From the NCBI GenBank assembly GCA_903919375.1, contig CAIXHZ010000035.1, positions 1 to 45,993 on the forward strand: 45,993 bases of DNA, in the 5' to 3' direction. This stretch comes from an uncultured Actinomycetes bacterium. GTDB lineage: Bacteria > Actinomycetota > Actinomycetes > Nanopelagicales > Nanopelagicaceae. Under the pieces are notes generated by a model. The model saw nothing but the letters and a program-made list of their open reading frames with translations, was not told the origin of the DNA and ran no database searches. This document shows, in pieces, positions 1 through 45,993 of this stretch (its first letter is position 1; each line of letters starts with the position of its first letter). A program made the position numbers and the translations under genes.

Positions 1-225
1 CCTTCGACTTCTCTGCACTATTAATTATGCTTCTTCGAGTAATTGCCATAGCCAGAGGAAAGCGCAACGCTTCAAATGTCAGGCAGATGGTCCACGGCCC
101 GGTAAATACTCACCATAAAGTGATTTTTTAGGAGGTGAGTAGCGAATCTCCATCACGATACGTAATTAGGCGCATGGCAGCTGGAGCGCATGTCATATGG
201 CCATAAATCTGCTTGTAACCGGAAT

Positions 226-825
226 TCACATGTAAAAGGAGTTATCAACTCTCTCAATCCACTGATTCCTCGCCTCGCCTGGCACTCTCATAATCAATCG
301 GACTTTCAACGAACTTTGGATATGTCGTCGCATTTGTGGATCCTCATATCGGAGTAAGAATTTCTCTTCCACTCTTTCGACCGCCCGTCGACATCCAACT
401 TCATCTCCTTGATAGAGAATCCAATACCCGTATTCGGTCATGCGAGCAAAGCAATCGAGCGGTCTTATCGAGCTGTGAATAGATTGTGCTAAGTTCATCA
501 CGTCTTCAGATGAAGCCGAAGCAGGCAACCGAATCACCGCAACGCCAATGTGGGTGAAGAGAATTTCATCTTTCAATTCTTCCCCGGGATTAGATTTCAG
601 ATTTACCTCTCCGTTGATTTTGGATATAGCCCGCCAATTTTTTCGGTCTTCATCCATCACATACCTAGTCAGGTTGACAAGGAACTGCGTCGGAGTTGCT
701 GTTCGCGTAAACGTTTCTTGGCTTCCTGAAATTTCATATGGGACTCGAATTCGCGCTGACTTATGCTTCTCCAACACCTCTCGCCTCCTATTTGAATAAA
801 TGTCTACAGCAAGGCTAATAGGCAA
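226..825 (-). CDS. Hypothetical protein, possibly a highly degenerate GGDEF-like domain
   Basis: 199-aa ORF. The stretch IGVAVIRLPASASSEDVMNLAQSIHSSIRPLDCFARMTEYGYWILYQGDE resembles the GGDEF fold pattern (..R..D..aR.g..ef.ill.gd..) but has no GGDEF signature. Start codon uncertain. Confidence 0.45.
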   Translation of the reverse strand: MPISLAVDIYSNRRREVLEKHKSARIRVPYEISGSQETFTRTATPTQFLVNLTRYVMDEDRKNWRAISKINGEVNLKSNPGEELKDEILFTHIGVAVIRLPASASSEDVMNLAQSIHSSIRPLDCFARMTEYGYWILYQGDEVGCRRAVERVEEKFLLRYEDPQMRRHIQSSLKVRLIMRVPGEARNQWIERVDNSFYM

Positions 826-934
826 GGAGTAGGCGGTGGTTCAATTCAAGAATTCTGCTCGGCGAAAAACCTAGCGTGCTCGTTTCTTGTAGTATTAGCG
901 AACTCACTGTGAGAAAACCTTGTACTGAAAGGTC

Positions 935-1315
935 TTGACACCGATGCCACTCTCCGAATCCCGCTTTTTCTTAGCTCGCACCTGGGCTATTCGACTGCTG
1001 CGCGTTGAGTCGGCCATTCTTCTGACTATTGCTCTCTATATGGTTTATCGCGGCATCACCGACACGGTTCATGATCTCGGTGCTTATGCTGGAGTGATCA
1101 TCTTCGCGTTGCTTGGCGCCGTTGGTCTTTTCATCGCTTCTCGAGGCTTTGCTCAAGGCAAAGCATATGGACGTGCACCAGCAGTACTTGCTAATGGCAT
1201 CGCGATGGGCGTTGCTTATTTCATGGTGAGCGGTAGCTTCTATGTAGGTGCGATTCCACTCTTTATTATGGCTGCAACTACTTTTGTAGCCTCACTATTT
1301 GGGTATCGCGAGTAA
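935..1315 (+). CDS. Small integral membrane protein
   Basis: 126-aa ORF with about four hydrophobic segments. Start may be the ATG at 944. Confidence 0.6.
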   Translation: MTPMPLSESRFFLARTWAIRLLRVESAILLTIALYMVYRGITDTVHDLGAYAGVIIFALLGAVGLFIASRGFAQGKAYGRAPAVLANGIAMGVAYFMVSGSFYVGAIPLFIMAATTFVASLFGYRE

Positions 1316-1406
1316 TACTTTTCTTTTAGCGCCTATGGTTCTTTTCCATTAGCGCAAGTAGAACGTTTCTGCTAGTTCGAATAGTCATTATCAATCAATA
1401 AACTTC

Positions 1407-2132
1407 TTACCATTCCACAATCTTTTCATCTTCCCAGAACAAACCTGTCTTACTCTTCTTCGGGTCATCACTCGTTAGATCAAATTCACGATTGGCTAGC
1501 CAGATTGCACAAGCTGCGCCTTCGGCGGCAGAGCGGGGTGCATCAGCTCCGCCCATATCGGTCCGTGAATGGTTAGGGCAGATTGCATCAACCAAGAATC
1601 CGCGAGCGCCATGGTTTGTTTCATGGGCAAGATTTCGTACCAGTGCATTTACTCCAGCTTTGCTAATGCGATACGGCGCAAGACCCCCAGCATTCCCCGG
1701 ACCAGACATGCGACCAAGGCAAGCGGTAAAGATAACAACCCGACCTTTACGTTCCTCTGCCATTGGGGCGGCCAAGGTATTTACTAAGATAAATACTGAA
1801 TCCAGATTAATTGCCATGACTCGACGCCACTCTTCAGTGGTGGTGCGCAGAGTTTTCGACATCTTCTCGCTCATAACTCCATGAGCAAGGACCAGCACAT
1901 CGGGAGTTCCGTAGGTTGAAAGAATCTCGGTAGCTGTTGTTCGGGTCGCAGCGAGATCTTCGAAATCAACAGTGCGATATTCGCACCCAAGTTCAGCTGC
2001 CGTTGCCGCGGCGCGGGCTAGATCTTTGCTGACGATTACAACTCGATCCCCTTGAGCCACAAGCGCTTTTGCAACTTCATAACCCAGACCGCGCGATCCG
2101 CCGGTGACAACTGCGAGACGAGTAGTGCTCAT
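1407..2132 (-). CDS. Short-chain dehydrogenase/reductase (SDR) family oxidoreductase
   Basis: N-terminal VVTGGSRGLG nucleotide-binding motif and YRISK catalytic motif. Confidence 0.85.
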   Translation of the reverse strand: MSTTRLAVVTGGSRGLGYEVAKALVAQGDRVVIVSKDLARAAATAAELGCEYRTVDFEDLAATRTTATEILSTYGTPDVLVLAHGVMSEKMSKTLRTTTEEWRRVMAINLDSVFILVNTLAAPMAEERKGRVVIFTACLGRMSGPGNAGGLAPYRISKAGVNALVRNLAHETNHGARGFLVDAICPNHSRTDMGGADAPRSAAEGAACAIWLANREFDLTSDDPKKSKTGLFWEDEKIVEW

Positions 2133-2402
2133 GGACGATCTCCAATGGTGAGTGGATCTATGGACAAAATAATGGCCTCAGGGTTAGTCGGCCAAGCCTA
2201 GGTTCTTCAGGCTCTCATTGCCCGTCCATCACCTCCGTGAGACAGCCAGCCCGCTCGATTTCTCTCTATATCGGCCTTTTTTTGGGGCGGGGGTCACACC
2301 CATCTCTCAGGAGAGGGGGATGAGGCTCCCAGTGATAACGAATAGACTTGAGCCATTCAGTAGGAACGCGCGAGCGCCCCACAGAGAATCGGAGCAGAGC
2401 CA

Positions 2403-5400
2403 GTGTCGGCAACAGGATCTAATACTCCTGCAAACCACTTCGGCGGATCATTCGGTCCCAACGAGTGGCTAGTTGCAGAGATGTATGACCGTTACTTGGT
2501 CGATCCTTCTTCCGTTGATAAAGCCTGGTGGGATTTCTTTGCCGATTATTCGCCCATCATTTCTGGCGGAAATTCCTCACCGTTAGCCGGAAGTAGCGCC
2601 GGAACAAAACCAACACTTCCAGCTTTAGCCGATGCACCTAAGGGTGGAACTCCCCCGCTTCCTAAATCCGCAACTAGTCAAACTTCTCCCGCACCCGCAG
2701 CAAGTCAAACTTCTGCTCCGGCTTCATCACCGGCTCCAGCCGCACCATCAACTCCAGCGCCAACAACGCCTTCATCCATCACAATTCCCATAGCAACACC
2801 CGCACCAACCACACCTCCACCCGCACCACAAGTCACAGAGACGGTTACACCTGCCATGACACAACCACAGAATCCGACGCCACTTCCAGCTGATCCAGTG
2901 GTGAAACCAATTCCAACATTGGTCACACCTTCTGCATCAACACTGGAGCCGATTCGTGGTGTATCTGCTCGTGTTGTCCAGGCGATGGAAGCATCTCTCA
3001 CCGTTCCAACCGCAACATCGGTCCGCGCAATTCCTGCAAAACTGATGATCGACAATCGCACCGTCATCAATAACCATCTCAAGCGCGGTCGCGGTGGCAA
3101 AGTTTCCTTTACACACATCATTGGCTACGCCATGGTTAAGGCGATTCGCCAGATGCCAGAGATGAATGCCTTCTTTGGTCAGATCGATGGCAAGCCAGCA
3201 GTTGGACGTCCCGAGCACATCAACTTAGGTATCGCTATTGACTTGGCAAAACCCGATGGCACCCGCCAACTTCTCGTTCCATCAATTAAGGGCTGCGAAG
3301 ATCTCGACTTTGCTCAGTTCTGGGCTTCCTATGAAGACACAGTGCGCAAGGCGCGCAATGGCCAACTCACTGTAGAAGATTTCGCGGGCACGACAGTCTC
3401 ACTCACTAACCCCGGAACTATTGGAACTGTTCACTCCGTTCCACGTTTGGTCGAAGGCCAGGGCCTCATTCTGGGTGTGGGCGCTATGGATTACCCCGCT
3501 GAGTTCCAAGGCGCAAACGAAGAGACGTTGGCACAACTGGCAATAAGCAAAGTAATAACTCTCACCAGCACCTACGACCACCGCATTATTCAAGGTGCGC
3601 AGTCTGGTGATTTCTTGCGTCGTATCCACGAGATTTTGCTTGGCGAAGGTGGCTTCTACGACGAGATCTTCGCAGCACTTCGTATTCCATACGTACCGAT
3701 TCGTTGGATTGCCGATATGCAGTTCTCCAAGGACGATCAGGTCGGAAAGACAGCGCGCGTTCAAAAGTTAATCGATGCCTACCGCACCACGGGCCACCTG
3801 ATGGCCGATATCGATCCACTCGAATATCAGCAGCGCTCACACCCTGATCTCGATGTCGTAACCCATGGACTTACCTTGTGGGATCTCGATCGTGAATTTG
3901 CAACCGGTGGTTTTGGTGGCAAGCCGGTTATGAAACTTCGCAAGATTCTTGGAATTCTTCGCGACTCCTACTGCCGCACTATTGGCGTCGAGTACATGTA
4001 CATCCAGAGCCCCGAAGAGCGTAAGTGGATTCAAGAGCATGTCGAAGTCGGTGCCCCGCGCACACCACGTGAAGAACAGCTTCGCATTTTGCGCAAACTC
4101 AATAGCGCCGAAGCATTTGAATCATTCCTGCAGACCAAGTACGTCGGACAAAAGCGCTTCTCACTCGAAGGCGGCGAGTCAGTCATTCCATTGCTCGATG
4201 CCATCATCTCCTCCGCTGCTGAATCCGGACTCGACGAAGTCTGTGTCGGTATGCCACACCGTGGTCGCCTCAACGTATTAGCAAATATTGGTGGCAAGTC
4301 CTACGGCCAGATCTTCCAAGAATTTGAAGGCCACTATGCCGAAAACCAAGTCCATGGTTCTGGCGATGTGAAGTACCACCTCGGAACTGCGGGCGTATTT
4401 ACCGCAGAATCCGGTGCCCAGACCAAGATTTATTTGGCAGCGAACCCGTCGCACTTAGAGGCTGTTAATCCAGTCCTCGAAGGAATCGTTCGCGCTAAGC
4501 AAGATCAACTCAATGTAAAAGACGCCTACTCTGTAATGCCGATCTTGATCCACGGCGACGCTGCTTTCGCTGGCCAAGGTGTGGTTGCAGAGACTCTCAA
4601 CTTGTCACAACTCAAGGGCTATCGCACCGGCGGAACCATTCACATCGTTATCAATAATCAGGTCGGATTCACAACATCACCTGTTGCATCTCGCTCTTCA
4701 ACCTACTCCACTGATGTAGCCAAGATGATTCAAGCACCGGTCTTCCACGTTAATGGCGATGATCCTGAGTCAGTTGTTCGCGTTGCTCGTATCGCCTACG
4801 AATATCGCCAAGCCTTCAATAAAGATGTCGTCATCGATATGGTCTGCTACCGCCGTCGCGGTCACAACGAAGGTGACGAACCAAGCTTCACTCAGCCGCT
4901 GATGTATAAGCTGATTGATTCCAAGCGTTCTACTCGCAAGCTTTACACCGAAGCACTCATTGGGCGCGGTGATATAACCGTCGATGAAGCCGAAGAAGTC
5001 TTACGTGACTACCAAGCCCAGCTCGAATCAGTCTTTGCCGTTGTGCACAACGTCGAACCCGATAAGTTGGATAACGCTATTCCGGCAGTTCCAGCACCCG
5101 CGACCGTTAACACCGCTGTTGCTGAATCAACACTTCGCCAGATTGCCGCGACTCAAGCCGCAACTCCTGAAGGTTTCGTGATTCATCCAAAGCTCGCGCC
5201 ACAATTGGCAAAGCGCGTAGATATGCTCGATGACGGAACCGTTGATTGGGCAACCGGTGAAATGCTTGCCATGGGTTCACTCCTTCTCGAAGGTCACCCC
5301 ATCCGCCTTTCTGGCCAAGATGTCCGCCGCGGAACGTTCTCCAATCGCCACGCAGTTGTGGTGGATCAAGAGACTGCTGCAACATGGACACCGCTCGCAT

Positions 5401-6254
5401 CGCTCATCAACGATGAGAATCAATTCTTCGTTGTCGACTCCGCACTCTCTGAATATGCAGTCCTCGGCTTTGAATATGGCTACTCCGTTGTGCGCGATAA
5501 CGCACTAGTAATGTGGGAAGCCCAGTTCGGTGACTTCGCCAATGGCGCGCAGACTGTGATCGACGAGTTCATTTCATCTGCACTACAAAAGTGGGGCGAG
5601 CGCTCCTCCCCTGTACTCCTCTTGCCGCATGGCTACGAAGGACAAGGACCAGACCACTCATCTGCTCGGATCGAGCGCTACCTCGCACTATGCGCCGAAC
5701 AAAATATGACTGTTGCTCAGCCTTCTAGCCCAGCAAGTTACTTCCACCTACTCCGCTGGCACATGGCTAATCCTGCCCGTCGTCCACTTATTGTCTTCGA
5801 ACCAAAGTCGATGCTTCGCCTCAAGGCCGCTGCATCCTCACTGAACGATTTCACCAGTGGTCATTTCCAAACGGTGATCGATGATGCGACTGTTGCGAAC
5901 GCAACCCGCGTGATCTTCTGTTCTGGCAAGGTTTACTACGATCTCATTGCAGAGCGCGAAAAGTTGGGCGAGAACTCAACAGCAATTGTTCGCGTCGAAC
6001 AGCTCTATCCACTTCCTGCTGCTGAAATGGCTGCGATCGCCGCAAAGCATCCAAGCGCCAATCTCTTGTGGGTCCAAGATGAACCCGCTAACCAAGGTCC
6101 ATATCCATTTGTTGCACTCAACACTATGGAAGCGCTCGAAGGTCGCACCCTTCGCCGAGTCTCACGTCGAGCAACGGCTTCTCCCGCAACTGGAAGCCAT
6201 CATCTGCACGAAGAAGAGCAGAAGGCGCTTATCATGGAGGCCTTTACTCGTTAA
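2403..6254 (+). CDS. kgd: Multifunctional 2-oxoglutarate decarboxylase/dehydrogenase E1 with E2-like succinyltransferase domain
   Basis: 1283 aa, GTG start. N-term [14 protein letters not shown], Pro/Ala/Thr-rich linker, E2 catalytic region ([23 protein letters not shown]), then E1 ThDP domain ([33 protein letters not shown]). Confidence 0.95.
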
Positions 6255-6261
6255 TCGTGAA

Positions 6262-6723
6262 CTATCCGAGGTGATATCGCCGGAAATAAATTCCGATGAT
6301 CTCCTCGGGCATCACGTGCCCCCAATGTCGTGAGTCGCTGGAAGCTGCGGCATTATCGCCTTCGACCCAAATGCCAATCTCATTTTCGGATACGAGTTCA
6401 ACTTTCATAACCCGCTTTATCTGCATGAGATCACGCTGGCCACTTGGACCAAGGCGCGCGATCAGCACAACTTTCTGAGTAAGTTCGCTGCTCAGATTTC
6501 GAAGGGCGCGTTCGAACTCGTCATTGCTCTGCACGGTGAGATCTCCAGGCGCCCGATAGCGACGAAAAAGAACCCAATCGCCCCAATGAAGAGTGGGCGA
6601 CATCGAGTGGCCAGAGACTCGCACTGCCCGCAAGGGGGAATAACCAAAGAAATAGGTGGGAGCGGGGCGCCGGCGAAGCGGAAATCGACTTCTTGGCACT
6701 CGACTTCTTGGCAATGGCCTCAC
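6262..6723 (-). CDS. sodX: S26 family signal peptidase, Ni-SOD maturation peptidase (SodX-like)
   Basis: SGHSMSP catalytic Ser motif, later Lys region (MQIKRVM) and GDNAAASSDSRHWG box; divergent to sodN. GTG start preceded by GAGGAG. Confidence 0.8.
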   Translation of the reverse strand: MRPLPRSRVPRSRFPLRRRPAPTYFFGYSPLRAVRVSGHSMSPTLHWGDWVLFRRYRAPGDLTVQSNDEFERALRNLSSELTQKVVLIARLGPSGQRDLMQIKRVMKVELVSENEIGIWVEGDNAAASSDSRHWGHVMPEEIIGIYFRRYHLG

Positions 6724-6871
6724 GACTTACTCCTCTCGAACCACGGTCTCGACGTAAGCAATATGGCTTCAACTATCGCCAGATTCTCGGTAATAGTATC
6801 CTTTGACTCGTTCAGATCACCCGATGGCTGTTAAATTTCCATCCAACCGATTGATTATCTAGGGAGAGACT

Positions 6872-7273
6872 ATGAAGCTTTCATTCTTGACACCAAAGAA
6901 CACAGCATTTGCTCACTGCGATCTTCCATGCGGTGTCTACGATCCAGCTCAGGCAAAGATCGAAGCACTCTCTGTCAAAGCAACCATGGAGAAGTACGCA
7001 GCTTCAAGCGATGTCGACTTCAAGTCACGCGCTGTTGCAATCAAAGAGGAGCGGTCAGAGCTCGTTAAGCACCACCTCTGGGTTCTCTGGACCGATTACT
7101 TCAAGGCTCCTCACTTTGAGGCCTACCCACAGCTCAACACCCTCTTCAACGAGGCAACCAAGCTCGCTGGTGCTGGTGGAACTAAGGGTACAAATGATGT
7201 TGCAGTAGCAGACAAGCTCATTGCAAAGATCGATGAGATCGCAGAGATCTTCTGGGCAACTAAGAAGGCATAA
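6872..7273 (+). CDS. sodN: Nickel superoxide dismutase
   Basis: HCDLPCGVYDP Ni-hook after a 14-aa propeptide (MKLSFLTPKNTAFA); AGGGAGAG ribosome-binding site. Confidence 0.95.
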   Translation: MKLSFLTPKNTAFAHCDLPCGVYDPAQAKIEALSVKATMEKYAASSDVDFKSRAVAIKEERSELVKHHLWVLWTDYFKAPHFEAYPQLNTLFNEATKLAGAGGTKGTNDVAVADKLIAKIDEIAEIFWATKKA

Positions 7274-7289
7274 TTCGTTTCTACTTAAA

Positions 7290-7327
7290 AGAAATCCGCT
7301 TCGCTCGAAAGGGTGAGGCGGATTTTT
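7290..7327. terminator. Intrinsic terminator between convergent sodN and thioesterase gene
   Basis: AAATCCGC...GCGGATTTTTTT stem-loop followed by a T-run. Confidence 0.8.
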
Positions 7328-7341
7328 TTATTGAGAATAAC

Positions 7342-7752
7342 TTAACTGGCGCGGTGCATCATCGACTCAGCTGCGAGGCGAGCCATATAGGAGACGCGAT
7401 CAACGCCGGTCCGTGAAATCCGAGCGGTCGCAATCAATTTACTATCGTGGTGAACTTCCACGAGGAATCGGAAAATCTGGCCATCAATCTCTACGCAGGT
7501 TGCATGGGCGCGAATTTCAGCGCCAACGCCTACCGACCCCATGGAAGTTAAGGAAATTTCCGACGTTACTGACGTCTCTCCCGGTGCAAAGTGCTCAGCA
7601 AGTGCTGCACTGCAGGAGCCTTCTACTAAGGTCAACAATGTTGTGGTCGAGAGAATTGGCAAGTCATTGAGCGCTTGGGCCACGGTCGTATCGGCAGCGC
7701 GGACAACTAAGGTTGCCATACCGATGGCACCTCTGATCTCCTCGGGCTTCAT
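7342..7752 (-). CDS. Hotdog-fold thioesterase, FlK-like
   Basis: 136 aa; pattern LVEGSCSAALAEHFAPGETSVTSEISLTSMGSVGVGAEIRAHATC typical of FlK-type hotdog thioesterases. Confidence 0.65.
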   Translation of the reverse strand: MKPEEIRGAIGMATLVVRAADTTVAQALNDLPILSTTTLLTLVEGSCSAALAEHFAPGETSVTSEISLTSMGSVGVGAEIRAHATCVEIDGQIFRFLVEVHHDSKLIATARISRTGVDRVSYMARLAAESMMHRAS

Positions 7753-7854
7753 GCCCGCACCTGTCGAAATTTCATAAGCGCTAACTTATCGCTCAGGGGC
7801 TAATTACTCGGAGGTATCGCGCGCGTTTTTCAATACTTTTCGAAATCGCGTGAC

Positions 7855-8253
7855 CTAGAAATCCCCACGAATCTCGGTAGTGCTCTGAATATCAATGGTG
7901 GTGGAATTTCCGAACTCATCCACGATCGTTGTGGTGATCTGGGTATGGGAGAACTGCCAGTTCTGAACCGGGTCACCCGCCTCCATGGCAGATGCTAATT
8001 GCGCCGTCTGGAGACGAATCCGTTCATGGAGATCGCGCGGTGCCTCTTCGCGACAATCATTCATAAGAGCTTGCTTAAGGGTGCTTAATACTTGAATTTC
8101 ATGTTCCATGACCGAACGGCAGGGTGGGCACTCCTGGAAGTGAATCTCTACAGCGTGATGCTGATTGGCATCGTCCATCTCATTATCGATAAAGAGGAAG
8201 AGAATCTGGGCTACATCCGTGCACGGTAGGTCGTGATGGTCTCCGCAACTCAT
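7855..8253 (-). CDS. rsrA: Zinc-binding anti-sigma factor, RsrA-like
   Basis: HFQECPPC (HX3CX2C) motif; start overlaps the end of the upstream ECF sigma gene. Confidence 0.85.
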
Positions 8254-8918
8254 GAGAGCTCGCCTCCACTCTTACTTGATTTCTTAGCCACGTTAACGCC
8301 CCGCGCAACGGCATAATCCTTAAGCAATTCGCGGAGCAATTTGCGACCGCGATGCAAACGAGACATCACTGTTCCAGCTGGCACATTCAAAATTTCGGCG
8401 ATCTCTTTATATGAGTAGCCCTCGACATCGGCGTAGTAAACAGCCATGCGGAACTCCTCCGGAATTTCAGCCATGGCAGTCTTTACATCGCCATCCGGGA
8501 TATTTTCGAGTACTTCATCTTCAGCAGATTTGCCCTGATCGCTGGTGTGGCTCGAAGCCTTGGCTAGCTGCCAATCTTCGACTTCGCCATCGCTCAGTTG
8601 TGGGCGACGTTGATCCTTGCGATAGGTATTGATAAAAGTGGTGGTGAGAATTCGATAGAGCCACGCTTTGAGGTTAGTGCCTTCTTCGAATTGATGGAAT
8701 GCAGTAAATGCTTTGGCGTAGGTATCTTGAACAAGATCCTGCGCATCGTGGGAATTCTTGGTGTAACGCATCGCAGCCGCGTAGAGCTGGCTGGTGTATT
8801 GCAAGGCATCACGTTCGAAGCGGGCATGACGCTGCGCCACAGTCTCATCACCAGTTACAGCGAGAGTTCCTGCTCGAGGTGCGATCTCCGATGCCATCGG
8901 AAGTAAGGCTACTGCCAT
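8250..8918 (-). CDS. sigR: ECF RNA polymerase sigma factor, SigR/SigH-like
   Basis: Region 2 ([42 protein letters not shown]) and region 4 ([47 protein letters not shown]), paired with RsrA. Confidence 0.9.
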
Positions 8919-8927
8919 ACTTGCAAG

Positions 8928-8954
8928 AACGCCTCAGGAGGCGAAGATATTCCC
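8928..8954 (-). promoter_or_regulatory. SigR/SigH-type promoter (GGGAAT-N18-GTT) upstream of the sigma gene
   Basis: Minus strand: GGGAAT (8954-8949), 18-nt spacer ATCTTCGCCTCCTGAGGC, GTT (8930-8928), then 9 nt to the ATG. Confidence 0.75.
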
Positions 8955-8959
8955 GGGGA

Positions 8960-9727
8960 CTAGAAGAGCGTCTGGCTCTCCCCCAACTCAATGGGCTTAA
9001 TGAGCTCCGGACCATTATTGCGGGTGGAGTTCACCAATTTACTGACCGGTGCGATCACTAAGTTCTCATCTGGCGCATGGCCGGATCCCGTTAAGTCCAT
9101 GATCGACCGAATTGAAGGAACATCGCGAATAGTGGGATCAAGCCATGCATCCCACCGATCTTCAGGTAAGAAGGTCGGCATCCGGTGGTGAACCGTCGCA
9201 AGTTCACCTACTGCTTCGCGAGTGATGATGGACGCGCTTTCATGGATCTCACCATTCTCATCTACCCAACGATCAAAGATGCCCGCGAACGCAAGCGACT
9301 TTGGACGTTGCTGGCCGCTTCGCTTATCGATCCACGTACCACCCGAGCGAATATAGAAAGGTTGTTTGCTTTCATATTGACCGAGCTCGGTCGCCCATTC
9401 GTAATAGCCAGTTGCTGGAACTAAACATCGGCGTGAGCGAAATGCACTTCGAAAGGTGGGCTTCTCATCCACGCTCTCCGTTCGCGCGTTAATCGCTATC
9501 GATTGCGAGCGCAGTGCTTCGGTTGAATCTTTGCTCCATGGCGCGATCAAACCCCACGAGAGATTGACTAATTCAGGGCCACGATCGGAAGCGCGAATTG
9601 CATAAATCTCTTTGGTGGGCGCAATATTCCAATCCGAGGGCAACTCCACCCCGTGTAATCCACCCGTGAGTACAAACTCCTCAACCAGGTCTCCTGGCAT
9701 CGACGTCAGAGCAAAGCGACCGCACAT
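8960..9727 (-). CDS. yedK: SOS response-associated peptidase, SRAP (YedK/HMCES) family
   Basis: MCGRFALT N-terminus with catalytic Cys2; NARTESVDEKPTFRSAFRSRRCLVPATGYYEW; HHRMPTFL. The ORF-track start at 9793 is too long because Cys must be residue 2. Confidence 0.92.
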   Translation of the reverse strand: MCGRFALTSMPGDLVEEFVLTGGLHGVELPSDWNIAPTKEIYAIRASDRGPELVNLSWGLIAPWSKDSTEALRSQSIAINARTESVDEKPTFRSAFRSRRCLVPATGYYEWATELGQYESKQPFYIRSGGTWIDKRSGQQRPKSLAFAGIFDRWVDENGEIHESASIITREAVGELATVHHRMPTFLPEDRWDAWLDPTIRDVPSIRSIMDLTGSGHAPDENLVIAPVSKLVNSTRNNGPELIKPIELGESQTLF

Positions 9728-9791
9728 GGTTGCAAGGTTACGCGAAGAAATAGCGTCCGGGGGCAGATCACACCTGTCGTAGACTTTGGGC

Positions 9792-11096
9792 ATGACAGTT
9801 GCCTCGCAGGATCTCTGGCCCGCGCCCTATCGCGGTGCTGCCCCTGTCCAAGCAACGATCGAAATTCCTGGCTCTAAGTCAGTCACTAATCGCGCGCTCA
9901 TTCTCGCCAGCTTAGCCAAGACGCCCTCCACACTTCGTAAACCCCTACATTCGCGTGACTCCGCCCTCATGATTGCGGGTTTGAAGGCAATTGGCTGCGG
10001 CATTGACGAGCAAGCCAATGGCGATCTCATCATCTCACCAGGAAAGTTTTATGGCCCAGCATCCGTTGATGTTGGCAATGCCGGAACTGTGATGCGCTTC
10101 TTGCCCCCCGTTGCTGCCCTTGCCAATGGCATTGTGCACTTCGATGGCGATCCGCGTTCGCATGAACGCCCACTGGGCCCAGTAATTGCAGCCCTCGAAG
10201 ATCTCGGTGTCACCATTGAACATGGCAATCGCTACTCACTTCCGCTCACTCTCAATGGCAATGGCGAATTGCGTGGTGGTGCTATCGATATCGATGCCAC
10301 ATCATCGAGCCAATTTATTTCGGCTTTACTACTTGTTGGTCCGGCAACTGAAGAGGGGATCACCGTTACTCACGTGGGATCAACCCTTCCTTCTATGCCG
10401 CATATCGAAATGACTGTTCAGATGCTCAGGCAGTTCGGCGCGCAGGTAGATGTCACCGATCCACGGAGTGGAACCCATCGCTGGACTGTTCATCCAGGCG
10501 AGCTGACTGGCTTAGATCTCGTTATCGAACCCGACTTATCAAATGCAGCGCCCTTTATGTCTGCGGCAATGATTTGTGGTGGCAGCGTCACTATTAAAGA
10601 TTGGCCCCGCGAAACAACACAACCGGGCGATCAGTTGCGCACCATCTTTGCCAATATGGGCGCAGATGTGGAATTCACCTCCGCCGGACTAACAATCAAA
10701 GGAACTGGCGTTATTCACGGTATCGATGTTGATCTACACGATGTCGGCGAACTCACCCCATCTATTGCAGCCGTCGCCGCACTCGCTGATTCACCCTCAT
10801 CACTTCGCGGAATCGGTCACTTGCGCCTACATGAAACAGATCGATTAGCCGCACTTGCCGCTGAAATTAATGCACTAGGTGGCGATGTCGATGAAGAAGA
10901 AACTGCCCTTCACATCTCCCCCGCTCCCCTTCATGGCGGGATTTTCCACTCCTACGAAGATCATCGCTTAGCTACGGCTGGCGCAATGCTTGGTTTAGTC
11001 GTGCCAGGTATTGAAGTGGAAAATATCGCCACTACCCAAAAGACTCTCCCGGATTTTCCCGGTGCCTGGGCCAACCTTTTGACGGGCAGCAACTAA
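9792..11096 (+). CDS. aroA: 3-phosphoshikimate 1-carboxyvinyltransferase (EPSP synthase)
   Basis: PGSKSVTNRALILASLA, GNAGTVMRFLPP, LHETDRLAALAAEI, YEDHRLATAGAMLG motifs. Start at ATG 9792, 6 nt after TAGACT. Confidence 0.96.
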   Translation: MTVASQDLWPAPYRGAAPVQATIEIPGSKSVTNRALILASLAKTPSTLRKPLHSRDSALMIAGLKAIGCGIDEQANGDLIISPGKFYGPASVDVGNAGTVMRFLPPVAALANGIVHFDGDPRSHERPLGPVIAALEDLGVTIEHGNRYSLPLTLNGNGELRGGAIDIDATSSSQFISALLLVGPATEEGITVTHVGSTLPSMPHIEMTVQMLRQFGAQVDVTDPRSGTHRWTVHPGELTGLDLVIEPDLSNAAPFMSAAMICGGSVTIKDWPRETTQPGDQLRTIFANMGADVEFTSAGLTIKGTGVIHGIDVDLHDVGELTPSIAAVAALADSPSSLRGIGHLRLHETDRLAALAAEINALGGDVDEEETALHISPAPLHGGIFHSYEDHRLATAGAMLGLVVPGIEVENIATTQKTLPDFPGAWANLLTGSN

Positions 11097-11099
11097 CTT

Positions 11100-12092
11100 T
11101 TGGCGCCTCGCACTTATGACGAAGATGATGTTCGTATCCGTCCCCCGCGCAGCACCCGCCCCCGCACTAAAGATCGCCCTGATTACTCGGGGGCAGATCA
11201 AGCACTTGTAATTGCCGTTGATCGCGGTCGCACCACCTGCGTGCGCATCGATGAGAATGGCGCCCCGCTCGATACTCCGCAATTAGAGATCACTGCAATG
11301 AAAGCTCGCGAACTTGGCAAGAAATCCGTCGTGGTCGGCGACATGGTTGGAATCGTGGGAGATACAACTGGCGATGACGGTTCACTCGCCCGGATCGTCT
11401 CCGTCCAGCCAAGGCGAAATGCCCTCACTCGCACGGTTGATGATGGCGCAAATTTTGAACGCATGATTGTTGCTAATGTCGATCAGATGGCAATTGTGAT
11501 GGCCGCAGCTAATCCTGAACCCCGCCATGGTTTTGTCGATAGGGCGCTAGTCGTCGCTTATGACCAACGCATCCGCCCCATCATTATTCTCACCAAGCGC
11601 GATCTCGCCGATGCAAAGGAATTTTTGCAATCCTATGCCGATCTTGAGATTCAAGTGATTGAAACCCAGCGCGGCGCAGACTTAGCTCCGATTCGCGAAG
11701 CCCTTGCTGGCAAGACCACGGTATTGCTCGGACACTCAGGTGTCGGAAAATCCACTTTGGTAAATGCGTTAGTGGAGAGCGCTGCTAGAGCTACCGGAAG
11801 CGTCAATGAGGCAACCGGACGCGGCCGCCATACCTCATCCAGCGCTCTCGCCCTACGCCTCAATGCCGGCGATGGTTGGATCATTGATACTCCAGGAGTC
11901 CGCTCCTTTGGCGTCGCCCATGTCGATAGCAGCCGAGTCGTCAGTGCCTTCGGTGAATTTGCCGAAGCGCTCGAGCATTGCCCGAAAAATTGCTCACATA
12001 ATGAAGAGGCCTGCGCTCTCAACAATTGGCCGAATTTCACCGACGATAACAAGTCTCGACTCGAAAGCCTGCGCCGCTTACTCAAGGCCTAA
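11100..12092 (+). CDS. rsgA: Small ribosomal subunit biogenesis GTPase RsgA
   Basis: Circularly permuted GTPase: LTKRDL, GHSGVGKSTLVNAL, DTPGVRSFGV and C-terminal Cys/His zinc motif CPKNCSHNEEAC. TTG start. Confidence 0.95.
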   Translation: MAPRTYDEDDVRIRPPRSTRPRTKDRPDYSGADQALVIAVDRGRTTCVRIDENGAPLDTPQLEITAMKARELGKKSVVVGDMVGIVGDTTGDDGSLARIVSVQPRRNALTRTVDDGANFERMIVANVDQMAIVMAAANPEPRHGFVDRALVVAYDQRIRPIIILTKRDLADAKEFLQSYADLEIQVIETQRGADLAPIREALAGKTTVLLGHSGVGKSTLVNALVESAARATGSVNEATGRGRHTSSSALALRLNAGDGWIIDTPGVRSFGVAHVDSSRVVSAFGEFAEALEHCPKNCSHNEEACALNNWPNFTDDNKSRLESLRRLLKA

Positions 12093-12212
12093 ATTATTAC
12101 CCTCGCAGAGAGAGCCACAATCTGCCTTCTTGCTTAAACATGCCTTCCTTCTTAAACATACCTAATTGCTACCGATTCTCATGAAGCAAGCGGCTCGCGA
12201 TAAACTCCTCTC

Positions 12213-13028
12213 ATGACTTCATCAAGGGATTTGGCAGCCGACCTCGCTCTCGCACTTCGCCTTGCTGAAATCGCAGACTCCATTTCTCTCAATCGATATC
12301 AAGCAAATGATCTCGTTGTAGAGACAAAGCCGGATCTCACGCCAGTTACAGATGCTGATAAGGCAGTAGAAGAAGCAATTCGAAAAGTTCTTGCAATCGA
12401 ACGTCCAGATGATGCGGTCGTCGGAGAAGAATTCGGTGCAGCCGAAGAGATTACTTCCGGCACCTCAGGCAAGTATTACTGGGTCATCGATCCCATCGAC
12501 GGCACCAAAAATTTCCTACGTGGTGTTCCCACCTGGGCCACACTTATTGGCTTAGTTGATACATCCAATACCGTTGTCGCTGGAGTAGTAAGTTCTCCTG
12601 CGCTCTATCGCCGCTGGCATGCAGCTTCTGGCCTTGGCGCTTTTGTTACTGAAGGAACTGGATCGGCCAATCCATTAACAAAGAAAATCAGCGTCTCCCA
12701 TGTATCGGCCCTCTCAGATGCCTCTATTTCATACTCCGATCTCGTGGGTTGGGGCGATCGTCGACAGAAATTCATTGATCTCCAAGAACGAATTTGGCGC
12801 ACCCGCGGCCTCGGTGATTTCTGGTCGCATATGTTGGTTGCCGAAGGCGCCGTAGATATTTCCATTGAACCAAGCCTTGCGCTTTGGGATATGACACCAC
12901 TCGACATCATCGTTCGTGAAGCCGGCGGTCGATTCACAAATATCATCGGTATCGATGGCTCGCATGGCGGTAGCGCCGTATCTAGCAATGGCCTGCTTCA
13001 TTCCGCCTTCCTTTCAGCGATTAATTAA
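12213..13028 (+). CDS. hisN: Inositol-monophosphatase family protein, probable histidinol-phosphatase
   Basis: VGEEFG, WVIDPIDGTKNFLRGVPTWATLIGL, LWDMTPLDIIVREAGGRF motifs. Confidence 0.85.
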   Translation: MTSSRDLAADLALALRLAEIADSISLNRYQANDLVVETKPDLTPVTDADKAVEEAIRKVLAIERPDDAVVGEEFGAAEEITSGTSGKYYWVIDPIDGTKNFLRGVPTWATLIGLVDTSNTVVAGVVSSPALYRRWHAASGLGAFVTEGTGSANPLTKKISVSHVSALSDASISYSDLVGWGDRRQKFIDLQERIWRTRGLGDFWSHMLVAEGAVDISIEPSLALWDMTPLDIIVREAGGRFTNIIGIDGSHGGSAVSSNGLLHSAFLSAIN

Positions 13029-13039
13029 AGCGATTAACC

Positions 13040-13648
13040 ATGGGCCTTTTTTCATTCCTTAAACGCAAGAAGAACTCTCAACTCCAACCTCTCATCGCCA
13101 AGCCCCCCGTGCCATTCTTCGAAGAGGTCTTCGAGGTCGAGCGCGCGATTTTTAATTCAGATCCCTTAGTGCAATCGAAAAATTCCACTGATCACTCTGA
13201 TTCTTCCTCCGCGTCTACCGGCGCTGATCCTTCAGCTGACTTCATCGCCGACCACGATATAAAGGTCCTCATCGTCACACTGATGGTGGGACTCCAAGAA
13301 TTCCTCACCCGCATGGTCGAAGTTCCTACTCATCACCACAAAGGTATGCGTGGAGTAGGTCGATATCTTGAGGATGGCGCGACACTTCCCGTTGCCTACA
13401 CTCAATGGAATCAATCTCCGATCCAAGGCCTGGCAGCAAAGATGATCCTCAAAGGTCGGTCACGAACAATTCTCTTCGGGCCAGCCCTAGCCATGGTTCG
13501 AAATATCGCACCCTACGGAAAAGATTTCGATGAACTCATTGAGAGCGCCCATGAGAAGGGCAACATCGTGTATTTACTTGCAGTCGATGGCTTGGCGTAC
13601 GCCGTTTTTGAAGTGAGTCACCGGATCCAGGAGGTCATTGCACCGTAG
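13040..13648 (+). CDS. Hypothetical protein
   Basis: 202-aa ORF 11 nt downstream of hisN on the same strand; no family recognised. Confidence 0.6.
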   Translation: MGLFSFLKRKKNSQLQPLIAKPPVPFFEEVFEVERAIFNSDPLVQSKNSTDHSDSSSASTGADPSADFIADHDIKVLIVTLMVGLQEFLTRMVEVPTHHHKGMRGVGRYLEDGATLPVAYTQWNQSPIQGLAAKMILKGRSRTILFGPALAMVRNIAPYGKDFDELIESAHEKGNIVYLLAVDGLAYAVFEVSHRIQEVIAP

Positions 13649-13667
13649 GCATTAAATTTACGCCAAT

Positions 13668-13701
13668 AAAAAAACCCGCCCAATTTCTTGAGCGGGTTTA
13701 A
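13668..13701. terminator. Bidirectional intrinsic terminator
   Basis: AAAAAACCCGCCCAATTTCTTGAGCGGGTTTA between convergent genes. Confidence 0.8.
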
Positions 13702-13711
13702 TATTTAGCTA

Positions 13712-15115
13712 CTAGAGCTCAATCCAACCGTTCGGAATGAGTTCATCAACTTTCTCAGGTCCCCATGTTCCCTTGAAGTATGGATAGACCTCGCCACCAC
13801 CGTGTAGGACATTTTCCAAGATACGCCACGTTTCGAGAACTGAATCGATGCGAGTAAAGCGCATGTGATCACCGGCCATAGCGGCACGAAGCAAGCGCTC
13901 GTAGGCCTCTTGGCGGTCGCCGAGCGCTGCCGAAAATTCCACATTGAGCTGAACCGGAACGGTATGGAGCTTGTCGCCAGGCGCCTTTGCCATCAGTTCA
14001 ATATCCACGCCATCGTTCTTTCCTAGACGGAAACGAAGGACGTTGGGTGAACCGGCTTGAGTCTCGGCAAAGAGAAGTCGAGGAGGCTGCTTGAATTCGA
14101 TAATAACTTCTAGGACAGTCTCTTTGAGGTTCTTACCAGTACGCATATAGAACGGAACGCCAGCCCAGCGCCAGTTATCGACGTGAACAACGGCGGCAGC
14201 AAAGGTCTCAACCTTAGAGTTAGTGGCAACGCCATCCTCATCCAAGTAGCCCACATACTGACCACGGACAATATCCTTTTCAGTCAGCGTATCAATGGCG
14301 CGGAAGACCTTGATCTTCTCATCTTCCATGAACTGAGAGGTGAGATCAGCTGGTGGCTCCATCGCAATGAGAGCGAGTACCTGCAAGAGGTGATTCTGAA
14401 GAACGTCGCGGAAAGCACCGACTTCGTCGTAAAACTTACCGCGGCCATCAATTCCGAAATCTTCAGCCATGGTGATCTGCACGCTATTGATATAGCGACG
14501 GTTCCAGAGTGGCTCCCATATCGAGTTAGCGAATCGGAAGATCAAGATATCTTCTACCGATTCTTTACCGAGATAGTGATCGATACGGTAGAGGCGAATT
14601 TCTGGAAGTACTGCTTCCAAAGATTCCTGTAGCTTGATTGCAGATTCCAAATCACGGCCAAAGGGCTTCTCCACCACAATGCGGCAACGATCAGTTAATC
14701 CAACTTTTGCCAAACCAGCAGTTACTTGTTCAAAAAGAATAGGTGGGATAGCTAGGTAAATGACTGGCTTAATTTTATCTTTGATCTTTTCGGCCAAATC
14801 GACGTAGACCTGAGGATCCTCGTAGTTACCGACAACGAGATCGAGCTTGCTATCCAAGCGAGTAAGCACTGCCTCATCTACATTTGGAACGCGGGTGCGA
14901 ATCGCTTCAAAGGCGTTATCGACAAATTGCTTGTGATCCCAGCGAGTAGATGCAACACCAACGACATCAGCGTTGAGTCCGCCAGTGAGCTCCATGTTGT
15001 AGAGCGCAGGGAAGAGCTTCTTCTTTGCCAGGTCGCCGGTCGCTCCGAAGAGCACTACGACATCAGCCGGAGTCGATTTCTTCTTAGTAAGTGCAGATGA
15101 TTGACGTTGTTCCAC
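13712..15115 (-). CDS. zwf: Glucose-6-phosphate 1-dehydrogenase
   Basis: [40 protein letters not shown] motifs; 467 aa. Confidence 0.95.
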
Positions 15116-15133
15116 GGGAATCCTTACTTCTTC

Positions 15134-16162
15134 TTATTTCTTAGGTTCGACGTGGCCGCCGAACTTCATACGCATGGCGGAAAGAACCTTGTTGGCATAG
15201 AGATCATTGACACGAGATGTGAAGCGTCCCATGAGCGATGCGCTGAGGACATTAGCTGGAACGCCAGCGTCGATTGCAGTCTGAACAGTCCAGCGACCTT
15301 CGCCAGAGTCCGACACTGAACCTTTGTAGCCATCAAGCTCTGGATCTTCGACATAAGCCTGCGCTGTGAGATCGAGTAACCAGGATGCAACGACAGAACC
15401 GCGGCGCCATACTTCAGAGATCTCTGACATATTGAGGTCGTACTTTGTTTCGTTGTGGGCACCAACATAGGTGGGGTGCTTAATTCCATTGCGAGTGGTG
15501 TTGAGCAAGTTAAGGCCCTCGGCATATGCAGCCATAGCGCCATATTCAATGCCATTGTGAACCATCTTGACGTAGTGGCCAGAACCAACCGGACCACAGT
15601 GGTAGTAACCCTTTTCAGCAGTAGAAGGTGCGCCTTCGTTGCCGGGTGTGCGCTCTGCTGCTTCAAATCCTGGTGCAAGTGCTTCAAAAATTGGTGTGAG
15701 GCGATCAACTACTGGCTTATCGCCGCCGATCATGAGTGAGTAGCCGCGTGCAAGTCCAAAGACCCCTCCGGATGTTCCGACATCGACAAAGTTAATACCG
15801 AGCTCACGGAGCCAATCTGCATTGTGAATATCATCGCGATAGAAAGTATTTCCACCATCGATGATGGTCGCGCCTGCTTCTAGGTGCTCAGCAACTTTCT
15901 TAATGGTCTCCGCTGTTACTTCTGCAGGAACCATGACCCAGACGATCTGTGGGTGAGCAGCGTTGTTGTATTTCTTAAGATCTGCAAGAGATGAAAGGCC
16001 AGTGAAACCTTCTGCTGCCAAAGTCTTTACCGTCTCTGGGCTGACATCGAAGACGCTGATATTTACTGGTGTGGCTGGATCAACATGGCGTGAGATTCGG
16101 CGAGCAATATTTGCGCCCATGCGGCCAAGGCCAACGATTGTGAGTTGTAGTGAATCAGACAT
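15134..16162 (-). CDS. gnd: 6-phosphogluconate dehydrogenase (decarboxylating), short form
   Basis: GLGRMGANIARR Rossmann motif, DVGTSGGVFGLARGYSLMIGG, VKMVHNGIEYGAMAAYAEG; 342 aa. Confidence 0.9.
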   Translation of the reverse strand: MSDSLQLTIVGLGRMGANIARRISRHVDPATPVNISVFDVSPETVKTLAAEGFTGLSSLADLKKYNNAAHPQIVWVMVPAEVTAETIKKVAEHLEAGATIIDGGNTFYRDDIHNADWLRELGINFVDVGTSGGVFGLARGYSLMIGGDKPVVDRLTPIFEALAPGFEAAERTPGNEGAPSTAEKGYYHCGPVGSGHYVKMVHNGIEYGAMAAYAEGLNLLNTTRNGIKHPTYVGAHNETKYDLNMSEISEVWRRGSVVASWLLDLTAQAYVEDPELDGYKGSVSDSGEGRWTVQTAIDAGVPANVLSASLMGRFTSRVNDLYANKVLSAMRMKFGGHVEPKK

Positions 16163-16317
16163 CTTCTCTCCTCTTAACTTCGCTATAGCTTCTCTTCAGA
16201 ACTCTTCATTACTTAGTACGTGCTGCCGGGATGTTAATCATCATCGACATGTGACTAACCAGCTCACCATTGAGCTCTACCAAAATCCTGATTCGGCCAC
16301 AGGATTTGGAAATCAAA

Positions 16318-17037
16318 TTACTGGGCCACCTGGAAATCTGTGAGGATCGTGATCTGCCCAACAGATGAATTCTGCCGTAATAACTCCACCGGCATGCTCG
16401 CTCCACGACGTAATGTCTCGTGTAACGCCTCACTCTTACCTGTTCCGAGGGCAAAAATGAAGGCCACGGGGGTCTGCGCCAAGCGATGGAGGGTGATGGT
16501 GACGCGCTGGGCAGGGGGCTTAGGAGAATCCGAAACTGCAGCGGCTGAAGCTGACGAGTTGAGGATTTCGGTCTGACCAGGGAAGCACGAGGCGACGTGA
16601 CCATCTTCGCCCATGCTCAAAAGAACGGCATCAAAACCTGTGGCGGCAAGAGCGCCATCGAGTTGATCGGCATAATCCTGTGCCGCCTCGACCAATGTAC
16701 TTTGAGATGGCGCGAGCAGACGGTGGAAGTGACAGATTGAAGCGATGGCAGCAAAGCCAGCAATCAACGTCGTATCGGTGCGATCAGCTGAGTCCAACTC
16801 TTCAAAGCGCTCATCGCTAAACCAAATGTGAAGTGGCTTGATATCGCTATTTCCAAGTAACGGTGCAACTGCCCGTGAGATAGCCTCGACGATCGCCAGG
16901 CCAGTACGCCCACCAGTGACGACAATGTGTGCGTCACGACCTGCTGCCCACGCTGATTCAATTGCTGAAACCACGCCGTGTGAAGCTTTGGCGAGTAGGC
17001 CTTCTGATTGCGGGTTCTCAATTATTTGGATATTCAT
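16318..17037 (-). CDS. pgl: 6-phosphogluconolactonase
   Basis: VVTGGRTGLAIVEAI, HIWFSDERF, LLSMGEDGHVASCFPG motifs. Confidence 0.9.
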   Translation of the reverse strand: MNIQIIENPQSEGLLAKASHGVVSAIESAWAAGRDAHIVVTGGRTGLAIVEAISRAVAPLLGNSDIKPLHIWFSDERFEELDSADRTDTTLIAGFAAIASICHFHRLLAPSQSTLVEAAQDYADQLDGALAATGFDAVLLSMGEDGHVASCFPGQTEILNSSASAAAVSDSPKPPAQRVTITLHRLAQTPVAFIFALGTGKSEALHETLRRGASMPVELLRQNSSVGQITILTDFQVAQ

Positions 17038-17080
17038 ATATCCAAATTCTATCGGGGGCGCTTTTGTAGGGAAAATTGAA

Positions 17081-17106
17081 AAGACCCTCTCCGTGAAGAG
17101 AGGGTC
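17081..17106 (-). terminator. Intrinsic terminator downstream of the tRNA gene
   Basis: Minus strand GACCCTCTC-TTCACG-GAGAGGGTC followed by TTTT. Confidence 0.85.
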
Positions 17107-17115
17107 GTTACTGAT

Positions 17116-17192
17116 TGGTAGCGGGGACAGGATTTGAACCTATGACCTCTGGGTTATGAGCCCAGCGAGCTACCGAGCTGCTCCACCCCGCG
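17116..17192 (-). tRNA. Initiator tRNA-fMet (CAT)
   Basis: Minus strand CGCGGGGTGGAGCAGCTCGGTAGCTCGCTGGGCTCATAACCCAGAGGTCATAGGTTCAAATCCTGTCCCCGCTACCA. Cloverleaf, CAT anticodon, three G-C pairs in the anticodon stem, unpaired position 1-72, encoded CCA. Confidence 0.95.
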
Positions 17193-17239
17193 TCGGTAGT
17201 GGAATCTTAAACGAAAAGTGGAAATAACCCAAAACGAGA

Positions 17240-20152
17240 TTATTTCTGAGCGTTAATCGCCGCAGCAATTGCTGCCTTTAAGCGATCTTGCGCCTTTCCG
17301 TATGCCGTGAAATCACCATTCTTGAGCGCTGCTTGCGAATCACTCAGAGCGGTCTGCGCATTTGCCAGTGCTTGGCGAAGTGCAGAGTTTGTTGAGGTCG
17401 ATCCAGTTGATCCATTTGATGATGAGCTGGTCGATGATGACGTTGCTCCCGCAATAACAGTTGATGAACCAGTAAATACCTGGTTCAAAGCACCAGCAAG
17501 CGTGTCATCAAAACCAATTTGATCACCGAAGGAGACCAAGACTTTCTGCAGGAGTGGATACGCAGAAGCGTTTGAAGTCGCACGTACATAGACTGGCTGA
17601 ACATAGAGCAAGCCTTTGTTGACCGGTAAGGTGAGAAGATTTCCGAGGACTACATCGGAGCCGCCTTGACGAAGTAGCGATAGTGCTTGTGCCACATCAG
17701 GCTTTGCTTCAAAGTTCGAGGCCACTTGTGATGGACCTGAAATATTTGTAGAGCGAGGAAGCTGAAGAACGGTGATCTTGCCGTAATCCGGACCAGTGTC
17801 CGAGTTGACCATCGCAACTGCAGTGAGGTTCTGACGATTTCCGCGAGGAACGAAGGAGGTCGTTAGAGCGAAGGATGGCGCAGTTGTTCCAGGGATTTGC
17901 AGCGTTGCGTAGTACGAAGGCTGGAGTCCGGAGTTACCGCCGAGGGTTGATGGATCAGTGGGGACGCGCCAGAAATCTTGGCCGCCGTAATAAGCCGCAG
18001 CATTATCAACGTGATAAGTACTGAGCACGTCGCGCTGAACGTTAAAGAGATCTTCTGGGTAGCGGATGTGTTGCAAGAGTTGGGCTGAGATCGCGCTCTT
18101 TGGCTTTACTGTTCCGGGAAATGCCTTGCTCCACGTTTTGAGAACAGGGTCGGTGGTATCCCATTGGTAAAGATTGACGGTTCCGTCGTAAGCATCGACT
18201 GTTGCCTTCACGGAGTTGCGAATGTAGGAGACGCTCTGACTGCCGAGTGAACTGACAGCAGTTGATGATGCTGTTACTGAGTTGGTGGTGGCATCAGCAA
18301 GATTGATCTTCTTGGAATATGGGTAGCCAGCACTTGTGGTGTAGCCATCGATGATCCAGAGAACTCGACCATTAACGATCGATGGATAGGCATTCCCATC
18401 CAAAGTAAGCCATGGCGCAACTTTTGCCACCATCTCCTTAGGATTTCGATTAAAGAGGATTCGGGAATCAGAGTTGATGAGATTAGAGAGAACAATCTTC
18501 TGATCCTTGTATTTCACAGCGAAGAGCAGGCGCGAAAGGATGTTGCCCATCGGTACTCCACCAGTGCCCTTGTAGGTGTAGTTCTTCTGGCCATTAGCAG
18601 ATGTGTCATCCGGATAATCAAGTTCGGCCGGTGCTGATCCTTTTGAGCCGCCGATAATGGAGTAATCAGGAACATTCTCGCCAAAGTAGATGCGAGGTTC
18701 AAAGGTGCCGAGACCAGATGTTGGGGGAATATTTCCGACATCAAAAGATGGCTTGCCATCGGCATCGACAGCGTTTGCCTTGGCAGCAACAAAGCCGAAC
18801 CCGTGGGTGTAGACCAAGTGATCGTTGATCCAGTTGCGGACCGGGTTACCTGCAATATTGAGTTCGCGAGCTGCAACAATCTCATCTTGCTTCTTGCCAT
18901 TAACGGTGTAGCGATCTACATCGAGTGAATCGGCGAAGGTGTAATACGGCTTAATCTGCTGTAGCTGTTTAAATGTCGCGGGAACGACGTTGGGATCGAT
19001 CAAGCGGATATTAGAGATGGTGGCAGCATCGGTGGCGAGCTTGCTGGTATTAGCCGTAGTCGATGCTTGGTAATCAACAACTTTAAGATTACTGAGTCCA
19101 AAAGCGGCGCGAGTAGCATTGATATTGCGCTGAATATATGGCGCTTCCTTCGAAGATTCACTTGGCTTAACTTGGAATTGCTGAATAATTCCTGGGTATA
19201 CGCCAGCGATAACAATCGCCGAAATACCCATAAGTGCTACGCCCGCAGTAGGGAGGAGCCAGGAGCGGCGCACAATGTTGGCAAAGAAAAGAAGTGAACA
19301 GATAACGGCGATGCCAGCCAAAATAGATTTTGCCGGCAAGAGCGCATTGACATCGGTGTAGCCAAGGCCAGTGATGAGTTTGCCTTCTTTGAGCTCTAGC
19401 GCATATCGATCGAACCAGTAAGCAATCGCCTTCACCAAAACTAAGAGGCCAAGAAGTACAGAAAGCTGGACTCGAGCAGCTGCAGTGGTGCGCTCTGCTG
19501 CTAATTGTGGACGGATGCCGCCATAGAGGTAGTGCACCCCAGTAGTGGCCAGAATGGTGATCAAGAGTGTGGCAATCGCCCAGCCAATGAGGGTTTCGTA
19601 GAACGGCAACTTAAAGGCAAAGAAGGAGATATCTAAACCAAATTGCGGATCTTTAGCTCCGAAGGAAGTTGAGTTCTTGAACTGCAACCACGAACTCCAG
19701 AGCGATGTTCCGCCGCGACCGGCGAAGTAGAAAATTGCGATTGCCAATCCCCAAACAGCGTAGCGACGTACTGGTTCAATCTGAGCGCGAAGATTTTCAG
19801 CGTTATCGATCCGACCATCAAGGCCACCTGTTGGTACATAGATGGGGCGCTTTTTAAATGCTAAATAAATATTGGTCGAGATGATCGCCGAGGTGACGAG
19901 CCCGACTACGAAGAAGAGTTCAATCTTGGTGAGAAGTACTTTGCTCCATACGCTGCTGTAGTGAACAGAACGGAACCAGAGCGCATCGGCATAGAAACCG
20001 CTCAGTGCGACCAAGATGATCGCAACAACCACAACGGCAAGGATGGCGAATTGGGCCGGACCAAATTTACGACGAGCACCTCGAGGTCCACGAGGACCGC
20101 GTGCTGCGCGATAGGCATCGAAGGGATTTGTGGGGCCATTAAATGAACTCAT
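17240..20152 (-). CDS. UPF0182 family membrane protein
   Basis: 970 aa; N-terminal multi-TM region, large extracytoplasmic region (YIQRNINATRAAFGL, YTHGFGFVAAKANAVDADGKP, PEDLFNVQRDVLSTYHVDNA). Confidence 0.9.
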   Translation of the reverse strand: MSSFNGPTNPFDAYRAARGPRGPRGARRKFGPAQFAILAVVVVAIILVALSGFYADALWFRSVHYSSVWSKVLLTKIELFFVVGLVTSAIISTNIYLAFKKRPIYVPTGGLDGRIDNAENLRAQIEPVRRYAVWGLAIAIFYFAGRGGTSLWSSWLQFKNSTSFGAKDPQFGLDISFFAFKLPFYETLIGWAIATLLITILATTGVHYLYGGIRPQLAAERTTAAARVQLSVLLGLLVLVKAIAYWFDRYALELKEGKLITGLGYTDVNALLPAKSILAGIAVICSLLFFANIVRRSWLLPTAGVALMGISAIVIAGVYPGIIQQFQVKPSESSKEAPYIQRNINATRAAFGLSNLKVVDYQASTTANTSKLATDAATISNIRLIDPNVVPATFKQLQQIKPYYTFADSLDVDRYTVNGKKQDEIVAARELNIAGNPVRNWINDHLVYTHGFGFVAAKANAVDADGKPSFDVGNIPPTSGLGTFEPRIYFGENVPDYSIIGGSKGSAPAELDYPDDTSANGQKNYTYKGTGGVPMGNILSRLLFAVKYKDQKIVLSNLINSDSRILFNRNPKEMVAKVAPWLTLDGNAYPSIVNGRVLWIIDGYTTSAGYPYSKKINLADATTNSVTASSTAVSSLGSQSVSYIRNSVKATVDAYDGTVNLYQWDTTDPVLKTWSKAFPGTVKPKSAISAQLLQHIRYPEDLFNVQRDVLSTYHVDNAAAYYGGQDFWRVPTDPSTLGGNSGLQPSYYATLQIPGTTAPSFALTTSFVPRGNRQNLTAVAMVNSDTGPDYGKITVLQLPRSTNISGPSQVASNFEAKPDVAQALSLLRQGGSDVVLGNLLTLPVNKGLLYVQPVYVRATSNASAYPLLQKVLVSFGDQIGFDDTLAGALNQVFTGSSTVIAGATSSSTSSSSNGSTGSTSTNSALRQALANAQTALSDSQAALKNGDFTAYGKAQDRLKAAIAAAINAQK

Positions 20153-20251
20153 GGCCTTACTCTAGCGATCTGCTGGCCCGAGAGATTTATCAAAAAGGGA
20201 GTTGTGGGTGAGCGTCCAAGGCAAAACCGTGAAAAATACGCAGCACTGGCC

Positions 20252-21040
20252 TTAGCAATGGGGCAGTGTCGCCGTGGGGGTTCGAGAATAACTGGTCATA
20301 ATCGAGATTGTCTGGGCGAGTGTGCTCACAGGAATCACGCGCAAGCCCTTTGGCATCCGAGTGATATCCACACAATTGTCGGCCGGGATGAAAACCGCAT
20401 CGGCGTGAGCGCGGGCGGCGCCAATTAATTTTTGATCAATTCCACCAATCGCACCGACTTCGCCAGTATGTGAAATAGTCCCGGTTGCGGCAACGATGTG
20501 CCCGGCAAACAATTGTGGAACTCCTACTTTAGTAACAACGGCCAGGGCAAAAGCTAGGCCTGCACTCGGACCGCCTGTATCTTTCAACTTCACGACCACG
20601 TCGCGAGTTGAAATTGTTCGATGGAGATAATTTCCTGCAGCCGCAATCGCGCTCTGAGAAGATGTATCCATCTCTGCTTTACTTTGAGCAACCGCTTGCG
20701 AAGTCTTCTCATGATGGGGGTAGAGAATCTCTTCTGGAATGACCATTTCATCTCCGCGCATCCAGGCCGCCGCCAAGAGTGGGGCGGTGAGATGACTCCC
20801 TGGTGTCGAGACGTAAACGGTGAGTGAGAGAAGTGAACCTGCTGATGCCGCTGCGCCCGGTGAAGCTGTCGCACTCTGCGAGATTGCACTCTTCGCCACA
20901 GTTATGGGGCCATTGAGCAAATTGGTTGTCGGTCCTGGCGAAATAACTGAGTAAGGGAGCGGTAGGACCAAGAGCAAAGCTCCCATGACTACCAAAAAGA
21001 GTGACTGAGCTTTTGGCAGATACCGCGGATAGACCTTCAT
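20252..21040 (-). CDS. Membrane-anchored Lon-domain (S16) protease, YlbL-like, apparently without PDZ domain
   Basis: N-terminal TM, TGGPSAGLAFALAV (catalytic Ser), GAIGGIDQK (catalytic Lys), PADNCVD. Confidence 0.85.
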   Translation of the reverse strand: MKVYPRYLPKAQSLFLVVMGALLLVLPLPYSVISPGPTTNLLNGPITVAKSAISQSATASPGAAASAGSLLSLTVYVSTPGSHLTAPLLAAAWMRGDEMVIPEEILYPHHEKTSQAVAQSKAEMDTSSQSAIAAAGNYLHRTISTRDVVVKLKDTGGPSAGLAFALAVVTKVGVPQLFAGHIVAATGTISHTGEVGAIGGIDQKLIGAARAHADAVFIPADNCVDITRMPKGLRVIPVSTLAQTISIMTSYSRTPTATLPHC

Positions 21041-21054
21041 AGCGGGGCTGGGAA

Positions 21055-21426
21055 CTAGGAAGTAAATTCGATGGGTGTGGATATCGAGTGGGGCTGGTCG
21101 CTCATTGGACTATTGGAACCAGCGTGACTATTGGAACCAGCGTGACTAGTGGAGCCAGTGGGACTAGTGGAGCCAGTGGGACTCGCATCTTCAGCTTGAG
21201 CGCCGGCCGGATCCACAACGTGCACTGCCGAAGGCTGGTTAAAACTCTTTTGGAATTCGTTGAATTTTGCGACCGAACGATTAGTCTCGTTATCGAATTT
21301 ATCCTGAAATTTAGCCACCCATACGACGTAGCCAATAGCGCCTAATACGACGAAAAGGGGCACGATCCACCAGATCAGCGCAGCAAAGGCGGTAGAACTA
21401 GTCTGTATCGCCGCTGAAATGATCAC
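21055..21426 (-). CDS. Hypothetical single-TM protein with low-complexity repeat tail
   Basis: One TM helix (WWIVPLFVVLGAIGYVVWV) and SPTGSTSPTGSTSHAGSNSHAGSN tail; GTG start 6 nt after TAAGGT. Confidence 0.6.
   Translation of the reverse strand: MIISAAIQTSSTAFAALIWWIVPLFVVLGAIGYVVWVAKFQDKFDNETNRSVAKFNEFQKSFNQPSAVHVVDPAGAQAEDASPTGSTSPTGSTSHAGSNSHAGSNSPMSDQPHSISTPIEFTS
21109..21180. repeat. Four tandem 18-bp repeats (AABB pattern)
   Basis: ACTATTGGAACCAGCGTG x2 then ACTAGTGGAGCCAGTGGG x2, contiguous and in frame with the minus-strand CDS. Confidence 0.95.
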
Positions 21427-21531
21427 GGGCTTACCTTAACAAAGGAGCCCGAGAATTCGGGAAGTTTTTGGCTCCCGCCAGCGTTATGGTTGGTACATCT
21501 CACATATGGGTCAAGGAAAGGGTTAGCCGAT

Positions 21532-22866
21532 ATGAGCAACTTTGGATTTGGTCCGGGCAATTCCGGTGACGATGAAAACTCTGGTCTTGATTTCTCGCAA
21601 CTCTTCTCCCAATTCGCGCAATTTGGCATCAATCCTCAAGCGCTCTTTACCGCTGGCGCTGGTACTGGCCCACTTGTTAGTCGCGAGACCATCCGCGAAA
21701 TTGCCCGCAACTTTATTGCGGCTCAATCTGAAATTGCGGTCGGAAGTGTTGATCTTGCTCAATCACAAGAAGCGATAGATATCGCCAACATTTGGCTCGA
21801 TGATGCAACTGCCTTTCCCGCTCTCAATCGTGGCACTCAATCTGGGTGGAGCCGGCGCGAATGGTTGGAGGCTTCACTCGATGGCTGGCAGAAACTTGTA
21901 GAACCACTTGCTCAGGGAATGGCTACAGCGCTGACCAACATACTTGCAGAGTCAGGTGTAGAAAATGCACCAGAGATCTCAGCGGTCACTCCCATCATGC
22001 GCGCCTTTATGGGTTCTCTCATCGCCTCACAACTTGGACAATCTGTTGGTCAATTAGCAATCAGCGTGACTGGATCCAACGACCTTGCACTTCCACTCTT
22101 TTCCCCACAAGTGGATCCCAGTGCGCAGCTTGGCTTTGCACCTACATCATTTGAGCGTATCCAGCCCCACCTGCTCCCCCAAAATATTCTCACTTGGAGC
22201 GAAGGACTGGAGATCCCACAGGAAGAAGTTCGGATCTATTTGGCACTTCGAGAATCAGCGGCAGCTCGCCTCTTCGCTCACACGCCATGGCTTGGCGACT
22301 ATATAAATGGCTTAGTTTCAGATTATGGCAAAGGCATTCGCATCGATATCCAAACCATTCAAAATCAAGCCGAAAGTGCCATGAATACTGGCGAGCTAGA
22401 TATGAGTAATCCACAATCTATAAATATTGCTATCAATCAAGGGATGTTCACGCCAGAACAAACTCCCAAGCAAGAAGCTGCGCTTCATAAACTCGAGATG
22501 GCACTTGCACTTATTGAAGGATGGATCGATCACGTCACAACCCTTGCCGGAAGTTCACGTTTACCGTCCTTTGCTGCACTTCACGAAATGTCTCGTCGCA
22601 AGCGCGCAATAGCTGCTCCTACTCAGCAACTTTTTAAAACTCTCCTTGGTCTAGAAATTTCGCCACGCCAGATGCGCGAGTGCGCTGCATTCTGGTCGGA
22701 GGTAAGTCTTTTAGAAGGAGTCACTGAACGCGATCACCGTTGGGAGAATGAAGCGCTCCTTCCCACAAGTGCCGATCTGGAGAATGTAGAAAAATTTATC
22801 GCCAGCACTACGGTGCCCGATGATCTCTCTGGGCTCTTTGGGGACGAGACAAACTCTCAGGAGTGA
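21532..22866 (+). CDS. DUF2342-type zinc-dependent metalloprotease/putative hydrolase
   Basis: FARR-like block TPWLGDYINGLVSDYGKGI, LALIEGWIDHVTTLA, ALHEMSRRKRAIAAPTQQLFKTLLGLEISPRQMRECAAFW; start chosen at ATG after AAGGAAAGGG. Confidence 0.75.
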   Translation: MSNFGFGPGNSGDDENSGLDFSQLFSQFAQFGINPQALFTAGAGTGPLVSRETIREIARNFIAAQSEIAVGSVDLAQSQEAIDIANIWLDDATAFPALNRGTQSGWSRREWLEASLDGWQKLVEPLAQGMATALTNILAESGVENAPEISAVTPIMRAFMGSLIASQLGQSVGQLAISVTGSNDLALPLFSPQVDPSAQLGFAPTSFERIQPHLLPQNILTWSEGLEIPQEEVRIYLALRESAAARLFAHTPWLGDYINGLVSDYGKGIRIDIQTIQNQAESAMNTGELDMSNPQSINIAINQGMFTPEQTPKQEAALHKLEMALALIEGWIDHVTTLAGSSRLPSFAALHEMSRRKRAIAAPTQQLFKTLLGLEISPRQMRECAAFWSEVSLLEGVTERDHRWENEALLPTSADLENVEKFIASTTVPDDLSGLFGDETNSQE

Positions 22867-23142
22867 TTCAGGAGATTACCTGCCCACCGATTTTCCGGAC
22901 GTCAGCCATCGAGGCCAAACCTCTCGAAACGCTCTCCAATAAAAAAAGCGAAGCCCCCGGGCGCTCAATCTTTATTTGCCTTCCCCTTGCAAATAAAGAA
23001 CGGTTATCCGAGGACTTCGTGAAGCGAAACCTACGTTAAGTAGTGCGGTGAATCAACTTTGTGGCGGCGCTTTAACCTCCCACATCTTCTCCGCCCCTGT
23101 TGATAAAGTTGTGAATAACCCTGTTAATAAGAGGGCAAAGCT

Positions 23143-23817
23143 GTGGAGAGAGGTTTCGGGGTGGAAAACTTTATTCAAGAAGAATTCTTTCAAAATATTC
23201 TCCCTCCTATGGTTTCCCCCACATCATCGCGCCCAGCGCGCGCACCCAAAGCTTCCTTACTGTCAGAGATCAATGACCTCCCTGAGTTCCGAGTAATTCG
23301 CAGCTCCCGACGCAAACGGAGCATGCAGGCCTTTCGCTCTAATGGTCTGATCGAAATTCATATCCCTGCTCGCATGAGCCGGAAAGAGGAAGCCCTCGTC
23401 ATCCCCCAAATGATCGATTTAGTCCGCAAGCGTGAGGCAAAGCAGCGCCGCAGCGATGATGAACTCATCGCCTGGGCCGATCAAATGCTCACCGCCCACT
23501 TGCCTGAGATCACGGTGAAGCCAGCAGCGATTAATTGGCGTCCAATGCGCGATCGCTGGGGCTCGTGCACGACAGTAGATCGGACAATTCGGATATCTCA
23601 TCGATTAGCACTCGCCCCGGAGTACGTGATCCGCTATGTGCTATTCCATGAGTTGATCCATCTGGCAATCCCTGGCCATGGCGATGATTTCTATGCCTTG
23701 CTTGAGCGATTCGAGCAGCGTCACCTCGCTGAAGCCTTCCTGGAAGGCTACGAAGCGGGGGCGCAGGGCGCTCCGGAGGAGATCTTCCTGGCTGGACCCG
23801 AGGATCTCGATCGCTAA
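23143..23817 (+). CDS. YgjP-like/M48-type metallopeptidase domain protein
   Basis: HELIHLAIPGHGDDFYALL zinc motif and RDRWGSCTTVDRTIRISHRLALAP. Start uncertain (GTG 23143 or 23161). Confidence 0.8.
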   Translation: MERGFGVENFIQEEFFQNILPPMVSPTSSRPARAPKASLLSEINDLPEFRVIRSSRRKRSMQAFRSNGLIEIHIPARMSRKEEALVIPQMIDLVRKREAKQRRSDDELIAWADQMLTAHLPEITVKPAAINWRPMRDRWGSCTTVDRTIRISHRLALAPEYVIRYVLFHELIHLAIPGHGDDFYALLERFEQRHLAEAFLEGYEAGAQGAPEEIFLAGPEDLDR

Positions 23818-24023
23818 TCCTCTTTGGGCCTCGCCCCAGGCTCGCTTCGGTCGAGTTTCGCTCCTTTCTCACGCTCAACCCGCACAATCCCCAAGAAATC
23901 AAGCGTAAGTCGCGATGGGGAAATCCCCACGCTCACGCTTCTTCGGGGGTATGGTGATCTCAATACGCACGCTCAGCGCGGGAGGCTCCCGTGGTTCGGA
24001 CGCGCAACTACAGGAGGTTCACG

Positions 24024-24200
24024 ATGGCTGATTCACAGATGACAGCTGAGGAATACAAGGGCGAGGCTTACTGCGTTAAGTGCAAAGAGAAGCGCGCCTT
24101 CGAAGGACATGTAAAGGTCTCTGATTCTGGCCGTCGCATGGCTCAGGGCATCTGCCCAGTCTGCGGCACCAAGGTCAACCGCATCTTGGGCAAGGCATAA
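24024..24200 (+). CDS. Small zinc-ribbon protein, DUF5679-like
   Basis: MADSQMTAEEYKGEAYCVKCKEKRAFEGHVKVSDSGRRMAQGICPVCGTKVNRILGKA; two CxxC pairs; AGGAGG ribosome-binding site at 24012. Confidence 0.85.
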   Translation: MADSQMTAEEYKGEAYCVKCKEKRAFEGHVKVSDSGRRMAQGICPVCGTKVNRILGKA

Positions 24201-24254
24201 ATCTTTAACGCCTCACCATCCTGCAACACCTTTGCAATGATCTGAAGTAGATCC

Positions 24255-24305
24255 CAGCAAAACGTATTCGCCCCGCGAGCTCACTGCTCGTGGGGCGTTT
24301 TGCTT
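24255..24305 (+). terminator. Long intrinsic terminator
   Basis: AGCAAAACG-tattc-GCCCCGCGAGC-tcact-GCTCGTGGGGC-GTTTTGCT. Confidence 0.85.
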
Positions 24306-24392
24306 CTCACTTCCTGCTCACCTTTTGCCCACCTATCCCCAGATCTTCGCTGGCCAAATTCGCCGAACTCGTCATGAAGTAATTCTTGGCAC

Positions 24393-25508
24393 ATGGACCA
24401 CAATCGGCTCTTCCCGCGCTTGCTCCCGGGCGTCCACTTCTCATGGGAACAGGACCATCTCTACCTGGGATATCGCCACCGAGGAATCGAAATTGAACTC
24501 ATCCGAGCAGAGGCGATCTCTCAGAATTCCGAACTCACTCCGCCGATTCTCGCCGCGACCCTTGATATGAGCCGAGGAGAATTTTCACTCTCAGAAATAT
24601 TTCGCACAGTCGCGCCACCTGGCTCAGAGAATGAACTCACCGCGCTCTTCACTCGGCTGGAATCATCGGGTTATCTCACCTTCGATAATCTCTCAACTAG
24701 ATCCAAAACTCTCCGCACAGTCAGCGAACTCAGTCATGCGGGTCGAGCACTCCCCGAACTCAATCTCGCCCGCTCTGCTCATTCGATTAGCGATCGTCGA
24801 GAGCGCTCCATTCTGATTTTCGGTGAAAATCGGCTCGCCCATCACCTGACCATCTTGTTGCGGGCATCCGGATTTGGATTGGTAAAGCGAATCGATCGAC
24901 GGGAAGTTGATCGTCGTGATAACCCAGCGATTTCACCACAGATCACGCCGCAAGAAATCATCGGGCTCTCATTCCGCCAAAGTGATATCGGTCGCGATCG
25001 GGCCGCATTGATTGCCGAACTTGAGAGTGGTATCAACATTCATGAACAGCACGCGCCTGGTAAAGATCAAGCCCAGCAAGGTTTTCCCAGTACCCCCTCA
25101 TTGATTATTACCACCCATGAAACCCAACCGGATTACCGCTATCGATGGATGAATGAGGGAATCCCTCATCTTCTTATCTCTTCACTTGCTGATCACCAGA
25201 TCGAGATTGGCCCCATTGTTCTCCCGGGCCAAAGCCCCTGTGGGCGATGTATCGAAATGGCTGAAAGCGCCATAAATCCGATATATCGAAAATGGCGCAT
25301 GAAGGAGATGCATGCCACAGGCGTCGAACTCTCATCAGCAACTGTGAGCGCAATAGGAGGCCTTGTCGTACTCGAACTCATCTCATTCTTTAACGGCAAT
25401 TCCACGCTGATCGGGCGAAGCAAGCGCTTTGACTTACATAATGCAATGAGCCCAGTAGATCTCTACTGGGCTCCTCATCCAGAGTGCGGATGCACGCAAC
25501 TCAATTAG
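24393..25508 (+). CDS. ThiF/E1-like protein (TOMM-leader-binding-like), orphan
   Basis: 371 aa; N-terminal winged-helix-like region (DMSRGEFSLSEIFRTV..), central Rossmann-like region (ILIFGENRLAHHLTILLRASGF), CGRC...CGC putative tetracysteine zinc site near the C-terminus. Confidence 0.6.
   Translation: MDHNRLFPRLLPGVHFSWEQDHLYLGYRHRGIEIELIRAEAISQNSELTPPILAATLDMSRGEFSLSEIFRTVAPPGSENELTALFTRLESSGYLTFDNLSTRSKTLRTVSELSHAGRALPELNLARSAHSISDRRERSILIFGENRLAHHLTILLRASGFGLVKRIDRREVDRRDNPAISPQITPQEIIGLSFRQSDIGRDRAALIAELESGINIHEQHAPGKDQAQQGFPSTPSLIITTHETQPDYRYRWMNEGIPHLLISSLADHQIEIGPIVLPGQSPCGRCIEMAESAINPIYRKWRMKEMHATGVELSSATVSAIGGLVVLELISFFNGNSTLIGRSKRFDLHNAMSPVDLYWAPHPECGCTQLN
25448..25473. repeat. 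Perfect 11-bp stem/4-nt loop inverted repeat inside the E1-like CDS
   Basis: GAGCCCAGTAG-ATCT-CTACTGGGCTC; no T-run follows on either strand. Confidence 0.85.
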
Positions 25509-25530
25509 TGCGGATGCACGCAACTTAACT
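25483..25530. repeat. 24-bp tandem duplication across the E1-like stop codon
   Basis: AGTGCGGATGCACGCAACTCAATT / AGTGCGGATGCACGCAACTTAACT, two mismatches. Confidence 0.95.
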
Positions 25531-25878
25531 AGCTAACTCCATCTCATCGACTGAATTCATCACAGGCGTTAATCGTGGCCGTCCTGCCTTTCGCTTAGCC
25601 ACGATCGTTCTGCCATCTTCGAAGAGTTCGCCACCCCAAACACCACATGGCTCTTGACGCGAGATCGCACCTTCGAGGCACTGGGCTTTGAGTGGACAAC
25701 CACCACAGAGCGCCTTTGCAGATGCGATCGTAAGTGCATTATCCGAGAAGAATGTTTCGGGCTCGGCTGTGTGGCAGGGTAGGTTAAAGGTAGCGTCGGC
25801 GGTATAGCCAACTCCGACCTTTGCCTCAGGGCCTTCGGCCCAACCTGGTACCAACAATTCGCTGAAGAGAACGCTCAT
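25525..25878 (-). CDS. whiB7: WhiB-family transcriptional regulator, WhiB7/WblC-like
   Basis: Four-Cys pattern (CHTAEPETFF..LCGGCPLKAQC), EPCGVWGGE turn, AT-hook-like KRKAGRPR tail; located downstream of a uvrD2-like gene. Confidence 0.85.
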   Translation of the reverse strand: MSVLFSELLVPGWAEGPEAKVGVGYTADATFNLPCHTAEPETFFSDNALTIASAKALCGGCPLKAQCLEGAISRQEPCGVWGGELFEDGRTIVAKRKAGRPRLTPVMNSVDEMELAS

Positions 25879-25932
25879 CGCATCTCACCTTTCTGCTCCG
25901 GTTAACTTTCTTCTCGTTTAATTGCTCTTTTT

Positions 25933-25969
25933 CTTTTAACTTTTTAACTTTTTAACTTTTTAACTTTTA
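25933..25969. repeat. 8-bp microsatellite in the whiB leader
   Basis: CTTTTAA-(CTTTTTAA)x3-CTTTTA on plus; AAAAAGTT-type repeats on the whiB strand. Confidence 0.95.
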
Positions 25970-25991
25970 GGGAACTTTGCCTAGATAAAGC

Positions 25992-26025
25992 AAAAGGGCC
26001 GCTCATCCGATTGGATGTGCGGCCC
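25992..26025 (-). terminator. Intrinsic terminator between the leader ORF and whiB7 (candidate attenuator)
   Basis: Minus strand GGGCCGCACATCC-AATC-GGATGAGCGGCCC-TTTTGCTTT. Confidence 0.9.
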
Positions 26026-26043
26026 TGGGGCTTTAACTCTCAG

Positions 26044-26232
26044 CTAGCTGAGGTTGCTCCAGGATCCGCTACCCATAAAATGCTTATTGGCATATGCGGC
26101 TGCATAGGCGCGATAAGCGTGGGCTGCGGTTGTATGAGGGCGAGTAGCTGGTGTAGCTGCTACCGATGCCAAGGCGCGCCAAGCCGACGCGGTAACCGCG
26201 TTTGCTCCTGCAGAAATGATTGCCTGTGACAT
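26044..26232 (-). CDS. 62-aa Ala-rich upstream ORF, candidate whiB7 leader peptide
   Basis: MSQAIISAGANAVTASAWRALASVAATPATRPHTTAAHAYRAYAAAYANKHFMGSGSWSNLS; TACCCT lies 7 nt upstream of the ATG; stop codon 18 nt before the terminator stem. Confidence 0.65.
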   Translation of the reverse strand: MSQAIISAGANAVTASAWRALASVAATPATRPHTTAAHAYRAYAAAYANKHFMGSGSWSNLS

Positions 26233-26239
26233 GTTGTAA

Positions 26240-26279
26240 AGGGTAGGGGATCAAGAATTGATGGCGCAACCCAATTAAT
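26240..26279 (-). promoter_or_regulatory. Candidate leaderless promoter for the whiB7 leader
   Basis: Minus strand ATTAATT-GGG-TTGCGC-N18-TACCCT-N7-ATG; AT-rich tract 3 nt upstream of the -35. Confidence 0.5.
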
Positions 26280-26299
26280 GGTCAGGGTTGGGCGGGTTC

Positions 26300-27982
26300 T
26301 TATTGCGAGATTGCGCTCAAAAATGGGCTCGGCTGACCGAAATAGGAGATTTCGATCCGCGATTTCGCCCGGGTCAGGCCCACATAGAAGAGGCGACGCT
26401 CTTCATCGATCGCTGTGCCCATCGGCAAGAGCCCATCACTGACACCGGCTAAATAGACAATCTCCCACTCCAAGCCTTTGGCGGCATGCAAAGTGGCCAG
26501 AATGACGCCTGGCAGAGTTGGCGGATTGTTCTGCTCGGCCCGATCTTCGAGCTCGCGCAAGAAGGTGCGCATCGATGGCGCACCATCATCGAACAAAGTC
26601 TGCGCTAGTCGAATGAGCGCTTGGATGTAATCGGCATCGCCAAAGGGGCGAAGAATAGATTTCACATCATCGAGCCAATTACCGTCTTCGGATGGAAGTA
26701 CCGATGATTGACGAATCACTTTCATGACATCGCGAACATCGGTGCGCTCAAAGAAGCGCTCATTGCTCTTGACCTGGGTCTTCACGCCCAGCTCTCCTAG
26801 CGCTGATTCAAAGAGTTCCAATTGAGAATTCGTTCGAGTAAGAATTGCGATCTCTGGCATCTCTGGACCTTGATTGATTAAATCGCGAATCGATTGCGCA
26901 ATTGTTTTTGCTTCCAGTTGTGCGGAATTAAATCCAGAGACACTTGGCTTGGCGCCAGAAGTATTCATTGAGGCAAGCTCATGGCCCTCTGTTCCGAGCA
27001 TTCCACCAGCGCGTAAAACCGCATTGGCACTTCCAATGATTTCAGGGGTCGAACGATAGCCACGAGTGAGTCGAATTACTTGAGCTTCCGGGAAGCGTCG
27101 AGTGAATCCCAAAAGGAATGTCGATGTAGCGCCCGCAAATGAGTAAATCGTCTGGGCAGCATCTCCCACCACGCAAATATCATCGCGAGTGCCCAACCAA
27201 AGATTGAGAAGGCGCTGCTGCAATGGTGAAACATCTTGATATTCATCGACAGTGAAATATCGGTATTGATCACGGACTTTGTCGCGAGCAGTCTTATCTT
27301 CTTCCAGCATCCCTACAGTGAGCAGCAGGACATCTTCAAAATCTATGGATCGTTCTTGTCGCTTAAGGGTTTCGTAGGCATCATAGATTTTTGCAATATC
27401 GCCAAACTTTTCGCGATCACCACGACCGCTACCTAACCGAAGTTCTCGGCCAAGTGTCGTTGCCTGGTCTACATAATCCTGAGGACCGATCTCTAGCGCC
27501 TTCGCCCATTCAATTTCGCTAGCGATTTCGCGCAAGTTGCTGGCCGAAGGCGCAAGCGTGCTATCGGATCGAGAGAGAGATTCCGAGATAAAGCCAGATT
27601 TCATCGTTAAGAGCGATGGAAATTGCCCCCCAAAAGAATATGGCCAAAAGTAAGTGAGCTGTTTGAGAGCTGCTGCGTGAAAGGTTCGCGCAGTGGCATT
27701 GGGGACTCCGAGTGAACGAAGGCGGGCCCTCATTTCACCAGCTGCTCGAGCAGTAAAGGTGAGAGCTAATACTTTTCCGGGAACAGTAACGCCCGCTGCA
27801 ATCGCATAAGCGATCCGGTGGGTGATGACTCGGGTCTTACCGGTGCCGGCGCCCGCAATCACACAGACTGGTCCCTTGATCGCGGTAACAACTTCGCGTT
27901 GTTCGGGATCCAAGTGAGCAAGGATTGATTCCATGCTGCGCACGGGATCAGGAGTTAAGTGGCTGGCCATACCAAGCTTCAA
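26300..27982 (-). CDS. uvrD2: UvrD/PcrA-family (SF1A) DNA helicase, UvrD2-like
   Basis: GAGTGKTRVITHRIAYA Walker A, VDEYQDVSPLQQ, GDAAQTIYSFAGA, TLHAAKGLEWEIVYLAG. True start may be MESILAHLDPEQREVV. Confidence 0.9.
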   Translation of the reverse strand: MKLGMASHLTPDPVRSMESILAHLDPEQREVVTAIKGPVCVIAGAGTGKTRVITHRIAYAIAAGVTVPGKVLALTFTARAAGEMRARLRSLGVPNATARTFHAAALKQLTYFWPYSFGGQFPSLLTMKSGFISESLSRSDSTLAPSASNLREIASEIEWAKALEIGPQDYVDQATTLGRELRLGSGRGDREKFGDIAKIYDAYETLKRQERSIDFEDVLLLTVGMLEEDKTARDKVRDQYRYFTVDEYQDVSPLQQRLLNLWLGTRDDICVVGDAAQTIYSFAGATSTFLLGFTRRFPEAQVIRLTRGYRSTPEIIGSANAVLRAGGMLGTEGHELASMNTSGAKPSVSGFNSAQLEAKTIAQSIRDLINQGPEMPEIAILTRTNSQLELFESALGELGVKTQVKSNERFFERTDVRDVMKVIRQSSVLPSEDGNWLDDVKSILRPFGDADYIQALIRLAQTLFDDGAPSMRTFLRELEDRAEQNNPPTLPGVILATLHAAKGLEWEIVYLAGVSDGLLPMGTAIDEERRLFYVGLTRAKSRIEISYFGQPSPFLSAISQ

Positions 27983-28889
27983 TCATCTTGCGAGATACGC
28001 TCATCAGCGGCGGCAGATTAAGAGAACCATCAGCTACGGCAGTGCTGAGTTCGGCACGAGTGAACCAACGAATATCAACAATCTCTTCGCCATCAGGCTT
28101 TGCTAATTCCGGCGAATCAGTGACTGCAGAAAAGGCAATCATGATGGAGGCCGGAAATGGCCACGGCTGAGATCCAAGATAAGTAATTTCGCTGACCGGA
28201 AGATTTGCCTCTTCCATAACTTCGCGGGCAACACATCGTTCGAAAGATTCACCGGCATCAACAAAGCCAGCAAAGTTGGAGTAGCGCCCCTCGACCCAGA
28301 CTTTTTGGCGACCGAGCAAGATTCGATCAGCGCGATCGGTGACTAAGACAATCATCGCTGGATCTGTGCGCGGATAATGTTCGCTGCCATCAGCATCGCA
28401 CCGTCTCACCGATCCGCCATTGCTCGAAGTCGTTGTCGATCCGCACTTGGGACAGAAGCGATGGGTATGGTGCCAATTCGCTAGCGCCTGGGAATGAACT
28501 GCTAAACCAATCTCAAGATCGCTAAGGTCATCACCGATCTCTCGCAGCGTCTTAAAGTGTTGAAGGAGATCTGTTGCTTTCTCGATCGAATCCTTCGTGG
28601 CGCTTTCTGTCGCGCTCACCGATTGGGTGCACCAAGCAAAGTATCCAGTGCCATCGAGTTGACCGAGAAAGATTCGCTCACCTTCATAGAAGGCCGATGA
28701 GCTCTCCAGCGCCGCAATCTCGACTGAGCTAAATAATGCGAGCCCCTCACCGGCAGTGGCGAATTTGCCATCAGCCAGATGAAGGATGCGACCTGACTCC
28801 CAGAGCTCGGCTAGGTGGGTGGGATTGAGCCGAAGTTCGCCGGCGCGATCGATTCCCGCACGAGCGAGAGGGAGTTCTAGCGGCTTCAC
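27948..28889 (-). CDS. nudC: NAD+ diphosphatase, NUDIX family
   Basis: CPKCGS zinc motif, HYPRTDPAMI, GFVDAGESFERCVAREVMEEANL Nudix box, SQPWPFPASIM. GTG start 6 nt after TAAGTT. Confidence 0.92.
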   Translation of the reverse strand: MKPLELPLARAGIDRAGELRLNPTHLAELWESGRILHLADGKFATAGEGLALFSSVEIAALESSSAFYEGERIFLGQLDGTGYFAWCTQSVSATESATKDSIEKATDLLQHFKTLREIGDDLSDLEIGLAVHSQALANWHHTHRFCPKCGSTTTSSNGGSVRRCDADGSEHYPRTDPAMIVLVTDRADRILLGRQKVWVEGRYSNFAGFVDAGESFERCVAREVMEEANLPVSEITYLGSQPWPFPASIMIAFSAVTDSPELAKPDGEEIVDIRWFTRAELSTAVADGSLNLPPLMSVSRKMIEAWYGQPLNS

Positions 28890-28946
28890 GAGCCCAACTT
28901 ACCCGAAGAGTAGAGCGCGATGAAAAGCGCCCCTAGGCTTACCGTC

Positions 28947-29780
28947 ATGCGCATCGCCACCTGGAATTTGCTCCACGCCATGGCGATCCCACCCCGCACA
29001 CCCATCCATCGGCGGGAGTTACGCGAGCTCTCAGAATTCATCATGACTGAGTTACGCCCTGATCTCATCGCTTTCCAAGAGATCGATAATTTCCAGGAGC
29101 GATCAGGAAATATCGAACAGGTCAAAGAGATTGCCACCGCAATAGGTGCCCACTATTTCTTTTACGCCCCCACGATTCTGGGGACGCCCGGTGAAAGCTG
29201 GAAGAAACATCCAACCCACTCCACCCAAGTAGAGAGCGTCTTTGGCAATGCCCGCACTCAAGTGCCCAGTTATGGAATTGGGATTGTGAGTAAATCGCCC
29301 GTTATCAATTGGGAAGTTTTGCAACTAGGCAGATCTCGTATTGGTTTACCGCTGGCCGTGCCGAAGGATGATGGCAAAGGCGTCCGCTTTCTCTATGTGA
29401 AAGATGAACCCCGCATCGCACTCGCGGCGATTTTAGAAAATGGAATTACCGTAATCGCAACTCACCTCTCCTTTGTGCCATTCGTTAACCTCTACCAACT
29501 CCGCAAACTCAAGAAATGGTCAACCACACTTCCGGGCGAGACCCTGATTGTGGGAGATCTCAACTTGCCATGGAGTTTGCCGGCAAAATTTTCAGAAGTT
29601 GCACGTACCGGAAAGTGGCGCTCATTAGTGAATGCAAAAAGCTATCCATCTTGGGGCGCAAAAGTGCAGTTTGATTACCTGCTGACACAATCAACTCGCT
29701 TACGAATCAAGAGCGTGAAAGCCCCTAAGCCTTCTGGCTTTAGCGACCACTTGCCACTTGTTGTGGATGTGAAGATCTAG
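28947..29780 (+). CDS. Endonuclease/exonuclease/phosphatase family protein
   Basis: MRIATWNLLHA, LIAFQEID, GDLNLPW, SGFSDHLPLVVDV. Start placed at ATG 28947, 7 nt after TAGGCT, rather than 28920. Confidence 0.88.
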   Translation: MRIATWNLLHAMAIPPRTPIHRRELRELSEFIMTELRPDLIAFQEIDNFQERSGNIEQVKEIATAIGAHYFFYAPTILGTPGESWKKHPTHSTQVESVFGNARTQVPSYGIGIVSKSPVINWEVLQLGRSRIGLPLAVPKDDGKGVRFLYVKDEPRIALAAILENGITVIATHLSFVPFVNLYQLRKLKKWSTTLPGETLIVGDLNLPWSLPAKFSEVARTGKWRSLVNAKSYPSWGAKVQFDYLLTQSTRLRIKSVKAPKPSGFSDHLPLVVDVKI

Positions 29781-32700
29781 GTCAGCGGATATTTGGTGAT
29801 CAGCGCCGTCAACTGCGCTTCATCGTAGAGATCAGCCGGCCGAACGGTCTGGTTATCGCCAATGTAATGGAAGGCGGCACTTATCTTCGATAGCTCTATT
29901 TTGTAGAGCTTGGAATAGGCGAGGCGATACATCGCCAATTGGATGGCAGCAACTTCTAGATCATCGCCACTCTTGGCGCGACCAGTCTTCCAATCAACGA
30001 CTTCATACTTATCGCCATCTCGATAGACCGCATCAATTCGCCCTCGTAGGAGGGTGCCAGCAAGGACCGTTTCGAACGGAACTTCAACAGCGATCGGACG
30101 CTGTGATCCCCAGGCGCTTGCCAACCACTTATCTTGTAGCTCTTTGAGTGGAATTGAATCTTCATCGAATGGATCTGCGCTATCGAAGACTTCATCCCCA
30201 AAGAGCAGTGGATCGGTAAATTGCTTCTCCACCCACAAGTGAAATTCTGTGCCTCGACGGGCATATTTATCGATGTGATTGGGCATGGGCCGGCGAAGTG
30301 AGAGCGCCAGCGCTTCTGGATTTTGCGAGAGTGCAATAAGAGTGGAGACGGATAGTCGATCCGGAAGGGCGATGGTGAGAGGTGCTGCGATCGCTGCCGA
30401 TTCATTGATCAGCGCCGTTGCATCACTAGCCCAACTCGAGATCTCATCATCTGCCAACGGCACCTGCGTAAAATCGAAGGGCTTTGCACCTCGAACTAAT
30501 TCAGCAGATTCACGCATTGTGGCCTCGATCGAAATCTGGCGGGGCCACTCTGCCGTACGCGGCGTATCGATCGTTGGATTCTTACCTTCTGGCTTTTCGA
30601 TCGTGGAGATCAATGACTCAGCTGAGTGCGAAGCTGCTGTCTCAGCCGCCCAGATATAGAGCTCGCTGGGGTCAACTGCGCCAGCGCCCGTAACAAACCA
30701 CGAAGATGTGCAGAGGAGGGAAGATTTGGCACGGGTGAAAGCTACGTAGGCCAAGCGAAGCTCTTCTTCATGGCGACGAGAATTCCAAGACCGGTAGGAC
30801 TCTTCTAGCGCTTTCTTAGTCTCTGAATATGTGGCACCGCTCCCCGATGCCGTATTTACATCGCGCGGGAATTCAAAGTCATGAAGCTGTGCACTGTCGC
30901 CTCGTAATTCGATCGGCAACGCACCGGAATCCTTGAGCCAGTGATCGCTCGCTTTGCCGCTGCTCGGGAAGTTTCGCGCAACCAGGCCCGGCACTGCAAC
31001 GCAGTCCCATTCGGAGCCTTTTGCCGCGTGAATAGTGAGTATTTGAACCGCATCCGTACTGACATCGACAGAGGTAGGTTTGAGGCCCCCTTCTTCCTTA
31101 TCGGCGATTTTTAGCCATTCGAGGAAGGTGAAGAGTGTGCCACCATTGCGTTGGAATTTGCTGGCCTCGTCCAAGAAAGCATCGAGGTGTTTACGACCGC
31201 TCTGCCAACCATCGCGAACCAAGACTTCGGTATCGAGGCTCAAAAATCGTTCTGCTTCTAGGATTGCATCGGTAATAGATCCACCAAGATAGCGACGGAG
31301 CAAACGAAGCTCGGCCGCAAATTTTACGAGTCGAGCAAAGCCGTCATCACTGAAACCGTGTTCGAGATATTTCTTACCTGCAATTAACATATCGAGTAAT
31401 TCAAGGGATTCGATCGCACTTCCTACCGCGAAATCATCAGCCTCCAGGTTCGCTGCGCTGCCTTGTTCGAGCAGAGAAATCAAGGTGTCGGTCCGACTTG
31501 ATGCTTCATCATTGTAGGAACGATTGCGAGTGAATTTTCCGAGCGCAGCGAGATCGCGGGGACCTAGATTGAGTCGTGGCCCAGTCAGCAATCGCAAGAG
31601 AGAAGAGCCAGAATCTGGGAAGGTGAGAGTGCGCAGTAGCGCCAAAATGTCGGCAACTTCTGGGACATGAATGAGACCGCCGAGTCCAACTACTTCGACG
31701 GGAATACCTCGTGCGCGAAGAGCGGATTCGATCTCCTCAATATATTTACGGGTACGAACTAATACCGCGCAAGTATTTTTCGCAAGAGATCGCGCTCCAG
31801 ATTGGCCATCGGCAAACCAATAGCGCGCAATGTGATCGGCGACGGCGATTGCCTCCATCTCCATCGTCTCGAATTGCCCCGCCAAAAGTTCGCCTACACC
31901 GGCTCGCTTACTCAGAGCTAGTCGGCCCACACTTGCGACCTTGCCTGAAGCGAGATTGATCTCATCCACGGCGCGATTAGCAAGATCCAAAATGCGAGCA
32001 TCATTGCGCCAGGTAGTCAGAAGCGAATACTGATTGCAGGTAGCTCCCGATGGCCCGATAAAGGTAGGGGCAAAGGTGGCTAGTGTCTGCGAACTAGCGC
32101 TGCGCCAACCATAAATAGCTTGGTGCGGATCTCCAACTGCCGTGACCCCATGGCCTTGGCCAAAAAGCGCTGATAAGAATCGAACTTGGCTATAGGAGGT
32201 ATCTTGATACTCATCTAGGAGAACGACTTTGTACTTCGATTTTTCCAGAGAAGAGATATCAGGGAATTTCTCCACGAGTGTTGCAGCCAATGACATTTGG
32301 TCGTTAAAGGTAAGTAATCCTCGCTCAAAGCGATAACGGTCATAAGCCTCGACCATCGGCAAGATGGCTAGGCGTTCATTGATTTTCTCAATCGCATCGC
32401 GTACCTCTTTGTTCGAGGATTTACCCGAGAGCGATGCAAACTTCTTCAACATGGGATTGGTAATTGCTCGAATCTCTTCGGCTGATCGTGAGTGCTCCCC
32501 CATCGCCGCCGACAAATCCATGACACTTTCAACGATAGATTTGAGACTACTAGTAAAGCGATAATCGCTCTGATCAAAATTCTTCACAATGGTGTTTGCG
32601 ATCTGCCATGCGGCAGCTTCACCAATAGGTTCAACGCCACTATCAATTCCCATGCGGATTGAGTGCTCGGAGAGAACCCGGCCAGCATAGGAGTGGTAAG

Positions 32701-33061
32701 TCGCAACCTGCACCGCAATGTCGAGAGATCCACCGTGCTGTGAATCGTGCGGAAGCAAACCGGCTGTGCGAAGTTGACGAAGACGTGTGCGGATTCGAAT
32801 CGCAAGTTCACCGGCAGCTTTCCGGGTAAAGGTCAGGCCCAGAACTTCATCGGGGCGAACTAAGCCATTTGCCACTAGCCAGAGCACTCGCGCTGACATC
32901 GTCTCAGTCTTGCCAGAGCCTGCGCCAGCAATAACTACAGATGGCGTCAGGGGCCACGATTCGATGATTGCCGCTTGTTCTTCGGTGGGGTCATGCATCG
33001 CCACACCGCTCTCGCGAAGTAGCTCAGCTATCTTCTTCGCTGAATATTTAAATTCACTCAT
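29777..33061 (-). CDS. adnB: ATP-dependent helicase-nuclease subunit AdnB
   Basis: 1094 aa; GAGSGKTETMSARV Walker A, LLDEYQDTSYSQ, ILTIHAAKGSEWDCV, RecB-type nuclease VVDWKTGRAKSGDDLEVAAIQLAMYRLAY; overlaps adnA. Confidence 0.88.
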   Translation of the reverse strand: MSEFKYSAKKIAELLRESGVAMHDPTEEQAAIIESWPLTPSVVIAGAGSGKTETMSARVLWLVANGLVRPDEVLGLTFTRKAAGELAIRIRTRLRQLRTAGLLPHDSQHGGSLDIAVQVATYHSYAGRVLSEHSIRMGIDSGVEPIGEAAAWQIANTIVKNFDQSDYRFTSSLKSIVESVMDLSAAMGEHSRSAEEIRAITNPMLKKFASLSGKSSNKEVRDAIEKINERLAILPMVEAYDRYRFERGLLTFNDQMSLAATLVEKFPDISSLEKSKYKVVLLDEYQDTSYSQVRFLSALFGQGHGVTAVGDPHQAIYGWRSASSQTLATFAPTFIGPSGATCNQYSLLTTWRNDARILDLANRAVDEINLASGKVASVGRLALSKRAGVGELLAGQFETMEMEAIAVADHIARYWFADGQSGARSLAKNTCAVLVRTRKYIEEIESALRARGIPVEVVGLGGLIHVPEVADILALLRTLTFPDSGSSLLRLLTGPRLNLGPRDLAALGKFTRNRSYNDEASSRTDTLISLLEQGSAANLEADDFAVGSAIESLELLDMLIAGKKYLEHGFSDDGFARLVKFAAELRLLRRYLGGSITDAILEAERFLSLDTEVLVRDGWQSGRKHLDAFLDEASKFQRNGGTLFTFLEWLKIADKEEGGLKPTSVDVSTDAVQILTIHAAKGSEWDCVAVPGLVARNFPSSGKASDHWLKDSGALPIELRGDSAQLHDFEFPRDVNTASGSGATYSETKKALEESYRSWNSRRHEEELRLAYVAFTRAKSSLLCTSSWFVTGAGAVDPSELYIWAAETAASHSAESLISTIEKPEGKNPTIDTPRTAEWPRQISIEATMRESAELVRGAKPFDFTQVPLADDEISSWASDATALINESAAIAAPLTIALPDRLSVSTLIALSQNPEALALSLRRPMPNHIDKYARRGTEFHLWVEKQFTDPLLFGDEVFDSADPFDEDSIPLKELQDKWLASAWGSQRPIAVEVPFETVLAGTLLRGRIDAVYRDGDKYEVVDWKTGRAKSGDDLEVAAIQLAMYRLAYSKLYKIELSKISAAFHYIGDNQTVRPADLYDEAQLTALITKYPLT

Positions 33062-36000
33062 GGCTCGATCACCGTCCGCCCTTCAGATTGCAAGGGACAG
33101 AGTGCTTTAACAGCGCAGGTGCGACAGCGAGAATTGATGGTGGCGGTAAAGGTAGTAGCTGCCATTGCTTCGGCGCTGGCGATGATATCGGCGCGAACCG
33201 CATCAGGATCAATGACAGCTTGTTCGCGAATTGTCGCTTTGACTGCATCCCCACCCAAGAAGACAAGCTCGGCTCCGCCGGAATCCTGAGAAAGTGGTTT
33301 GTTATCAACGAGGAGATTCTTAAATCCGCCTTCAGTGACTGCCAATTGGTAGCCCTGTAGCTGCTTATGATCTTGTGCTTCGGTCACAGAAGTATCAGAA
33401 CCACCGCTCTTGAGGTCGACGATATAGACCAGTCCGTTAACATCAATTTCAATACGATCTGCGCTGCCAATTAATTTAGCTCGACCAATCGGAATTTCAA
33501 ATCGCTCTTCAACTCCAACTAGGGTGCGCCCATTGGAGTAATTTTTCTCGTGCCATGCAAAGAACTTGCTCAGTTTCCGAGTTGCTTCGCCAAATTCATA
33601 TTCGCGAACCCATCCAGTGTTGTTATTTATTAACTTCCAATTATCGGCTAGCCGCTCCTGGAGTTGATCAAAGGTCAAGCTCGGTTCTTTATGTAGGAGC
33701 GAAGCCAGCGCGTGAAGAGCTGTACCGATTAACTGGGCACTGGAATCACCATCGCGGCCACCGCTTCGTTCGATAAACCATTTGAGGCCACACTCCGAGA
33801 AACTCTCTAAATTGCTTGGTGAGACCAAGATAGTTGCGGTTGCTGGCTGCGCAGGATCGGTAGATGAAATCGGAGTCACGCCCAGCCAAGTATTGGGATT
33901 AGCGCTTTCAATCCCCGCAGCCGAAAGTGATGCTAAGAGCTTGGCTGCAACCTCAATCTTCTCTGGTGTGGGCGCACCAATTCCCATCGTGGTTCGGCGC
34001 AATTGCGCCACGAGTGCTTGAGTGGTGAGTGCTCTAGGCAATTCAAGTATTGCCGCTTCCTCGGAGGAGTGGCCATGAACAAATTCGAAGATCTCTTCGA
34101 AGTATGGTGATGGCTCGGAATCTTCCTGGCGATAAGCAGTAGCAATGACTTTGGACTTGGCTCGCGAAAGCGCCACATAGAGCAATCGACGTTCATCTTC
34201 GACCAGGGCGCTAGCCGCAGAAGCTTCGATCTCCTCGCGCGAAGTAAGACCACTGCGCAGTGCTTCGACCAATCGCTCAGAGCCTAAGAGTGATCCGCGC
34301 TGTCGCAAGTTCGGCCACGTGCCTTCTTGAAGACCCATCAACGCAACATGAGACCATTCCCGCCCCTTGGCAGAGTGAACGGTAAGAATCGAGACCACTT
34401 CTTCACGTAGCGCGCGGGCAGTAATGGCATCACCCAGGATTGTTTCGCCGAGAATTTGATTGATGAATTGTGATGGATCGGCATATGGCATGCGATCGGT
34501 AAATCGTCTAGCCGACTCAAAGAGCGTCATCATCGCATCAAGATCGCGATCGGCGGCGGCGCCTCGAACTCCACCGCGAAGTGCGCGATCGCGCCACGCG
34601 TTAGCTAAGTTTTCACCATCGAAACTCTTTGCACTAGACCAGATTGCCCACAAGAGATCCGAAACGTTCTTGCTCATGCGCAGCGCCTTTTCACCAGCGC
34701 GAATGAGATCGCCAATTCGAGCAAGTGGGGCGAAGAGCGGTGAATCTAGCGGCGCGATCGGATCCTTGATGTAATCAATGATGCTTTCCGTGGAGGTGCG
34801 CAGATCATCGGCCTCACGCTCCTTGCTTACTTCAACACGGATCTGTCGAAGCGTCAGCGCATCTGCCCCGCCAATCTCACTGCGAAGGAGTTCTTCGATG
34901 ATCTCCCAATTCTTTGGAGTCAGCGCAATCGAGCCCAAGGAGATCTGAGCAACGGTGAGAAATGGACGGATCGCGGGGTTTTCTGCCAGTGCCAGAGCCT
35001 GCGCATCAACATCGAGCGGAATTCCATTGAGAGCAAATGCACGAGATAGAGCTGCTACGCCCGATGCTGGAGAGCGCAAAATGACTGCCATTTCTGACCA
35101 TGGCACCCCATCGCGAAGGTGGGCGGTTCGGAAAGTGTGGGCGATGTAATTGGCGCAATCACTGGCACTCGCGAGTTTTACAGCGTCGATGGCTGACTTC
35201 AGGCCTTCAGGCGCAGCTAATTCAACTTTTTTGCGGGCCGGTGAACGCACTCTAAATCGTGAAGCTATATCAGCACTCAATTGATCGATTGCCGGCTCGC
35301 TTCGGAAATTGTGCTCTAAGAGAATGGAGGAGGCACCGATGGAATCTGCATAGCCGGCAATACCCTCGGGATCAGCCCCACGAAAACGACCAATGGCCGA
35401 GTCTGGATCGGCAAAGAGCGTGAGATCTTTGCCTGCAATCAGTGAGAGCAGCTGGCGTTGAGCGATATCGCTCTCGTGGAATTCATCGATATAGATCGCG
35501 CTAAAGCGATTGCGATACAAGAGAGCTAATGTGGCATCGCTGCGCAATTGATTGATTGCCTGCGAAATAATTGCGCTCGGGTCAATGCGAAGAGGCGTGC
35601 CCGGAACGCTGGCATAACGAAGGGCCATGACATTGTCATAGACTTCCCAAAATTTAGCCGCTGGCTCCCAATATTTCTCGCGCATGGATTGAGAAAGTTC
35701 GATCAGTTCTTGATAACTCATATTACGTTCGGATGCGCGGAGAATGAGATCGCGTAGCTCGCGCGCAAAGCCCCGGGTGTGAAGCGCAAGTTCGAGATCT
35801 TTTGGCCATGCAACGCCAGGACTATCTTCGGGATACTCGAGAAGTGAACGGATAAAGAGATCTTGTTCGGCGCCCGAAACTAGAACATAAGATGGTGAAT
35901 CCAGATCGCTCTTCTCATTAATAATAGAGAAAGCAAGTGAGTGGAATGTTCGAGCAATCGGTTCAAAAGCACTGAGCGTTGTGCGAAGTGCAATCTGATC

Positions 36001-36294
36001 GCGAATCTCTGATGCTCGTTCGCGACCATAAGCCACAATCAAGATGGAGTTGGGATTCATCCCCGCATTGATCCGAGAAACGACAGATTCCACAAGGGTC
36101 GCACTCTTGCCAGTCCCAGGGGCGCCATAAACAATCAGCGGTGAATGGGTAGCTCCAGCGCAATGCGCCAAGACCTGAGATTGGACGGCAGTCGGCTCGA
36201 AGGTCGAGGCGGCCTTCACCCGTCGAACCAGCGCGAACTCCCGTGATCCCATAGGGCTATCTAAACCAATGGGGCCGACAATTGCCTCCACCAA
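33058..36294 (-). CDS. adnA: ATP-dependent helicase-nuclease subunit AdnA
   Basis: 1078 aa; GAPGTGKSATLV, SILTVHSAKGREWSHVALMG, nuclease YIVDLKSGG...QLQGYQLAV and Fe-S-type Cys cluster CRTCAVKALC. Confidence 0.87.
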   Translation of the reverse strand: MVEAIVGPIGLDSPMGSREFALVRRVKAASTFEPTAVQSQVLAHCAGATHSPLIVYGAPGTGKSATLVESVVSRINAGMNPNSILIVAYGRERASEIRDQIALRTTLSAFEPIARTFHSLAFSIINEKSDLDSPSYVLVSGAEQDLFIRSLLEYPEDSPGVAWPKDLELALHTRGFARELRDLILRASERNMSYQELIELSQSMREKYWEPAAKFWEVYDNVMALRYASVPGTPLRIDPSAIISQAINQLRSDATLALLYRNRFSAIYIDEFHESDIAQRQLLSLIAGKDLTLFADPDSAIGRFRGADPEGIAGYADSIGASSILLEHNFRSEPAIDQLSADIASRFRVRSPARKKVELAAPEGLKSAIDAVKLASASDCANYIAHTFRTAHLRDGVPWSEMAVILRSPASGVAALSRAFALNGIPLDVDAQALALAENPAIRPFLTVAQISLGSIALTPKNWEIIEELLRSEIGGADALTLRQIRVEVSKEREADDLRTSTESIIDYIKDPIAPLDSPLFAPLARIGDLIRAGEKALRMSKNVSDLLWAIWSSAKSFDGENLANAWRDRALRGGVRGAAADRDLDAMMTLFESARRFTDRMPYADPSQFINQILGETILGDAITARALREEVVSILTVHSAKGREWSHVALMGLQEGTWPNLRQRGSLLGSERLVEALRSGLTSREEIEASAASALVEDERRLLYVALSRAKSKVIATAYRQEDSEPSPYFEEIFEFVHGHSSEEAAILELPRALTTQALVAQLRRTTMGIGAPTPEKIEVAAKLLASLSAAGIESANPNTWLGVTPISSTDPAQPATATILVSPSNLESFSECGLKWFIERSGGRDGDSSAQLIGTALHALASLLHKEPSLTFDQLQERLADNWKLINNNTGWVREYEFGEATRKLSKFFAWHEKNYSNGRTLVGVEERFEIPIGRAKLIGSADRIEIDVNGLVYIVDLKSGGSDTSVTEAQDHKQLQGYQLAVTEGGFKNLLVDNKPLSQDSGGAELVFLGGDAVKATIREQAVIDPDAVRADIIASAEAMAATTFTATINSRCRTCAVKALCPLQSEGRTVIEP

Positions 36295-36315
36295 CCCATG
36301 AAGTAGGCTTGATAA

Positions 36316-36555
36316 ATGAGGAAAAGCGGCCCTAACCGAGTTCTTAGACTCGTTATCAGCGCTCTCCTCCTCCTGACCAGCCTCGCTGCTCTTTCGACCA
36401 TAGCTCCAGCTGCAAGCGCTGCTCCCACCTCATCAGATTATTCACTGAGCTTTAATGGCACCAGCCAATATGCCGGTGTGGCCGACCAACAAATCATTCC
36501 CGCCTCAACATCTACGATGAATATCGTTGTATCTACCCGCGGTGGCAATCGCTAA
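36316..36555 (+). pseudogene. Truncated secreted LamG/lectin-like protein remnant
   Basis: Signal peptide (LRLVISALLLLTSLAALSTIAPAASAAP), then YSLSFNGTSQYAGVADQQIIPAS resembling the first strand of a LamG domain, stop after 79 codons. Confidence 0.55.
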
Positions 36556-36578
36556 CTCACTGAAGCTACTCCCATTAA

Positions 36579-36607
36579 AAAAGCCCCGCAGATTATCTCC
36601 GCGGGGC
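36579..36607. terminator. Bidirectional intrinsic terminator
   Basis: AAAAAAGCCCCGC-agattatctcc-GCGGGGCTCTCTT. Confidence 0.85.
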
Positions 36608-36629
36608 TCTCTTAATTACTTATCGGTGG

Positions 36630-38540
36630 CTATTCGCCGCTCTGATTGACCTTCTTGGCGCGGCCGACGTTACGGGCACGCTCATTCTGATCAAGGATTA
36701 CCTTACGAACACGAACGAACTTAGGTGTGACTTCTACGCACTCATCTTCGCGACAGAATTCAAGCGCCTGCTCGAGGTTGAGTAAACGTGGTGGAATGAT
36801 GCGGTTCGCATCATCGGCGCCCGATGAACGCATATTGGTGAGCTTCTTTTCGCGAACGATATTAACGTCCATATCTTCGGTACGAGAGTTCTCGCCGACA
36901 ATCATGCCTTCGTAGACTTCAGTTCCCACTTCGAGGAAGATCACGCCACGCTCCTGGACACCATCGACTGCATAAGCAGTGACGGTTCCGCGGCGGTCTG
37001 CGACAAGTGATCCGCTCAAACGGGTGCGGATTTCACCGCTCCAGTTCTCGTAACCATCGAAGACGTGGTGAATAAGTCCGGTTCCACGAGTTTCGGTAAG
37101 GAACTCGGTACGGAATCCAATAAGTCCACGTGATGGGACCTTGTAATCCATACGAATCCAGCCAGTACCGTGGTTCACCATTTGTTCCATGCGGCCCTTA
37201 CGAAGTGCCATGAGCTGAGTGACAACACCGAGATAATCCTCAGGAATATCAACGGTCAAACGCTCCATTGGCTCCTGCAGCTTGCCGTCGACCATCTTTA
37301 CAACAACTTGTGGCTTTCCGACAGTGAGTTCGAAGCTTTCGCGACGCATCATTTCTACAAGCACAGCGAGCTGAAGTTCGCCGCGGCCCTGGACTTCCCA
37401 AGTATCTGGGCGGTCAGTATTAACGACGCGAAGCGAGACGTTACCGATCAATTCTGCATCCAAGCGGTTCTTTACTTGGCGAGCGGTAAGCATCTTTCCT
37501 TCTTGACCAGCAAGAGGAGAAGTATTGATACCGATGGTCATCGAAATTGATGGCTCATCAACGGTGATCAATGGAAGTGCGTGTGGACGCTCGAGATCGG
37601 CAAGGGTCTCGCCCAAGGTAATGGTTTCGATACCAGCAATAGCGACGATATCGCCAGGACCAGCTTCTGTTGCAGGAACACGTGTGAGTCCATCGGTGAT
37701 CAAGAGTTCTGAAATCTTCACGCGCTCGGAAGTTCCGTCAGTCTTCATCCACATGACGTTCTCGCCCTTTTTGATGACGCCTTCGCGGATACGGCAGAGT
37801 GCGAGACGACCTAGATAAGGAGAGGAGTCGAGGTTGGTGACGTGTGCCTGGAGTGGTGCACCCTCGTGATAGACCGGTGCTGGAATGGTATTGAAGATAA
37901 CTTCAAAGAGCGCATCCAAGTTTTCGCGATCTGGCATGACGCCATTCTCAGGACGTGTCATCGATGCGCGACCAGCTTTAGCTGATGCATAGACAACGGG
38001 GAATTCAATCTGCTCATCATTAGCATCGAGATCGAGGAAGAGACCGTAAGCCTCATCGACAACTTCTGGAATACGTGAGTCAGGGCGATCAACTTTGTTG
38101 ATGACCAAAATGACGGGGAGGTTCTTCTCCAGTGCCTTACGGAGTACGAAGCGAGTTTGAGGAAGTGGGCCTTCCGATGCATCGACGAGAAGGATTACGC
38201 CATCGACCATTTCAAGTCCGCGCTCTACTTCGCCACCGAAGTCGGCGTGGCCTGGTGTATCAATAATGTTTACAGTCTGCGCACCGCGACGGATCGAGGT
38301 GTTCTTCGCAAGAATGGTAATTCCCTTTTCGCGTTCGAGGTCCATCGAGTCCATGACGCGATCGCGGTCTTCGCCCTCTTTCTGGTGCTCAGTAAAGGCA
38401 CCGGACTGGGTCAACATCGCATCGACCAGAGTGGTCTTGCCATGGTCCACGTGAGCAATAATCGCCACATTTCGAAGGTCATCGCGCTTCTTGAGTTCGC
38501 CAGTTATATATGGGCTCTTCTCGTACTTAATTTTTGTCAT
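36630..38540 (-). CDS. typA: Translational GTPase TypA/BipA
   Basis: [59 protein letters not shown]. Confidence 0.97.
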
Positions 38541-39625
38541 TAGTTATTAAACCTAAATTCCACTACATCGCCATCGGACATTACATATTCCTTGCCTTCC
38601 ATACGGGCCTTGCCCTTGGCCTTCGCTTCCGCGACAGAGCCAGCAGCAACTAAATCATCAAAGGAGATGACTTCGGCCTTAATGAAACCTTTTTGGAAAT
38701 CGCTATGGATGACACCAGCAGCAACGGGTGCGGTATCTCCTTTATGGATTGTCCAGGCGCGGGTCTCTTTTGGACCCGCCGTGAGATAAGTCTGTAAACC
38801 AAGTGTGTTGAATCCAACGCGTGCCAAAGTCTTGAGACCAGGTTCTTCTAATCCGATCGCTTGCAAGAGTTCAAGTGCATCGGCATCGTCGAGTTCGGAT
38901 AATTCAGCTTCTGTCTTTGCGTCTAGGAAGATCGCTTCAGCCGGGGCAATCATTGCTTGCAACTTCGCCCGAAGTGTTTGATCGCTGAGTTCAGAGGCAT
39001 CAACATTGAAAACATAGAGGAATGGCTTGGCAGTCAGGAGGTGTAATTCGTAGAGCGCCTCCAAATCAACTTTCGATGCTGAGAGCAACTTTCCTTCATT
39101 CAAAACTTTTTGCGCTTCGAGCGCGGCTGCCAAAACTGGCGCCTTCTCTTTGGCAACGCGCGCCTCTTTTTCTAGACGAGGTAGCGCCTTTTCAATTGTC
39201 TGCAAATCTGCGAGCGCAAGTTCGGTATTAATAACTTCGATATCCGATGCTGGGTCAACGAACTCAGCGGTGCGCTCACCTTCGCGCGTGACGTTTTCAT
39301 CGTTAAAGACGCGGATGACTTGGCAGATTGCATCGGTCTCGCGAATATTTTGTAAGAACTTATTGCCCAGGCCCGCGCCTTCTGAGGCACCCTTCACAAT
39401 TCCAGCGATATCCACGAAGGAGACAACGGCAGGCAAGATCTTCTCAGAGCCGAAGATGCCAGCGAGAACAGGAAGTCGGTCATCGGGAACGCCGACCGTT
39501 CCGACGTTCGGCTCGATGGTGGCGAAGGGGTAATTGGCAGCCAAGACGTTGTTCTTGGTCAAGGCGTTAAAAAGGGTCGATTTACCCACGTTGGGCAGTC
39601 CGACAATTCCGATTGATAGGCTCAC
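38540..39625 (-). CDS. ychF: Redox-regulated ATPase YchF/OLA1
   Basis: [51 protein letters not shown]. Confidence 0.97.
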
Positions 39626-39676
39626 GAGGAGTAGAGCCTACGCGTAATTGTCAGTGCCTCCTGCCACCATAGGCAC

Positions 39677-40897
39677 ATGAACCAGATTTCAGGCGTAATC
39701 ATCGGAATAATTCTTGGGCTCGGCCTCGGATTTCTCATCGGAAAGCTCGTTTCGGCCAATAAAGCGGCCGAAAGTGGCGCCACCACCCTTGCCCTGAATG
39801 AGGCCCTCACACAAGAACGAGAGCGAGCCAAACTCCTCTCCGAACAGCTCGCCCAATTGCGCAGCGAGGAGAGCGAGAAAGTTCGCCTCGATGAAGGACT
39901 TAAAGCGGTCACAACGTCCATGAAGACTCTGGCCGAACAGGCACAAGCCGCTGAGATCAAACGCGCCGAAGCCGAGAGCGCCATGAAAGCGCAGATCGAC
40001 CATATGAAACTCGGTAATGAGACCCTGCTTCGCGAAACTACAAAACTTGCTGGAGCGCTCTCTAATTCACAGACCCGGGGCAAGTATGGCGAAGCCCAAC
40101 TGGAAATGATTCTCGAAAACTCTGGCTTAAAAGAGAACGTTCACTTCTTCAAACAAGATTACCAAGTTCGTGAAAGCGTCGGTAGCAAAGAGATTAGCAA
40201 GCCCGATATTCGCATCGCCATTCCTGGTGGTAGCGAGATTTATATCGACTCCAAATTCCCATTCGATCGCTTCCTTGAAGCAGTTGTCGAAAAAGATCCA
40301 GCACTCAAGGCCGAGCTCATGGCCCAACATGCCAAAGATCTCTTAGGACACGTCACCGCACTTGCCAAGCGCGGCTATCAAGAAGGACAGAACTCTCCAG
40401 ACTATGTCGTTCTCTTTGCACCCTTCGAATCAATTCTTAGCGAGGCGCTAGAAGTAGACCCACTTCTCCTTCACAAGGCATTTGAAAAGGGCGTCACCAT
40501 CGCTACTCCCACAACTATGATGGCCCTACTTCGTACCGTTGCTTATGTCTTTAGCCAATCGGATATGGCACATAATGCAAGTGCAATTAAGGAGCTTGCC
40601 GGCGAACTCATTAAGCGCATCGGCAAAGTCCACGGAAAGATTGCCACTTTAGGTGATCGTATTAAATCCACAGAACGCGCCTTCAATGAACTGATCGCTA
40701 GCTCGGAAGAAAATATGCTTCGCCCGGCCAAGAAGATGGTGGCGTTGGGCGTTCCCTCTAAAGGCAAACTCTCAGCAACTACTCCCATCGATGATGAGGT
40801 CCGTCAATTAAAGGCGAAGAGCGGTAACGAACTCGATCTCTCCATCGATGATGGCGACGAGGATGAATCTTTCGACGATTTAGAGGAGAATAATTAA
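39677..40897 (+). CDS. rmuC: DNA recombination protein RmuC
   Basis: N-terminal TM, coiled coil, TRGKYGEAQLEMILENSGL, DSKFPFDRFLEAV, TPTTMMALLRTVAYVF. Confidence 0.92.
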   Translation: MNQISGVIIGIILGLGLGFLIGKLVSANKAAESGATTLALNEALTQERERAKLLSEQLAQLRSEESEKVRLDEGLKAVTTSMKTLAEQAQAAEIKRAEAESAMKAQIDHMKLGNETLLRETTKLAGALSNSQTRGKYGEAQLEMILENSGLKENVHFFKQDYQVRESVGSKEISKPDIRIAIPGGSEIYIDSKFPFDRFLEAVVEKDPALKAELMAQHAKDLLGHVTALAKRGYQEGQNSPDYVVLFAPFESILSEALEVDPLLLHKAFEKGVTIATPTTMMALLRTVAYVFSQSDMAHNASAIKELAGELIKRIGKVHGKIATLGDRIKSTERAFNELIASSEENMLRPAKKMVALGVPSKGKLSATTPIDDEVRQLKAKSGNELDLSIDDGDEDESFDDLEENN

Positions 40898-41341
40898 ATG
40901 AGCACGATGACAACTAAGGCGATCGCCCTTCCCAAGAAGCCACTTACTGGCCCCGGCCTCACCGTACCTGGCGTTGTCATTCTCCAATTTCTCATCATCT
41001 TCCTCTTCGAAGCCTTTGAATTCGCCTTCACCAAGGTCGGGCTCTTCACAGGAATCGCTATTCTGATTTCCATTGGTGGCGGCCTCTATCTCGGTCGCAC
41101 CGGCACATCACTTGCCATTGCCGTTAATCCACCGCTCGCATTCTTCTTCTCCACCATTCTTCTCATGGTGACCATCGGCGGAGTCGGGCTACACGTCACA
41201 AAGATCGGCCTTGATCTCGTAACCAGTCTTTCAGGAGTTGCGCCTTACTTAATTACCGGCGCAGTTATCGCTTGGATCGCACACTTCACACTTGCAGTGC
41301 GCAACCGCCCATCACGTTTACGAGCAGAGTCAGCCGAATAA
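40898..41341 (+). CDS. Multi-TM membrane protein, possibly DUF6542-like
   Basis: 147 aa, about four hydrophobic helices; located between rmuC and ispH. Family by context only. Confidence 0.55.
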   Translation: MSTMTTKAIALPKKPLTGPGLTVPGVVILQFLIIFLFEAFEFAFTKVGLFTGIAILISIGGGLYLGRTGTSLAIAVNPPLAFFFSTILLMVTIGGVGLHVTKIGLDLVTSLSGVAPYLITGAVIAWIAHFTLAVRNRPSRLRAESAE

Positions 41342-41342
41342 T

Positions 41343-42305
41343 TTAAACCTTACCCGCTGCCTTCATTTCGCGGCGAAGCTCTTGCGGCATGGCAAAGGTC
41401 AAATGCTCTTCCATGGCAGTGACTTCTTCAACATTGCCAAAGCCTCGCTCGGCTAGCCAAATCAAAAGGTCACGTACCAAAATCTCAGGCACTGATGCTC
41501 CGCTACTCACGCCAACCGTAGTAACACCTTCGAGCCACTCTTCTTTTGCCTCAGTTGCAAAGTCGATCAAGTAGGCAGCTTTAGCTCCATATTCGAGTGA
41601 GACTTCTACTAAACGAACTGAGTTCGATGAATTTGTCGATCCAACAACAAGCACTAAATCAGCCTGGGGCGCGATCTGCTTAATTGCAACTTGACGATTT
41701 TGGGTGGCATAGCAAATGTCATCACTAGGTGGATCCATCAAATTAGGGAAGCGCTTGCGTAGCGCGGCAACAGTGGTGAGAGTTTCATCAACGCTGAGTG
41801 TGGTCTGCGAGAGCCACGCAACCTTATTTTCATCACGGACTTGAATATCATCGATACCGTCAAGGCCATCGACCAAAATGACATTGTTAGGCGCTTCACC
41901 CGCTGTGCCTTCAACTTCTTCATGGCCTTCATGTCCGATTAACAAAATATCGAGATCATCAGCTGCGAATCGTTTTACTTCGTGGTGAACTTTAGTGACG
42001 AGTGGACAGGTCGCATCGATAGTGCGAAGGCCGCGGGCAGCGGCAGATTCGTGGACCGCAGGTGAAACACCATGCGCCGAGAAGACCACAGTTGCACCTT
42101 CAGGAACTTCTTCGTTCTCTTTAACAAAAATAACGCCACGGGCTTCCAAGGTGGTGACCACATGCTTATTGTGAACAATCTCTTTGCGAACATAGACCGG
42201 CGCACCATAGAGCTCAAGTGTCTTTTCCACGGTGACAACGGCGCGATCCACGCCCGCGCAATAGCCACGAGGGGCTGCCAGAAGGACACGCTTCTCTGAA
42301 CTCAT
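41343..42305 (-). CDS. ispH: 4-hydroxy-3-methylbut-2-enyl diphosphate reductase
   Basis: [78 protein letters not shown]. Confidence 0.97.
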
Positions 42306-42343
42306 AGGAGAACTCTAATAGGTACGGCCAATATGCTCTTCCC

Positions 42344-43543
42344 ATGCTCGAAACCTCCGCTGACTCCCCCGTACCAGTTCGGGTCATTTCAGAGGCGATC
42401 GGCGATTATCTCAGCAGACTTGGTGCAGTCTGGATCGAAGGCGAATTATCAGAAGTCACCGTTCGCCCGGGTGCCCAGATGGTATTTATGCGCCTGCGCG
42501 ATACCAGCGCCGATATGAGTATTTCGATCATGGCCCACAAATCTGTCGTTGAAGCGGTTCAACCGCTGCCACAAAATGCTCGAGTCGTGATGCACTCCAA
42601 AGTCTCTTGGTATGCCAAGAATGGCTCGCTCTCCTTTAGCGTCAAGGAGATTCGCCAAGTCGGGGTCGGTGAACTTCTTGCGCGTCTGGAAGAACTTAAA
42701 AACCAATTGGCCAAAGAAGGCCTCTTCGATGCCGATCGCAAAATCGAACTTCCTTTCCTGCCGCGCGCAGTCGGCGTTATTTGTGGTCGCAATAGCGATG
42801 CCGAAAAAGATGTTGTCGAAAATGCCAAACGCAGATTCCCTGGTGTTCGCTTTGAAATTCGCGAAGTTGCGGTCCAAGGCGCTGCAGCGGTTGTTGAAGT
42901 ATCGGCTGCGCTTCGAGAATTAGAAGCTCATCCTGAAGTCGATGTCATCATCATTACCCGCGGCGGTGGATCTTTCGAAGACCTTTTGCCATTCTCCGAT
43001 GAAAGTCTGATTCGCCTGGCTGCAAGCTGTGCTACTCCCATCGTTAGCGCCATTGGCCACGAGAAGGACTCACCACTTCTGGATCTAGTTGCAGACTGGC
43101 GCGCCTCTACTCCCACCGATGCCGGCAAACGTGTGGTCCCCGATATGAATGAAGAGTTGGTAAAGATTAAGCAATTGACCGAACGAGCATCACGCAAAAT
43201 TCATAACATGATTGATTTTGAAATCTCTCGGATTGATCAGTTGTTGGATCGCCCTGTCATGCGTGAGCCATCGACCATGGTCGAAAACCGCCGTGAGCAA
43301 CTCCGCATCCTTCTTACTCGCTCGTGGCGAAGCACCGATCACGCCATCGCACTCGGGCGCGAGGAGATCAACTCCTTGATGGCGGCCGTTCGCGCTCTCT
43401 CCCCACAGGCGACCTTGGATCGTGGCTATGCCGTGGTGCACGATCAAGCGGGCGCCATTGTGCGAAGCGCCACAGATCTCGCTACTGGCGATCATCTAAA
43501 ATTGCTCCTCGCCTCAGGAAGCGCGCCGGTCATAGTCGAGTAG
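42344..43543 (+). CDS. xseA: Exodeoxyribonuclease VII large subunit
   Basis: WIEGELSEVTV, PRAVGVICGRNSDAEKDV, VIIITRGGGSFEDLLPFSDE, PIVSAIGHEKD. Confidence 0.96.
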   Translation: MLETSADSPVPVRVISEAIGDYLSRLGAVWIEGELSEVTVRPGAQMVFMRLRDTSADMSISIMAHKSVVEAVQPLPQNARVVMHSKVSWYAKNGSLSFSVKEIRQVGVGELLARLEELKNQLAKEGLFDADRKIELPFLPRAVGVICGRNSDAEKDVVENAKRRFPGVRFEIREVAVQGAAAVVEVSAALRELEAHPEVDVIIITRGGGSFEDLLPFSDESLIRLAASCATPIVSAIGHEKDSPLLDLVADWRASTPTDAGKRVVPDMNEELVKIKQLTERASRKIHNMIDFEISRIDQLLDRPVMREPSTMVENRREQLRILLTRSWRSTDHAIALGREEINSLMAAVRALSPQATLDRGYAVVHDQAGAIVRSATDLATGDHLKLLLASGSAPVIVE

Positions 43544-43552
43544 ATTTAGCTC

Positions 43553-43756
43553 ATGGCCGAGAAGAAGCTTTCCTATGAAGAAGCCCGCGATCAACTCACT
43601 TCAATTGTTGCCCAGTTAGAGGGCGGTGGCTCTTCTCTTGAGGAATCCCTCGCACTGTGGGAGAAGGGCCAAGCGCTCTCTAAGATCTGCCAAGAGTGGC
43701 TCGATGGCGCTAAGGCCAAGTTGGATGCTGCTCGTCCTGCAAGCGACGAGGATTAA
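43553..43756 (+). CDS. xseB: Exodeoxyribonuclease VII small subunit
   Basis: [37 protein letters not shown]; downstream of xseA. Confidence 0.95.
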
Positions 43757-43758
43757 TT

Positions 43759-45411
43759 ATGGCTGACTTCACCTATAGCGATCTTCTCCCTATTGGCGAA
43801 GATTCCACGCAGTACCGACTTATCTCCACCGAGGGCATCTCCACTTTTATGGCCGAAGGTATGGAGTTTCTCAAAGTATCTCCCGAAGCGATTGAGAACT
43901 TAACTGCCGAAGCGATTCACGATATCTCCCATTATTTGCGTACTGAACACCTCGAACAACTCAGCAGCATTCTCGATGATCCTGATGCATCGCCCAATGA
44001 TCGCTTTGTGGCACTCGATTTACTGAAGAATGCCAATATTTCTGCCGGTGGCATTCTGCCGATGTGCCAAGACACTGGCACGGCGATCGTCATGGGAAAG
44101 AAAGGACAGCGCGTCCTCACCACCACCCGCGATGAAGAATCTATCTCGCGCGGTGTTTACGATGCCTTCACTAATCTCAATCTTCGCTATTCACAGATGG
44201 CCCCAGTAACAACATGGGATGAGAAGAACACGGGCAACAATATGCCAGCCCAGATTGAAATTTATTCGGATAACCAACACGCAGATGAATACAACTTCTT
44301 ATTCATGGCCAAAGGTGGCGGAAGCGCAAATAAATCTTTCTTGTATCAAGAGACCAAGGCAGTCCTCAATCCCACTTCATTTATGAATTGGCTAGATGAA
44401 AAACTTCGCTCACTCGGCACGGCAGCCTGCCCTCCCTACCACTTAGCAATTGTCATCGGCGGAACAACAGCTGAGCACACTGTGAAAACCGCAAAGTTAG
44501 CGAGCGCCCATTATTTAGATTCGTTGCCCACCACAGGTGATGCTGCAACTGGTCGCGGCTTTCGCGATCTCGAACTCGAAGGCAAAGTCTTAGAGCTCAC
44601 TCGCACCCTAGGAATTGGCGCCCAATTCGGCGGTAAATATTTCTGCCACGATGTCCGCGTAATTCGCTTGCCTCGTCATGGCGCTTCCCTTCCGATCGCG
44701 ATCGCCGTTTCTTGTTCTGCTGATCGCCAAGCAAAGGCAAAGATCACTAAAGAGGGCATCTTTCTCGAGGTCTTAGAACGCGATCCTGCTCGCTTCTTGC
44801 CGGAGACCACCGATGAACACCTCGACGATAACGTCGTCCATATTGATCTCAATCAGCCGATGAGCTCGGTACTCACCGAGCTCTCCAAATACCCCATCAA
44901 GACGCGTCTTTCGTTAACCGGAACTTTGATCGTGGCGCGCGATATCGCTCACGCCAAAATTAAAGAGCTTCTGGATTCTGGCAAAGAGCTTCCGCAATAT
45001 CTGAAGGACCATGCGGTCTATTACGCAGGTCCCGCCAAGACACCGGCAGGGTATGCATCGGGCTCCTTTGGACCGACAACCGCTGGTCGCATGGACTCCT
45101 ATGTCGATCAATTCCAAGCGGCGGGTGGATCGATGATCATGCTCGCCAAAGGCAATCGCTCCAAGCAAGTGACCGATGCCTGCACTACCCACGGCGGCTT
45201 CTACTTGGGATCGATCGGCGGACCCGCTGCCCGCCTGGCCCAAGATTGCATCAAAAAGGTTGAGGTCCTGGATTATGCCGAACTCGGCATGGAGGCGGTC
45301 TGGAAGATTGACGTCGAAAACTTCCCAGCCTTTATTGTGGTCGATGACAAAGGCAATGACTTCTTCGCCGAAACAAGTAAGCCGCTCACCATTGGTAAGC
45401 GGCCGAATTAA
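43759..45411 (+). CDS. fum: Class I fumarate hydratase
   Basis: [75 protein letters not shown]. Confidence 0.93.
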
Positions 45412-45434
45412 ACTTTTAAGCGAACGGGCAGTTC

Positions 45435-45993
45435 TTAGTAATACCCGCGCCGGTGCTTATGGGCCAGGGCCTTGCAGGGAGTTCCATAACGAGCCTTGAT
45501 ATAGGAAAGGCCCCACTTAATCTGGGTAACGGGATTGGTGCGCCAATCGGTGGCAATAATCTCCATCTTGCTCGCGGGCAGAGCTTGGGCAATGCCATGG
45601 GCGCCACTGCGGTAATTGTGGGCTTGGAAGTTCCAATGGCTCTCGGAGTTCCAGAGCTGGTTGAGGCAAGAGACCTGAGATGAATTCCACGAGGCGTACT
45701 GGCTGGCAATCAATTCTTTGGCAACTTGCTGGGCTCCAACGGAGGTCTTGGCGAGCTGGACCTGCTTGGCCGCCAGGGCCACTAGGGCAAGAGATGAGGC
45801 ATCGACTGATTGGACGCCATTGAAATCAATGGTGACTGGCTCGGTAGCATCGGTCGTGGCAACCCCTGGAATAGCCGGCAAGGCCGAGATGATATTTGCC
45901 GGGCCGGTGCCGACGATATTGGCCAGAACAACCGAATCTTCGAGTGGACCTTGGGCATAGCTGGTATCCATGGTGGCAATACCGGAAAGGAGC
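45435..45993 (-). CDS. Lytic transglycosylase-like/resuscitation-type secreted protein C-terminus (runs off window)
   Basis: WNSSQVSCLNQLWNSESHWNFQAHNYRSGAHGIAQALPASKM...WRTNPVTQIKWGLSYIKARYGTPCKALAH; open reading continues to the window edge. Confidence 0.7.
   Translation of the reverse strand, partial: LLSGIATMDTSYAQGPLEDSVVLANIVGTGPANIISALPAIPGVATTDATEPVTIDFNGVQSVDASSLALVALAAKQVQLAKTSVGAQQVAKELIASQYASWNSSQVSCLNQLWNSESHWNFQAHNYRSGAHGIAQALPASKMEIIATDWRTNPVTQIKWGLSYIKARYGTPCKALAHKHRRGYY

Follow-up and report, generated by a model that had tools for sequence, protein, structure and literature searches.

The 62-codon open reading frame at positions 26044..26232 of the minus strand (ATG to TAG, 19 alanine codons) very probably acts as the leader in a ribosome-mediated attenuation of whiB7 transcription, with a shortage of charged alanine tRNA as the favoured cue for ribosome stalling, another charged tRNA or an antibiotic being alternative cues. 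It lies in a window of 45,993 nucleotides (contig CAIXHZ010000035.1) from an uncultured member of the Nanopelagicaceae, whose genome assembly comprises 1.39 Mb in 158 contigs. As a regulatory leader of whiB7, a stress-response gene, the 62-residue peptide is ordinary, and its reading frame, referred to as uORF, is a further instance of the already known whiB7/wblC attenuator type. The case is built from sequence, namely from ORF conservation, alanine bias, a terminator, the complementarity and covariation of an antiterminator and promoter geometry, and from these we infer translation, a leaderless start, termination, induction and alanine as the favoured signal.

Translation of the minus strand from 26232 to 26044 yields exactly the 62-residue peptide that an earlier sequence-only reading had proposed as a whiB7 leader, and 31 homologous ORFs are open in the same frame, which bears out the reality of the ORF. 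As that reading had also stated, the peptide belongs to no recognised family, since no Pfam/NCBIfam match was found at E <= 1e-3 / 0.01; an Rfam search of the window returned a tRNA as the sole match and no family for the leader. The uORF sits between a UvrD2-like helicase gene (26300..27982, minus strand; profile match and synteny) and a WhiB gene (25525..25878, minus strand), 165 nt upstream of the start of the latter, and shares its strand with both neighbours. The downstream gene encodes 117 residues, matches the Whib domain PF02467 in a profile search (E 2.9e-14) and contains a GVWGGELF turn and a basic tail KRKAGRPR, in which the AT-hook reads AGRP in place of RGRP; a Shine-Dalgarno-like GAAAGG precedes it at 25888..25893 (minus strand). 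Almost every related genome of the family encodes a close counterpart of this protein. In mycobacteria, uvrD2 is a neighbour of whiB7, an arrangement resembling the present locus, and we take this synteny to be a further mark of identity. Because of the Whib domain, the GVWGGELF and KRKAGRPR motifs, the family-wide counterparts and the uvrD2 neighbour, the WhiB gene is identified as WhiB7. The spacer from the uORF stop codon to the whiB7 start is highly variable in length among relatives (112-291 nt), and tandem GTTAAAAA-type repeats in about four copies are found here in the stretch that separates the terminator from the whiB7 start (25922-25971, minus strand). The convergent neighbour at 24393-25508 (plus strand) is weakly similar to TOMM leader-peptide-binding (cyclodehydratase-type) proteins (TIGR03882, E 0.005, below the cut-off), and ORFs like it adjoin whiB7 in several related loci.

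DNA upstream of whiB7 was extracted to obtain a set of related loci, 30 of which carry an ORF in the same position. The uORF measures 47-73 codons in this family, with a median of 59. When species genomes were scanned, 80 named whiB7 loci were retrieved, most of them mycobacterial, and in 71 a uORF that starts with ATG and has a Shine-Dalgarno sequence ends right before a terminator-like hairpin; the mycobacterial leaders were located via their terminators, for which an inverted-repeat search was used as strict terminator finding missed many. These 71 actinobacterial leaders span 28-101 codons (median 55; approximate lengths, as we chose the start codons), and 27 of them reach at least 62. The length of 62 codons is therefore normal for a whiB7 leader, contrary to the earlier statements that it is unusual and that whiB7 uORFs are usually shorter.

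A promoter of the WhiB7 type is predicted immediately upstream of the uORF on the minus strand. It is composed of an AT-rich box TTAATT (26273..26278) in the WhiB7-type autoregulatory position, a predicted -35 element TTGCGC (26264..26269), of which TTGCG is conserved in the genus, and a predicted -10 element TACCCT (26240..26245) ending 7 nt before the ATG. The resulting order TTAATT-3-TTGCGC-18-TACCCT has the geometry reported for WblC/WhiB7 promoters, in which 3 nt separate an upstream AT-rich box from the -35 element and the spacer measures 16-19 (PMC7157823). The sequence of the box is not the GAAAWY of Streptomyces, and nearly all same-genus loci show TTAAT(T/C) as the box, separated by 3 nt from a downstream TTG(C) -35 element. 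All 23 same-genus loci (window included) possess a -10 element of the form TANNNT, in almost every case TACCCT, that ends 6-7 nt before the ATG, and no Shine-Dalgarno sequence was found upstream of the uORF in any of the 23; therefore, the uORF is predicted to be leaderless in the lineage of the window. Several other genera of the family carry a uORF Shine-Dalgarno sequence instead (L029, L031-L033). A generic sigma-70 scan did not list the promoter, whose hexamers are far from consensus. In a search of the own genome and the genus, the WhiB7 box exceeded chance at the whiB7 promoter only and was at chance level elsewhere, and therefore no regulon is claimed; other recurrent matches were examined at three loci, where they overlap reading frames of the opposite strand.

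At the other end of the leader, an intrinsic terminator is predicted at 25988..26025 (minus strand) here and in all 30 relatives, consisting of the stem GGGCCGC-ACATCC-AATC-GGATGA-GCGGCCC followed by UUUUGCUU; the stem begins 18 nt past the uORF stop codon and the U-tract is imperfect (UUUUGCUUU). The generic scan lists no terminator at this site, the stem having an inner mismatch. Codons 55-59 of the uORF (AGC GGA TCC TGG AGC, S-G-S-W-S) contain GCGGATCCTGGAGC (26056..26069, minus strand), the conserved and covarying 5′ arm of a predicted antiterminator, which is complementary to the 3′ arm GCCCCAGGGCCGC (26019..26031, minus strand), and the terminator stem's entire 5′ arm lies within this 3′ arm. 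The predicted pairing joins the TCCTGGAGC codons with GCCCCAGGG. The tip of the antiterminator is formed by the hairpin CTCAGCTAGCTGAG (26039..26052, minus strand), which has undergone compensatory changes in relatives and holds the uORF stop codon (26044-26046) at its centre. The gene downstream, the terminator and the antiterminator together support the previously proposed role as a whiB7 leader peptide in an attenuator.

The leader region is strongly structured (z = -2.9), and, in all 19 representatives tested, transcripts ending before the 3′ arm of the terminator form a single long hairpin whose tip carries the stop codon. Antiterminator and stop-codon hairpin are paired in 89% of the alignment cells, compared with 28-45% in slid-partner controls, and two-sided changes affect 10 pairs versus 2.1 expected in shuffles, none of 500 shuffles being as high. 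For example, CCUGG/CCAGG becomes CUUGG/CCAAG in other genera (L029-L031) and CCCGG/CCCGG in L036, and tryptophan is replaced by arginine with pairing retained in L036/L037. In a swap test on ten divergent loci, the uORF end paired with its own terminator arm at a mean of -17.9 kcal/mol versus -14.8 kcal/mol with those of other genera (permutation P = 0.00015). Arm sequences are nearly invariant within the genus, so that the covariation resides in about ten divergent loci. According to these data, the predicted antiterminator pairing is maintained by compensatory changes across genera. In many mycobacterial leaders, GCGTCCGTGG (A-S-V-D/N) is complementary to CCACGGACCC of the terminator arm, and a duplex of this type clearly outperforms shuffled sequence in no more than roughly half of the 71 loci (mean z -1.6); an SWSPP end was searched for in the mycobacterial leaders and found in none.

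We propose the following scenario for the switch. The autoregulated promoter would start transcription at the uORF ATG or immediately beside it, and ribosomes reaching the stop codon would cover the S-G-S-W-S codons, such that the terminator forms and RNA polymerase halts before whiB7. A ribosome stalled in the uORF body at codons up to about 50, either by lack of charged alanine tRNA or another charged tRNA or by the slowing action of an antibiotic, would leave the S-G-S-W-S codons to pair with the 3′ arm, thereby sequestering the 5′ arm of the terminator and permitting readthrough into whiB7, whose product might then boost its own promoter. A masking model, run over P-site positions with an assumed ribosome footprint of +16 nt, gave an antiterminator of -28 kcal/mol with the ribosome at codons 44-50, of -11 kcal/mol at codon 53 and none at the stop codon. 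Since the equilibrium pairing of the terminator arm differs modestly (about 0.55 for an upstream stall versus 0.75), the switch is presumably kinetic, as in other attenuators, with the antiterminator forming first.

Alanine makes up 19 of the 62 residues (31%), against a background of 10.8% in the window's long ORFs (binomial P = 1.7e-5), in which the maximum for any 62-residue stretch is 15. Across the three sense frames, GCN triplets number 19/3/2 for the window ORF and amount to 24%/6%/5% over the 31 homologues; the excess is confined to the coding frame, and the bias is therefore one of codons and not of base composition. The alanine content of the uORFs in the family ranges from 12 to 31% with a mean of 20%, the value of the window being the highest, and averages 31% in 62 mycobacterial leaders and 11% in 9 from other actinobacteria; like the length, the alanine-richness is ordinary for whiB7 leaders. 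The Pseudonocardiaceae-type leaders (L129, L144, L149, L155, L166-L168), with 8-13% alanine, are not alanine-rich. Acidic residues are nearly absent from the leaders, and GAN triplets account for just 1-2% in each of the three frames of the leader RNA over 31 loci (L005-L037). An avoidance of Asp/Glu as residues that are never limiting was considered and dropped, GAN being about equally rare in every frame; the avoidance may act at the RNA level and reflect a possible RNA constraint.

The meaning of the alanine codons is the point at which an alternative competes seriously. The leader might be a general sensor of slowed ribosomes, whether caused by antibiotics or by any amino-acid shortage, and its alanine-richness incidental, as a by-product of small neutral residues or of codon composition; this disputes the alanine part alone and leaves the attenuator itself untouched. 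We give this reading a considerable chance, if somewhat below even, as the characterised whiB7/wblC leaders answer many ribosome inhibitors and amino-acid shortages, the Pseudonocardiaceae-type leaders are low in alanine (11%, 9 loci), and threonine and serine are enriched besides alanine. The enrichment of threonine is frame-specific like that of alanine, which suggests that the sensor need not respond to alanine only. A merely incidental origin is, however, at odds with the frame-specificity of the alanine enrichment (24% versus 5-6%), with its extent of 2.4-fold over background in the family of the window and 2.7-fold in mycobacteria, and with the position of all 19 alanine codons within codons 4-48, ahead of the control point at about codon 50. 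The comparative argument that alanine codons have been selected in the whiB7 leaders of two distant groups leads to a more far-reaching proposal, which we put forward tentatively and hold for possible, though less likely than not: a coupling of whiB7 to alanine supply via the alanine codons of the leader would not be restricted to mycobacteria, but be either ancient or have arisen twice, and would also operate in small-genome actinobacteria of another family, in which the leader has turned leaderless. Alanine sensing becomes testable in this way by simple codon-swap reporters.

Independently of its composition, the uORF appears to be kept as a reading frame. The sequence-only reading had named stops or frameshifts in homologous leaders as refuting the ORF and had suggested a dN/dS comparison. 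The uORF is intact in all 30 related loci, none being broken by a stop or frameshift, whereas just 4/31 and 2/31 loci are open in the two remaining sense frames and 0/31 in any antisense frame. The pN/pS ratio of the uORF body in closely related pairs is 0.48, i.e. below 1, versus 0.10 for WhiB7, and indels have a length of 3n in 10 of 13 cases inside the ORF versus 9 of 31 outside (P = 0.005, from related pairs that are not fully independent). On the basis of the absence of stops, the frame-specific openness, the pN/pS ratio and the 3n indels, the frame is probably translated and under selection, the exact amino acid sequence being loosely kept.

It is very improbable that the peptide itself acts, be it as an arrest peptide that stalls its ribosome or in a function of its own after release. 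Such a role could be read from the motif GSWSxIG, which the alignment shows to be conserved at the C-terminus within the genus, but the codons of this motif are those of the antiterminator arm and vary with the RNA partner, the motif being replaced where the partner changes (L033, L036, L037). For this reason, the conservation of the peptide end is best attributed to the RNA. The amino acid sequence drifts in the remainder of the uORF, away from the RNA-pairing 3′ codons, and accepts insertions of 3n length, no amino acid constraint independent of the RNA was found, and the mycobacterial leaders end differently (SV[ND]RG), many of these ends being also complementary to their own terminator arm. 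Thus, of the stall-prone segments surmised earlier, the alanine-rich body persists as a plausible stall or sensor segment and an arrest peptide does not; a peptide function beyond attenuation, likewise surmised, is unlikely in view of the drifting body and of a motif that follows its RNA partner. The C-terminal motif shared by the leader peptides of the family would be explained as an antiterminator arm and not as a peptide signal. Still less credible is a fortuitous ORF in a structured 5′ UTR that functions independently of translation, e.g. as a ligand- or protein-bound attenuator, as the strong RNA structure (z = -2.9) would allow, because the Rfam match in the window is limited to a tRNA and the frame is conserved in all relatives without stops, with 3n indels and with pN/pS below 1.

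Attenuation of whiB7/wblC transcription by a uORF is known from Mycobacterium and Streptomyces (Lee et al. 2022, Burian & Thompson 2018; related in PMC10727445, PMC11550727 and PMC9618640), and the present leader extends it to actinobacteria with reduced genomes (1.4 Mb). The systems have in common the uORF, the intrinsic terminator, whiB7 downstream and the autoregulated promoter, as well as an antiterminator that combines the end of the uORF with the terminator's 5′ arm. In contrast to the mycobacterial uORF, which has a Shine-Dalgarno sequence about 10 nt upstream (PMC4128351), the leader described here is predicted to be leaderless; its pairing codons specify GSWS and those of mycobacteria SV[ND]RG, and its stop codon is placed at the tip of the antiterminator hairpin. 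In mycobacteria, whiB7 responds to alanine starvation (Poulton et al. 2024), and ribosome stalling on the uORF is said to induce it, as reported in PMC13236596 and PMC10727445. The alanine-rich uORF body is shared with that system; with regard to a regulon and an activation of the alanine biosynthesis gene aspC by WhiB7, the WhiB7-box pattern occurs here at chance level outside the whiB7 promoter. Mycobacteria also possess leaderless polycysteine attenuator ORFs (Canestrari et al., as cited by PMC13236596), which resemble the present uORF as leaderless short ORFs with a codon bias towards one amino acid that control a downstream gene; they are described there as acting by translation attenuation on cysteine genes, whereas the leader described here would act by transcription attenuation on a stress regulator.
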